DNA from: an uncultured Ruminococcus sp.
GTDB taxonomy: Bacteria; Bacillota; Clostridia; Oscillospirales; Acutalibacteraceae
Reading direction: 5' to 3'
Assembly: GCA_902768825.1 (NCBI GenBank)
Contig: CACXMR010000021.1
Span: forward strand, 1 to 48,340
Length of the DNA: 48,340 nucleotides
The notes below the pieces were generated by a model, which had not been told where the DNA came from, made no database searches, and worked only from the letters and a program-made list of their open reading frames with translations. Both the position numbers and the translations under genes were made by a program. Positions 1 to 48,340 of the stretch are shown one piece after another. Position 1 is the stretch's first letter, and every line of letters begins with the position of its first letter.

Positions 1-797
1 GGGTCTTTGATGCACACACAGTCATAGGCATTGGCTATCTGCCGGGACTGCTTGTGCAGGAAGTCATCTCTTTGGCGGTAGAATTTTTCTCTGATTTTCA
101 GCACTTTTTTGTGTTGTTTATCACGATTGTTTGACTTGTATTTCATGTTTGCGAGCCGTTTCTTTTCACGGCGGAGCTTTTTGAGCGTCTTTTGGATATA
201 CGGCGGATAGCCTATCTCTCTGCCGTTGCTGTCGGTAAATAAACCTTTGTCGGAGTATTCCACGCCGATACAGCTTTGCGGCAGGACATCGGTTTTCTGC
301 GGCTCGTACTCAAACAGCACACACGCATAGTAGCGTCCTTTAAAGTCGCATTTCACGGTCACGGATTTCAGCTTGTAGCTGTCCGGTATGGTTCTGTGCA
401 GTTTAATTTTCACCAAGCCTATCTTCGGCAGTTTTACAGCACCGTCCCGTATCACAATATTTCCGTTCACGCAGTTGGTAGTGTAGGCTTTTCGGGAATG
501 TTTCTTTGATTTGAATTTCGGAAAGCCGGCTGCGGGGTTTCTGAAAAACCTTGTATAGGCATCCTGCAAATTCAGCTGAGCATTGGCAAGAGCGAGGCTG
601 TCTACCTCTCTGAGCCACGGAAACGCTGTTTTGTACTGTGCGGGTGTATTTTTAAGCTGCTTGCCGGTTTCGTTGTAGTAAGCCAGCTTGTCGGTGAGCA
701 TCTTGTTAAATATAAACCTCACGCCGTCAAAGGTTTTTTCTATTTTGGATAATTGTTGAGGGGTAGGGTACATTCTGAATTTATATGCTTTGTTCAT
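1..797 (-). CDS. TnpB-like protein of the IS200/IS605 group, cut by the window edge, catalytic residues substituted
   Basis: The frame opens at ATG 797 and runs without a stop to the window edge, about 265 residues. The N-terminus (MNKAYKFRMYPTPQQ) and the later GFPKFKSKK segment are typical of TnpB RNA-guided nucleases of IS200/IS605 elements. At about residue 180 the RuvC-I position, normally GIDxG with a catalytic Asp, reads CIGVEYSDKGLF, so Asp is Glu. At the window edge the RuvC-II position, normally V-x-I-E-D-L, reads CVCIKDP, so the catalytic Glu is Lys (codon AAA). The third catalytic Asp and the zinc finger lie outside the window. No tnpA is visible. The uninterrupted frame argues against simple decay, so a nuclease-dead, DNA-binding TnpB derivative is possible. 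The family call is firm; the functional state is inference. Confidence 0.8.
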   Translation of the reverse strand, partial: MNKAYKFRMYPTPQQLSKIEKTFDGVRFIFNKMLTDKLAYYNETGKQLKNTPAQYKTAFPWLREVDSLALANAQLNLQDAYTRFFRNPAAGFPKFKSKKHSRKAYTTNCVNGNIVIRDGAVKLPKIGLVKIKLHRTIPDSYKLKSVTVKCDFKGRYYACVLFEYEPQKTDVLPQSCIGVEYSDKGLFTDSNGREIGYPPYIQKTLKKLRREKKRLANMKYKSNNRDKQHKKVLKIREKFYRQRDDFLHKQSRQIANAYDCVCIKD

Positions 798-1078
798 GTT
801 GTTCACCCTTTTTGTATATGTCACAAAAAACACTGAAAGGTGCTCAGGGGGGTAACTGAGCAGCTTTCGGCACTTTTTGCGGTCACATCATTGCACATTG
901 TATTAAATGAACGCCACCCCCGAGCAGGCAGCTTATTCAGCGTGTCTGCCGGGGGCGGCTGCTGTTCATTTAGTATTCGGTTTTCAGCTGTCCCGGCACA
1001 CCGTTTTTATCAGCGTGTCGGGGGCTTGTTTGTGTTTCAGTTGTTCATGCTGCCGTCATGCGGCGGTATGTAGAACTA
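798..1078. other. Gap between the fibre gene and tnpB; long imperfect palindrome
   Basis: No gene is seen. Arms AAATGAAC (905-912) and GTTCATTT (964-971) enclose a GC-rich inner stem (CCCCCG..GGCAG against CTGCC..GGGGG). A smaller hairpin, GCTCAG..CTGAGC, lies near 842-862. Read on the minus strand, the large hairpin lies downstream of the 713-aa fibre gene and ends in TTCATTTAATA. It could be that gene's terminator, or part of the upstream end of the TnpB element. Confidence 0.45.
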
Positions 1079-3220
1079 TTAGCTCCAGAGTACAGGAGTA
1101 TCAAGGCTTGTCGGGGTTGTAAGACTTGCCGCTCTGTTCTCAAATGCTGGACCTGTAACTGAATCTGTCTTGATAGTCTTCTGATCATCTTCATAAGCAA
1201 TCTGAGCAGAATCAAGATGTACATTAAGATCAAAGTCGAATGACTTATAAGCATCCTGTTTTGTGTCCTTGTCAAGCTCTATGCTGTCAATCAGTTTAGC
1301 AGAAGATTCGCCGCCTTCAAGGATTCCAGTATAGTAGAAGTGTGCAACCTTATCATCATCAGAATTACCAGCAACGATCGGAATGAGCTGCCACTTATCA
1401 GCTGCGGTGTTACCAGTTGTTACAACATCATCTGAAAGGTTGATATAAATCTTTATATTGGTATCTGTATTGTCAGCTGCTTCATATGCTGCACGAGCAT
1501 CATTGTAATTTTTCAAAGCTGTGTTATATGCCGCAAGAGCACTTTCATAAGCAGTCTTAGCCGCATCATAGCCAACTGTACCTGTTCCACTTGCATTATC
1601 TTTGTCTGTCTCTCTATCCTCAATAGCAGCATTTAATGCAGCCACATTAGTTTGAATAGTACTACCCAAAGATTTAAGTTCCTGTTTCAAAGAATTAGCT
1701 TGTGCATTGAGAGTATTCAAGGTTGCAACAGCTGCATCATAATTAGACTGTGCTGTAGCTTCGGCAGCCTGTGCTGCTCTCCACGCCTGTTCTAACTGCC
1801 AAACTTGGTAGATTGAATCATCAGCAGATGGATTACCGATGTTTGCAATATCAGCATCATAATTCTGACCTAACTCATTGTTATATGATGTTTTAGCATT
1901 TTCAAATGCAGTTTTAGCATTTTTGGTTGCCAGTTTCAATCCAGCAGTTTCATCTGCACCCAGTGTTGCAAGCTTAGCGTCTACATCAGCCTCAGCGTTA
2001 GTAATAGAAGTAGCCAAAGCCTTGAAGTCATCAATCAAACTATTGTAATCATCTATTTCCTTACGAAGAATACCAGGAGCAAAAACATCAGAAGCATGAT
2101 CAGGCAACTTTGTTGCACCACTTGGAGTAGTGGAATCACCTACATATGACGTAAAGTCAGTAATCTTATTGATAGTTTTTGCTGTTCCGTTATTATCACC
2201 AGCATAATATTTGATAGTCGTAAGTGCAGCATTATATCTTCCAACTGCTGCATCATAATTTGTCTTTGCGGTATCAAGTGCTGCCTTTTTAGCTTTCAAT
2301 TCTTTAAGTGCACCTGCAGTACCTGTAACAGCCTGATCATTAGCGTCTACAGTTGAACCGTTAGTAGCTCCTGTACCATTAGTGTTAACAGTAGCCACAA
2401 GTCTCTGCGGATGTCCACCTACGCCTTCAACTTTGGGCTCATATGTCAATTTAGGAACAACAACATCCGTTACTTCCTTTTCATACATAACGGTAGGACA
2501 AGCTGTCAGTGTACCATCACTTGTAATCTTATCACCCGCTACACCTGCAAGAGCTTCGTTAATTTTGATGTCTGAAAGCTTGTAATATGACTTAGTATCA
2601 TTATCAAAATAGTAGCCTTCATATTTAAAGGTTTCAGCTCCCTTATTTGCACCATCGGTTTCTACACCAATAGATCTTCTAAAGAAATACAAGCCCGACT
2701 TTGTAGGAGTAAAGTCATCAGTTGTTTTAGGATCTGTGCCTTTGCCGTTATTGAAGTATTCATATATTCCACCAGGAGCAGGATCAAGCTGAGGATCTGT
2801 AGGATCTCCATCATCCAAAGCTTTACCAGTTGTAGGATCAAAAGCACCTGCCAAATAAGCACCTGCTTTAACTGAATCTACTTCATCCTCTGTGAGCTTG
2901 ACACAATCAGCCTCCCTAGTAGCTACCTTGTGTACAGCAGTATATGACAATACACCGGAAACGTCTTCATTTACGAAAGCACCAATAGTACCTGTGTTAA
3001 GAGCATAAACGTCTTTGTTAACATTTTCGCCCGGCAACCAGTTTTTCGGGGGTGCGAAAGACTCGACGATGCTTACATCATAATCAGCATTTGCTGACAA
3101 ACGGTTGGTTACTTCATCACTGGATGTGAACCATGCGAATGAGGATCCGGCTATGATGAGTGCTGCCAGTATGCAGGATGCGCCTAGGACTCTGCGTCTT
3201 TTCTTAGATTTGCTAGCCAT
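1079..3220 (-). CDS. SipW-dependent-type (BsaA/camelysin-like) fibre protein with alanine-rich helical insert
   Basis: This 713-aa protein opens with a Lys/Arg-rich tail, one hydrophobic segment, and the junction GSSFAWFTSSDEVTNRL, the pattern of TasA/camelysin/BsaA proteins processed by SipW-type signal peptidases. The stretch after it (ADYDVSIVESF, then a conserved NTGTIGAFV) matches the beta-sandwich core of BsaA-type biofilm matrix proteins. From about residue 300 to 600 it is rich in Ala, Asn and Tyr with repeated AxxxYxxA spacing (AAKTAYESALAAYNTALKNY), predicting long helices or coiled coil, unlike ordinary family members of about 200-250 residues. A C-terminal beta-rich part (INLSDDVV..) follows. 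It is the last gene of the unit carrying two SipW-like peptidases, its probable processing enzymes. The start follows a good AAAGGAG. No cell-wall sorting signal is seen. Confidence 0.8.
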   Translation of the reverse strand: MASKSKKRRRVLGASCILAALIIAGSSFAWFTSSDEVTNRLSANADYDVSIVESFAPPKNWLPGENVNKDVYALNTGTIGAFVNEDVSGVLSYTAVHKVATREADCVKLTEDEVDSVKAGAYLAGAFDPTTGKALDDGDPTDPQLDPAPGGIYEYFNNGKGTDPKTTDDFTPTKSGLYFFRRSIGVETDGANKGAETFKYEGYYFDNDTKSYYKLSDIKINEALAGVAGDKITSDGTLTACPTVMYEKEVTDVVVPKLTYEPKVEGVGGHPQRLVATVNTNGTGATNGSTVDANDQAVTGTAGALKELKAKKAALDTAKTNYDAAVGRYNAALTTIKYYAGDNNGTAKTINKITDFTSYVGDSTTPSGATKLPDHASDVFAPGILRKEIDDYNSLIDDFKALATSITNAEADVDAKLATLGADETAGLKLATKNAKTAFENAKTSYNNELGQNYDADIANIGNPSADDSIYQVWQLEQAWRAAQAAEATAQSNYDAAVATLNTLNAQANSLKQELKSLGSTIQTNVAALNAAIEDRETDKDNASGTGTVGYDAAKTAYESALAAYNTALKNYNDARAAYEAADNTDTNIKIYINLSDDVVTTGNTAADKWQLIPIVAGNSDDDKVAHFYYTGILEGGESSAKLIDSIELDKDTKQDAYKSFDFDLNVHLDSAQIAYEDDQKTIKTDSVTGPAFENRAASLTTPTSLDTPVLWS

Positions 3221-3224
3221 TTTT

Positions 3225-3290
3225 CATATCTCCTTTTTAATTGGATTTTACCCTTGCCATATCTCCTTTTTAATTGGATTTTACCCTTGC
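3225..3290 (-). repeat. Perfect 33-bp tandem duplication carrying the ribosome binding site
   Basis: Units 3225-3257 and 3258-3290 are identical. On the minus strand each contains AATTAAAAAGGAGATATG. The proximal copy supplies the Shine-Dalgarno of the 713-aa fibre gene. The distal copy could start a seven-codon peptide (MARVKSN) that ends just before the proximal site. Confidence 0.9.
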
Positions 3291-3372
3291 GGGCTTTGCG
3301 GTGTTACCGCTTTCTCCAGTCTGTCAGCGACAAATTGGAGGCTTGGATTTCGCTCCCACCCTGCCTTGCGGC

Positions 3373-4143
3373 TCAGGTGAGGGCTCCTTCCGGTTTGTCC
3401 GTCTCTTCAGAGTTGCTCGCAGTTTCGCCCGCGGGCTCCTCAGTCGATTGCTCAGGCTCACTCGGTCCTTCCTCAACAGCGCCCTGTTTGACACTGTCTT
3501 CGGTCGTGCCTCCTACAGCCTCCGCATCTGCCTTTTCGCCGGACTGGGTATCGTCGGCATCGGTTCCTGATCCGGATTTCTTGGTTTTATCCTCGTCATC
3601 CTCATCATTCTCCTTGCCCATAAGGAAGTAGCGCTTCAACAACAGGAAGAACGCACCAACCATGATGATGACCGGTACAATAAGATACCATCTTAATTGT
3701 ACAAACCTTACGACATAGCCAAGCCCCGGAATGCCAAAGGTAACCTTTCCGATAACCCTGCTGCTGTCGATAAGGAAGCTGTCGCCTACATCATTTGCGT
3801 CACCCTTTGTTCTGAAGCAGGTCACTCCCGTCCCTTCATAATTCTCAAGCTTCTCTGAAATACGGTGGGTCAGGTAGGCATCACTATCCTGAGATGGATT
3901 AAACGTGATGACGTCTCCGACGTTTAACTCTGATGCATCAGAGAGCTTTACAAAGATCATATCGCCGACTTTATAGGTCGGGGACATTGATCCTGTCAGT
4001 ACGGTGTAATACCTGTAACCGAACAATGCCTTATCAGGTGATGTGCTAAAGGAAAACAACAATGCTCCAAAGAGTATCGCTGCGGCCAGAAGGTATACAA
4101 ACACAGTAAACGCTATGTCAAACACCTTCGCACCGGCCGGCAT
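3373..4143 (-). CDS. SipW-like type I signal peptidase with long acidic tail
   Basis: This 256-aa membrane protein has an N-terminal transmembrane segment (about residues 8-30), then the catalytic Ser in TGSMSPTYKVGD, and then DAYLTHRI. The latter places His where bacterial LepB has Lys, the Ser-His arrangement of SipW and archaeal/ER signal peptidases. A TKGDAND box and IPGLGYV follow, then a second transmembrane segment (about 155-175). The last ~75 residues are Asp/Glu-rich and predicted disordered. It should cleave the SipW-dependent signals of neighbouring fibre subunits. Start choice: ATG 4143 has an AAGGAAG upstream, but the frame stays open further upstream with protein-like sequence (ISKSAKAKTKKEEKKN) behind a better AAAGGAG and no standard start codon. 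A non-AUG start or a sequence error there is possible. Confidence 0.87.
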   Translation of the reverse strand: MPAGAKVFDIAFTVFVYLLAAAILFGALLFSFSTSPDKALFGYRYYTVLTGSMSPTYKVGDMIFVKLSDASELNVGDVITFNPSQDSDAYLTHRISEKLENYEGTGVTCFRTKGDANDVGDSFLIDSSRVIGKVTFGIPGLGYVVRFVQLRWYLIVPVIIMVGAFFLLLKRYFLMGKENDEDDEDKTKKSGSGTDADDTQSGEKADAEAVGGTTEDSVKQGAVEEGPSEPEQSTEEPAGETASNSEETDKPEGALT

Positions 4144-4256
4144 GTTTTTCTTTTCTTCCTTTTTAGTCTTCGCTTTAGCCGACTTGCTGATAAAGTACCA
4201 CTCCTTTCCTCTTTTTCAATCCTTCCTCTTGATCTGCGCATGAGCATTCCTACAAA

Positions 4257-4946
4257 TCACATCTCTGTTCCCGGGTTTAGTGCTCCGGCCTCGCCCTTTT
4301 CTCCGGCTTCTGCCCCATCACTCCGAACCTCCGCATTTTCCTCGGTCTGGTCCGCAGCCATTCCGGCTGCTCCCTTTTCCTCAGATCCCTCAGCAGGTCC
4401 CTCGTCAGCGGCATCACCCTCAGATCCAGCCTTGCCGTCCTCACCCTCATCCTCACCATCAAGCGATCTGTAATACATCCGCTTAATGATGTAGAATCCT
4501 ATCAAGCCAAATGCCAATACCCCGAGCATGATTTTTCCAAATCTTGTGCTCAGCAATAAAAACACATAGCCGAAACCAGGCACACAGAAATCCACTTTTC
4601 CAAGAACGTTTTCGTAGCTCACAGGTGAAGCATCGTTAACTACGTTATTGTCACCCTTTGTCGTCAAGAGCCTGTGTTCCGAATCGATACTTACCACTCT
4701 GTGAGTAACGACGGTGTTATCGCTCACAACGTAAGTAATAACGTCGCCCTCAACAATCGATTCAAAATAAACACGCTCAACGACAACCATTGAACCTATC
4801 GGGTAGTCGGGTTCCATACTACCCGTCTCAATACAATAGAGCTTCATTCCGCACAGTAACAGAATTGCGACCGCAAGTCCGATCACTATAACCAAGAGGT
4901 AAAGAACAATCAGTAAGATCCTGCCTACCAAAGCTAATTTCCTCAT
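4257..4946 (-). CDS. SipW-like type I signal peptidase, second copy of fibre locus 1
   Basis: This 229-aa protein is the first gene of its unit, with AAGGTGGG before ATG. An N-terminal membrane segment (LLIVLYLLVIVIGLAVAILL) is followed by catalytic-Ser box ETGSMEPDYPIGS, catalytic-His box TVVTHRVVSID, the TTKGDNN box, and PGFGYVF leading into a C-terminal membrane helix. Ser-His spacing and box order match the SipW family. As in the other three copies in this window, an acidic Glu/Gly/Ala-rich tail of about 75 residues follows the last helix. It is only moderately similar to its neighbour, so the two are not a recent duplication. They probably process different substrates or act together on the fibre proteins encoded on either side. 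Confidence 0.88.
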   Translation of the reverse strand: MRKLALVGRILLIVLYLLVIVIGLAVAILLLCGMKLYCIETGSMEPDYPIGSMVVVERVYFESIVEGDVITYVVSDNTVVTHRVVSIDSEHRLLTTKGDNNVVNDASPVSYENVLGKVDFCVPGFGYVFLLLSTRFGKIMLGVLAFGLIGFYIIKRMYYRSLDGEDEGEDGKAGSEGDAADEGPAEGSEEKGAAGMAADQTEENAEVRSDGAEAGEKGEAGALNPGTEM

Positions 4947-5006
4947 TTTCCCACCTTGTATTGATTATGTTTATTCCTGCACAAATTATCTAACCCTATA
5001 CCTAAT

Positions 5007-5035
5007 ATTATACTACTTTTGACCAACGTAGTCAA
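5007..5035 (-). promoter_or_regulatory. Sigma-A-type promoter of the signal peptidase / 713-aa fibre unit
   Basis: On the minus strand TTGACT (5030-5035) and TATAAT (5007-5012) are separated by exactly 17 bp. Transcription would start near 5000, about 55 nt before the peptidase start, making this a unit separate from the three genes upstream. Confidence 0.75.
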
Positions 5036-5267
5036 TAAGATATCTAAAATTATTACAATATCTTGTAAAATTTTACGTTTTTGTCATAAAGAGTACCGTC
5101 CAATGGCTAAATTGACTAAACACAAATCAATAAAAAGAATCGAATCCGTACTTCCTTTAGTAAGAAAGTACCGATTTATATTCCAGAATTGAACCTGTGC
5201 TTCAGCTAACGCTGACACAACACATTCAAAATTCTGCATAGTAATTATATCACTATAGTGCTCTGCA
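5036..5267. other. AT-rich intergenic stretch with two small hairpins
   Basis: No coding region is seen. A short inverted repeat with arms GTACTT (5148-5153) and AAGTAC (5166-5171) is a weak terminator candidate for the upstream operon. A compact stem ATAGTGC-AGA-GCACTAT (5256-5272) overlaps the stop codon of the 248-aa gene. Confidence 0.4.
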
Positions 5268-6014
5268 CTATGATGATACCTTCAGGAAGCTCATCCAGGC
5301 CTCTTTCCACTCGCCATCATGCCAAACATTGTTATTTGGATCAGTGCTTCCGTCCTTATACTCATAACCATATTCGCTGGTTGTCCCTGATACATAAAGA
5401 CCGGTCTCGGTGTTCTGGACAATCTCGCTGTATACGATCATTTCGTAATCCACGATACGGTCGATATTACTGTTGTCTATCACAGAGCTTTGGGCATCGT
5501 ATTTTACAAAATCCACCTTCACAGAATCAAACAGATCCTCAGTGCTATCGCCTGGCTGAAGCAGCCCCGAATAATAGAAATAACCTGAAAGCTCACCAGT
5601 CTTGACATATCTCCATTTTGTAACATGTTGTTTCAGATACTGTTCCGGTTCTGAAGTCCCCTCTTCACTAAGGGCCTTCTTGAAAGCATCCCACGTATAC
5701 CATTCGTTGCCAAGCTTTACCGACGCCCTGGATGCGACCTCGCTGTCGCTGAACTCTGCATATATTCGTGCAAATCCGGGAACCGTGCCGGTATTCCTGA
5801 CATTGAACTTTTTCTCGACCTCGCTTATCATGCTGACCTCTGAGGGAGGCGAAAACGTCTCGGATATCTCAAGGTCGCCATGACCTACCTTCATAGTATT
5901 CTTAATATTCTTGGTCTGACCGAGATAGGCAATGGACACGCTCATACAAGTAGTAACCGCAAGAATTGCTGCAAACAATGAGATCAGGGCAAGCTTTTTC
6001 TTCTTTTGTGTCAT
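5268..6014 (-). CDS. SipW-dependent-type fibre subunit (248 aa)
   Basis: The N-terminus MTQKKKKLALISLFAA plus a hydrophobic stretch ends in SVSIAYLGQTKNIKNTMKVG. This is the SipW-type signal layout, with the usual AWF replaced by AYL. The mature part has the family beta-sandwich marks: GHGDLEISETFSPP, then VEKKFNVRNTGTVPGFARIYAEF, then a GYFYYSGLLQPGDSTEDLFDSV block where BsaA-type proteins have Y-x-G-x-L-x-P-G-D-x-T. This block is shared with the 713-aa and 187-aa proteins. It overlaps the previous gene by 4 bp (ATGA) with its own GGGGAG, indicating translational coupling. It is the last gene of the 8096-5268 operon. No transmembrane anchor or sorting motif is seen at the C-terminus. Confidence 0.8.
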   Translation of the reverse strand: MTQKKKKLALISLFAAILAVTTCMSVSIAYLGQTKNIKNTMKVGHGDLEISETFSPPSEVSMISEVEKKFNVRNTGTVPGFARIYAEFSDSEVASRASVKLGNEWYTWDAFKKALSEEGTSEPEQYLKQHVTKWRYVKTGELSGYFYYSGLLQPGDSTEDLFDSVKVDFVKYDAQSSVIDNSNIDRIVDYEMIVYSEIVQNTETGLYVSGTTSEYGYEYKDGSTDPNNNVWHDGEWKEAWMSFLKVSS

Positions 6015-7126
6015 GGTGTCTCCCCTGCCTTTCTCTCAACTATGCCAAAGATAGTCTTGACAATTTGATCTTCGAGAACACCATCTCCCAGATTGTTAAG
6101 TGCGTCTGTTCCAAGCTCATCCGCCTGGATAGCATAGGCCTTGATATCCACATACTGATCAACGTCATTTTTTGTGGTTGTGCCCTCATTGGTAACTGTT
6201 GAGACCAGCTCCTCGTCTATAAAGCTTTTCAGCTGTATCCTGTCAAACAGCGGAACAGTCTGATCAAGGATCGGAGTCTTCGTCCATTTTGCCTTGGCAT
6301 TATCACCGGTCTTTAACGCATCCGGAATGCCCTCAGGGAAGCTCCCTGTACCGTTTTCCGGAAAAGCGGCATTATACTGCTCTTCTGTCATGTAATATGT
6401 CCTTGTGATCGAATTGCCGTTTTCCATCGAGGTGTTTTTTGCTTCCCAATGATAATTCACCTTGGAAGAGTCGTTCTCATATTTTAGACGCCTGTTGTAT
6501 CCAAAATAATAAAAATCATACTTATCATTTGAACCATCGATCGACTGATTCAGTTCACGACTCAGATACACCCAGCCCTCTTTGCTCTGACCTTCTGTAG
6601 CGCTGTATTCGCCCTTGTTGTACCCTATCTCCAGCTGAGGAACAGTGTTGGGTTCCGTGGACTCGCTGACCTGAGCCGTCACAGCGGTAGCGTGACCGTC
6701 TGCGATAGTCCTGAATATCTCGTCAAGTCGGGAAACAACCTTGCTGTTTTCGTCGTAATTCTTTACCGTTGGCTGTCCCTCTTTATAGGTAACATTATCA
6801 ACAGTCGTTTCGCTTTCATAAAGCAGTGTGACATTCCTCACCGGAACAGCAATGCGTATGAAGACATATTCGTCCTTGTTACCGGTGTTTGTTATCTTTG
6901 GTGCTTTTGGAAGTGCTCCGCCGGCTGCGATAACGCTGCTGTCTACATAATCCTCGCCCTCATCAAGCTTGAGGCTGACATTTCCCAGCGTAATCGTATT
7001 GTCCTTCACTTCGGTATCAATCAGGTATGAAAGCGATAACCTATAAGTAAGGAGAACTGCGATGGCAGCAAACACTGCCGCTACAGGAAGGATGATCTTT
7101 TTCTTGTTTATCTTCACAATTCTCAT
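6011..7126 (-). CDS. SipW-dependent-type fibre subunit (371 aa)
   Basis: MRIVKINKKKIILPVAAVF starts a short basic N-region and one hydrophobic helix that ends LSLSYLIDTEVKDNTITLG, a divergent SipW-type signal junction. The mature region starts GNVSLKLDEGEDY and contains the conserved NTGNKDEYVFIRIAVPV strand pair also present in the 319-aa neighbour (VDTYVFMKVTVPY). A large insert (about residues 110-290) rich in Asn, Tyr and charged residues makes it longer than typical family members. The end returns to the conserved IKAYAIQADEL strand. The Shine-Dalgarno is weak (GAAAGTGAG), and it follows the upstream gene by 10 bp, so translation may be coupled. Its role is inferred as a structural subunit of the same surface fibre. 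Confidence 0.75.
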   Translation of the reverse strand: MRIVKINKKKIILPVAAVFAAIAVLLTYRLSLSYLIDTEVKDNTITLGNVSLKLDEGEDYVDSSVIAAGGALPKAPKITNTGNKDEYVFIRIAVPVRNVTLLYESETTVDNVTYKEGQPTVKNYDENSKVVSRLDEIFRTIADGHATAVTAQVSESTEPNTVPQLEIGYNKGEYSATEGQSKEGWVYLSRELNQSIDGSNDKYDFYYFGYNRRLKYENDSSKVNYHWEAKNTSMENGNSITRTYYMTEEQYNAAFPENGTGSFPEGIPDALKTGDNAKAKWTKTPILDQTVPLFDRIQLKSFIDEELVSTVTNEGTTTKNDVDQYVDIKAYAIQADELGTDALNNLGDGVLEDQIVKTIFGIVERKAGETP

Positions 7127-7136
7127 CTCACTTTCA

Positions 7137-8096
7137 TTAAGGATTGTTAGCCTTAGTCATGTGACCGGTGGTCGAGTCATATGTATAGCTCTTATCAATG
7201 TAAGGCCAGACCTCTTCGGGGATCATGGTAGTGGTGTTGTTGGGCTTGAGGAAATTTGCCTGGATGCCGTAAGCCTCGATCCTTATGCTGTAGTTTCTGG
7301 CAGGATCGGGGAAAGGTGTAACCGCAACTATTTTATTTTCATTACCATCCAGTACATAATGACCCTGTTCATCAACTTTATACTGTAGCTCTCTCTCCCT
7401 GATATTATTGTAGTAGATCTCATTGAACAGGGGGTACTCTGTCGTAGCGCCGTGAATGAGAGGCATAAGCTCAGGAGTGCCTGAAGTTTCAGTACCCGGC
7501 TTTACATGAGCATAAAGATAGGTATATGTCTTGTTTACAGGGTCATCCTCTTTATAGTCCTCGATCAGATACCAGCCGGGGTTGATCGGCTGAAGCCTTG
7601 CATTCTCTTTTGACGGAGAAGCTATAAAGGCTTGATTGTATACCTTTATCCCAGCTCCGGTACCGTCAGATTTTTCTCCTGTAGTGACATACTCAAATAC
7701 CGGGATCTTGTATCCAGCGGTATTCGTGTAAATAACTTCTCCGGAATGCGTCTGGTCATCCTGATGGGCTCTTTCGATCTGCAAAGCCTTGTCATCATCA
7801 TAAGGAACGGTGACCTTCATAAATACATAGGTATCAACCGTCTCTTCCTTATTGACGATAGCCGGGTTTTTATCAATAAAGTCATTCGGTACTACCTTGT
7901 CACCATCCTTAGGATCCCACTTGCTCTCGGTGAGGACAATATCCACCTTGCCGGCTTCAAACACGTTTGTAACCTCATCAAAAGAAGCAAACATCGCAAG
8001 GGTCATCAGGATTACGATTGCAAGAAACAGGAGCACCAGACCTGCCACAAGTGCAGGAGAGCGCCTACGTTTTTTATTGTTTTCTTTTTCTGACAT
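7137..8096 (-). CDS. SipW-dependent-type fibre subunit, first gene of fibre operon 1 (319 aa)
   Basis: A cytoplasmic basic tail (NNKKRRRSPALVAGL) and a hydrophobic helix lead into LAMFASFDEVTNVFEAGKV, close to the camelysin/BsaA pattern F-x-D-x-V-x-N. The conserved strand pair VDTYVFMKVTVPYD and the late RIEAYGIQANFL segment align with the 371-aa neighbour, so the two are paralogous minor subunits. AAAGGAGAG precedes ATG. It is the promoter-proximal gene of a three-gene operon with a structured leader of about 200 nt. No sorting signal or second membrane helix is seen. The family assignment is good; the exact role (major, minor or assembly subunit) is unknown. Confidence 0.78.
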   Translation of the reverse strand: MSEKENNKKRRRSPALVAGLVLLFLAIVILMTLAMFASFDEVTNVFEAGKVDIVLTESKWDPKDGDKVVPNDFIDKNPAIVNKEETVDTYVFMKVTVPYDDDKALQIERAHQDDQTHSGEVIYTNTAGYKIPVFEYVTTGEKSDGTGAGIKVYNQAFIASPSKENARLQPINPGWYLIEDYKEDDPVNKTYTYLYAHVKPGTETSGTPELMPLIHGATTEYPLFNEIYYNNIRERELQYKVDEQGHYVLDGNENKIVAVTPFPDPARNYSIRIEAYGIQANFLKPNNTTTMIPEEVWPYIDKSYTYDSTTGHMTKANNP

Positions 8097-8166
8097 AGTG
8101 ATCGCTCTCCTTTAACTCTTAGTATAATCATTGTGATTTAACCGTGCCCGGCTCTACAATTAAGCT

Positions 8167-8280
8167 CTATCTCAGACGCAGGCTCCACAGGAATCTTATT
8201 CGGTGGGCATCATAAGGGCTTCTCCTGTCTCATCAGCAATGGACTCCGGAACACTGCCCTACTCACCTGACGTCAGATAG
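8167..8280 (-). ncRNA. Structured 5' leader of fibre operon 1, possible cis-regulatory RNA
   Basis: On the minus strand a closing stem pairs CTATCTGACG (8280-8271) with CGTC(TG)AGATAG (8178-8167). Inside, ACAGGA (8228-8223) pairs with TCCTGT (8192-8187) around a CTTAT/ATAAG hairpin. CAGTG and CATTG form another arm near 8256-8237. GGGC (8259-8256) can pair across with GCCC (8219-8216), a possible pseudoknot. The element lies between the promoter and the first gene. No riboswitch class was recognised. Confidence 0.45.
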
Positions 8281-8303
8281 GCATTATTATCTAATTTACT
8301 AAT

Positions 8304-8333
8304 AGTATAATACTTAATACTATCTTCTGTCAA
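8304..8333 (-). promoter_or_regulatory. Promoter of fibre operon 1
   Basis: Minus-strand TTGACA (8328-8333) and TATACT (8304-8309) are 18 bp apart. The start point would be near 8298, giving a leader of about 200 nt. Confidence 0.7.
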
Positions 8334-8551
8334 GTGATAAATAATTTTGAGCATTCTGCACATAAAATTTTCCGCTAATTTTGACTTTGCAGAGTTGTGA
8401 AGTCATGTTACCATCCGCCTTTGCTTAATCTGTCCGCTCATTTATCAAATTGTTGCGCCTTGCAGCATATCGGCTGTCATCGTTCCCGAAAAATGCTACA
8501 TTTGTGACTATCCAATATTCAAATCGTGACCTGCTTTGATGCAGGAAGCTT

Positions 8552-8580
8552 TTGTAAAGCATAATACTTTACACTATAAT
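8552..8580 (+). promoter_or_regulatory. Plus-strand promoter with an overlapping dyad
   Basis: TTGTAA (8552-8557) and TATAAT (8575-8580) are 17 bp apart. The inverted repeat GTAAAG-N7-CTTTAC runs through the -35 box and spacer, where a repressor could bind. Confidence 0.5.
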
Positions 8581-8586
8581 TATATA

Positions 8587-8781
8587 AACGATAGCTTTTG
8601 TGAGTATGTTTTAGTACAACACGCTGACTATATTTCTCCACCATAAAATAAACAACAGCGACATTTTCTGTAAGGCTTTTTGACTTTACACTGTGATTTA
8701 TGCCTGCTTTTGTTCACTTATTTGAGATAAGCAAAGAAAGGTCTGTCACTTATCACAGCGACAGACCTTTCTTTTTTTCAT
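8587..8781 (+). ncRNA. Candidate small RNA between promoter and strong terminator
   Basis: The ~190-nt stretch between the promoter at 8552-8580 and the hairpin ending near 8781 contains no convincing ORF on the plus strand. Its only supported features are these two signals. The upstream stretch 8340-8550 shows nothing recognisable. Confidence 0.3.
8733..8781. terminator. Strong hairpin terminator, probably bidirectional
   Basis: Arms AAAGAAAGGTCTGTC (8733-8747) and GACAGACCTTTCTTT (8760-8774) are perfect 15-bp complements with a 12-nt loop. Seven to eight T follow on the plus strand. On the minus strand the same stem lies downstream of trpB. Confidence 0.85.
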
Positions 8782-8808
8782 TTGAGGAGGGGGTATTACA
8801 TTAATATG

Positions 8809-10191
8809 TCAATCCTGACCCGGAACTGCAGGGAGACCCCTGAAGCCAACTTCAAGATCTTCATCTGTGGGGATATAGTCTGACATTACACCGTCATTGT
8901 ACTTCTCGTATGCCACCATGTCAAAATAACCTGTTCCGGTGAGTCCGAAGAGGATAGTTTTCTCCTCCCCTGTCTCCTTGCACTTGAGGGCCTCATCAAT
9001 GGCAACACGGATAGCGTGTGAGCTTTCGGGAGCAGGAAGGATGCCTTCAACTCTCGCAAACTGCTCGGCTGCGGCAAATACTGAGGTCTGCTCAACCGCT
9101 CTCGCCTCCATAAATCCGTCATGGTAGAGCTGGCTGAGGGTGGATGACATACCGTGGAATCTCAGACCGCCGGCGTGGTTTGCCGAAGGAATAAAGCCTG
9201 AACCAAGGGTATACATCTTAGCAAGAGGACAGATCATGCCTGTATCGCAGAAATCATAAGCAAACTTACCTCTTGTAAAGCTGGGGCAGGATGCAGGCTC
9301 TACTGCGATGAACTGATAATCCTTTTCGCCCCTGAGCTTTTCACCCATGAAGGGAGCAATGAGTCCTCCAAGGTTGGAGCCGCCGCCTGCACAGCCGATG
9401 ATAACATCAGGCTTTACGCCATACTTGTCAAGAGCGGTCTTAGCCTCAAGACCGATAACCGACTGGTGCAGGAGCACCTGATTGAGCACAGAACCAAGAA
9501 CATAACGGTAGCCGGGATTTGATGTAGCCACTTCAACCGCCTCGGAGATAGCACAACCAAGGCTTCCTGTAGTGCCGGGATGAGCCTCAAGTATCTTTCT
9601 GCCAATACTTGTTGTGGTTGACGGAGAAGGTGTAACATCAGCTCCATAGGTGCGCATAACCTCACGGCGGAAGGGCTTCTGCTCATAGCTTACCTTTACC
9701 ATGAACACCTTGCAGTCAAGTCCGAAATATGCACAAGCCATAGAGAGGGCTGTTCCCCACTGACCTGCACCTGTCTCTGTAGTAACGCCCTTGAGTCCCT
9801 GCTTCTTTGCATAATAAGCCTGGGCAATAGCAGAGTTGAGCTTGTGGCTGCCGCTGGTGTTGTTGCCTTCAAACTTATAGTAGATCTTGGCAGGGGTACC
9901 GAGAGCCTTTTCAAGGCAATAAGCACGGACAAGGGGTGACGGGCGGTACATCTTGTAGAAATCCCTGATCTCCTCAGGTATCTCTATATAGGGTGTGGTG
10001 TCGTCCAGCTCCTGTGCAACAAGCTCTTCACAGAACACAACACCAAGCTGCTCGGCATTAAGAGGCTTGCAGGTGCCGGGATCAAGAAGAGGTGCGGGCT
10101 TGTTCTTCATGTCAGCCCTGAGGTTATACCATTTTTCAGGTATCTCGTTCTCGCTCAGATAAATTTTGTAGGGGATCTTCTTTTCACTCAT
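8809..10191 (-). CDS. trpB: Tryptophan synthase beta chain, TrpB2 type
   Basis: This 460-aa PLP enzyme of the fold-II TrpB family condenses indole with serine to give tryptophan. The PLP lysine lies in NTSGSHKLNSA (about residue 113), followed by the TETGAGQWG substrate loop and the phosphate-binding CAGGGSNLGG motif. The ~460-aa length, the N-terminal extension (KIPYKIYLSENEIPEKWYN) and SPLVRAYCLEKALG identify the TrpB2 subfamily rather than the ~400-aa TrpB1 that pairs with TrpA. No trpA or other trp gene is adjacent, so it may salvage indole or serve as a stand-alone enzyme. AAAGGAG precedes ATG. Control is by the upstream T-box with a Trp specifier codon, which agrees with the function. 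Confidence 0.95.
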   Translation of the reverse strand: MSEKKIPYKIYLSENEIPEKWYNLRADMKNKPAPLLDPGTCKPLNAEQLGVVFCEELVAQELDDTTPYIEIPEEIRDFYKMYRPSPLVRAYCLEKALGTPAKIYYKFEGNNTSGSHKLNSAIAQAYYAKKQGLKGVTTETGAGQWGTALSMACAYFGLDCKVFMVKVSYEQKPFRREVMRTYGADVTPSPSTTTSIGRKILEAHPGTTGSLGCAISEAVEVATSNPGYRYVLGSVLNQVLLHQSVIGLEAKTALDKYGVKPDVIIGCAGGGSNLGGLIAPFMGEKLRGEKDYQFIAVEPASCPSFTRGKFAYDFCDTGMICPLAKMYTLGSGFIPSANHAGGLRFHGMSSTLSQLYHDGFMEARAVEQTSVFAAAEQFARVEGILPAPESSHAIRVAIDEALKCKETGEEKTILFGLTGTGYFDMVAYEKYNDGVMSDYIPTDEDLEVGFRGLPAVPGQD

Positions 10192-10225
10192 GGTAGTTTA
10201 CTCCTTTATATAATTAATTTTTTGA

Positions 10226-10282
10226 TTATCGGGACATACTGGGGGCTAAACGGCTTCGCCATCGCTTTGTCATCAATTTCAT
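10226..10282 (-). CDS. Small 18-codon ORF between T-box terminator and trpB
   Basis: GGAGG lies 9 nt before ATG 10282, and the frame encodes MKLMTKRWRSRLAPSMSR before TAA. It is Arg-rich with one Trp codon. It lies downstream of the T-box terminator, so it is made only on read-through, and it ends 34 nt before trpB. It could be a translated leader peptide or a coupling ORF. Coding status rests only on the ribosome binding site and position. Confidence 0.4.
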   Translation of the reverse strand: MKLMTKRWRSRLAPSMSR

Positions 10283-10297
10283 CAGAAAGACCTCCAA

Positions 10298-10573
10298 ATA
10301 AAAAAACTGCCCCGACAAAAATGCCGGGACAGGTAATTCCTGCGGTGCCACCCTGCTTGACGCATAACAATCAGCGTCCTCCTTGAGCGTACTATCATAC
10401 GCCGACCCATGATCACGGCAGGTCAACCCGTCTTGCATACTCCGCAGCACAATCCTGCGTTTCTGCTCGCCCTCAGAAGTCCATTCAACAATACTTTCTC
10501 TGCTGCACTCACACCATCGGCAGCTCTCTGCAAGAGTACGGTATAGCCTACTCACTCTTCCTCAACGGTTTAT
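10298..10573 (-). promoter_or_regulatory. T-box leader with tryptophan specifier
   Basis: The minus strand carries the T-box sequence AGGGTGGCACCGC (10354-10342). The terminator is TGTCCCGGCA/TGTCGGGGCA with a T7 run (10331-10300). The stem I specifier region reads GAATGGACTTCTGAG, placing TGG (Trp) at 10483-10481. Uncharged tRNA-Trp would stabilise the antiterminator and turn on trpB. Confidence 0.93.
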
Positions 10574-10579
10574 GTGCAT

Positions 10580-10608
10580 ATTATATTCGATGATAATTCA
10601 TTTGTCAA
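10580..10608 (-). promoter_or_regulatory. Consensus promoter of the T-box/trpB transcript
   Basis: Minus-strand TTGACA (10603-10608) and TATAAT (10580-10585) are exactly 17 bp apart, both perfect consensus hexamers. Confidence 0.9.
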
Positions 10609-10751
10609 TACTTAATAAAAAAAGCATCGAATGTTTTTTTCTTCTGTGTCAATAACGCAGACTCTCCCATATTTCGTTTAGGGTAAATCAACCGTTCGGC
10701 TTTGCACTGCCACAATGTTTATGGAAATAATCTTTGTCTATCCGGAATATC

Positions 10752-10780
10752 TTGACATACAAATAAAGACTTGGTATAAT
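10752..10780 (+). promoter_or_regulatory. Consensus promoter of the acyltransferase/glycosyltransferase operon
   Basis: TTGACA (10752-10757) and TATAAT (10775-10780) are 17 bp apart. The start point would be near 10787, about 110 nt before the first gene. Confidence 0.88.
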
Positions 10781-10894
10781 TTTATATTGGATGAGAATAT
10801 TTTTATTTGAGTGGACAACAGAGTTGACCGAGTATCCGCCAGGGGTTTTCTGCGTGAAAACAATCCCGCTGCCGGAAGAAATGGGAGAGATCTG

Positions 10895-11671
10895 ATGGAC
10901 AAACGCAAGGTGATTTATTACAGAGATGAGCTGAATGATGAGTTTTCTACAGCTCAGATAACTCCCCGCACTATAGACGAAAGCTATGTGTATATTAACG
11001 ACTCCGTTTTTAAAAAATTCACCCATATTTTTTGGTACAGAATCGTGGCGACTCCCATTGCCTGGCTGTATGTCAAGCTGGTTTTTCATCAAAAAACCGT
11101 GGGGCGTAAGGCATTTAAGGAGTGCAAAAAAAAGGGCTATTTCATGTATGGCAACCACACTCAGGTGGTTGGCGACCCCTTTATCCCCAACATTATCAAC
11201 TTCCCTAAGAATGATTATATAATCGTTCACCCCAATAACGTGTCTATGCCTGTTCTCGGCAAGGTGACACCCTCTCTGGGAGCATTGCCCCTTCCTGATG
11301 ACAAGGGTGCGTATAAAAATTTCCTTGCTGCCATAGATACGCATATAGAGAGAAAGCATACCGTGGTGGTGTATCCCGAAGCTCATATCTGGCCATACTA
11401 CACTAAAATCAGACCGTTTCCGGACACCTCCTTTACATACCCTGCAAAGCTTCTCGCCCCCGTCTATTGCTTTACTAACACCTATCACAAGCGCAGGCAC
11501 GGCAAGGAGCCCAAGATCATTACTTATGTTGACGGACCCTTCTTCCCCGATCCCGAAAAGCCTATCAAGGCAAGACGCAGGGAGCTGAGGGACCGTGTTT
11601 ATGAAGCAATGTGCAAGCGAGCCGAATGCTCTGACCATGAACAGATAAGGTACATAAAGGTGGAGGACTGA
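10895..11671 (+). CDS. PlsC-like lysophospholipid acyltransferase
   Basis: The LPLAT fold is recognised from YGNHTQVVGDPF (about residue 83), the acyltransferase His-Asp motif with one residue more than the usual HX4D, and from VVYPEAHIWPYYT, the conserved P-E block. There is a membrane-associating segment (FWYRIVATPIAWLYVKLVF). Family members transfer acyl chains to lysophosphatidate or glycolipid hydroxyls at the inner membrane face. ATG 10895 is chosen over GTG 10811 because GGGAGAG lies 5 nt upstream; the extra 28 residues look non-conserved. It is first in an operon with two GT8 genes, the second fused to another LPLAT domain, which suggests a glycolipid or lipid-anchored glycan. The substrate is unknown. 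Confidence 0.85.
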   Translation: MDKRKVIYYRDELNDEFSTAQITPRTIDESYVYINDSVFKKFTHIFWYRIVATPIAWLYVKLVFHQKTVGRKAFKECKKKGYFMYGNHTQVVGDPFIPNIINFPKNDYIIVHPNNVSMPVLGKVTPSLGALPLPDDKGAYKNFLAAIDTHIERKHTVVVYPEAHIWPYYTKIRPFPDTSFTYPAKLLAPVYCFTNTYHKRRHGKEPKIITYVDGPFFPDPEKPIKARRRELRDRVYEAMCKRAECSDHEQIRYIKVED

Positions 11672-11672
11672 G

Positions 11673-12512
11673 ATGATAGATATTCTCTTTTGCGGAAATG
11701 TGGGCGTCTTTGACGGCGTTCTCACCTGCGTTTTATCCATAATGAAGCGAACAAAATCAAACGAACCTCTGACCCTGCACATTTTTACAATGGACGTGTC
11801 TCATCTTGATCCGAAATATACTCCTGTGACTGATGAACAGATCAGCTTTCTTCAGGATGTGGTGCAAAAAAAGAACCCGGAGAGCAGAGTGAGGAAGTAT
11901 GACGTCACTGACTACTATATGGATTATTTCTCCGGCTGCCCAAACGAAGGCGCCTATTGTTCTCCCTATACGCTGATAAGGCTCTTTGCTGATCTGATCG
12001 ATGACATCCCCGACAAGCTGCTTTATCTCGATACGGACATAATGTTTAACCGTGACGCAAGGCTGCTGTGGCTCATTGATATTGACGATTATGAGTATGC
12101 CGCCGCCAACGACCATTACGGAAAGTATCTCATAAACCCAAGATACATCAATGCCGGCGTAATACTCTTTAACATGAAAAAGTGCAGGGAAACCGGACTG
12201 TTTGGCAAGGCAAGAGAATGGATCCAGAAAAAGAAGCTTACCTTTGCGGATCAGAGTGCGCTAATACGCTCCACCACCAAAAAAAAGCTTTTGCCTCAAA
12301 AATATAACGATCAGAAGTTTCTGCATAAGCATACGGTAGTGCGGCACTTTTCAAAAAGACTGTTCTGGCTTCCATATCCGCACACTGACAATATTAAGCA
12401 ATACCACGTTGAAAAGGTACACAGTGTTTTCAGATATCACCAGTTTGACGACATACTGAATGAATATCTGAGACTGAAGGAAGAATTCAATACAAGGGGT
12501 CGAGAAATATGA
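11673..12512 (+). CDS. Glycosyltransferase family 8 protein
   Basis: This 279-aa GT-A-fold enzyme has N-terminal strand IDILFCGN for nucleotide sugar binding. The metal-binding DXD lies in KLLYLDTDIMFNRD (about residue 115-128), and YINAGVILFNM is the conserved GT8 segment. A C-terminal LWLPYPHTDNIKQYHVEK includes the family His. GT8 enzymes are retaining transferases that use UDP-Gal or UDP-Glc in bacterial surface glycan synthesis. The start follows the previous stop by one base, with GGAGG inside the upstream gene, and the end overlaps the next gene by 4 bp (ATGA), so all three are coupled. No membrane segment is seen. Acceptor and sugar cannot be told from sequence. Confidence 0.88.
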   Translation: MIDILFCGNVGVFDGVLTCVLSIMKRTKSNEPLTLHIFTMDVSHLDPKYTPVTDEQISFLQDVVQKKNPESRVRKYDVTDYYMDYFSGCPNEGAYCSPYTLIRLFADLIDDIPDKLLYLDTDIMFNRDARLLWLIDIDDYEYAAANDHYGKYLINPRYINAGVILFNMKKCRETGLFGKAREWIQKKKLTFADQSALIRSTTKKKLLPQKYNDQKFLHKHTVVRHFSKRLFWLPYPHTDNIKQYHVEKVHSVFRYHQFDDILNEYLRLKEEFNTRGREI

Positions 12513-14293
12513 ACGCTAATCCAATACCGATTTTTTATGCCTGCGACGATGCCTTCGTAAAGTACACTATAGTATCCCTCTATTCCATGATTCAAAACGC
12601 CTCCCCTGATTACAAGTATATTATACATATTCTTCACACGGAGATCAGTGACGAGAATAAAAACAAGGTCTATAAGCTCGCTAACGATAACTTTGAGATT
12701 CGTTTTGTTGACGTTACCGGCTACCTCAGATCTATCTCCGAAAAGCTTCCCCTCAGGGACTATTACTCAAAGACAACCTATTATCGTCTCTTTATCGCTG
12801 AGATGTTTACTGACTATGCCAAGGCTATCTATATTGACAGCGACACCATCGTCCAGGGTGACATCAGCAAGCTTTACAATATTGACATCAAGGATGCTTA
12901 TGTCGGTGCCTGCCACGAACAGGCCATGATCCAGGCGGATGAGTTTGGCACCTATGTGGAAAAGGTCATTGGTATCTCAAGGTACAATTTCTTTAATGCG
13001 GGTCTGCTGGTCATCAACTGCGAACAGTTCCGTCTGCATTTCGTTTTGGATAAGTTTGTGGACTACCTGCATTATTATAACTTTGTGGTCACACAGGACG
13101 AGGATTATCTGAATCTCATCTGCAAGGATCATGTCTACTGGATAGATCAGCGCTGGAACACTGAGGTATTCGGTGAGATCTCCTATCCTATCGAGCAGGC
13201 AAACATGATTCATTACATAATGACAAGCAAGCCCTGGCACTATGCGAATTGCCGCCATGGCGACATTTTCTGGCACTATGCAAAGCAGACCGAGGTATTT
13301 GACGAGATGAAGAGTATTCAGGACAGCTACACCGATGAGGAAAAGGAGAGGGACGCAAAGTCTCAGGTAGCTCTCTCTGAGCTTGCTATCAAAGAGATAA
13401 ACCGTGAGGATAATTTTATGAACCGCATGAACCGTGACAAGAGAGCCAAGGACCGGGTCGAGGTGCTGCATAAGATCGAGCAGTTTGAGCGTGAGGGTCG
13501 TTTTGACGAGGACGTTGAGATCGATCCGCCGGGACGTGTGCTCCTGCCTGATGATATTGACTACATTCAGAAGAGCTTCACTGACAAGATCAAGACCAAG
13601 ATCGCCTTTATGATCGCTCACAAGTTTGTAAACAACCTGATAAAGGACAAGAAGTTTATTATCAAGGAAATGCGCGGTCTTGAAAACTTCCACAATCTTA
13701 AAAGCGGCGCAGTAATCACCTGCAACCACTTCAACGCCTTTGACAGCTTTGCGATACAGCTTGCCTACGAGGCCGCTGACCAGCCCAACCGTTCCTTCTG
13801 GAGAGTAATCAGAGAGGGCAACTACACCTCTTTCCCGGGCTTCTACGGCTTCCTGATGCGCCACTGCAACACTCTCCCCCTTTCATCCAACAGAGACACG
13901 ATGAAGAAGTTTATGAGCGCTACCAACGAACTGATCAGCACAGGCAACTTCGTGCTGTTCTATCCTGAGCAGAGCATGTGGTGGAACTATCGCAAGCCCA
14001 AGCCCCTCAAGAGCGGCGCCTACAGCTTTGCAGTAAAGAACAATGCACCTGTTCTCCCCTGCTTCATTACCATGAAGGATTCCGATGTCATGGGTGAGGA
14101 TGGCTTCTATGTGCAGGAGTATACAATACACATTGCAGAGCCGATCTATCCGGACACGACCCTTTCGCACCGCAAGCGCATAGACGACATGATGGACAGA
14201 AACTACGCTGTCTGGAAGGAAATCTACGAGAAAGAGTATCATATCGCTCTCACCTATACCACTGAGACAAAGCCGGAAACACCGGAAGAATAA
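12509..14293 (+). CDS. Fusion of GT8 glycosyltransferase and PlsC-like acyltransferase
   Basis: This 594-aa two-domain protein has a GT8 domain at residues 1-270: IPIFYACDDAFVKYT start, AIYIDSDTIVQGD metal-binding DXD, YNFFNAGLLVINC. A charged helical linker spans about 275-350. The LPLAT domain (about 350-580) has CNHFNAFDSF, a proper HX4D motif, followed by REGNY, LPLSSNRDTMKKF and LFYPEQSMWWNYRKPKPLKSGA. The fusion predicts that one protein adds a sugar and an acyl chain to the same lipid or glycan. With the separate acyltransferase and GT8 genes just upstream, the operon holds two of each activity. It ends at a strong terminator. The domain calls are firm; the coupled reaction is inference. 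Confidence 0.9.
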   Translation: MNANPIPIFYACDDAFVKYTIVSLYSMIQNASPDYKYIIHILHTEISDENKNKVYKLANDNFEIRFVDVTGYLRSISEKLPLRDYYSKTTYYRLFIAEMFTDYAKAIYIDSDTIVQGDISKLYNIDIKDAYVGACHEQAMIQADEFGTYVEKVIGISRYNFFNAGLLVINCEQFRLHFVLDKFVDYLHYYNFVVTQDEDYLNLICKDHVYWIDQRWNTEVFGEISYPIEQANMIHYIMTSKPWHYANCRHGDIFWHYAKQTEVFDEMKSIQDSYTDEEKERDAKSQVALSELAIKEINREDNFMNRMNRDKRAKDRVEVLHKIEQFEREGRFDEDVEIDPPGRVLLPDDIDYIQKSFTDKIKTKIAFMIAHKFVNNLIKDKKFIIKEMRGLENFHNLKSGAVITCNHFNAFDSFAIQLAYEAADQPNRSFWRVIREGNYTSFPGFYGFLMRHCNTLPLSSNRDTMKKFMSATNELISTGNFVLFYPEQSMWWNYRKPKPLKSGAYSFAVKNNAPVLPCFITMKDSDVMGEDGFYVQEYTIHIAEPIYPDTTLSHRKRIDDMMDRNYAVWKEIYEKEYHIALTYTTETKPETPEE

Positions 14294-14300
14294 AAAAATC

Positions 14301-14338
14301 AGTCCTGATTCCGAAAGGAGTCAGGACTTTCTTTTTTC
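14301..14338 (+). terminator. Rho-independent terminator of the glycolipid operon
   Basis: Stem AGTCCTGA (14301-14308) / TCAGGACT (14321-14328) is followed by TTCTTTTTT. Confidence 0.88.
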
Positions 14339-14452
14339 TATTGGTCAGCGCTTAGCGAGGGGCTGACTATCAGCTGGGATAATCTGATTATTTTGATTTC
14401 TTTTTAGCATACTCAAAACCATCAAGCTTGCCAGTGCCCGCCGTCCGGCGAG

Positions 14453-16153
14453 TTAAGCCTTTTTCTTGGAATACTTGGGCTTTGCCTTTGATGACCCTTG
14501 CTTCTTGCCATTGTTGTCGTTGCCAAAAATCAGCTTGATAACAAACAGTGTGATCAGCATAAGCGCAAGAGAAACACCGAGCACAACATACACATTCTGG
14601 ACAAAGCCTGCAAGCAGATAACCCACTGCTGAAACAGCGGCTACGGTCATAGCATAAGGAAGCTGGGTCGAAACGTGATTAACGTGGTCACACTGAGCAC
14701 CTGTGGAAGCCATGATAGTTGTGTCTGAAATGGGTGAGCAGTGGTCGCCGCAGACCGCACCTGCGAGACAAGCAGAAATGCAGATAATGACCATTGAGGG
14801 AATGCCGTTTTCGGCAGCGTTAACGAGCTGGTCGCCAAACACACCGGTAACTATGGGAATGAGAATACCAAAGGTTCCCCATGATGTGCCTGTTGCAAAG
14901 GAAAGACCGAGCGCCACTACAAACAGGATCAGGGGCAGGAGCACCTGCACTGCGGTTGCACTCTCAACAAGACCCTTGACATATTCGCCTGCACCCAGAG
15001 TGCCTGTGATGGATTTGAGGGTCCATGCAAAAACAAGAATGAGTATAGCAGGAACCATCTGCTTGAAGCCGCCGACGATGGATTCCATACACTCTGTAAA
15101 CTTGAGAACTCTGCGAAGAAGGTAATAAACGATTATTACTATCAGAGCGCCTATGGAACCGATAGAAAGGCCGTAGGAAGCGTCACAGTTAGCAAAGGCG
15201 TCTATTATGCTCTCTCCCTTGAAAATACCGCCAGTGTAAAGCATACCAAGGACACAGAAGGCAATAAGTATGATTACCGGCAGGATGAGGTCAATCACCT
15301 TGCCCCTTGAGGTGGAAGGCTTGTCATCCTCAGCATAAACGCTGTTGCGTGAGGTGAAGAGGTCGCCGTTTATTGCATTGACCTCGTGCTTTCTCATAGG
15401 ACCGAAATCTACGTTGGAAACAGCTATGAAAATCACCATTACAAGGGTAAGCAGTGCATAGAGGTTGTAAGGAATCGTACTGATAAAGAGCTGTATGCCG
15501 TTAACATCCTTAACAGTACCGCTGACCGCTGCCGCCCATGATGAAATCGGAGCTATTATGCAGACAGGCGCCGCAGTGGCGTCGATGAGATAGGCAAGCT
15601 TTGAACGTGAGATCTGGTGCTTGTCCGTAACAGGACGCATTACAGAACCAACCGTCAGACAGTTGAAATAGTCGTCAACAAAAATGAGTCCGCCAAGAAG
15701 GAAGGTGGACAGGCTTGCGCCCCTTCTTGTCTTGATACGCCTTGAAGCCCATTCACCATAGGCACGGCTGCCACCTGCCTTGTTCATAAGAACAACGATA
15801 GCACCCAGGACAACAAGGAAAACCAGGATACCTACATTATAAGAATCGGCAACATTTGCAATAACTCCGTCCTGTACCACACAGTTCATAAAGCCCTCAA
15901 AGCCTGTGCCGAGAGCGATAGCTGCGATGATACCGCCGGACATAATGCCTATGAACAGTGAGGAATAAACCTCTTTGGTAATCAGTGCCAGACCGATAGC
16001 TATTATCGGGGGCAAAAGAGACCACATTGATCCTATCGCTGTCTCACCGTCCATTGTGACCGCCGAGGTGATGGGGGTCTGGACAAAGCAAAACACGATA
16101 TAGATCACAATAATGCCAATGAAGATAAGATTTTTGATCAGTGTCTTTTTCAT
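14453..16153 (-). CDS. NhaC-family Na+/H+ antiporter-like membrane protein
   Basis: This 566-aa polytopic protein has about 12 hydrophobic segments. Family marks are GSMWSLLPPIIAIGLALITKE near the N-terminus, GGLIFVDDYFNCLTVGSVMRPVTD in the middle, ATGTSWGTFGILIPI, and CGDHCSPISDTTIMASTGA near the C-terminus. These belong to the NhaC/YuiF-like ion transporter superfamily, whose members exchange Na+ for H+ or carry organic acids or amino acids. The C-terminus is basic (KPKYSKKKA). It is a single gene with its own promoter. Just beyond the stop an in-frame tail-like stretch (KLDGFEYAKKKSK) suggests a small rearrangement. The transport substrate is not certain. Confidence 0.88.
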   Translation of the reverse strand: MKKTLIKNLIFIGIIVIYIVFCFVQTPITSAVTMDGETAIGSMWSLLPPIIAIGLALITKEVYSSLFIGIMSGGIIAAIALGTGFEGFMNCVVQDGVIANVADSYNVGILVFLVVLGAIVVLMNKAGGSRAYGEWASRRIKTRRGASLSTFLLGGLIFVDDYFNCLTVGSVMRPVTDKHQISRSKLAYLIDATAAPVCIIAPISSWAAAVSGTVKDVNGIQLFISTIPYNLYALLTLVMVIFIAVSNVDFGPMRKHEVNAINGDLFTSRNSVYAEDDKPSTSRGKVIDLILPVIILIAFCVLGMLYTGGIFKGESIIDAFANCDASYGLSIGSIGALIVIIVYYLLRRVLKFTECMESIVGGFKQMVPAILILVFAWTLKSITGTLGAGEYVKGLVESATAVQVLLPLILFVVALGLSFATGTSWGTFGILIPIVTGVFGDQLVNAAENGIPSMVIICISACLAGAVCGDHCSPISDTTIMASTGAQCDHVNHVSTQLPYAMTVAAVSAVGYLLAGFVQNVYVVLGVSLALMLITLFVIKLIFGNDNNGKKQGSSKAKPKYSKKKA

Positions 16154-16222
16154 ATCTGCTTTTCACCTTTCATTTTGATTATTTCGTCAAATATCTGCCA
16201 TTTTTGCTAAACGTACAAGTAA

Positions 16223-16251
16223 ATAATAACACAGCACTCCGTAATATTCAA
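16223..16251 (-). promoter_or_regulatory. Promoter of the NhaC-family gene
   Basis: Minus-strand TTGAAT (16246-16251) and TATTAT (16223-16228) are 17 bp apart, about 70 nt upstream of the start. Confidence 0.65.
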
Positions 16252-16364
16252 CATTTTCATTAAAACTTGTTTGAAAAATATATGAGAAATAATATCAGAT
16301 TTACCTTTGTGATAATCTGCATACTGTATTGCCTCCCTCCTGCCCTGTTGTTTAATACATCACA

Positions 16365-16410
16365 GAAAAAATGTGTGCAAGTCGGATCTGTTCTCTCAAC
16401 TTACACACAT
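16365..16410 (-). terminator. Terminator of the pilus operon
   Basis: On the minus strand ATGTGTGTAAGT (16410-16399) pairs with ACTTGCACACAT, followed by TTTTTT, a few bases after the sortase stop codon. Confidence 0.85.
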
Positions 16411-16418
16411 TATTATAA

Positions 16419-17369
16419 TTATGAGTTCTTTTCTCTCCTACGCTTTTTGATAAAAACAACCAGATTCCTGATCACAAAAAACAGGAAAATGATAACCACA
16501 AACAAAACAAATCCCACAAATACCCAGACAGCGGGATCCACTATGACCTCATGCTTTTCAACAGTAACAAGACCATTTTCTACATTTGTCTGGTCAAAGG
16601 GAATCCTTTGTCCGGTAATGACAAGACGATGAGTATTGACTCCATAAGGCTCACATGTTACCAATGTTGCCAGATCCTTGCCGTCTTCAATCATCAGCCC
16701 ACTGACATCTGATGGTTCAATAATCTTTATGCTAAAAACCTGATAAGCCAGAGTTTTGCCCATCACATGAATATAAAAGCAATCTCCAATTCCCAGTTTA
16801 TCCAAATCGGAAAAGAATTTCTGACTGGGCAGTCCTCGATGTCCTGTCAAAACAGTGTGTGTACTGGTACCTCCTGTTGGTAAGGAGCTGCCATGAATGT
16901 GCCCAATACCATTGCCCAAGGATACATCTGTAGAGTAGTGGTAAACTGGCTCTGTAATATCAATTTTGGGGATTTCCACATAACACATGATGCCTTTTTT
17001 TGTGACATTCAGCAGAGTTTCGTAGTATTCATCCGGATCATAGGCCGCATCTGTGATAATATTCCGGTTACTAAGCAGCAAAAAACGGTTATATTCCTCT
17101 GCCTTCTGGATAATATCGTCATATTCGTTTTTTTCTGTTTTTTTAACTGCATTGTTATATTCTGTAATCAGCTGCATATCTCGATATCGATTCCATCTAT
17201 CACTGATAACAGGATAGAGCAACGCTACCGAACACGCCAGAAATCCCAAAAAAGATACTATCGAAACCGTTCTGCGTATCCACTTTTTTTGCTTTTTATC
17301 CTTTTTCATACCTTTGATTATCTTCCCTTGCTCATTAGCATTTTGATAAAAAAACCGTAAATTTCTCAT
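16419..17369 (-). CDS. Class C sortase (pilin polymerase)
   Basis: Class C sortases join pilin subunits by transpeptidation at LPXTG-type motifs outside the membrane. The N-terminal helix (VSIVSFLGFLACSVALLYPVI) is followed by the sortase barrel. Catalytic His lies in VLTGHRGLPSQKFF, catalytic Cys in LATLVTCEPYGVNTHRLV, and Arg in HRLVITGQR, all with class C spacing. A second hydrophobic segment near the C-terminus (WVFVGFVLFVVIIFLFFVI) with a basic tail is a class C hallmark. The lid region with DPDEYYETLLN precedes the core. ATG 17309 (MKKDKKQKKW) is an alternative start; neither has a strong ribosome binding site. It is the last gene of the pilus operon and probably acts on all three upstream sorting-signal proteins. 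Confidence 0.92.
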   Translation of the reverse strand: MRNLRFFYQNANEQGKIIKGMKKDKKQKKWIRRTVSIVSFLGFLACSVALLYPVISDRWNRYRDMQLITEYNNAVKKTEKNEYDDIIQKAEEYNRFLLLSNRNIITDAAYDPDEYYETLLNVTKKGIMCYVEIPKIDITEPVYHYSTDVSLGNGIGHIHGSSLPTGGTSTHTVLTGHRGLPSQKFFSDLDKLGIGDCFYIHVMGKTLAYQVFSIKIIEPSDVSGLMIEDGKDLATLVTCEPYGVNTHRLVITGQRIPFDQTNVENGLVTVEKHEVIVDPAVWVFVGFVLFVVIIFLFFVIRNLVVFIKKRRREKNS

Positions 17370-17422
17370 GACTTGTTGCGGTCAAAAAATGTTTTTGATT
17401 GTGTCTTACTACCAAGCGAAGA

Positions 17423-17461
17423 GGCTGTGATAATCGGTGATGATTTATTCACAGCCCCTTT
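17423..17461 (+). terminator. Hairpin between adhesin 3' end and sortase
   Basis: GGCTGTGA (17423-17430) pairs with TCACAGCC (17449-17456), followed by CCTTTTT on the plus strand. Read on the minus strand there is no T run, so it could attenuate or protect the operon mRNA rather than end it. Confidence 0.45.
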
Positions 17462-17501
17462 TTCATTGAAAAACTACCTATTCTTCACCTGAGAATGCAC
17501 T

Positions 17502-18490
17502 TCATTCAACATTACTTTTTCTCTTTCTGTTGACTACAAAATACACACCCGCACAGAATAAGAATCCCACAAATATGAATGCCAACCAGGGTCTTGTATC
17601 ATTGGTTCCTGCTGCAGGCAAAATATAAGGAGCGAATTCATATTGATTAGTAAACACAAACTCAATATTCTTATCGTTGGGATCTATTATTTCTGCAGCG
17701 TTAAGAGAAAGAGCAGTATTTTTCTTTGTGTTTGCTTTTGGTGCGGCCTGAAGTTGAGCATCCTCATTATGGTTGATAGTGTAAGATGCGATATAGTCAG
17801 CACTTGCCTGTTCGGTTACATGGCATGTTGAATTATACGGCAGACCTTTCAGTCGGAAAGACTCATTGTGGTGCAGACTTATGATAAATGTCACTCTCTC
17901 AGCCGCTGTCTGTTCCCCTTCTGCTTCTGAAAGACTCATTACATCTGCCAGCGTCCTCTTGATCGGGTCGGAATTATTATCCTTGTTATATTCCACCATG
18001 ATCTCGTTGTACTTGAGGTTACCAAGTCCAGTCAATACGATTTCAAAATTGAAGCTCTGCTGTTTATATTCGCTTTCCAGCAGGTTGCCATAAGTCATGT
18101 CGATTTTCTTTGTAATCGTAATATCACAAGCCACCTTTCGGTTGGAAAAGACAACCTGTGGATCCTTATTAACCTGTATGGTGTGACTGCCTGTCGTTAG
18201 TGAGAGATCCGGCTTTGCATTTGCACCGTTGGCAACATTTGTCTGACCTTCCATGATCTGATATGAAGCTACATACTCGGATTCACTTTCGATAACTTCA
18301 TAGGATACTCCCACGGGAATGTCTTCGATTTCAAAGGACGTTCCTGAAGTGAGTAAGAACGATGCTGTCACCGCTCCGTCGTCCTCTGCGGTCAGTGCTC
18401 CTAAAGTGCTATGCAGAATGCATCCCGGCTTCAGACCGGTCAGATTGATCGTAAATTCAAACTGATCTGTGGTTCCTGCGGATACATCCT
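17502..18490 (-). pseudogene. 3' part of the giant adhesin, out of frame: SpaA-like domains and LPAAG cell-wall anchor
   Basis: This stretch continues the 2,925-aa adhesin after the 16-bp duplication. Its frame reads VSAGTTDQFEFTINLTGLKPG directly onto the upstream QKLTLQKILED if one repeat unit is removed. It holds two or three SpaA/DUF5979-like beta domains (for example ACDITITKKIDMTYGNLLES). Then come the sorting signal ILPAAGTND, a hydrophobic segment (LAFIFVGFLFCAGVYFVV) and the basic tail NRKRKSN, a complete sortase signal with Ala in place of Thr. The apparent GTG start at 18371 is inside the natural frame and has no ribosome binding site. Without restoration of frame, the adhesin ends early and would lack wall attachment. 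Confidence 0.85.
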
Positions 18491-21400
18491 CCAGTATCTT
18501 CTGCAGCCAGTATCTTCTGCAGCGTCAGCTTCTGACGGACATCCTTGACATTGGTAAAGACAACTGCCACCTTTTCTCCGGCATCCGCTGTTTCCGACTT
18601 GGTAGAAAGCGCTGTGTTTTCTTCCGTGTTATAGTCAGCACTTCGGTTTATGCGGTTCAAGCCTTCACTATCAGTAATCTGATAAGAGGCAGTATAAGCG
18701 CCTGCCAGCTCTGTAATGGTATAAGCTGTTTTTTCTGGTACTGTCAGCGTCAACTGCTCCTGATGTACCAACGTCAATTCCACAAACGCCACACCGTTAG
18801 AAGATGCAGAAAAGATCTTGTCCGGATTCTTTGTGCTGTGAATGGTATATGCGCCGTTAGCACGGAGATTTTCCAGGTAGATCGTGAAGCCAAAGGTCTC
18901 TCCCGGGTCGATCACATTACCTGTTACTATCTTTTGGATCGTGAAGGTAACATCATCTTCGGTTTCCTCATAATTCTTCTTGTTGGTGTACTGTACGGTC
19001 TGGGGTTGTTCGTCTGTAATGGTTCCTGTGGCAGCACCCTTAGTCACAGAGGCATCAAAGCCTTCCTCAGGAGTTTCAGTGACCTGATATTGATAGCCGT
19101 CGGGAATATCTTTGATCGTCATGGCATCATCATCACCGAGTCGGAAGCTTGCCTTGCCTGCATTAAAGACCATCATGTTCTCGGTTTCGGTGCCGTTGGA
19201 AGTCTTGACGGTATTCAGAACCATGCTGTCCGTCAGTGCCCCCCCTTGGCTGTCGGTCAGGGTCACGGTAAACAGGAATGTTCTGGACTTATCCGCATCG
19301 GTCAGCGTATCGGTGCCATCCTTGTTCAGCACATTCTTCTGCACGATCAGATCACCATAGGTGGGCGGGTCATCAGAGATATTTGTAATGGTGCCCACGC
19401 CGTTTTTCACCGTTAAGAAGTTTGTCTGACCCATGTTCAGCGAGGTATAACCCTCCATCTCATCCTCCCAGGCATAATACTGTACGGTGGGGTTCAATCC
19501 GGTAAAGGTATAGGTCCAGGTGGTGTCGTCCAGTTTCGTCAGCTGGCAATTTGTAGATGAAGAATTATAGATCTCCTCCACCATTCTGGCGGGGGCGTCC
19601 AGTTTTTTGTAGGTCAGGTAGCCGGGTGCATATGCGTTATCGATACGGGCATAGGCCTTATCGATATGGCTGCTGTCATAGTGGGTTCCGTTGCCGCCCA
19701 CAAGGGAAGTACAGCCTTGGAATAATCTCCAACTGCTGCTGACTTTATTTACGCTCCATAAAGCCGACACATATATGGTTTTGAGGTTTGTGCAGTTGGA
19801 AAACATTTCAGCCATATTGGATACTCGAGATGTATCCCATCCACTAAGGTCAGCAGTAATCAGATTGGAACAACCGTTAAACATATAACTCATGTTCGTG
19901 ACTCTTGATACATCCCAATCCTTCAAAGGCGTCAGATCACTTAACTGACTGCAGTAACTGAACATACGTGCCATGTCGATAACATTTGATACATTCCAAT
20001 CCTTCAAAGGAGTCAGATCACTCAACCGGCTGCAGCCAGAGAACATATCATATATGCTCATAACATTTGACACATTCCAATCTTTTAAAGGCGTCAGATC
20101 ACTCAACCGGCTGCAGCTAGAGAACATATCATACATGCTCGTAACATTTGACACATTCCAATCTTTTAAAGGCGTCAGATCACTTAACTGATAGCATTGA
20201 AAGAACATATAAGCCATAGATGTAACATTGGAGACATTCCAATCTTTTAAAGGCGTCAGGTCACTTAACTGTCTGCATCCAAAGAACATGGAACCCATGC
20301 TCGTAACATTTGATACATTCCAATCTTCCAAAGGAGTCAGATTACTTAACCGACTGCAATAATAGAACATGGCATCCATGCTCGTAACATTTGATACATT
20401 CCAGTCTTCCAAGCCCTCAATTGAAGTAAGATATTGACAATAATAGAACATGGAACCCATGCTCGTAATATTTGATACATTCCAGTCTTCCAAGCCCTCA
20501 ATTGAAGTAAGATATTGACAATAATAGAACATATAACTCATGTTCGTCATTCGGGACACATCAATGCCGGAAACATCAATGTAAGTACACGCCCTTAGAT
20601 TGCGCCATAACGCACCTTCAACCAGATATACGGTATCGGCATCTGACCACCAATAAAGTGTGCCATTGTCCATCCATCCATAAATTGAATAATCCGTTGT
20701 CCCATCATCCAGACGAACAGTTGTCGTATTGGCAATCACTTCTGCCGCATCGTCTCCAGTGTAATGTCTGAACTGCTTAATGCTGCCTGCAGAATCAACG
20801 GTAGTAAGAATACTGTCTGACGAATTGCTGACCCTTTTAAATACTGCGTAATCAACAGCAGGGATAGAAACAGGAGTTGTCTCCTTCTTTCTAAAATAGC
20901 CTGGGGTATCTTCTGTCCAGATGCGTGCATATGTTTTATCTGTTTTGGAGCTGTCAAAGGGAGTCGCTACGCCATCACTATTCAAAGAAGTACAGCCATT
21001 AAACATGTCTGAACTGCTGCTAACTTTTGATGTACTCCACAAATCTGAAACGTAAATACTCACTAACTGAGAACAATTGGAGAATAAATAAGTCATATTG
21101 GTAACGCTTGATGTGTCCCATCCACTAAGATCAGCAGTAGTGGCAGAACTACAACCACCGAACATATTTTGCATGTTAGTAACACTCGATACATCCCAGC
21201 CGCATAATGGACTTAGATTAGTCAACCGACTGCAACCATAGAACATTTGTAGCATGGTTGTGACATTAGAGACATCCCAATCTTTCAAAGGAGTCAGATC
21301 ACTTAACTGACTGCAACGAATGAACATACTTTGCATGTTAGTAACACTCGATACATCCCAGTCTTTCAATGGAGTCAAATCGGTAAGTCGGGAGCAATTA

Positions 21401-24400
21401 TAAAACATATAGCGCATGTTTCTAACAGTAGATACGTTCCAGTCTTTCAAAGGAGTCAGATCACTTATCTGACTGCAATAATAGAACATGCATTCCATGT
21501 TCGTAACATTTGATACATTCCAGCTTGCCAAAGAAGTCAGAGCACTTAACTGACTGCAATAATAGAACATGTATTCCATGTTCGTAACATTTGATAAATT
21601 CCAGCTTGCCAAAGAAGTGAGAGCACTTAACTGACTGCAATAATAGAACATATAACTCATGTCCACAACAGTAGATACATTCCAGCTTGCCAAAGAAGTC
21701 AGAGCATTCAGTTTTTGACAGTAAGAGAACATCTTACTCATGTTAATGACATTCGATACATCCCAGCCGCTTATTGGTGTCAGATCAGTTAGTTGACCAC
21801 ACCCTTCAAACATTCCGCTCATGTTCGTAACATTCGATACATTCCAGCCGCTTATAGGATTCAAATTCGTCAAACTTTTCCAGCCATAGAACATATTGCT
21901 CATGTCCGTGACGTTTGATACATTCCAGTCTTTCAGTGGGGTTAGATCACTTAACCGAATGCAACTACCAAACATATTGCTCATGTTCGTAACATTTGAA
22001 ACATCCCAGCCGCTTATTGGTGTCAGATTGGTTAGATTTCTCCACCCTGCAAACATTCCGCTCATGTTCGTAACATTTGAAACATCCCAGCCGCTTATTG
22101 GTGTCAGATTGGTTAGTTGACTACACCCCAAAAACATACCACTCATGTCCGTAACATTCGATACATTCCAGCCACTTATAGGTGTCAGATCAGTTAGTTG
22201 ACTACACCAGGTAAACATACTTATCATGTCCGTGACGTTTGATACAGTCCAATTGTCTAGGCCATCAAGCTTGGTTAATTGACAATAATAAAACATACAG
22301 CTCATGTTCGTGACGTTTGATACATTCCAATTCTGTAAAGGAGTCAGGTCGGTCAGTGCATAACAGCGATCGAACATACAGCTCATGTCCGTGACGTTTG
22401 ATACAGTCCAATTCTGTAAAGGAGTCAGATCAGTCAGTGCTTCACAGTAATGGAACATATCTCTCATGTCCCTGACGTTTGATACATTCCAATCAGCTAA
22501 AGGGTTCACAATTGTCAGTTTTTGACAGTAATAGAACATATAGCTCATGTCCGTGACGTTTGATACATTCCAATTCTGCAAAGGAGTCAGGTCAGTCAGA
22601 TTACTACAGAAATAGAATATATGGTTCATGTCCGTAACGTTTGATACATTCCAATCAGCTAAAGGGTTCACAATTGTCAGTTTTTGACAGTAATAGAACA
22701 TATAGCTCATGTCCGTAACTTTGGATACATCCCAGTCGTCCAGACCTGTTAAAGTAGTAAGGGATTGACAATTGTAGAACATATGGCTCATATCCGTCAG
22801 GAACGATATGTCGATATCCGAAACATCAATAGAAGTACAACTTGTCAGCCCATACCACAAATGGTGTCCTCGGTTATCCAAATAGACCTTATTCGCATCT
22901 GACCACCAATATACAGTGTTGTAGTCAAGCCATGCATAGATACCATAGGATGTGCTTCCATCGTCAATTCGAGTGGCAGTATTATCTGCGATCCTTGCTT
23001 TGGCAGTTGTTTCATCACCCGGAGCAAATTTTCTTACAGAGTATACACCGAATTTATTGCCCAAAATAGATTGATCTTGATAACTGTTAAAAAACGCCAC
23101 CGGTGCATCCTGTTCCACGCCCAGATGAATAAACGGATTGGCTTTTCTGGTGTCGTTGTTATACTTGTCTTCCCACTTCTTAGTGATGATTACGGTGCTG
23201 TTGTCCTCATTCTTGATGATGAAGTAGCCAAGGCTGTTTTTCTGCACACCGTCAATGGTGATAATATCATCATCGGTAATGGTGACAACTCGCCGAGTGG
23301 GATCAAGCGTGTATCCGTCCGGTGCAGAATCCTCATAAAGAATATAGGTGCCAGCCTCCAGATCGTCAAAAGACGCACGGCCGTTAGTTTCGGTGGTTTT
23401 TGTAATGTTGACCACCGTACCGTAATCAGAGGTACCCGAAAGGTTAAACACCGCGCCGCCTACCGGAAGGGCGATACCGTCTACTTCAAAGGTTCCTTCC
23501 TTTTGAATAGTAAAGGAATGCAGGGGTTCATTATAGACGGTCAGGGTACCGTCCATTTCCATGTAGCTGTCACTGATGGCAAAGTTAGCGTTTTCGTCTA
23601 CACGCACATCAAAAACAGTTTCGTTGAGGATATAACCCGGTATTGTTTCCGTCTCTCTCATCGTGTAGTTGCCGTATTCGATATTTGCGAAGGTGACAAT
23701 ACCGTTCTCGTTAGATACCGCATCCTCCGAAATCATATTGCCATAGTTAGACTTGCCCTCCAGATGGAATTTTACACCGGCAAGAACCTTATACTTATTT
23801 CGGAGATCCTTCTTGTTAAAAGAAATATCCGTATGAATACGAGGCGGATCATCAATCACAAATTTATCTCCGACAGCTGTGCCGTCCACTGTGACTTTAC
23901 CTTCGTTATCAACGATAACATCCATGATACCGTCAATTTTGAGATAATCCGGTGAACCCTTATATTCCGTCAGCTTGTAGGTACCTTTTTCAATATCCTT
24001 AAATGTCAAGCCGCCCTGATTATCCGATTCCAGAATGCTGTCAATCTGCGTCCCATAGTCGGATGTACCTGCAAGACGGAAGTAAATACCTTCTACCGGT
24101 GTGGTGTGATCCTTGGCATTGACCTTGAGAATAGGCAAATCACCCATAATGCGCAGTTCTGCCATATCATAGCCCCAGTAATTCAGTCTGTCATCATAAT
24201 ACTCTTCTGTAAAAGCACTGACGAGACGACCGGCCACTTTGATATCATTATGTGTCCGAGGAGCTACTTGTCCTTCCGGCAAGGTCACCCCCGGATCGGA
24301 TGAAGGCGATTTCATATAGATATAGGCAATTACCGAATCATTGGTATTCAGGACATAATCGTTGCCGCTGGCATCTTTTCGCAAATCAATGGCCACTGCC

Positions 24401-27234
24401 CTTGCTCTGGTAATATCCCCAAAGTCGTCCAGTGTTTGCCATACGGAAGTATCCTCCAGATTGATATCTGTCAGAGAGTTAATAACTACCGGCTGAGCAG
24501 ACAGATAAACAACCGGTGCAATTCCCTTTTCGATAAGATCAGACACATCCACGGCCTGAAGGGTACCTTGCCACTGATTGCTGATCCCTTCGTCGGGATT
24601 GGTAAACTGCTCAAGATTGTCGATAAAAATCATATCCGTAGCCTTGGTAACGAAATTGGTAGCGTAACGCAGGCAATAGGAATAGATTTGATTCTGTCGG
24701 ACAGTCGTTTCCCTGCTGTAGCTTTCGTCATAATAAGATTTGACTTTCTTATTCAGTCCTGTATTGACAGCTAACAGGAAATCCATCATACGGGTATGTT
24801 CCGCATACAGGAACTTATTGGCATCCGTATCCGGGTCGAGATTCGACAGCAGTGCCGCATCATTGATTGTTCCGCCATCGTCGGGATAACCACCTGCGAT
24901 GGTGCTGTTGCCTGTTTCATAAGCAACGGAATTGCGGGCATAAACGCTATAGTCAAATATACTTTCCCAAGAATGTACCGTTGAGTAAGACAAGGTATAT
25001 CCTGAATCGGTTCGCTGCTTGATTCTCACAACCAAAAGCGTTCTTCCGGAATTTTGATAATTCGGTATTTTTGATACGTCCAGTTGTGATTCTCTCAGCT
25101 TAGTGTTTCCGGCAGAAACCGTTACAGATGAAAGCTTGATATCGGCACCCTCCGGAAGCAAATCATAAAAGGCACCTGTTTCCTGAGGAATATATACCCT
25201 GTCATCCTGTGTCTGATAGCTTTCGGAAATATTCACCTGCCAGCCAACGGTCACCATTTTTTTGATTTTATTATTGGAGAAAAAGGTTGAGGTTTTGTTA
25301 ATTGAAGATTCTTTCTCATAGCCAATAATATAATTCCTGGCGTATTCGTTCTTCGTGAAGATACAATTGTCTTCGGATATGTTCTCACGATCACTACTAT
25401 AGATGGACGTATTTGCTCGGTTGGTAAGCCACACCCGCTTTTCGCCTTGACCAAAAGCAGTTTCAATCAGGCGGTCAATACGTTCGGAGTGCTTGATCTT
25501 ACAATAGGGATAAGCATTGAGTCTCGTGTAATAAAACGCATTGGAGGTAACGATCTTATAGCCCGTACACCCTGCATCTTTCTTGAAAACAATTGATGTA
25601 TATGTCAAAGAAGCTACCTTATCACTCAACAGCTCCCCTACGCCGGTCTTCAGGTGAAAAACGCCAGCCGGTTGCCATCCCGTATCCTCTTTGAATTTGG
25701 CATAGAAATAAATGGCATCATCATTTGAATAAACAGGTGAACGGGTGATGAACTTTAGCTCACTGGTACTCCAATCGGCATCGCTTGCCGAATAATCATA
25801 GTTTACCTTGGTGATTTCATAGTCATGATAATCGAGCTGCTCCGTACCCTCTGGCGTATCATAAGCAGTAACCAAGTCATAGAAGAAAAATTCATCATCG
25901 GTAATAACATAGGTTACCGGATTAACACCATAATGGTCTACATCCGAAGAGTGATATCCATTTTCGATTGTCCAGGGATATGCATAGCCAACAATATCCA
26001 GACGGTAGTCTATATTCTGGGAGATTTCCTCGATCTCATTGTTTCTGAATTCGCCTAACTGATAATTAACAACCTCGGAGTTATAATAATATCGATAATG
26101 ATTATATTTCCAAAAGTTGAAATGACCAATTGGATAATCAGGCTGTGGCGCAGAATAAGTATAAACAGCAGAATCTGAACCTCTTGAATCCGGATCAACC
26201 TTATCTTTTGGACAAACAGTGACATCCACTCTATTATTTATCCTATAGGTTTCCAAAGGTTCATATGTCGCTTTCAGATGTTTTGTCAGAACCTTAGAAT
26301 AAATGTAGCCAGATGTTGTTCTTTCAGGAGATACGAGATTAGTCGTATACGCTGAAGAACCATCCCAACTCACACCAACAAACTCTGCATTACCATTCTC
26401 TCCGGTGACAGTATCTTGCAAGGAGAGAGTATATGGCTGTGTAGCACTAACATTGGTCCTAACATCCCAGACAAGATAATAATAATCATCAGGAGTGTCA
26501 ATGCCAAAATCAGACGGGTTTCCCCAGCTGCTGTTCCAACCTATCGGAGAACCCATTGAGATACTTTTGGATGTGCTATTAAGCCTGGCATAAGTATCGA
26601 TAGTAAGCCCCGGAGCAGTATCCTGTGTATAAAGATGTTCATGTACATTTTTATTGATATTAATCCTTGAAACCACTTCTTCAGATACGGACATATCCCG
26701 ATACTCAAAAGGAGATTCAGTAGTGGTATAGCTGAACTGAATGGAACCACTGTCAGCAGCGGATATTTTCAGACGATTGTAAATCAGGATATCATTTTCC
26801 CGTTCAACATACACGAAGTCGTTTTCCTTATCATCGACATCCGCCTCAGAGGCTTCAGGAACAGCAACCTCATAGCGATCGGCATCATTTCCGGCCCGAT
26901 CCTTGAAGATATGCTTTGGGATGGTGATCTGTACTGTTTCCGCTGCCAAATCACCGGATCCCGAAAGGGTATAATCGACCTGATAACGGAATTCCGAGCC
27001 GGAAACGGATGGTGTAAAAATGTACAAGGGATTATCGATAGTGCCCTGATTGGTAATGCCTGAAATCAGACTGACAGAAAAGTCATTGATTTCCTGGGTT
27101 GACGTCTGAACTACGCTCTCCGGTTCCTCTGCATTAGTCTGAATAGAAAATAACGGGGTAAATATAGACAGAATGATCATAAAGATCAGTGCCATGGAAG
27201 TTGTTTTCTGGAAGCTTTTGTTCAACCTGATCAT
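18457..27234 (-). CDS. Giant pilus-associated adhesin with SpaA-like domains and two BspA/DUF285 repeat arrays, frameshifted near its 3' end
   Basis: This 2,925-aa secreted protein has signal peptide MIRLNKSFQKTTSMAL..TNA. A long N-terminal adhesin region (about 40-1020) is followed by three SpaA/Cna-B-type domains (about 1030-1330; TPVEGIYFRLAGTSDYG and relatives). Two arrays of BspA-like (DUF285) 26-27-residue repeats follow, about 21 units (residues ~1470-2060) and about 9 units (~2225-2505), each with the core MFYYC..L..LDWNVSNVTDM. More SpaA-like domains come after ~2620. BspA repeats mediate binding to host matrix and other bacteria in known members. It sits between the minor pilin (4-bp overlap) and the class C sortase, the place of a tip adhesin. 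Frame is lost after LTLQKILAAEDTGG at a 16-bp duplication; the natural end is at 17502. Confidence 0.9.
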   Translation of the reverse strand: MIRLNKSFQKTTSMALIFMIILSIFTPLFSIQTNAEEPESVVQTSTQEINDFSVSLISGITNQGTIDNPLYIFTPSVSGSEFRYQVDYTLSGSGDLAAETVQITIPKHIFKDRAGNDADRYEVAVPEASEADVDDKENDFVYVERENDILIYNRLKISAADSGSIQFSYTTTESPFEYRDMSVSEEVVSRININKNVHEHLYTQDTAPGLTIDTYARLNSTSKSISMGSPIGWNSSWGNPSDFGIDTPDDYYYLVWDVRTNVSATQPYTLSLQDTVTGENGNAEFVGVSWDGSSAYTTNLVSPERTTSGYIYSKVLTKHLKATYEPLETYRINNRVDVTVCPKDKVDPDSRGSDSAVYTYSAPQPDYPIGHFNFWKYNHYRYYYNSEVVNYQLGEFRNNEIEEISQNIDYRLDIVGYAYPWTIENGYHSSDVDHYGVNPVTYVITDDEFFFYDLVTAYDTPEGTEQLDYHDYEITKVNYDYSASDADWSTSELKFITRSPVYSNDDAIYFYAKFKEDTGWQPAGVFHLKTGVGELLSDKVASLTYTSIVFKKDAGCTGYKIVTSNAFYYTRLNAYPYCKIKHSERIDRLIETAFGQGEKRVWLTNRANTSIYSSDRENISEDNCIFTKNEYARNYIIGYEKESSINKTSTFFSNNKIKKMVTVGWQVNISESYQTQDDRVYIPQETGAFYDLLPEGADIKLSSVTVSAGNTKLRESQLDVSKIPNYQNSGRTLLVVRIKQRTDSGYTLSYSTVHSWESIFDYSVYARNSVAYETGNSTIAGGYPDDGGTINDAALLSNLDPDTDANKFLYAEHTRMMDFLLAVNTGLNKKVKSYYDESYSRETTVRQNQIYSYCLRYATNFVTKATDMIFIDNLEQFTNPDEGISNQWQGTLQAVDVSDLIEKGIAPVVYLSAQPVVINSLTDINLEDTSVWQTLDDFGDITRARAVAIDLRKDASGNDYVLNTNDSVIAYIYMKSPSSDPGVTLPEGQVAPRTHNDIKVAGRLVSAFTEEYYDDRLNYWGYDMAELRIMGDLPILKVNAKDHTTPVEGIYFRLAGTSDYGTQIDSILESDNQGGLTFKDIEKGTYKLTEYKGSPDYLKIDGIMDVIVDNEGKVTVDGTAVGDKFVIDDPPRIHTDISFNKKDLRNKYKVLAGVKFHLEGKSNYGNMISEDAVSNENGIVTFANIEYGNYTMRETETIPGYILNETVFDVRVDENANFAISDSYMEMDGTLTVYNEPLHSFTIQKEGTFEVDGIALPVGGAVFNLSGTSDYGTVVNITKTTETNGRASFDDLEAGTYILYEDSAPDGYTLDPTRRVVTITDDDIITIDGVQKNSLGYFIIKNEDNSTVIITKKWEDKYNNDTRKANPFIHLGVEQDAPVAFFNSYQDQSILGNKFGVYSVRKFAPGDETTAKARIADNTATRIDDGSTSYGIYAWLDYNTVYWWSDANKVYLDNRGHHLWYGLTSCTSIDVSDIDISFLTDMSHMFYNCQSLTTLTGLDDWDVSKVTDMSYMFYYCQKLTIVNPLADWNVSNVTDMNHIFYFCSNLTDLTPLQNWNVSNVTDMSYMFYYCQKLTIVNPLADWNVSNVRDMRDMFHYCEALTDLTPLQNWTVSNVTDMSCMFDRCYALTDLTPLQNWNVSNVTNMSCMFYYCQLTKLDGLDNWTVSNVTDMISMFTWCSQLTDLTPISGWNVSNVTDMSGMFLGCSQLTNLTPISGWDVSNVTNMSGMFAGWRNLTNLTPISGWDVSNVTNMSNMFGSCIRLSDLTPLKDWNVSNVTDMSNMFYGWKSLTNLNPISGWNVSNVTNMSGMFEGCGQLTDLTPISGWDVSNVINMSKMFSYCQKLNALTSLASWNVSTVVDMSYMFYYCSQLSALTSLASWNLSNVTNMEYMFYYCSQLSALTSLASWNVSNVTNMECMFYYCSQISDLTPLKDWNVSTVRNMRYMFYNCSRLTDLTPLKDWDVSSVTNMQSMFIRCSQLSDLTPLKDWDVSNVTTMLQMFYGCSRLTNLSPLCGWDVSSVTNMQNMFGGCSSATTADLSGWDTSSVTNMTYLFSNCSQLVSIYVSDLWSTSKVSSSSDMFNGCTSLNSDGVATPFDSSKTDKTYARIWTEDTPGYFRKKETTPVSIPAVDYAVFKRVSNSSDSILTTVDSAGSIKQFRHYTGDDAAEVIANTTTVRLDDGTTDYSIYGWMDNGTLYWWSDADTVYLVEGALWRNLRACTYIDVSGIDVSRMTNMSYMFYYCQYLTSIEGLEDWNVSNITSMGSMFYYCQYLTSIEGLEDWNVSNVTSMDAMFYYCSRLSNLTPLEDWNVSNVTSMGSMFFGCRQLSDLTPLKDWNVSNVTSMAYMFFQCYQLSDLTPLKDWNVSNVTSMYDMFSSCSRLSDLTPLKDWNVSNVMSIYDMFSGCSRLSDLTPLKDWNVSNVIDMARMFSYCSQLSDLTPLKDWDVSRVTNMSYMFNGCSNLITADLSGWDTSRVSNMAEMFSNCTNLKTIYVSALWSVNKVSSSWRLFQGCTSLVGGNGTHYDSSHIDKAYARIDNAYAPGYLTYKKLDAPARMVEEIYNSSSTNCQLTKLDDTTWTYTFTGLNPTVQYYAWEDEMEGYTSLNMGQTNFLTVKNGVGTITNISDDPPTYGDLIVQKNVLNKDGTDTLTDADKSRTFLFTVTLTDSQGGALTDSMVLNTVKTSNGTETENMMVFNAGKASFRLGDDDAMTIKDIPDGYQYQVTETPEEGFDASVTKGAATGTITDEQPQTVQYTNKKNYEETEDDVTFTIQKIVTGNVIDPGETFGFTIYLENLRANGAYTIHSTKNPDKIFSASSNGVAFVELTLVHQEQLTLTVPEKTAYTITELAGAYTASYQITDSEGLNRINRSADYNTEENTALSTKSETADAGEKVAVVFTNVKDVRQKLTLQKILAAEDTGGCIRRNHRSV
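18491..18522 (-). repeat. Perfect 16-bp tandem duplication causing the adhesin frameshift
   Basis: CCAGTATCTTCTGCAG occurs twice back to back (18491-18506 and 18507-18522, plus-strand reading). Sixteen is not a multiple of three; with one copy, the minus-strand frame runs on from QKILED to the LPAAG anchor. Confidence 0.95.
19720..20560 (-). repeat. Second BspA/DUF285 repeat array inside the adhesin (about 9 units)
   Basis: Units of about 81 bp encode variants of MF..C..LSDLTPLKDWNVSNVTSM. Units between about 19970 and 20215 are nearly identical at DNA level, suggesting recent expansion or gene conversion. This is coding sequence, not CRISPR. Confidence 0.88.
21040..22810 (-). repeat. First BspA/DUF285 repeat array inside the adhesin (about 21 units)
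   Basis: Units of 78-81 bp encode MFYYCQKLTIVNPLADWNVS and variants. Consecutive units fall into subtypes (LTPISGW, LTSLASW, LTPLKDW, LTPLQNW), with like subtypes clustered, a sign of growth by local duplication. Confidence 0.88.
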
Positions 27235-28064
27235 TCTGTTTCACGCTCCCTTTTTTTGATTACGACTGCCAAAACAACAGCAGATAGTATTATTCCGCCC
27301 AGAAGCAGCATCCAATCATTGAGGTCACCTGTCGTAACAGGAGGCGAACTCGACTGAGAAGGGTCTGACGGCTGTGTAGGTTCAGAGGGTGCTGAAGGCT
27401 CTGACGGCACTGACGGCTCCGAAGGCTCTGAAGGTTCCGATGGCTCAGAGGGCTCCGAAGGCTCTGACGGTTCTGATGGTTCTGACACTCTCTTAACGAT
27501 GGTTTTCGGTTCAGAGAGTACATTATAGTTCCATACATAACTGCCTGTATAGTTCTCTGCAAGAGGCACAGAAATCATATATGGCTCAAACATCTCATAA
27601 TCTGCCGCAGGCCCAACTGCACTTATTTCCTCAACAAGATACATTCCTTTTTCAAGACCGCTGAAGGTACATCTTCCATTATTGTCGGTAACAGCCGTTT
27701 GTTCCGGTTCGCCTGTCAGCTTTGCGAATTTTTTTGACAGTGCAACCGATTCGCTCACGGAAATCCCCTCAAGGGTAACGTCCCTGCCATCTACCGATTT
27801 TTTTAGGGATGCGTATTCATCCGTGATAATATAGCTGGCGGAACCATCATGGACAGACAGATCCGCTATCTTATGAATGGCAATGCCGGCACCTTCGATG
27901 GGGGTATCTACGCCGGTCTTCTGAATGAAAAAATAGACGGTAAGGCTATTAGGTTCATCAGTAAGATCAGGCACCTTATTATCGCTTTGGGCAAACACGC
28001 TGACTGGCTCGAGCATTACAAAAAGAATGGATGCAATCAATATCATTAGAGGTTTTATTTTCAT
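27231..28064 (-). CDS. Minor (basal-type) pilin with SpaA domain, Pro-Ser-Glu linker and PPVTTGD sorting signal
   Basis: This 277-aa protein has signal peptide MKIKPLMILIASILFVML..VFA. A SpaA/prealbumin-like domain spans about residues 40-185 (TPIEGAGIAIHKIADL; GRCTFSGLEKGMYLVEEI). A rod-like repeat of Ser-Glu-Pro (about eight PSEP units, 27356-27485) follows. The C-terminal sorting signal is PPVTTGDLND, with hydrophobic stretch and KKRERE tail. PP-rich linkers with a PPxTG-type signal are common in basal pilins anchored to the wall. AAAGGAAAGG lies before ATG. It sits second in the pilus operon between major pilin and adhesin and overlaps the adhesin start by 4 bp. Threonine replaces the usual residue before TGD, but the layout is a full sorting signal. 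Confidence 0.88.
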   Translation of the reverse strand: MKIKPLMILIASILFVMLEPVSVFAQSDNKVPDLTDEPNSLTVYFFIQKTGVDTPIEGAGIAIHKIADLSVHDGSASYIITDEYASLKKSVDGRDVTLEGISVSESVALSKKFAKLTGEPEQTAVTDNNGRCTFSGLEKGMYLVEEISAVGPAADYEMFEPYMISVPLAENYTGSYVWNYNVLSEPKTIVKRVSEPSEPSEPSEPSEPSEPSEPSEPSVPSEPSAPSEPTQPSDPSQSSSPPVTTGDLNDWMLLLGGIILSAVVLAVVIKKRERETE

Positions 28065-28114
28065 GCCGAACCACCTTTCCTTTTTAGTTTGTTGCCATGT
28101 TCACGGGTGTCATT

Positions 28115-29971
28115 TTAGTCTTCTTTCCTATTCTTTTTTCTGATGCTGACAATGAAGATAATCAGGAATCCACCCATGCCGATAGCTGACAATACAGTGA
28201 TTATAATGGTGCCCATGCCACCTGTAGAAGGCAACTCGACCAGCGTCGTGTTGACGATCTCAGCAGGGTCAATAGCATTTGTGACACCTTCTATACCATT
28301 GTTCTGCTGGATCGCTGTATAAGTGATATTTCCGTCATTGTCAATAGACCGATCGGTACATGTGTACTTTGCAAAACCGATTTGCGTATAGCCATTTTCT
28401 GTCTTTAATTCAGTTTTTATGGAATACCAATTCATGTAACCATCAGCACTCAGATCGGCAGCAATAGTGATCTTATAATCATTTTCGTTAATTGTGTAAC
28501 CGGAAGGCGCTGCGGTTTCTTTCAGATAATAGGTAGCGGCGTCCAGTCCTTTAAAAGAAATGTGACCTTTGTCATCAGAAATAGCCGTTCTGATATCATT
28601 AGTCATCGCTTCATCGGAATAAAGGGTAAATTCTGCACCCTTAAGCGGTTTTTCACTGACACCGTCTGTATATGTTTGATTAGCTTCTGTCACCTTATTC
28701 AGTTCATAAGTGGTGAAATTGTTGTTCTCTCCGTAATTGATGGCCGCATCAATACCAAAGGTATAGTGATAAGTGTCACTCTTCTGTGTCTTGACCTTAT
28801 TTTTGTCGTTAGGATCGTTGCTGTAAGAAAGAGTAGCCGTGTTTTTGTGCTCATAGAAGTTCACCTGTGCTCCTTCACGAATCTTGGAAGAATAGGTGAT
28901 CTCTACCTTTTTGGTAGGATTTTTCATGATATAATCATTGTCAAAGGATATTACAAATGTTACAGCATCGGTACTAATCTTTTCTGTATCGGTGATGAGA
29001 TCGCCCTTTTTATCCTTGTAAACAAGCGTGTAGTTGATAACATCAGGAGCATCAGGATCACTATCATCATCCACAGAAGGGGAAACCTCAGCCAGATTAT
29101 CCGCATCCGTGCCAACCTTTACTGTCAAGTCCTTAATACCTGCAAAGCCATCAGGATCGAGGGTGTCTTCAATCTTATACTGTACTTCTTTATATTCAGC
29201 AGAATAAGAGGGAATTGTCATTTTGCCAATCTTGAAACTGACCTTATCACCATAGGCTGCAGATTCGGCATGTGGATTTTCCGCTGGATTTTCCGCATTG
29301 GTGCTGACAATTTCTTTTTCAAGACTGCTCTGGCTGGATTTCATATAGGCATTAGCAGGATAAATAAAATATTCTTTCATGTCTACCGTGCCGCCTGAAG
29401 CCGTTTGAGCAATCTGATTGGCATCAGTCACATTAACCGCAACCACTGCCGGGTTATAAATCACAGTATCCGAACCGGAAACCAAAACAATATAAAGACC
29501 GGCTTCCACATCTGCTGTAAACTGACTCTTCGTGTCATCAGTTGTTCCTCTGGTCATCCGAATACCCTGAAGAGTCGTCTGGTCATTTCCGGTAGCGTTA
29601 ATGGCACTGGCAATAGCTGTAATTTCGGTGGCTGTAGGTTGTGCCAAGTCTGCAATACTGGCTTTGTCAGGGTCGCACAGAACATAGCCGGTCAGCTTGC
29701 CGTCCTTATAGGTACCTTTTACCAGCTGATAAGCCATGACCTGCAGACTTTCAGACTTATCATCGACATTCGTTACCGTGATGGTTTTTTTGGTAGTAAT
29801 AGCAGTGCCTGGATTCGCCGCAATTCCATGCTCCTGGTCTGCCTCCACTGCGTCCGAACCAACCCATTGGTTAACGATGGTGTTTTTCGCAAAAACAGGA
29901 AGAGCTGTCATTCCTGTCAGCGTAGCTGCTGCCAGAGTCACTGTCAACAATTAGATAATACTCTTTTTCAT
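28115..29971 (-). CDS. Major pilin with isopeptide-forming domains and LPSTGG anchor; TAA stop within the signal peptide
   Basis: About 618 residues if read through. A proper start, ATG 29971 behind AAGGAG, gives MKKSII and then an in-frame TAA (29953-29951). The frame continues LLTVTLAAATLTGMTALPVFA, clearly the rest of a signal peptide. The uninterrupted part opens at TTG 29950 (611 aa). Mature domains: N-terminal pilin domain (about 25-210); a D2-type fimbrial isopeptide domain (about 215-430; YGDKVSFKIGKM..VQYKIEDTLD); a SpaA/Cna-B domain (about 440-540; PLKGAEFTLYSDEAM); and sorting signal ELPSTGGMG with membrane segment and RKKNRKED tail. The usual pilin lysine motif YPK reads IYPANAYMKSS. 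It is first in the pilus operon. Translation may restart at the TTG TTG just after the stop, but the signal would lack its basic N-region. Confidence 0.87.
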
Positions 29972-30460
29972 TTGACATTCTCCTTACTTTTGTAAATTTA
30001 TTTACACCTGCTCTGATATCTCGTCATCATCGCCAGAGGAAACGAGATGCCTTGATAACAAAACAGTTGAAAACCGATATCATTCACAATTTTTCGAGCC
30101 ATTCATAGAAGGTGTGGGTAGATAATCTTCTTCTCAGCGGATAAACGAACAGTCCACAGCGGCGCAGCATAATCATAGAGATCAGTTTTATAATTTTGCG
30201 TTGACCAAAAACTATATATGAGAGCTTTATCTTGTTGTAGGCTGCTTCTGTTTTTGCGTAGGTTTCATCCTGCTGCGGTCAACATTCTGCAAAAGCTAAA
30301 ACTGTCACGGGCTCCGCTGATAATCTTGATCCATTTGCAATTACAAGTATTCGATGTAGAGTCTCGTGACATTTTGTTTTTTATTCATCTTTATTTATCA
30401 GTTCTTACCCACATGCTGTAGTGTAATATCTTACGCTGTCTAATTTTATAGACACTATCA
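29972..30460 (-). other. Long untranslated leader of the pilus operon
   Basis: About 490 nt lie between the predicted start point and the pilin start. On the minus strand several complementary pairs are visible: GTCTA/TAGAC near the 5' end, GTCACG/CGTGAC around 30370-30305, and TTTTGC/GCAAAA plus TTAGCTTT/AAAGCT near 30300-30220. No known riboswitch was recognised. A short frame with protein-like sequence (LSTHTFYEWLEKL) suggests that part may be remnant coding DNA. Confidence 0.4.
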
Positions 30461-30466
30461 TTATTA

Positions 30467-30495
30467 ATAATAACATATTGCAACTAAGCTGTCAA
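30467..30495 (-). promoter_or_regulatory. Promoter of the pilus operon
   Basis: Minus-strand TTGACA (30490-30495) and TATTAT (30467-30472) are 17 bp apart; the -10 lies in a palindromic ATTATTAATAAT stretch. Confidence 0.75.
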
Positions 30496-30700
30496 CTAGT
30501 TTGTCCGTATTTTGTTATTTATGGCAGATTGCGAAATCTAATGGCAGTTATATGCCAATCATTTTGCTTTTATAACAAAATAATTTGTTGAGATTATCTT
30601 AATTTTTTTCTTATAAATAGCCTTGTTTAATAGCTCAAAATATGTTAAATTTGTCATAAGAGTTTATGACTTTTTATAGGTTTTTCAGTATAATTTACTA
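30496..30700. other. AT-rich divergent intergenic stretch
   Basis: No gene is seen. The only structure noticed is a short hairpin GTCATAA-GAG-TTTATGAC followed by TTTTTATAGG (about 30654-30681), terminator-like on the plus strand without an obvious gene to end. Confidence 0.35.
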
Positions 30701-30729
30701 TTGAATAATATTGTCAATGCTGTTATAAT
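30701..30729 (+). promoter_or_regulatory. Promoter of the Y RNA-like gene
   Basis: TTGAAT (30701-30706) and TATAAT (30724-30729) are 17 bp apart; start near 30736. Confidence 0.75.
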
Positions 30730-30770
30730 GTTCAGACTCAAATAGTGTCTGCAAACCGTGTTTAAAGATC

Positions 30771-30810
30771 ATCGGGAAATGCGGCAAACCTTTGTCGTGG
30801 CTTTCCCGAT
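30771..30810 (+). other. Perfect hairpin in the 5' part of the Y RNA transcript
   Basis: ATCGGGAAA (30771-30779) pairs fully with TTTCCCGAT (30802-30810), and an inner CGGCAAA/TTTGTCG stem extends it. It lacks a T run, so it is not a terminator. It lies between the predicted start site and the Y RNA core. Confidence 0.6.
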
Positions 30811-30820
30811 ACTATCCGGT

Positions 30821-30976
30821 AATTCCATGCAGCAGTGCAGATAACGGATACTTCGATTTGGGATCGGCAGGTCGCAGGGTTTGATTCCCTGCCCCGCAGG
30901 GAGCTTGCTCTCCGGGTAGCTCAGAGCTCAGAGTGGCCGATATTTGTTCCGTTATCGACTTTTCTCTGCATGAATT
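30821..30976 (+). ncRNA. Y RNA-like (YrlA-type) non-coding RNA with a permuted tRNA-like module
   Basis: A terminal stem pairs GATAACGGA (30840-30848) with TCCGTTATC (30948-30956), extended outward by AATTC(C)ATGCAG (30821-30832) with CTGCATGAATT (30966-30976). At its tip is a circularly permuted tRNA fold. Anticodon-stem-like ATCGGC (30863-30868) pairs with GCCGAT (30936-30941). A five-base AGGTC variable-loop-like linker follows, then a T-arm with loop TTTGATT (30874-30892). An acceptor-like hairpin CCC..GGG closes at 30893-30916, then TA in the place of U8-A9, and a D-arm GCTC..GAGT (30919-30934). YrlA RNAs bind bacterial Ro proteins and mimic tRNA in this way. The Ro gene starts 73 nt downstream. 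The conserved Ro-binding stem bases of other YrlA RNAs were not clearly found, and the D-loop lacks GG. Confidence 0.85.
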
Positions 30977-30978
30977 AT

Positions 30979-31018
30979 ATGACTGTCGGGTGTTTACATT
31001 CGGCAGTCATTGTTTTAC
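30979..31018 (+). terminator. Terminator or attenuator between the Y RNA and the Ro gene
   Basis: ATGACTGTCG (30979-30988) pairs with CGGCAGTCAT (31001-31010, one G-T pair), followed by TGTTTT. Read-through would transcribe the TROVE gene. Confidence 0.65.
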
Positions 31019-31049
31019 ATAATCAAAAAACAGTAAAGGAGAGAGAGGA

Positions 31050-32537
31050 ATGTCGAAATTTAACAAGCCGGGAACTAACCAAACCACCAACCGCTGTGAT
31101 TATCCCGCTTACTTCATGACAAGAAAGGAAGAGCTGCTTACAGCCGTTCTGACCACTATGTTCGGTGAGCCTAAGCACTACGGCAGTACTGACTGTGATC
31201 TGATTTCCCTTGCCATCATTACAGCTTCAGAAGACCCGGAATTCCTGTGCAGGCTTGCCTGCTATGCAAGAAATGTCGGCAATATGCGTTCCGTCAGCCA
31301 TGTGCTTACCGCAATAATAGCCCGATATGCCCATGAATACACCCGTGTCACCGTCAGAAACACCGTTAACCGTCCCGATGACATCACAGAGATACTTTCC
31401 TGCTATCTTTCACTTTTCGGCAAACCCCTCCCCAACGCTCTGAAACGTGAAACCGCCGCAGTGATACAAAGCTTCGATGAGTATTCACTGGCTAAATATA
31501 ATAACCAAAACAAACCCATGAAGCTTCGTGATGTGCTCAGACTTACCCACCCTAACCCTGCTTCAAAAGAAAAGGAAGAGCTTTTCCGCCGACTGCTGGA
31601 CAATAACCTGAATACTCCCTACACCTGGGAAACGGAGCTTTCCGCCAAGGGCAACACCTGCGAGGTCTGGAACCAGCTCATTGCTTCCGGCAAGGTCGGA
31701 TATATGGCACTGCTGAGAAACCTTGCAAATATTCTCAAAAGCGGCGCTGACATCACTCCGGTGCTGAAAAAGCTCTCTGACCCCCAAGAGGTAAAAAACA
31801 GCCGTCAGCTTCCCTTCCGGTTTTATAGCGCTTACCGCACACTCAAAAGCGGCAATCTGATGACACCAGAGGTTCACGAGGCCCTGGAAACCGCTCTTCG
31901 TGTCTCAATAGACAACATGGAGCACATTCCCGGCCGCACCCTTATCGCCGTGGATTGCTCCGGCTCCATGTGCGATACGATTTCACGCAGAGGCACCATA
32001 AGGTGTTGTGATATCGGCACTCTCTTTGGCGCCATGGCAAGCTATATCTGTGATGATTCCACCGTATGCTACTTTGACAGTGAAAGCTGCAGTATGTTCA
32101 AAGGAAAACAAAAGGGCTATCTGATTGCCCGCTATGAAAAGAGTGAATCTATTCTTGACATCTGTGATAAAAACTCGGCGGCAGGCGGAAATACGGACCT
32201 TTCGTTGCCCATGAGATACGCTCTGAAAAGGGACCCCTTGCGTGAAACCAGACCCTTTGACCGGGTAATCTATTTCAGCGACAACCAGTGCAACAGCTTT
32301 AAGCACGGGCATTATGGTATTATCGCCAACAAATTCGCAGAAGAGTACCGTGATCGTTACAACAGTGATTTCTGGGTGCATGGCGTAGATATGCAAGGCT
32401 ATGGTACACAGCAGTTCATTGGACCTAGAACAAACCTGATTGCCGGCTGGGGTGAAAGCGTACTTTACTTTATTATGCTTGCAGAAAAAGGCATTGGTAC
32501 CGTTGCAAAAACCATCTCGGAATATCCTATAGTATAA
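31050..32537 (+). CDS. rsr: TROVE-domain Ro60-like RNA-binding protein
   Basis: This 495-aa protein is the bacterial counterpart of Ro60, a ring of helical HEAT-like repeats with a von Willebrand A domain. It binds Y RNA and misfolded RNA ends and, in other bacteria, works with RNA-degrading enzymes such as PNPase. The TROVE part spans about residues 10-280 (RKEELLTAVLTTMFGEPKHYG; ISLAIITASEDPEFLCRLA). The vWA domain starts at RTLIAVDCSGSMCDT with an intact DxSxS metal site, followed by TDLSLPMRYALK and VIYFSDNQCN. Start ATG 31050 follows GGAGAGAGAGG. It sits directly behind a Y RNA-like gene, the standard arrangement for an Ro ribonucleoprotein. No RNA ligase or nuclease gene is adjacent; a terminator follows. 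Confidence 0.95.
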   Translation: MSKFNKPGTNQTTNRCDYPAYFMTRKEELLTAVLTTMFGEPKHYGSTDCDLISLAIITASEDPEFLCRLACYARNVGNMRSVSHVLTAIIARYAHEYTRVTVRNTVNRPDDITEILSCYLSLFGKPLPNALKRETAAVIQSFDEYSLAKYNNQNKPMKLRDVLRLTHPNPASKEKEELFRRLLDNNLNTPYTWETELSAKGNTCEVWNQLIASGKVGYMALLRNLANILKSGADITPVLKKLSDPQEVKNSRQLPFRFYSAYRTLKSGNLMTPEVHEALETALRVSIDNMEHIPGRTLIAVDCSGSMCDTISRRGTIRCCDIGTLFGAMASYICDDSTVCYFDSESCSMFKGKQKGYLIARYEKSESILDICDKNSAAGGNTDLSLPMRYALKRDPLRETRPFDRVIYFSDNQCNSFKHGHYGIIANKFAEEYRDRYNSDFWVHGVDMQGYGTQQFIGPRTNLIAGWGESVLYFIMLAEKGIGTVAKTISEYPIV

Positions 32538-32557
32538 TTGCATAGATAGACGCAGAG

Positions 32558-32589
32558 AAGCCGCTCAGTAATGCCCTGAACGGCTTTTT
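32558..32589 (+). terminator. Terminator of the TROVE-domain gene
   Basis: AAGCCG..TCAG pairs with CTGA..CGGCTT, followed by TTT. Confidence 0.75.
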
Positions 32590-32750
32590 CACCCGACAGA
32601 ATATAATTTGGCTGTGCTGTTATCAATATGCTTGGCAAGAAATATAAACGCATATATAGAATAGTATTATAAATCCGATGCTCACTGTGATTGTTTATCT
32701 TGAATAGTTTTTAGCGGATATTTTTGTTGAGTATTTTTTCAGATTTGTTA

Positions 32751-32779
32751 TTAACTTTTTTATCAATATGTGCTACAAT
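32751..32779 (+). promoter_or_regulatory. Likely tRNA promoter
   Basis: TACAAT (32774-32779) lies 17 bp after TTAACT, a weak -35, about 50 bp before the tRNA. Confidence 0.45.
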
Positions 32780-32831
32780 GTTTAGGTAAAGGTGACGGAA
32801 TGCTGTGTGTGTTCTGTTTGCTTGCTGATAT

Positions 32832-32904
32832 GGGGGTATAGCTCAGCTGGGAGAGTGCTTGACTGGCAGTCAAGAGGTCACGGGTTCGAGCCCCGTTATC
32901 TCCA
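32832..32904 (+). tRNA. tRNA-Ala (anticodon GGC)
   Basis: A full cloverleaf. Acceptor GGGGGTA/TATCTCC has the G3-U70 alanine identity pair. The D-arm is GCTC..GAGT, and anticodon loop CTGGCAG in stem CTTGA/TCAAG gives GGC. The T-arm is ACGGG-TTCGAGC-CCCGT. Discriminator is A; no CCA is encoded. Confidence 0.97.
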
Positions 32905-33292
32905 GAAACGCCCCCTCACTATGTTCGGGGGCTCAGTGAATAACGAATAGTGAATAGAGAATAGTTTATAGTAATGCTTCGAGGGGCGTTTCTGTATTAT
33001 TCTCTATTCACTATTCTCTTTTCACTATTCACTAATTAGAAAAACTGTCCTTCAGTCAACAGCTGAAAACACCAGAACTCCTTCCAATTCTATTATTCAA
33101 TAAAAATAGATTCGTTTCGGGTCCGACAATATCCAAGCAGAGTATCTATAGTGAATAGAGAATAGTTTATAGTAATGCTTCGAGGGGCGTTTCTGTATTA
33201 TTCTCTATTCACTAATTGGAAAAGCTGTCCTTCAGTCAAAAGCTGAGAACACCAGAACTGCTTCCAATTCTTTTATTAAATTAAAATAATCA
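32904..33292. repeat. Duplicated palindromic MITE-like repeat behind the tRNA
   Basis: Two direct copies (from 32947 and from 33148, about 201 bp apart) share TAGTGAATAGAGAATAG, a middle with CGAGGGGCGTTTCTG, then a mirrored TATTCTCTATTCACTA, and a tail with CTGTCCTTCAGTCAA. In copy 1 GAATAGTGAATAGAGAATA (32945-32963) is the perfect complement of 32998-33016. The middle GAGGGGCGTTTCT (32981-32993) also mirrors AGAAACGCCCC at the tRNA 3' edge (32904-32914). No transposase is present. Confidence 0.75.
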
Positions 33293-33322
33293 TTTTTACC
33301 CTATTTCAATGCATAAAAATAA

Positions 33323-33351
33323 TTGAAAAATGATAAACGATATGATATAAT
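33323..33351 (+). promoter_or_regulatory. Promoter of the small membrane protein gene
   Basis: TTGAAA (33323-33328) and TATAAT (33346-33351) are 17 bp apart. Confidence 0.8.
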
Positions 33352-33404
33352 AACAGAATTGAAGGATAAAAAACTCCCGCTACCCAATAATGGAGGTTAA
33401 AAAA

Positions 33405-33965
33405 ATGAAGGAAAATGGAACAAACGTAAAGGGCTGGATCGGATTACTGCTGGGACTTGCAGCCTTGGTAACTATTTTGATCGCTGCTCTGCTGCCTATG
33501 GAAGACCTGACCGGGTTCGGTTTTGACGGAAAAGTAAGGTTTTACGGCACCATCAATGTAGTTATTTGCTGGATTGGAATAGGCCTTGCCGTCGCTGCAA
33601 TTGTTTTTGGCGCATTATCTAAAAATGAGAAGAATAAAAAGGGCCCGAAAAATTCCGGCATTGTCATCGGAATTATCACCACTATCCTTGGTCTCTTAGC
33701 TGCTTTATGCGTTGGTTTTTTCTCTGCGGTCACAGAGTTTATCAACACTGAGGGCGAGGGCGGAATGATCGCTGTATTAGTAAAAGATAATGAGTCAGCA
33801 AGGAAGCAGTTTGATGATCTCATTAAGGATCTTAAAAAGGCGTCCGGCATTAAAGAGGACATCTCACCTGAAAGCAATGCGGAAAACAGCGATGCTGAAA
33901 CCAGTGTAGCTTCTTCTGAGGACAATAGCTCAGAGCTTAGTGCTGTAGAGCAGTCAAATGAATAA
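33405..33965 (+). CDS. Small membrane protein of unknown function
   Basis: About 186 aa from ATG 33405, chosen because the upstream ATG (33390) lies within the GGAGG ribosome binding site. Three predicted membrane helices are seen: GWIGLLLGLAALVTILIAALL, VICWIGIGLAVAAIVFGAL and SGIVIGIITTILGLLAALCVGFF. A soluble tail of about 70 residues ends in a Ser/Glu/Asn-rich disordered stretch. The layout, with a DUF4190-like pair of glycine-rich helices around a KNEKNKKGPKNSG loop, resembles small membrane proteins common in Clostridia, but no function is recognised. It is a single-gene unit with its own promoter and strong terminator. Confidence 0.8.
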   Translation: MKENGTNVKGWIGLLLGLAALVTILIAALLPMEDLTGFGFDGKVRFYGTINVVICWIGIGLAVAAIVFGALSKNEKNKKGPKNSGIVIGIITTILGLLAALCVGFFSAVTEFINTEGEGGMIAVLVKDNESARKQFDDLIKDLKKASGIKEDISPESNAENSDAETSVASSEDNSSELSAVEQSNE

Positions 33966-33982
33966 TGCTTAAATAAACAATT

Positions 33983-34018
33983 TGGTCAGTGATGCAAAAA
34001 ATCACTGACCATTTTTTT
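33983..34018 (+). terminator. Strong rho-independent terminator
   Basis: TGGTCAGTGAT (33983-33993) and ATCACTGACCA (34001-34011) are perfect complements, followed by TTTTTTT. Confidence 0.95.
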
Positions 34019-34068
34019 GCAAAGCTGTGAAAAGCAGGAAAAGTTTTGAGTGTTTTACGGTTTTTTTA

Positions 34069-34097
34069 TTGAAATTTCAACAATATTATGCTATAAT
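34069..34097 (+). promoter_or_regulatory. Promoter of the frameshifted small gene
   Basis: TTGAAA (34069-34074) and TATAAT (34092-34097) are 17 bp apart. Confidence 0.75.
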
Positions 34098-34137
34098 ATG
34101 GTACATGATTAGTTAAAAAAGAGCAGGGGGTCTTCAT

Positions 34138-34594
34138 ATGGGATTTTTTTCTAAGCTGTTCGGTGCAGCTAATGAACAGATTGCGAGAAATATTGCTAAC
34201 GAGGTTGTAAAGAGTGCACAGCAGAGTCCCCAATCACAAAATCATCCTCAACAAAATCCGGCACCTGTTGCACAGCAGACAAACTCGTCTAACAACATAT
34301 AACTTCAACGGAACCTATCAGCAGTATTTTGACAGTATTTTCCTGAGAGAATTTTCCGATTACATGGTGACCATGGATCTGGGAAAGTATACCCATCTCC
34401 CCTATTATTCTTTCATCAAAAACGGCAAGTGTGCTCTAGTTGTTGAGCTTTTCTCAGGGAAGAGCGCAGCAAAGAAGCTCAGAGAGGATTGCCGCCGCGC
34501 AGGTATCCCCTATCTCAGATATTATATCGACGTCGAGGGCTGGTGGAATACAAAAAAATATGTTATTGAACGGACACGGAATGCATTATCATAA
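34138..34594 (+). pseudogene. Frameshifted small gene of unknown function
   Basis: ATG 34138 follows AGGGGG and encodes MGFFSKLFGAANEQIARNIA and a Gln/Pro/Asn-rich linker, then stops at TAA near 34302. The next frame continues at the same point as TYNFNGTYQQYFDSIFLREF and runs to 34594. The second part (about 90 aa) holds KCALVVELFSGKSAAKKL and AGIPYLRYYIDVEGWWNTK. This alternation recalls the restriction-endonuclease-like core of DUF2726-type proteins, but the catalytic pattern is not clear. The whole would be about 150 aa with its own promoter. Either a +1 frameshift inactivates it, or an assembly error lies near 34290-34305. Confidence 0.6.
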
Positions 34595-34623
34595 TGCAAG
34601 TTTTTAACCAATGATTAATATGC

Positions 34624-34762
34624 AAAAAGCAGAAAGAGAACGCTTTGCGCCTGCGGCAGATCCGGCACGGTACTTATCAGGGCTTCGCAGGCAGCCGTAC
34701 CGTGTACGATCCAGTATATCCAAGAATTTTCTTGGATTTAACGATTTCTCTTTCTGTTTTTT
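34624..34762 (+). ncRNA. Inverted-repeat-bounded RNA region upstream of the reverse transcriptase, retron-like layout
   Basis: AAAAAGCAGAAAGAGAA (34624-34640) pairs over 17 positions (one G-U) with 34746-34762. Between the arms, CACGGTAC (34666-34673) pairs with GTACCGTG (34697-34704), and TCCAAGAA/TTCTTGGA forms a hairpin (34719-34736). GCCTGCG (34649-34655) can pair with CGCAGGC (34686-34692) in a crossing manner. In retrons the msr-msd RNA is framed by such a1/a2 arms just before the RT gene. The T-rich right arm could also act as a terminator. Confidence 0.45.
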
Positions 34763-34794
34763 TATTTGTTTCACACTTGATGGGGGTAGGATTA

Positions 34795-35919
34795 ATGTCA
34801 CTGTTGGATTTGCTGTCCGAGGAGAGTATATGGATAAGCTTTTATGATTACAAGACCTCGCTGATAAGCCATTCCGGTTTTGAAAAGGAGCTCAGGAGGT
34901 TTATTATCAGTAAAAGCTACCTGCCTGTTTGCAACAGGATTAGAAACGGTGAGGCTTTTCCCCTGCCGGAAAGAAAAGTGATAAACAAAAACAGCTACAA
35001 AAAAAAGCGTGTTGTTTACACCTATCCTCAAAACGAAAACATGGTTGACCCACCTGATCCTCAGGAAATATGACAGTTTGTTTTGCAATAATCTTTATTC
35101 CTTCAGGCCCTCAAGGAACGCTAAGGATGCGGTGCGGAGATTCGTGACTGATCCCGGCATTAAAAGCTCGTTTTTTTACAAGTCGGACATTAGCAACTAT
35201 TTCAATTCTGTGCCCATACAACGTCTGACGCCAATGCTGAAGGATGTACTTTTTGACGACCCGGAGCTATGCGGCTTCCTCTGCGGTTTGCTTGAGGAGA
35301 ATTGTGTAACCGAAAGGGGTTCTGTTATTGATGACAGGAAGGGCATTATGGCACCTATGCAAGATACTCTGACGACATAATTGTCTTTGCGGGTGAACAA
35401 AATCAAGTCGAGACCTATGCCGATCATATAAAAGAAACCCTGAGAGAGATGGGTTTATGCATGAACCCTGACAAGGAACTCTATGGCAGACCTGAGGACG
35501 GATGGACGTTTTTGGGTTTTTCAAGCCAAGGTGAGGTCATTGACATTTCACCTGTCACGGTGGGCAAGATCAAAGCAAAGATGCGCCGCAAGACAAGGGC
35601 GCTCAGGCGTTGGCAGACGAGAAACGGGCTTTCCGGTGAGAACTCTGCCTCTGCCTTCATCAGGATATTCAACAAAAAGCTGCTGGACAGTCCGGTGGAC
35701 AACGAGCTGTCGTGGAGCTGCTGGTTTTTCCCCGTTATCAACACGGTGGACAGCCTGAGGGACATCGACCACTATGCTCAGGATTGCATCCGCTACCTTG
35801 TCAGCGGCAAGCGAACTAAATCGAGGTATAATGTGCGGTACAACGACATGAAGCGGCTCGGCTACAAAAATCTCGTCCATGAGTATTACAGCTTTAATGG
35901 TTCCAGCGACAATACATAA
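34795..35919 (+). pseudogene. Decayed reverse transcriptase (RNA-directed DNA polymerase)
   Basis: RT motifs are spread over three frames. ATG 34795 (MSLLDLLSEESIWISFYDY..KKKRVVYTYPQNENMV) shifts near 35045 to LILRKYDSLFCNNLYSFRPSRNAKDA, which holds motif A, FFYKSDISNYFNSV. At 35350-35365 the GIMA that should lead into the GxPxS motif instead joins directly to YARYSDDIIVFA, the YxDD catalytic box. This indicates a frameshift plus an internal deletion of motif B. The rest (FLGFSSQGEVIDIS, then a basic thumb and SWSCWFFPVINTVDSLRDIDHY) is intact to 35919. It is not a typical group II intron protein: no maturase or HNH domain is seen. It could be a retron or an unknown-group defence RT; it is presumably inactive here. 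Confidence 0.85.
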
Positions 35920-35923
35920 AAAT

Positions 35924-35963
35924 ATGCCACCCGGCGCACATCAGCATCGGGTGGCATTTTTTT
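35924..35963 (+). terminator. Terminator after the reverse transcriptase remnant
   Basis: GCCACCC (35926-35932) pairs with GGGTGGC (35949-35955), followed by ATTTTTTT. Confidence 0.88.
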
Positions 35964-35973
35964 GGCAAGGAAA

Positions 35974-35999
35974 ATCCCCACCCGATTGGGGGTGGGGAT
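35974..35999 (-). terminator. Likely terminator of fibre operon 2
   Basis: ATCCCCACCC (35974-35983) pairs with GGGTGGGGAT (35990-35999). On the minus strand TTTTCC follows, just past the stop of the 826-aa gene. Confidence 0.7.
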
Positions 36000-36011
36000 A
36001 AGGTTTGTTGA

Positions 36012-38492
36012 TTAGTTGGACCATTCAAGATGTTTTGCACTTGAAGGAACAGCAGGAATAGCCTCATCATTTGCCAAAGTCAAAGTAGCTGTAGAATCCT
36101 TAGCAAACAGATTACAAGAATAATAAGTCTGAGCGGAATCAAGAACAATACTATTACCTGTGCCAACATTTATGTTACTACTACCAGTTGCGTTATATCC
36201 ATAGACCTTAGATTTACCAGAAACAGTAGCAGAACATCCTTCAACATTCTGAATAACTGCAGAACCAGCACCCTTAACAGCTACAGGATAACTTCCTGAT
36301 TTATCAACAATACTAAATACAGAATCTTTCAACGTTAAATTAGCAGATCCATTAGCGAAAACACCAACGCATCCTTTAATAAGTCCATTAACAGAAACCT
36401 TTGAATCCTTAACAACCAAATTACCATTTTTAGCGATAATTCCGTAATAAGTCGCACCAGTGGTAGCGGAAGAACTCTTCTGTGCACAATCAACTACGAT
36501 ATAACAATCATCAAATGTAACATCGCCGGTAGTCTCAAATCTAACGCCATATGTTTCAGTGATATATTTAGCATCACTGGGAATATGAGCACTAACTGAC
36601 AAACCTTTAACCGTTCCATGAGAAGATCCAAGAATCCACACAGAAGACTGATATGACTTAGTAGATTTCTGACCATAAGCCTCGCTATACACAGAGCCAC
36701 CAGTAATATCGAGCTCACAATTATTTAACTTGAGGGCATTATTATGAGCACTACTGGACGTACAGGAAATCAAACCGTCAGACATAGTCAGTTTTCCACC
36801 ATCCACAAAGAGTCCAATTGACGATGTAGAATCTGTTGAATAATAAGTAGCATTCCTGTCATTATAAACAAGAATTTCACCACCAGAGATATTCGTCTCT
36901 CCCATGGAGTAAACAGCAGCAAAATCCTTATTGCTTGAAAGTTTTGAGCTAACTTTTATAGTACCACTCTCAACATTCAGTTTACCTGTTGATTTAATAA
37001 GTCCAAGTACCTTATCACCAGTCTCATACTCCATGTCAAGTCCAGTCTCATCACCGCTTACAACTCCATCTGTACCATAGGAACTATCCTTAATTGTAAG
37101 CTCACCTGAATTCTTCATAGCAATAATCTGAGACGAGTTCAGGAGACAACCATTCAGATCAACGGTAATATTCTCATCTGCTTTTACCTGGAGACTCGAT
37201 TCAATATTCTGCTTCTTAGCAAGCATCGTAATAACAGCTGTTTTTTCATTTCCTTCGTGAACAGCATTAAATGCCTCTTCGATAGTTGCATACCAATTAT
37301 TACCTATCCTTGCAGCTACGTTCTCAACTACAGCAGTGAATACGCTGAATGAATTTGTTGTAAACCTAACATAACCTTCGTCAGAATTATAGGTGTAAAT
37401 GGAAGCATCCATTGCTACTCCGTTGTGATACATCGTCAGATTCGGATAACCCTTGCCAACAAACATATCGACTGTGAAGTTACCGCTTACAGGATTTCCA
37501 TTATCATATACAACAGAAATATTGTAAGACTTATAGATAGTGCCAGCTGTAACATTAAAGCCGATGGGAGCATTGCACTCTGAAACTATGAGTGTGCCAT
37601 TTAAAGGTGCATCACTCTTAACCTTAACAACCGGGAAGCCTGTACCGTCATAGCAAACAAGCTCGTTTGCAAGATCGCCCTTTATGTACTGGAATGCAGT
37701 CCAGTTGGGTCTGACAGGATTGTTCTCGTCGTTATAAACTGCCTTCTCATCATAGTACTGATCGAAGGAGTCCTTCTCATCGGTGTACTGAGTAGCAACA
37801 AGCTTGAAGTCGAGTGTGATACTCGGAGCTGTGGTGTCGGTGTCGTACATAGCCTTGTTGCCAACCGTCTCAGGCATGTAGATGACAAGAGCAACAACAT
37901 CGTACTTGTCGTTTGCGTTACCGTTCTCTTTGGCTGGCATAACAGCATCTACAGTATTCTGTGCGTTGAAGCCAAGCTCAGCGGGGTTATTATTAAGGAG
38001 AGCAAGAGCATCTTCACGCTGGTAGGTAGCTGTTGCGCCGAGAGCCTTTTCTTTGTCAGTGCCTGTCAAAGGAATCAGGTTGAAGCTAAGGTAATCGGAA
38101 AGCTTGAGGGGTTCGCCGAATACGTTGATTCCCTGCTGCTCAGCAAGCTTGAGAGCAAGCTGATACTTGAAACTGAGACTGCCCTTATTTTCGATCCTGA
38201 ACAGTGTCAGTGATACATAACCCGGCTCATAGAGAGCATCCGGATCGAGGATGTCGCCGGCTCCGTTAGCATCCTTCCAACTCTGTGAAGTCTGGCCAAG
38301 AGTAACTGTCCTATACTCCATGCCGACCTTCAATGTTCCGGTCTGAATGCGGTTCGAGCCAGAGGTAACTGTGTCTGTGAACCATGCAAAAGACGTACCG
38401 ATGAGCACAGTGACACACATCAAGATGCAAAACAAACTCAATAGCAAGCTTGTTTTCTTTGAGGCCTTGAACTTCATCAGCTTTTCAAGCAT
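36012..38492 (-). CDS. SipW-dependent-type surface protein with predicted beta-helix tail (826 aa)
   Basis: The signal region MKFKASKKTSLLLSLFCILM..IGTSFAWFTDTVTSGSNRI is a textbook SipW-dependent signal with AWFTD. The TasA/camelysin-like domain spans about residues 45-260 (GTLKVGMEYR; YEPGYVSLTLFRIENKGSLSFKYQLAL). A middle beta domain follows, then an AxIGNNWYATIEEAFNAV motif. From about 425 the protein has short, regular strands with Gly/Asn turns (ENITVDLNGCLLNSSQI; GELTIKDSSYGTDG), a pectate-lyase-like right-handed beta-helix. Such helices usually bind or cut polysaccharides, but no catalytic residues were identified. It is the last gene of fibre operon 2; GGAGGG precedes ATG. Probably the exposed, binding subunit. 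No wall-anchor motif is present. Confidence 0.8.
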   Translation of the reverse strand: MLEKLMKFKASKKTSLLLSLFCILMCVTVLIGTSFAWFTDTVTSGSNRIQTGTLKVGMEYRTVTLGQTSQSWKDANGAGDILDPDALYEPGYVSLTLFRIENKGSLSFKYQLALKLAEQQGINVFGEPLKLSDYLSFNLIPLTGTDKEKALGATATYQREDALALLNNNPAELGFNAQNTVDAVMPAKENGNANDKYDVVALVIYMPETVGNKAMYDTDTTAPSITLDFKLVATQYTDEKDSFDQYYDEKAVYNDENNPVRPNWTAFQYIKGDLANELVCYDGTGFPVVKVKSDAPLNGTLIVSECNAPIGFNVTAGTIYKSYNISVVYDNGNPVSGNFTVDMFVGKGYPNLTMYHNGVAMDASIYTYNSDEGYVRFTTNSFSVFTAVVENVAARIGNNWYATIEEAFNAVHEGNEKTAVITMLAKKQNIESSLQVKADENITVDLNGCLLNSSQIIAMKNSGELTIKDSSYGTDGVVSGDETGLDMEYETGDKVLGLIKSTGKLNVESGTIKVSSKLSSNKDFAAVYSMGETNISGGEILVYNDRNATYYSTDSTSSIGLFVDGGKLTMSDGLISCTSSSAHNNALKLNNCELDITGGSVYSEAYGQKSTKSYQSSVWILGSSHGTVKGLSVSAHIPSDAKYITETYGVRFETTGDVTFDDCYIVVDCAQKSSSATTGATYYGIIAKNGNLVVKDSKVSVNGLIKGCVGVFANGSANLTLKDSVFSIVDKSGSYPVAVKGAGSAVIQNVEGCSATVSGKSKVYGYNATGSSNINVGTGNSIVLDSAQTYYSCNLFAKDSTATLTLANDEAIPAVPSSAKHLEWSN

Positions 38493-38561
38493 GATACATC
38501 CCTCCGTTTTCTAAAAATTTTATATGGAAACGATAACCATATACATAATTATTAAAGGCGC

Positions 38562-39215
38562 TTATTGAGTAAGTCCCGCCCATGCTGCACCCCAGTTAGA
38601 AGTGCTGCTAATAGTTGAAATTGTATAAACACAATTATTTTTAACCTTGCTTCCGGTCTTTGCGCTTGTGCCCCAACAGGAACCAACCCTAACAGTTACA
38701 GGATTATCGTTATCAACGCCCGAAGCGGGAGTCTTGACTTTGAATGAAAGAGTAGTTCCGCAGCCACCGTCGACACTACCAAACTGAACGGTATGATACT
38801 CATTATCAGTGGAATCTTTTATAGCAGGTCCACCACTGTTACCTATCAACAAGGTACAGAATCCATCACTTGTAGAACCATCTGCAAGGGTTATTGTAAT
38901 AGTATAGGTCTGATTAGCTCCCTTGAGAGAAACATCAGTGAAATAATCTCCGTAAGTAGTTGTGTAATCTGTACTATCATTTTGTACATTATCATTTGCT
39001 GCACTAACCGTTACCTTAAACCTCGACCTATTCAGAGACACCGTACTCGACCCGGTCTGGATAGAAAGATTATAGTATGAGTATGCGACTACACTCATTG
39101 CAACAAGACATACCACTATAACAGAGATAGTGGTAATAACACGCATGAGCATCTGCTTGTCACTTATGCGATCGTTATCTTTGATGTCAAAAAGCTTTTT
39201 ATAGAACGCTCTCAT
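38562..39215 (-). CDS. Divergent SipW-cluster secreted protein (217 aa)
   Basis: A longer cytoplasmic N-terminus than its neighbours (MRAFYKKLFDIKDNDRISDKQ) precedes one hydrophobic segment ending VVAYSYYNLSIQTGSSTVSL. The junction recalls the SipW signal, but AWF is replaced by AYSYY. The mature part is Ser/Thr/Asn-rich and beta-predicted (SRFKVTVSAANDN; QTYTITITLADGSTSDG), with cysteines in FCTLL, GGCGT, GSCWG and NNCVY that could form disulfides, unusual among the neighbouring fibre subunits. AGGAGG lies before ATG. It sits between two clear SipW-dependent genes, so a role in the same surface structure is likely. No close family was recognised. Confidence 0.68.
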   Translation of the reverse strand: MRAFYKKLFDIKDNDRISDKQMLMRVITTISVIVVCLVAMSVVAYSYYNLSIQTGSSTVSLNRSRFKVTVSAANDNVQNDSTDYTTTYGDYFTDVSLKGANQTYTITITLADGSTSDGFCTLLIGNSGGPAIKDSTDNEYHTVQFGSVDGGCGTTLSFKVKTPASGVDNDNPVTVRVGSCWGTSAKTGSKVKNNCVYTISTISSTSNWGAAWAGLTQ

Positions 39216-39266
39216 ACGGCACCTCCTCCCGTTTTATGTAAAATATATTTATCAATTCAATGGCCA

Positions 39267-39938
39267 TTATGAAGTCTTTTGCGATGCGGTGAAGAACAAA
39301 CCAAATTCAACAGTAGGCTCGGGAGAGAGTCTATAGTTTGCCTCATTGCCGACTTCCTCAGGCATCCTGATTATAATAGCCATATACTTGGTGCTCTTAG
39401 CATCAAGGCTGAGCTTCTCCGTCTTGTACTGAGCCGGAGATGCATACTGGTTTAACGGGTCGTTTGCATAAGCCACTGCAGCACTTCTTGTGTCGGGCAT
39501 GCCAACCATTGCGTCAAGCCCTGCCTCGGTGTCTGCATAGACAACGCCGAACTTGATATAATCCTGAAGATTGAAGAGCTCACCCAAAGCGTTAGTAGCC
39601 TGAACAAAGCTGGTAACCTGCAGCGCAACATCAAAATCAAATGCAAGTGTACCCTTGTTCTCGACCTTGAAATACTGCACCTTAGTGTAGCCTGGCTCAT
39701 ACCTGTCACTTTCATTAAAGACTACAGTATCCTGCTCGATCTTCTTATAATCACCTGAATCCTGCTTGTAAGACACCTCAAGCTCGAACTCTCCGAAATG
39801 GAACACGTTCTTAAGCTCGGGAGAGGTATCCTTGAACCACGCTATTGAAGTACCCGTACCGAGCATAAGCCAAAGCATCATCAAGATAAGACTGAGAGAA
39901 AAAGCAATCCTCTTGAAAGGCTTATATGATTTTGACAT
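39267..39938 (-). CDS. SipW-dependent-type fibre subunit (223 aa)
   Basis: MSKSYKPFKRIAFSLSLIL and the following helix end in GTGTSIAWFKDTSPELKNVF, a typical SipW-dependent signal. The mature domain has the family signs: FGEFELEVSYKQ, DRYEPGYTKVQYFKVENKG and LAFDFDVALQV, then a C-terminal YMAIIIRMPEEVGNEANY block. This block also occurs in the 826-aa protein (VVALVIYMPETVGNKAMY) and, less exactly, in the 544-aa protein (LVLVMREEAGNEYQNL). It is thus a paralogue of the N-terminal half of those proteins without the beta-helix. AAGGGAGGG precedes ATG. Size and simplicity make it a good candidate for a polymer-forming subunit. Confidence 0.82.
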   Translation of the reverse strand: MSKSYKPFKRIAFSLSLILMMLWLMLGTGTSIAWFKDTSPELKNVFHFGEFELEVSYKQDSGDYKKIEQDTVVFNESDRYEPGYTKVQYFKVENKGTLAFDFDVALQVTSFVQATNALGELFNLQDYIKFGVVYADTEAGLDAMVGMPDTRSAAVAYANDPLNQYASPAQYKTEKLSLDAKSTKYMAIIIRMPEEVGNEANYRLSPEPTVEFGLFFTASQKTS

Positions 39939-39962
39939 GCTTATTCCCTCCCATTAAAATTT

Positions 39963-40634
39963 CTATTCATTAAAACACACATTTTGATTTTTACTCTTTT
40001 TAAGGACTAAAACCAGAAGAACTGCTACTGCAGCACCTGAGACTGCCACAATGCCGATGGGCAATGCACTGTTATCGCCGGTCTTGGGCGGCGGTACAGG
40101 ATCGGATGACTCAACGGGAAGCTCCTCAGCCTTGAATTCCCAGGTGATCCTGCCGATGCTGTTGGCATAACGGTTATCAAGATCAGTCGGTACACTCAGC
40201 ACCAGATCGAGGTCAACCGTACCGCCGGAATAGAGTGTTCCGAGGTAGATCCAGCCGTCATTATCCGCAGTAAACGCCGAGTCACCATTAAACATATAGG
40301 GCATTTCATTAGCATCGGACTTGGTAAGTGTAAACATAAGCTTTGAGCAGAAATCCCTTGTAGCGTCGTCAGCTCCCAGAGAGCGCACATAAAGCTTTGC
40401 CTTAACATTCTTAGCCGCATCGTTGCGGACAGTTATCTTCTGAGTGATGTTATCGCCGGGCATTACGTCCTTGAAGTTACTGAACAGATCGGTGGGAGAG
40501 TAGCTGCTGCCGGGTGCGAACACGAAGTCACCCGCACTGCCAAGGTAATCCACATTACTGTCGGCAGCATAAACAGCGGTCACTGCAAAGAGGAGAGCAA
40601 ACAGAAGCACAAGCACCGTAGTTATCTTTTTCAT
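39963..40634 (-). CDS. Secreted protein with PPKTGD cell-wall sorting signal, likely fibre anchor
   Basis: About 223 aa from ATG 40634; GTG 40643 lies within the ribosome binding site. The N-terminus is a normal signal peptide (MKKITTVLVLLFALLFAVTAVYA), not SipW-type. The mature domain (FVFAPGSSYSPTDLFSNF; VMPGDNITQKITVRND) is a beta-sandwich of the kind found in basal proteins of SipW-dependent loci. The C-terminus PVPPPKTGDNSALPIGI, a hydrophobic stretch and LKKSKNQN form a sortase signal with PPKTGD instead of LPXTG. This is the only covalent wall-anchor protein in fibre operon 2, so it may tether the fibre. The class C sortase at 16.4-17.4 kb or a sortase elsewhere would have to recognise it. 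Confidence 0.8.
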   Translation of the reverse strand: MKKITTVLVLLFALLFAVTAVYAADSNVDYLGSAGDFVFAPGSSYSPTDLFSNFKDVMPGDNITQKITVRNDAAKNVKAKLYVRSLGADDATRDFCSKLMFTLTKSDANEMPYMFNGDSAFTADNDGWIYLGTLYSGGTVDLDLVLSVPTDLDNRYANSIGRITWEFKAEELPVESSDPVPPPKTGDNSALPIGIVAVSGAAVAVLLVLVLKKSKNQNVCFNE

Positions 40635-40646
40635 TCTGTTCACCTC

Positions 40647-41210
40647 TTATTCTGCGGGCCAACCGCTGACGTTGAAATAATCCGTGCCGGTGACAGGATT
40701 ATTCTCGCTCTGGACAGCCTGAGCATCCACGGTCAGAGACAGGGTCCTGCCGATAAAGCTATTATCGACATTCGCACCGACTATCTCAACATGCGAGAAC
40801 ACCTCAGGTGTGATTTCGCCGGGCTGGAGGATGCCGTTATAGTAGTACCAGCCGTCGTGAGCCATCCAGTCCTTCTCGTTAATATTCAGTTTAAAGCAAT
40901 CCTCTGGGGGCACCTCATCGGAAGACCCACCATAGACAAGTCTGACACGCAGGTAGAAGGGATGACCGCAAACATTCTCTATGGTAACGCACTTACCCAC
41001 CACATCGCCGGGCATCACATAGACACCCTCGGCAGGAAAGTCGTTACCCTGATCGGTTTTTTCGTGGATCCTGAGCTTCAGCTCACCGGAGGTCACAATG
41101 TTTTCGGCGGTACCCACGGAAGAATAATAGGCTATAGTTTCCTGCATAACCAGTGAGAGCACTATCGCGATCAGTGAGATCACAACCAGTCTGATCTTAA
41201 ATTTTCTCAT
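40647..41210 (-). CDS. SipW-dependent-type fibre subunit (187 aa)
   Basis: Start ATG 41210 follows AAAGGAGG; the frame extends upstream to 41312, but that part overlaps a GC-rich hairpin and looks non-coding. The signal MRKFKIRLVVISLIAIVLSL ends in ETIAYYSSVGTAENIVTSG, SipW-type with AYY. The mature region has LKLRIHEKT, VYVMPGDVVGKCVTIEN and the GWYYYNGILQPGEITPEVF block, which matches the GYFYYSGLLQPGDSTEDLF block of the 248-aa protein in fibre locus 1. This shows that the two loci share subunit types. The end DAQAVQSENN is close to the ADAVQSKN of the 230-aa subunit. It lies 12 bp before the anchor protein gene. Confidence 0.8.
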   Translation of the reverse strand: MRKFKIRLVVISLIAIVLSLVMQETIAYYSSVGTAENIVTSGELKLRIHEKTDQGNDFPAEGVYVMPGDVVGKCVTIENVCGHPFYLRVRLVYGGSSDEVPPEDCFKLNINEKDWMAHDGWYYYNGILQPGEITPEVFSHVEIVGANVDNSFIGRTLSLTVDAQAVQSENNPVTGTDYFNVSGWPAE

Positions 41211-41278
41211 TGTGCAGCCTCCTTTCGACATTATACAGGTTATCAAAGAACACAAGACCCGCTTATGTCCTTTGATAA

Positions 41279-41306
41279 CCCCCCACCCCGGGTGGGGTGG
41301 GAGATT
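41279..41306. other. GC-rich hairpin inside fibre operon 2
   Basis: A CCCCACCCC/GGGGTGGGG palindrome lies between the 544-aa and 187-aa genes, without a T run. It resembles the hairpin after the operon (35974-35999) and may stabilise or partially terminate the mRNA. Confidence 0.5.
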
Positions 41307-41343
41307 AGTCAACGCTTAAAAATCACTAAAACAATGACAGCTA

Positions 41344-42978
41344 TCAGTTAGCATAGACATTATTGTAATTGATAGCATTTTCGTTGCCAATAATGAACTT
41401 CTCTGTATTTGCACCTGTGCAGTTGAATGTACCACCCTGAACGTTGATGCTGATCTTTGCCAAGTCTTCATCACTATTGTTCTGCGGGTTGATCTGGTAC
41501 AGCGGTACATAACCGTTGATGGTACCACCATATACATTGACACTGATCGGGAGCTTCGTTGTATGCTGAGATACACCAATACCAGCACCCTGTGTAGTTG
41601 TGCCACTTCCATTCGGATGAGCGCTTACCGGTGAAGCGGTTGCAGTAATTGTAGCACCCTCGTAAACATTCAATGCACCAGCACGAACCTCAACACCAGT
41701 ACCACCAGTTACACTTGAACCATCCATCAGGTTAACAGTAGCCTTACCATTTACAGCAATACCGATGCTTTTACCATCATCGGAACCACCATTAACTTTA
41801 CCATAGACGTTGACAACAGAGTTGCCTTCCTTCAGCAGACCGTTTACAAAGATGTTACCATCAACGATACCATACATATCAACAACAATATTAGATGCAT
41901 TTCCGTCATCAGCATTAAAGAGTGTGATACCCCAATCGCCGGTAATTGTTACATTTTCAGCGATTGTAACCTTTGTTACGTCATCAGCAGCGTTAGGCCA
42001 AATCATGAGACCCTGAGCTCCAGCGTTAGTGATTTTACCATTAGAAACTGTGACATCACCATAATATACTCTAACGCCCTTGCTCAAATCGTTACCACCG
42101 AGGTCAAGATCAAAATGCTTGCCATTATTAACAACTATCGGGTCGGTAATTTCGGTATTAGGTGCAAGTACCACCTTACCACCATCAACAACATTCTTGA
42201 TTGCATCCTTGAGATCAGCCTGGCTAGATACAGTTATAGCAGGCGCATCCTTATCATACTGATTATCGAATGTATCAATCTCATAGGTGTACTGAGTAGC
42301 AAAGATGCTTACATCGAACTCAGGAATAGAAAGATTCTGATACTCATTGCCAGCTTCTTCTCTCATAACAAGCACGAGAGTAGCAAAGTCGTCTGTATCT
42401 GCCTTATCAGGTTCGGGCTTAGCTTCTTGCGGAATAAGAGTATCTTCCATCTTGAAATTAGCATTGCCGGCAAAAGCATCCTTCAGAGTGCCGAGCTTGC
42501 GAAGCTTAACTGCCTCGCCGCTGTCAGTTGTACCCTCCATGCTCTGAACATCAAGAATCTGAGCAGTGGTAGGACGAGTAGGATCAACTGCAGGCTTTGC
42601 AATTTCGCCAGGAGCGTAGTAAACGTCTATTGCCTCTGCAAGCTTAGCGTTCTTTATATCGCCTTTGCTTGTGAAATTGAGTGTATACTTGAGGGCAAGG
42701 TTTCCATCTGTTGTAACCTTCAGATTGTTCCATGAAACATATCCGGGTTCCCATCTATCATATGTATATATAGCCTTGCCATCAACTGACTCATACACAC
42801 CATCAGTATTCTTTGCCATAAAATCAATGCTGAGCTTACCTGAAACGATCTTGTTTCCAGTAGAAACAGCGCTATCTGTAAACCACGCATAAGATGTACC
42901 GATCAGCATGGAGGTGCAAACAGCTACTGAAAGAAGGCTGGCGAGTATCGCCTTTTTTGTAACTCTCTTTTCTTTCAT
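41344..42978 (-). CDS. SipW-dependent-type surface protein with predicted beta-helix tail (544 aa)
   Basis: Signal MKEKRVTKKAILASLLSVAV..LIGTSYAWFTDSAVSTGNKI is a clear SipW-dependent signal. The camelysin-like domain covers about residues 40-250 (SGKLSIDFMAKN; YDRWEPGYVSWNNLKV; ATQYTYEID). From about 255 the sequence is a repetitive beta-helix (DLDLGGNDLSKGVRVYYGDV; VTIAENVTITGDWGITLFN; VNVYGKVNGG) similar in kind to the tail of the 826-aa protein. It ends without any anchor motif. TTAGGAGGG precedes ATG. It lies between the 230-aa and 187-aa genes in fibre operon 2. A role as an exposed glycan-binding or structural subunit is inferred from the fold only. Confidence 0.8.
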   Translation of the reverse strand: MKEKRVTKKAILASLLSVAVCTSMLIGTSYAWFTDSAVSTGNKIVSGKLSIDFMAKNTDGVYESVDGKAIYTYDRWEPGYVSWNNLKVTTDGNLALKYTLNFTSKGDIKNAKLAEAIDVYYAPGEIAKPAVDPTRPTTAQILDVQSMEGTTDSGEAVKLRKLGTLKDAFAGNANFKMEDTLIPQEAKPEPDKADTDDFATLVLVMREEAGNEYQNLSIPEFDVSIFATQYTYEIDTFDNQYDKDAPAITVSSQADLKDAIKNVVDGGKVVLAPNTEITDPIVVNNGKHFDLDLGGNDLSKGVRVYYGDVTVSNGKITNAGAQGLMIWPNAADDVTKVTIAENVTITGDWGITLFNADDGNASNIVVDMYGIVDGNIFVNGLLKEGNSVVNVYGKVNGGSDDGKSIGIAVNGKATVNLMDGSSVTGGTGVEVRAGALNVYEGATITATASPVSAHPNGSGTTTQGAGIGVSQHTTKLPISVNVYGGTINGYVPLYQINPQNNSDEDLAKISINVQGGTFNCTGANTEKFIIGNENAINYNNVYAN

Positions 42979-43075
42979 TTTATTTCCCTCCTAAGGAATT
43001 TTGTTTTTGACAGAATATACTGTCTTTTGTCGTTCTCGACAGCATACGCTGTCATTAAGCCGAAAGGGGATACGA

Positions 43076-43768
43076 TCAAGAATTCTTCTCAACAGTGTTG
43101 AAAGCATCGACTGCTGCCAGATAGCCAGCCTTGCCACTGCCAAGGTTCTTTGACTGTACTGCGTCTGCTACGATCTTGACAGTGAAATCGCCATCGAACG
43201 ACTGGGCGATCTCCTTAGTAACATCGTCAGGAATCTTAACAGCTGTGAATACCTGGTTTACAGCATCAGGCTCAACTTCACTGTTACCATAAAGTACATA
43301 CACGAATGCATCAGCAGCCGAATCGTACCTACTGGGAGTGTCAGCATCAACCTTCCAGAATTCACCGTTAAATCCTTCAACGATATCAGCAAGATCAGGA
43401 ACAGATGTTGTGCTGGGCTCCATGCCAAGCATTGATCTCCATGCAGCTCCCTCTGTAACAGTTACAGTAACACGCTGATACTGAGCGACATTACCTGTGT
43501 TCTCGACGTTAACGTCCTTATCGCAGGTATCACCGGGCTGCAGCTCGTCGTATGTATGACCGGACTGCTCCTTGTCATTGCCAGGAACCTTCTCCCATAC
43601 ATCTACGGCAAAGGTAGGATCATGCTCCTCGTCTTCAGATGAAACGATCTTGAAAGTATTCTCTACCTTGTCCTGAGCTGAGAACCAAGCGATTGTGCCC
43701 ATGGAGATGATGGCTGCCATGCTCACTACAAGCGCACCAACCAACACCTTTTTCTTGGTGTTCTTCAT
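43076..43768 (-). CDS. SipW-dependent-type fibre subunit, BsaA-like (230 aa)
   Basis: MKNTKKKVLVGALVVSMAAI ends in MGTIAWFSAQDKVENTFKIV, close to the BsaA/TasA junction. The mature part contains TFAVDVWEKV, the conserved ELQPGDTCDKDVNVENTGNV strand pair, QYQRVTVTV, a central AFVYVLYGNSEVEPDAVNQVFTAVKIPDDV region, and late VKIVADAVQSKNL. Its length (~230 aa) and single-domain make-up fit the main polymerising subunits of this family. It directly follows the two signal peptidases, as tasA follows sipW in Bacillus. GAGGATAATC precedes ATG. A good candidate for the major fibre protein of locus 2. Confidence 0.83.
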   Translation of the reverse strand: MKNTKKKVLVGALVVSMAAIISMGTIAWFSAQDKVENTFKIVSSEDEEHDPTFAVDVWEKVPGNDKEQSGHTYDELQPGDTCDKDVNVENTGNVAQYQRVTVTVTEGAAWRSMLGMEPSTTSVPDLADIVEGFNGEFWKVDADTPSRYDSAADAFVYVLYGNSEVEPDAVNQVFTAVKIPDDVTKEIAQSFDGDFTVKIVADAVQSKNLGSGKAGYLAAVDAFNTVEKNS

Positions 43769-43864
43769 CAGATTATCCTCCTTTCTTCAGTATTTTATAT
43801 TTCAAATCATGCCGTTAGGCTATGCTTTTGGGCATTGATTGGAAATCTGATTAACGGGTCTCCC

Positions 43865-44542
43865 CTACTTGTCCTCCGGCTCGCTTATCTTCGTGCGGGC
43901 CCCCTGAGGCTCTTCTGCCTTGACAGTCTCTGTGCTGTCTGTCGTCTCGCTGACATCGGCTGCAGCTTTTTCCGGCTCTTCCTTTGGCAATGCGCCCTCT
44001 GTGGTCGCTCCCTCCGTCAGGGCCGCTGCTTCCCTCTCAGCAGACTTCTTCTTTGCCCTCTTTACTATGTCGGGCAGGAATACTATAAATATCAGCACAC
44101 AGCAGATTCCTATGGTAATATACATTCCCGGCGGGTTCTGTATGAAATCAGATACATATCCCAGCATCGGTATGCGGAACTGCGGCACACCTATCACATT
44201 GTTAAAATGTACCGGCGAGGAATCAATGGTCTGGTTTGCGTCGCCCTTTGTGTAGATGTGACTGTTTTCGGCGTCGATCCTCACAACTCTGTGGGTCGCT
44301 ACCACTAAGTCCTCATTCAGCACGAAAGTTATCGGGTCGCCCACCTGTATCTCGCTCGGCGGCACGCTCTTGACATATATCAGATCGCCTACATTATATG
44401 CCGGCGACATACTGCCTGATATTACATTAAACACTCTGAAACCAAGCAGTCTTGATCCCATCAGGAATATTGCTATCAGCACTATCAATATTACAAGCAC
44501 CGTACTGATAACGCTCCAAATTTTGAGCAGCTTCATCTTCAT
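43865..44542 (-). CDS. sipW: SipW-like type I signal peptidase, fibre locus 2
   Basis: This 225-aa protein has an N-terminal helix (VISTVLVILIVLIAIFLM), then catalytic-Ser box VISGSMSPAYNVGDLIYVK, catalytic-His box LVVATHRVVRID, and IYTKGDANQTID. IPMLGYVSDFIQ and a C-terminal membrane helix (MYITIGICCVLIFIVFL) follow. Ser-His chemistry and box order match Bacillus SipW. The final ~60 residues are Glu/Ala/Thr-rich and acidic, predicted to sit in the cytoplasm. Of the four peptidases in the window this one, next to a BsaA-like subunit, is closest to the classical sipW-tasA arrangement. It starts 3 bp after the upstream peptidase gene, so they are probably made together. Confidence 0.9.
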   Translation of the reverse strand: MKMKLLKIWSVISTVLVILIVLIAIFLMGSRLLGFRVFNVISGSMSPAYNVGDLIYVKSVPPSEIQVGDPITFVLNEDLVVATHRVVRIDAENSHIYTKGDANQTIDSSPVHFNNVIGVPQFRIPMLGYVSDFIQNPPGMYITIGICCVLIFIVFLPDIVKRAKKKSAEREAAALTEGATTEGALPKEEPEKAAADVSETTDSTETVKAEEPQGARTKISEPEDK

Positions 44543-44545
44543 GGC

Positions 44546-45427
44546 TTACACCTCATCTGTACTGCTCTCCGGCTTTACAGGCTCGTCCTTTGCCTCTGCA
44601 GCCTCGTCCTTGCTTTCACTTGCAGGATATTCGGTCTTACCTGTAGCGACCTCCTGTGAAGCTTCCGAACTTGACACAGCTCCGGCTGTTTCAGTAGCAG
44701 CCACCTGACCGTCAAGCTTTGCCTTCAGTTCCTTCAGCTCTGCAAGTATCTGTTCATTCTTCTCTCGCTCGGTAGCAAGCTGGTCTCTTTCGGTCTGCAT
44801 ATCGTCAAGCTGCTGCTTCTTATACTTCCTGAACAGCATGAAGCACCTTACACCCTGATAGATTATCAGAATCATGAAGGGGATGAAAATGCAGATAATG
44901 TAACCTGCAGGGGTCTTCATGAAATTGAAGAAATACCCAAGCTTAGGAATCTTGTTCTCATACTTGCCGAGAACGTACATATAAGTAACGATAGTCTCGT
45001 CATCCGTGTCGGTAGTGGTACCATAGGTGACAAAACCCGGGTTTCCTCTTGCGTCGGTGGTGAGCTTCCTGATCTTATGGGTCACGGTCTCGCCAAAGCT
45101 TGCGCCGTTTTGGGAGATGTAGGTTATGATGTCGCCCTCCTTGAGAGTTGAGGGGTCAACCTCCTTTACCATGATAAGGTCGCCTGCGCTGAAATCTGTC
45201 TTGCTCATTGAATCAGAGTCCACAATATACAGCTTGTAGCCCATGATCTGCCGGTCGTTACGGTTGAACGTATTTACAGAAATGATGGTAAACAGTGTCA
45301 TCAAAACGGCAAATACCACTACAGCCCATACGATAATGTTCTTAATGATATTCAAAGCCTTCTTCAATTTCTTCTCTCCTGACTTCCTCTTTAGATTACC
45401 AGACAATAACGTCTTCTTTTTATTCAA
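44546..45427 (-). CDS. SipW-like type I signal peptidase with coiled-coil tail, first gene of fibre operon 2
   Basis: At 293 aa it is the longest of the four peptidases. Membrane helix IIVWAVVVFAVLMTLFTII is followed by VDSDSMSKTDFSAGDLIMVK (catalytic Ser) and GETVTHKIRKL (catalytic His). The TKGDAN box of relatives is altered to TYGTTTDTDDE, so one conserved Asp-bearing loop differs. IPKLGYFFNFM, a second helix, and then a heptad-like coiled coil (MQTERDQLATEREKNEQILA) and an acidic tail follow. Start is uncertain: TTG 45427 has a hairpin with AAGGG in its loop upstream, while TTG 45367 (MKKALNIIKN) has AGGAGAG at ideal distance and fits the family better. The altered loop and coiled coil suggest a specialised or partner-binding peptidase. 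Confidence 0.85.
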   Translation of the reverse strand: MNKKKTLLSGNLKRKSGEKKLKKALNIIKNIIVWAVVVFAVLMTLFTIISVNTFNRNDRQIMGYKLYIVDSDSMSKTDFSAGDLIMVKEVDPSTLKEGDIITYISQNGASFGETVTHKIRKLTTDARGNPGFVTYGTTTDTDDETIVTYMYVLGKYENKIPKLGYFFNFMKTPAGYIICIFIPFMILIIYQGVRCFMLFRKYKKQQLDDMQTERDQLATEREKNEQILAELKELKAKLDGQVAATETAGAVSSSEASQEVATGKTEYPASESKDEAAEAKDEPVKPESSTDEV

Positions 45428-45488
45428 AATAACTTGTGAGTCCCTTACTCACACCTCTACGCTAAAGTCCAAATTAAAATCTATGTGT

Positions 45489-45517
45489 ATTCTACCACAT
45501 TCTCCTATTCTATTCAA
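45489..45517 (-). promoter_or_regulatory. Promoter of fibre operon 2
   Basis: Minus-strand TTGAAT (45512-45517) and TAGAAT (45489-45494) are 17 bp apart, start near 45482. Confidence 0.7.
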
Positions 45518-45755
45518 GGGAATATCCATTTTTTGTATACTTTAACAAATACGCATATTGTAATTTGTTAGGGAGTTTTTTACAAATATTTTACTCAGAT
45601 ACGATTATTTATTATAATTCTTGCATAAAATTTTCCGGTTTTTCGCAGTTTTGTGACTGTAAAGTAAAAGACTTGCAGGGATTTTTGTGAAATATTTATA
45701 TATAAGTTAAATCTATTTTTCTCTGAGTATTTTTTGACAAGCTTTCTTTACCCGT
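45518..45755. other. AT-rich intergenic stretch
   Basis: Nothing recognisable is seen between the promoter of fibre operon 2 and the terminator of the neighbouring operon. Confidence 0.6.
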
Positions 45756-45799
45756 CAAAAAACAGCCCGTCAAAAGGATCTGACCTTTCAACGGGCTGC
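45756..45799 (-). terminator. Terminator of the cyclophilin-DUF1295-rhodanese operon
   Basis: On the minus strand AGCCCGTTGAAAGG pairs with CCTTTTGACGGGCT, followed by GTTTTTTG. The stretch 45800-45979 before the rhodanese stop holds a partial copy (45840-45868) of that gene's last codons. Confidence 0.85.
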
Positions 45800-45979
45800 C
45801 GGCTGCAGGAATTGAATAGTTTGTAAGAGTGGATATCAACGCAAACTCGGGACCGGCAGCTTGCCAGCGCAGAGCCTGCCCCATGTGCTTGAGCTGACAC
45901 ATCGTCTGAATTGCTACTTGGCCGATCGCAGTTGATTCTTTCTTCACGCAGACACTAAATTATATCGTCAGAGTGACTT

Positions 45980-46438
45980 TCAGTGCGAACTCGGGTCCGG
46001 CAGCTTGCCGGAGGAAACTACGTCTCCGGTCCAATCGATTATCCCGCCGAACTCAAGTATGCTTGTATAACCCAAATCAGCAAGCTTCCTTGCTGCCTGC
46101 TTGCTCCTGTTGCCGCTTCTGCAATAGACAAGAATAGTCTGGTTTTTATCAGGAAGCTCAGGGATATCAGCATCGCCGATAGTCTCATTTGGGACGCATA
46201 TCGCCCCAGGAATGTGACCCTCTGAATATTCGCTCTTGGTCCTCACGTCAAGTATGATATAACCTGTTTGCTCCTGCATAATCTCCTTAGCTTCCTGCTG
46301 GGTTATCAGACGATATCCGGCACTGACGGAAGCAGAGCTTTCTGACGGGCTTTGAGACGAAACCTGGGCGCTGTTATTTCCTGAACACCCGCAAATCATA
46401 ATACTTATCAGAATAGCCGCAAAAATAATCTTCTTCAT
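45980..46438 (-). CDS. Rhodanese-like lipoprotein
   Basis: About 152 aa from ATG 46438, chosen because AGGA lies at good distance and the upstream residues overlap the previous gene. The signal KKIIFAAILISIMICGCSG ends in a lipobox-like ICGC, so the protein should be a lipid-anchored extracellular protein. A single rhodanese domain follows: TGYIILDVRTKSEYSEGHIPG, then active-site loop VYCRSGNRSKQAA with Cys, and ILEFGGIIDWTGD. Such proteins carry persulfide sulfur or act in extracytoplasmic redox chemistry; the acceptor is unknown. It is the last gene of a three-gene operon, 11 bp after the DUF1295 gene. Functional coupling with that membrane protein is not established. Confidence 0.9.
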   Translation of the reverse strand: MKKIIFAAILISIMICGCSGNNSAQVSSQSPSESSASVSAGYRLITQQEAKEIMQEQTGYIILDVRTKSEYSEGHIPGAICVPNETIGDADIPELPDKNQTILVYCRSGNRSKQAARKLADLGYTSILEFGGIIDWTGDVVSSGKLPDPSSH

Positions 46439-46449
46439 TTTGTTTATCC

Positions 46450-47247
46450 TCATGCAACAAGCCACTTCCATTTTATCACGCTGTAAAGTGGAATAAGCGG
46501 GATAAGTATAGGGGTCTTGTGAAAATACTTCTGATACTCCGGGTCATTGCCATAGGTGCGTGTCTGACGTTCCTCAAGCCTTCTCGCCCCGCTGAACATG
46601 ACGTAGATAATGCCGAGATAGCCGAGAATTGCCAATATCCACTCCAGCGCTCCGGAGTAGATCATTATACCGCCGACAAACACTCCTGTCCATATCAGTA
46701 TCTCGCCGAAATAATTCGGACACCTGACGATCCTGTATAGTCCGGAATCCACAAACCGGGACGGATTCTTTTTCTTTGCCTTGGACTTCTGATAATCTGC
46801 CACGCACTCCATCACAAACCCTAAAAAGCTGATGCTCGTGCCCACAAAAAACAGCGCATCATCGGGAGCAAAGGGCTTTTGTGCCCTGAAAAGCAGCGGG
46901 CAGGTCTGGCAGGCATAGAGAATAGCCGCCGACACCCAGATACAGCATTTAACGCCGATATTCATACCCTTGCCGGATTTTATCTCCTTCTTCATCTTGG
47001 CGTTATAAGCCTTGCTCTTCAGCTCTCTGTAAAGCAGATAGCCTCCCAGTCGCGCGCCGTAGACAGCAAGGATCAGCGCAGTCACAATGGTCATAACGGA
47101 TTCCGTCCTGATATATACGAACAAAACCGTGAGAGCTATAGCGGCTACCGAAAAACCGTAGCCAAGAGAGATAAACCAGACGTATTTTTTGAAGCCAATG
47201 CAGCTGACAAGCAACGCAACTCCAAGAATTATGAAAAGCATCAGCAC
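46450..47247 (-). CDS. DUF1295 / steroid 5-alpha-reductase-like membrane protein
   Basis: This 265-aa integral membrane protein has about seven hydrophobic segments. The C-terminal half has the family marks RFVDSGLYRIVRCPNYFGEI and the late GARRLEERQTRTYGNDPEYQKYF with PILIPLIP. These belong to the DUF1295/isoprenylcysteine methyltransferase-like superfamily, which includes NADPH-dependent lipid or steroid reductases. The exact substrate is unknown; a membrane-lipid or terpenoid reductase is possible. GTG start with GGGGAG 7 nt upstream. It lies 41 bp after the cyclophilin gene and just before the rhodanese lipoprotein. Confidence 0.88.
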   Translation of the reverse strand: MLMLFIILGVALLVSCIGFKKYVWFISLGYGFSVAAIALTVLFVYIRTESVMTIVTALILAVYGARLGGYLLYRELKSKAYNAKMKKEIKSGKGMNIGVKCCIWVSAAILYACQTCPLLFRAQKPFAPDDALFFVGTSISFLGFVMECVADYQKSKAKKKNPSRFVDSGLYRIVRCPNYFGEILIWTGVFVGGIMIYSGALEWILAILGYLGIIYVMFSGARRLEERQTRTYGNDPEYQKYFHKTPILIPLIPLYSVIKWKWLVA

Positions 47248-47288
47248 AGCAACTCTCCCCTTTCAGTTATTTGCCACAATAAGCATTA

Positions 47289-48080
47289 TCAAGAAATAGC
47301 CTCTGTGCGAATTGTGATAGAATTGATGACAGGCTGCTGATCCGCAGGGATAGTGCCGTTGTTATCGATAGGCTTTGAGTCCGTGCAGATCTTGTCAACT
47401 ATCTCTATGCCCTCTGTCACCTGGCCAAAGGCTGCATAGTTGCCGTCAAGAGTGCCTTTATGCTTATCATTCTGACAGATAAAGAACTGGGAGCTTGCGC
47501 TGTCCATACTGTAGCTGTTTCTTGCCATAGAGATAACGCCTCTGGTATGGGACAGGGGATTGTTAAAGCCGTTGTTAGAAAACTCGCCGTAAATATTGTT
47601 TTCTGAGCCTCCTTTACCGTTGCCCTTAGGATCGCCGCCCTGCATCATAAAGCCCTCCATGATCCTGTGGAAGGTAAGGCCGTTATAGAAGCCTGAGTTT
47701 GCAAGATAAACGAAGTTCCTGACAGTGATCGGTGCCGCACTATAATCAAGCTTGACGGTTATTTTGCCATAGTCCTTGATATCTATATCGGCGTAATAAT
47801 CCTTTGTGGTGTCGATCTCCACATCCTTCAGAAAGTCAGGAATACTTGTCTCAGTCGTCAGCTGTGATGACTGCTCTGATGCAGTGCTCACTGTAGAACT
47901 GGTGGTGGTGCTTGTCTGTGAAGTCTGTTCCGGTTCATTGCTCTTGTTGGCGCCCTGCACTATTGCGAGGATAATCAGCAACACGGCAATCACCCCGAGA
48001 ATAATGCCTGCTGTGATCAGTATGATCTTACCTGTGTTCACCTGTTTTTTGACAGTTTTTTTCTTGATTTTTCTTGGCAT
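47289..48080 (-). CDS. Membrane-anchored cyclophilin-type peptidyl-prolyl isomerase
   Basis: About 263 aa from ATG 48080 (AAGGAAC upstream; the ATG-less extension to 48116 looks non-coding). A basic N-terminus (MPRKIKKKTVKKQ) and single membrane helix (IILITAGIILGVIAVLLIILAI) are followed by a Ser/Thr-rich spacer of about 45 residues. The cyclophilin domain then begins: GLTFHRIMEGFMMQGGDPKG with the active-site Arg and Phe-Met-Gln-Gly-Gly, GVISMARNSYSMDSASSQFF, and AAFGQVTEGIEIV. It catalyses proline cis-trans isomerisation in secreted proteins at the outer membrane face. It is first in its operon, with its own promoter. It could help fold the secreted fibre and pilus proteins encoded nearby, but this is only inference. 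Confidence 0.95.
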   Translation of the reverse strand: MPRKIKKKTVKKQVNTGKIILITAGIILGVIAVLLIILAIVQGANKSNEPEQTSQTSTTTSSTVSTASEQSSQLTTETSIPDFLKDVEIDTTKDYYADIDIKDYGKITVKLDYSAAPITVRNFVYLANSGFYNGLTFHRIMEGFMMQGGDPKGNGKGGSENNIYGEFSNNGFNNPLSHTRGVISMARNSYSMDSASSQFFICQNDKHKGTLDGNYAAFGQVTEGIEIVDKICTDSKPIDNNGTIPADQQPVINSITIRTEAIS

Positions 48081-48156
48081 ATAAGATGTTCCTTTCTTGC
48101 AGAGAATCAGGAGCACTGTGTTGTCAGCACTCCCTGAATAAAACTAAACTTTTTTT

Positions 48157-48185
48157 ATGATAGCACAATGCGCATATTTTTTCAA
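48157..48185 (-). promoter_or_regulatory. Promoter of the cyclophilin operon
   Basis: Minus-strand TTGAAA (48180-48185) and TATCAT (48157-48162) are 17 bp apart. Confidence 0.65.
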
Positions 48186-48236
48186 TCATTAATCGGAAAT
48201 ATATCAAAAACTATTAATATCATTTCATACTATCCC

Positions 48237-48340
48237 TTAACTAAAACATGACAATATCCAAGAGCGACCTGTGATACTACGAATGGTTTCACAGGTCAGA
48301 TTGCGGATGGAATCGCACAAGCGGTCAACGACTTTGTCGA
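48237..48340 (-). CDS. C-terminal end of an unrecognised protein, possibly a transposase
   Basis: A minus-strand frame enters from the window edge and stops at 48237 after DKVVDRLCDSIRNLTCETIR and SITGRSWILSCFS. The 34 visible residues are too few for a family call; the composition resembles transposase C-termini. It may equally be chance. Confidence 0.3.
   Translation of the reverse strand, partial: DKVVDRLCDSIRNLTCETIRSITGRSWILSCFS

Follow-up and report, generated by a model that had tools for sequence, protein, structure and literature searches.

What kind of RNA lies directly in front of the Ro60 homologue of an uncultured Ruminococcus sp., and what might RNA and protein do together? The window, by which we mean the whole stretch of 48,340 nucleotides that was analyzed, encodes at 30824-30974 a small RNA in which a permuted tRNA head is carried on a two-helix end stem, P1 and P2, with an internal loop between the helices (Table 1). 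A sequence-only reading had seen here a Y RNA with a permuted tRNA mimic beside a Ro60 gene, and sequence tests on relatives support it: the small RNA with its mimic in front of the gene is confirmed. We consider it very probable that this is a YrlA-type Y RNA that forms an RNP with the Ro60 encoded 75 nt downstream, with the stem docking on the protein and the head recruiting partners. Ro60 binding, the partners of the head, processing, and function are what we infer for the window RNA.

From 5' to 3', the head consists of the 3' half of an anticodon-type stem, the variable region, the T-arm, a closed acceptor hairpin, a UA linker, the D-arm, and the 5' half of the anticodon-type stem. Every part named in the earlier reading, the arms and linkers of the mimic as well as the end stem, was found where it had been placed.

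Table 1. Positions of the Y RNA, its parts, and its neighbors in the window
Feature	Position	Strand	Evidence or remark
Promoter-like site, TTGAAT-17-TATAAT	30701..30729	+	Consensus scan, 10 of 12, TG before -10
Extra 5' hairpin between promoter-like site and Y RNA	30771..30810	+	Predicted fold; outside R1 match
Y RNA (YrlA-like), full R1 extent	30824..30974	+	R1, model positions 1-139 of 139; 100.3 bits, not independent, as this RNA is one of the 18 sequences used to build R1
P1, 5' strand	30826..30835	+	Pairs with 30964-30972; alignment and covariation
P2, 5' strand	30840..30848	+	Pairs with 30948-30956; both-side changes in 8 of 8 modeled P2 pairs, 57 RNAs
Conserved loop motif ATACTTCG at P2 tip (relatives mostly TTACTTCG)	30848..30855	+	Two positions are the same in all 57 RNAs
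Anticodon-type stem, 3' half, ATCGGC	30863..30868	+	Pairs with 30936-30941
Variable region AGGTC	30869..30873	+	C30873 is position 48; the 15-48 pair is G-C in the window
T-arm, loop TTTGATT	30874..30892	+	U replaces C at position 56; alignment
Closed acceptor-type hairpin	30893..30916	+	Predicted fold and alignment
U-A linker	30917..30918	+	Between acceptor hairpin and D-arm
D-arm, loop AGAGCTCA, no GG	30919..30934	+	From alignment; single-sequence fold favors a shorter hairpin
Anticodon-type stem, 5' half, GCCGAT	30936..30941	+	Pairs with 30863-30868
P2, 3' strand	30948..30956	+	Alignment and covariation
P1, 3' strand	30964..30972	+	Alignment and covariation
Intrinsic terminator-like hairpin with T-rich tail	30979..31018 (hairpin 30979-31010)	+	Scan; conserved in L007
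Ro60/Rsr homologue, 495 aa, TROVE and vWA	31050..32537	+	Pfam; metal-site residues; AlphaFold2 model

The protein matches Pfam TROVE (E 2.2e-33, 116.5 bits against a cut-off of 23) and vWA_Ro60 (E 3.3e-7, 30.8 bits against a cut-off of 27.7). Residues D302, S304, S306, T382, and D411, which we take to be the Ro60 metal site, are invariant across 17 aligned Ro60 proteins, the window's included, and the proposal of a TROVE gene with an intact metal site beside the RNA holds. All 13 PDB fold matches of the AlphaFold2 model (mean pLDDT 81.8, pTM 0.72) at E ≤ 0.001 are Ro60/TROVE entries. The Rsr structure of Deinococcus radiodurans matches the window protein with E 0.029 by sequence and 4e-12 by fold, and the phage-encoded Ro60 of Thermus phage phiLo (PDB 9l5y) is among the closest solved folds. 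PHROGs placed the protein in an RNA-binding family, adding nothing beyond Pfam, and a known defense family was rejected, with PADLOC reporting 0 families. In the Ro60 tree the window protein pairs with that of a sister locus, L007 (support 99/95; columns were trimmed, N-termini being too long through an upstream ATG start in L004, L007, L010, L012, L017, and L018 and the L127 protein being short).

The RNA had been credited with a promoter and a terminator of its own. A promoter-like site and a terminator-like hairpin were indeed found, and both are kept in L007, where the promoter-like site has the same spacing and nearly the same hexamers. The extra 5' hairpin, by contrast with its proposed standing as a class trait, drew no support from relatives; it has no clear counterpart in L007 and no R1 match.

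No Rfam family is reported at the RNA site at gathering thresholds. A permissive scan (551 nt, 4227 families) places YrlA (RF02553) end to end over 30841-30958 with 20 bits and E 0.12, which is the support for the window RNA that is independent of our own model R1. The curated YrlA model thus points to the site, as had been hoped, but the score is far under the gathering threshold of 69 bits. Across 64 genomes of the genus, RF02553 gave 0 matches above the cut-off (best 50.1 bits), and it stayed below threshold at every locus scanned. The matches listed above 31.5 bits are those to the RNAs adjacent to Ro60, of which the best has 50.1 bits, and a single match elsewhere, at G018:C7 (39.0 bits). 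In the whole-genome search, the window RNA is absent among the matches listed, and 21.6 bits are reached at a different place of its genome. Taken alone, the curated model therefore leaves the window RNA at background, and the identity of this RNA rests on the relatives that score up to 50 bits. In the alignment, the window RNA and its relatives have a permuted head of T-arm, closed acceptor, and D-arm, and the long end stem typical of bacterial Y RNAs is kept by pairing, as covariation indicates. Judged by sequence, the RNA is YrlA-type in anatomy but falls outside the curated family RF02553. A tRNA gene at 30824-30974 was rejected, none being called by ARAGORN or the Rfam tRNA model.

Predicted folds recover the main stems of the window RNA. 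A fold of 283 nt has a z-score of -4.25 (equaled by 0 of 200 shuffles), and folds of 171 and 150 nt have z-scores of -1.90 (11 of 200) and -2.00 (8 of 200), respectively; the minimum-energy fold has a shorter competing hairpin instead of the D-arm. Energy alone is weak for the core of the RNA; the structure was settled by covariation in relatives, which also rejects a chance fold.

The search for Ro60 covered 149 related genomes, among them that of the window itself, and gave matches in 23: 13 genomes have the window type (44-100% identity to the window Ro60) and 10 only a distant type (28-31%). The genomes of the relatives are partly incomplete. Named contigs of uncultured Clostridiales/Ruminococcus supplied five more relatives, with upstream DNA present in four. 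Upstream of window-type Ro60 genes, RNAs with a common stem motif recur in the DNA. An alignment of 18 of these RNAs gave 31 pairs, 18 of which change on both sides, and was the source of the covariance model R1. When the 149 genomes were searched with R1, all 13 with a window-type Ro60 had a match on the Ro60 contig. The matches listed at 47 bits or more number 37, and each spans the whole of R1; 36 of them are found on the Ro60 contigs of those 13 genomes, and the remaining one (G061:C51) lies on a non-Ro60 contig of one of these genomes.

Ordinary tRNA genes that stand side by side yield weak matches to both R1 and RF02553. Away from Ro60, the two models give many matches that score about 20-35 bits, often to positions 32-113 of R1 or 27-81 of RF02553, and at L064, L066, and L124 most of these overlap tRNA genes. 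Our counts of RNA rows were therefore limited to whole-model matches with E 2e-4 or better next to Ro60, and L124 was scored as a miss. At L064:1380-1891 (G017:C38), neighboring ordinary tRNA genes with weak R1 matches read T-arm, acceptor, acceptor, D-arm, like the permuted head. A tandem tRNA pair could, as an idea, be the origin of permuted heads.

When 57 RNAs were aligned to R1, 96.5% of the cells in pairing columns were paired, compared with 41-55% for slid partners; 27 of 31 pairs changed on both sides, which 0 of 500 shuffles matched. Because this alignment is fitted to R1 and includes its 18 sequences, the count was repeated on 24 RNAs that had no part in building R1 and were taken from further Bacillota and from viral contigs. 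In this second alignment, likewise fitted to R1, 94.4% of the cells were paired (44-50% for slid partners) and 29 of 31 pairs changed on both sides (0 of 500 shuffles). These counts are uncorrected for relatedness, and as the loci are related, numbers of sequences are not numbers of events. The covariation anticipated for P2 is present at every modeled pair. That anticipated for the anticodon-type stem stands in part. Heads were counted if they had a 7-nt T-loop and a 6-11-nt D-loop, which set aside 10 of the 57 and 8 of the 24 RNAs; in tRNA register, with five of five pairs, the stem recurs with different letters in 18 of 47 (shuffle mean 4.1, maximum 10) but is not general outside the model, occurring in 2 of 16 usable RNAs, a number reached by 163 of 1000 shuffles.

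Do the heads preserve more of tRNA than its stems? The Levitt pair 15-48 is A-U (33) or G-C (12) in 45 of the 47 heads, against a shuffle mean of 28 and a largest value of 39 in one run and 37 in another. Among the 16 usable RNAs outside the model, 13 have A-U or G-C at this pair and two more have U-A, one of these two being an RNA whose D-arm is not convincing. This covariation indicates that the heads are held to the core fold of tRNA beyond its stems. At the elbow, whose pairs in tRNA are described in PMC4810234, 39 of the 47 heads combine a GG-containing D-loop with a TTC T-loop. In the window head the GG-less D-loop goes with the changed T-loop position 56: with U56 and loss of GG, both sides have changed and no evident pair is left. 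Five other heads replace TTC by TGCAAAT or TGCAAGT. All five have an AGT in the D-loop; in four the register is clear, with AGT standing for GGT, and in the fifth (L062:3022) it is uncertain. In our own reading, it is as if A18-G55 had replaced G18-U55 in the four. Three of the five, in the rows of related genomes, may represent one event. The RNA at L142:928-1062 (T-loop TTTAATT, D-loop ATTGATA) is consistent with A19-U56 in place of G19-C56, and two heads, L014:3220 and L016:1078, depart from the pattern in having TTC but no GG. The suggestion that the window RNA belongs to a variant class stands insofar as the RNA is distant from curated YrlA and its relatives form tandem rows; loss of GG, however, is a trait of this copy. 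As for the isotype mimicked by class I heads, the comparison was mixed, and a clear answer came only for seven tRNA-Leu-like heads.

At the 17 window-type Ro60 loci, R1 finds 61 RNAs. At least two stand at 14 of these loci and at least four at 10, with a maximum of seven (L061). The longer L061 and L062 represent L008 and L009; outside the count are L006 (no upstream DNA), L029 (a duplicate of L009), L066, and L063 (a row at a contig end, with no Ro60 on the stretch). Within rows, 34 of 44 gaps between neighbors are 25 nt or shorter. Such gaps leave little room for separate promoters, and one precursor is therefore likely; a consensus scan of one row locus, L004, gave no plus-strand promoter-like site at all, which is also a point against our main reading. 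In 79 pairs of RNAs from the same locus (15 loci), the stem core is 76% identical and the head 35%, with gaps counted as differences.

What varies along a row is the head. The first RNA in all seven rows of L012-L018 has a host tRNA-Leu as its best match, with scores of 25-31 in a comparison with the 44 tRNAs of G017 only, where real tRNA-Leu species score 18-26 against their best other tRNA. Each of these rows also holds, by eye, one copy with only a hairpin and a T-arm, and headless copies lie inside rows at L005:3890 and L003:254. The L009 row also contains, upstream of the full Ro60, part of a second TROVE gene (L009:1912-2262), which covers the N-terminal 110 residues at 56% identity. At L063:1-427 (G061:C51), a second Y RNA row with degenerate or absent heads runs to a contig end in a genome that also has a row at Ro60.

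The window stands at the sparse end of this family. Its RNA and that of L007 are 95% identical in the stem core and 7% in the head, with gaps again counted as differences; the L007 RNA has no recognizable tRNA mimic, whereas the window RNA keeps a mimic with a changed elbow. Few of the intact heads are less like tRNA than that of the window, in which position 56 and the D-loop GG have both changed; together with the mimic-less sister RNA, this suggests that the window head may be decaying. What is new here is the tandem rows with like stems and diverse heads, and the window RNA is a single-copy, reduced member of such a row family. No description of tandem rows of bacterial Y RNAs was found in the literature searched, a set that excluded the primary YrlA papers and is not proof of absence.

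Beyond the genus, TROVE is rare: it was found in 1 of 394 genomes in a sample of the order and in 10 of 398 in a sample of the phylum, the window's own genome being counted in both. Eight of the nine other TROVE loci are preceded by an R1 match no more than about 0.6 kb away, and L129 has a second, weak one; at L124 the R1 match is a tRNA cluster, so no Y RNA was counted. None of the nine reaches the YrlA threshold.

Rows also adjoin Ro60 on three viral contigs. G871 (182 kb) has eight full-length R1 matches in front of Ro60 and a further one at the opposite end of the contig, and it carries, by eye, ribonucleotide reductase and ThyX-like genes; G872 has five matches, and G873 has three, its Ro60 gene being cut by the contig end. 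In the tree, the Ro60 proteins of G871 and G872 stand beside those of L012-L018 with weak support, and the long phage branches were flagged by the tree tool. Four phage records were examined among 425 with a TROVE match. Six R1 matches lie around Ro60 in Arthrobacter phage Atuin, two before the gene and four after; Rhizobium phage RHph_TM30 has four and phage csAssE-Sib three, all before Ro60 (E 2.5e-5 or better in all three phages). These three records carry no Y RNA annotation, and that of csAssE-Sib labels two of the RNAs as tRNA genes. The crass-like phage PhiCrAssBcn24 gave no convincing match (best R1 score 12.9 bits). In IMG/VR, Ro60 peptide patterns had no match, and an RNA pattern hit 16 contigs, three with R1 matches. 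In Listeria phage P100 the R1 matches are partial, at most 23.6 bits. Its relative CKA15 is described in PMC12282133 as having very abundant, strongly transcribed RNAs upstream of an Rsr-like gene; as the P100 matches are only partial, these RNAs cannot be claimed for the present class. Upstream of gp165 in P100 (L163:28165-28430), three short tandem stem-loops with ACAGCAAWTACTA are seen by eye before a DUF2828/DUF7788 gene, with no R1 match.

Some phage RNAs attach the stem to tRNA at other points. In the usual arrangement the stem takes the place of the anticodon loop. On G871, the RNA at L142:1753-1894 (z -3.48) has its head permuted elsewhere, with an acceptor-type hairpin, a D-arm, a complete anticodon arm, and a T-arm, so that the stem enters at the junction of T-arm and acceptor; L142:163-295 has the same topology and a weak fold (z -1.27). 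In csAssE-Sib, the RNAs at L159:3635-3771 and 3782-3917, annotated as tRNA-Tyr and tRNA-Lys, join the Y stem to the acceptor end of an unpermuted tRNA-like cloverleaf, which the single-sequence fold recovers in the first only.

How might the window RNA work with Ro60? In known Y RNAs, the stem binds Ro60/Rsr and the head can tether PNPase and is modified by TruB and DusA (PMC8394870, PMC4726728, PMC7790460). We borrow the most likely mechanism from the RYPER of D. radiodurans, which like the present locus combines a Ro60 homologue with a Y RNA and in addition contains PNPase (PMC4726728). The P1-internal loop-P2 stem with its TACTTC loop would dock on Ro60; the permuted head would project from the protein, mimic tRNA, and recruit or occupy tRNA-binding partners, and it would thereby steer the Ro60 ring in its choice of RNAs. 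In related genomes, several Y RNAs per Ro60, probably cut from one precursor, would offer exchangeable heads for one ring, and the window's lineage would have one RNA per Ro60. YrlA shares with these RNAs an end stem with internal loops, a permuted head of T-arm, closed acceptor hairpin, and D-arm, and, in known cases, a gene beside that of Ro60 (PMC8394870). The present RNAs differ from it in score (the window RNA has 20 bits and the best in the genus 50.1, where the gathering score is 69), in the conserved stem sequence CAGCAGTGCAG / TACTTC / TTCTCTG, and in the relatives' rows of up to seven, in which some heads are absent, class II, or of another topology. Salmonella likewise has more than one Y RNA gene beside Ro60, but the two RNAs of its rsr-yrlBA-rtcBA operon are encoded together with RtcB/RtcA (PMC7790460), whereas no RtcB lies beside Ro60 here. 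RtcB was not found in the window's genome (G000), so a role in RNA repair does not apply there; it is present in 9 of the 13 genomes, on contigs other than that of Ro60. An RNA repair operon (rsr-yrl-rtcBA) was accordingly rejected, as RtcB is not with Ro60 in any of the 13.

The alternative that survives best, unlikely as we judge it, is that rows of tRNA mimics are decoys that soak up tRNA-binding or tRNA-cutting enzymes, for example in phage-host conflict, with Ro60 merely stabilizing them. Rows do occur in some phages, amid annotated tRNA genes in two of the three named ones, and the leading RNA mimics tRNA-Leu in all seven related rows, but the Ro60 stem replaces the anticodon loop in the usual topology, so that the head is no bait for anticodon nucleases. 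The headless copies in the same rows also argue against decoys, and PMC7790460 mentions competitive inhibition by YrlA as no more than a possibility. We give very little credence to a second alternative, in which the RNA is a T-box or attenuator-like cis-acting leader that regulates the Ro60 gene. In its favor, the gene follows directly on the RNA, a terminator-like hairpin separating the two, and about 40 nt is left for a separate Ro60 promoter. Against this, Rfam scans of the window hold no T-box, riboswitch, or other known cis-element family, a candidate that was rejected on that ground, and the scan of L004 gave no plus-strand terminator between the last RNA and the gene. At 14 of the 17 loci the distance from the end of the last RNA to the gene is 21-78 nt, four of the six Atuin matches follow the gene, and the head is free to vary or vanish. 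Least credible of all is a functionless, decayed tRNA-like remnant retained only through adjacency to Ro60: the window head has lost GG and C56 and the sister RNA has no recognizable mimic, but a stem core kept at 95% while the head diverges to 7%, together with stems that covary across loci, suggests that the RNA, or at least its stem, is under selection.

Returning to the Y RNA that docks on Ro60, we entertain, as a tentative extension that may well prove wrong, a machine of one ring and many heads in bacteria and phages. A shared docking stem, grafted onto tRNA at three points, would carry heads of class I, class II tRNA-Leu type, T-arm only, or none, and the rows would move between phage and host as exchangeable adaptors or as decoys. 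Rows that keep the stem and vary the head (full, partial, class II, absent) are a ready-made experiment on the role of the head with the same Ro60.

The distant Ro60 type of the same genus (about 550 aa; L019-L030) has short RNAs of its own upstream in 10 of 11 loci examined. These RNAs (ATACCGTAGCGG...TTCACGGTAT; for example L030:709-953 and L028:3074-3264) span 72-145 nt by pattern and have no tRNA head; they form a tandem pair in two loci, and by eye another gene stands between RNA and Ro60 in four. Rfam at gathering thresholds gave no match for them. Because the RNAs of both types have a common frame of stem, internal loop, and TATTC.C 3' motif, comparison of the two suggests a class of Y RNAs whose constant part is the stem that docks on Ro60.

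Three further observations may be recorded. At L066:2614-2754 (G018:C7), a YrlA-like RNA (R1 37.4 bits, RF02553 39.0 bits) lies near a gene for a 764-aa protein of the phage family phrog_33734, and G018 has no match to the window's Ro60; the site is possibly a prophage with another Ro-like partner. In the window itself, an RT-5 RNA (94.6 bits) at 34645-34749 adjoins a short reverse transcriptase-like frame at 35009-35380 (RVT_1 24.5 bits, cut-off 29.6). Finally, the product of 18457-27234 is a surface-type protein of 2925 aa in which 'DWNVSNVT.M' units are repeated many times, and the next two genes encode SpaA-type domains.
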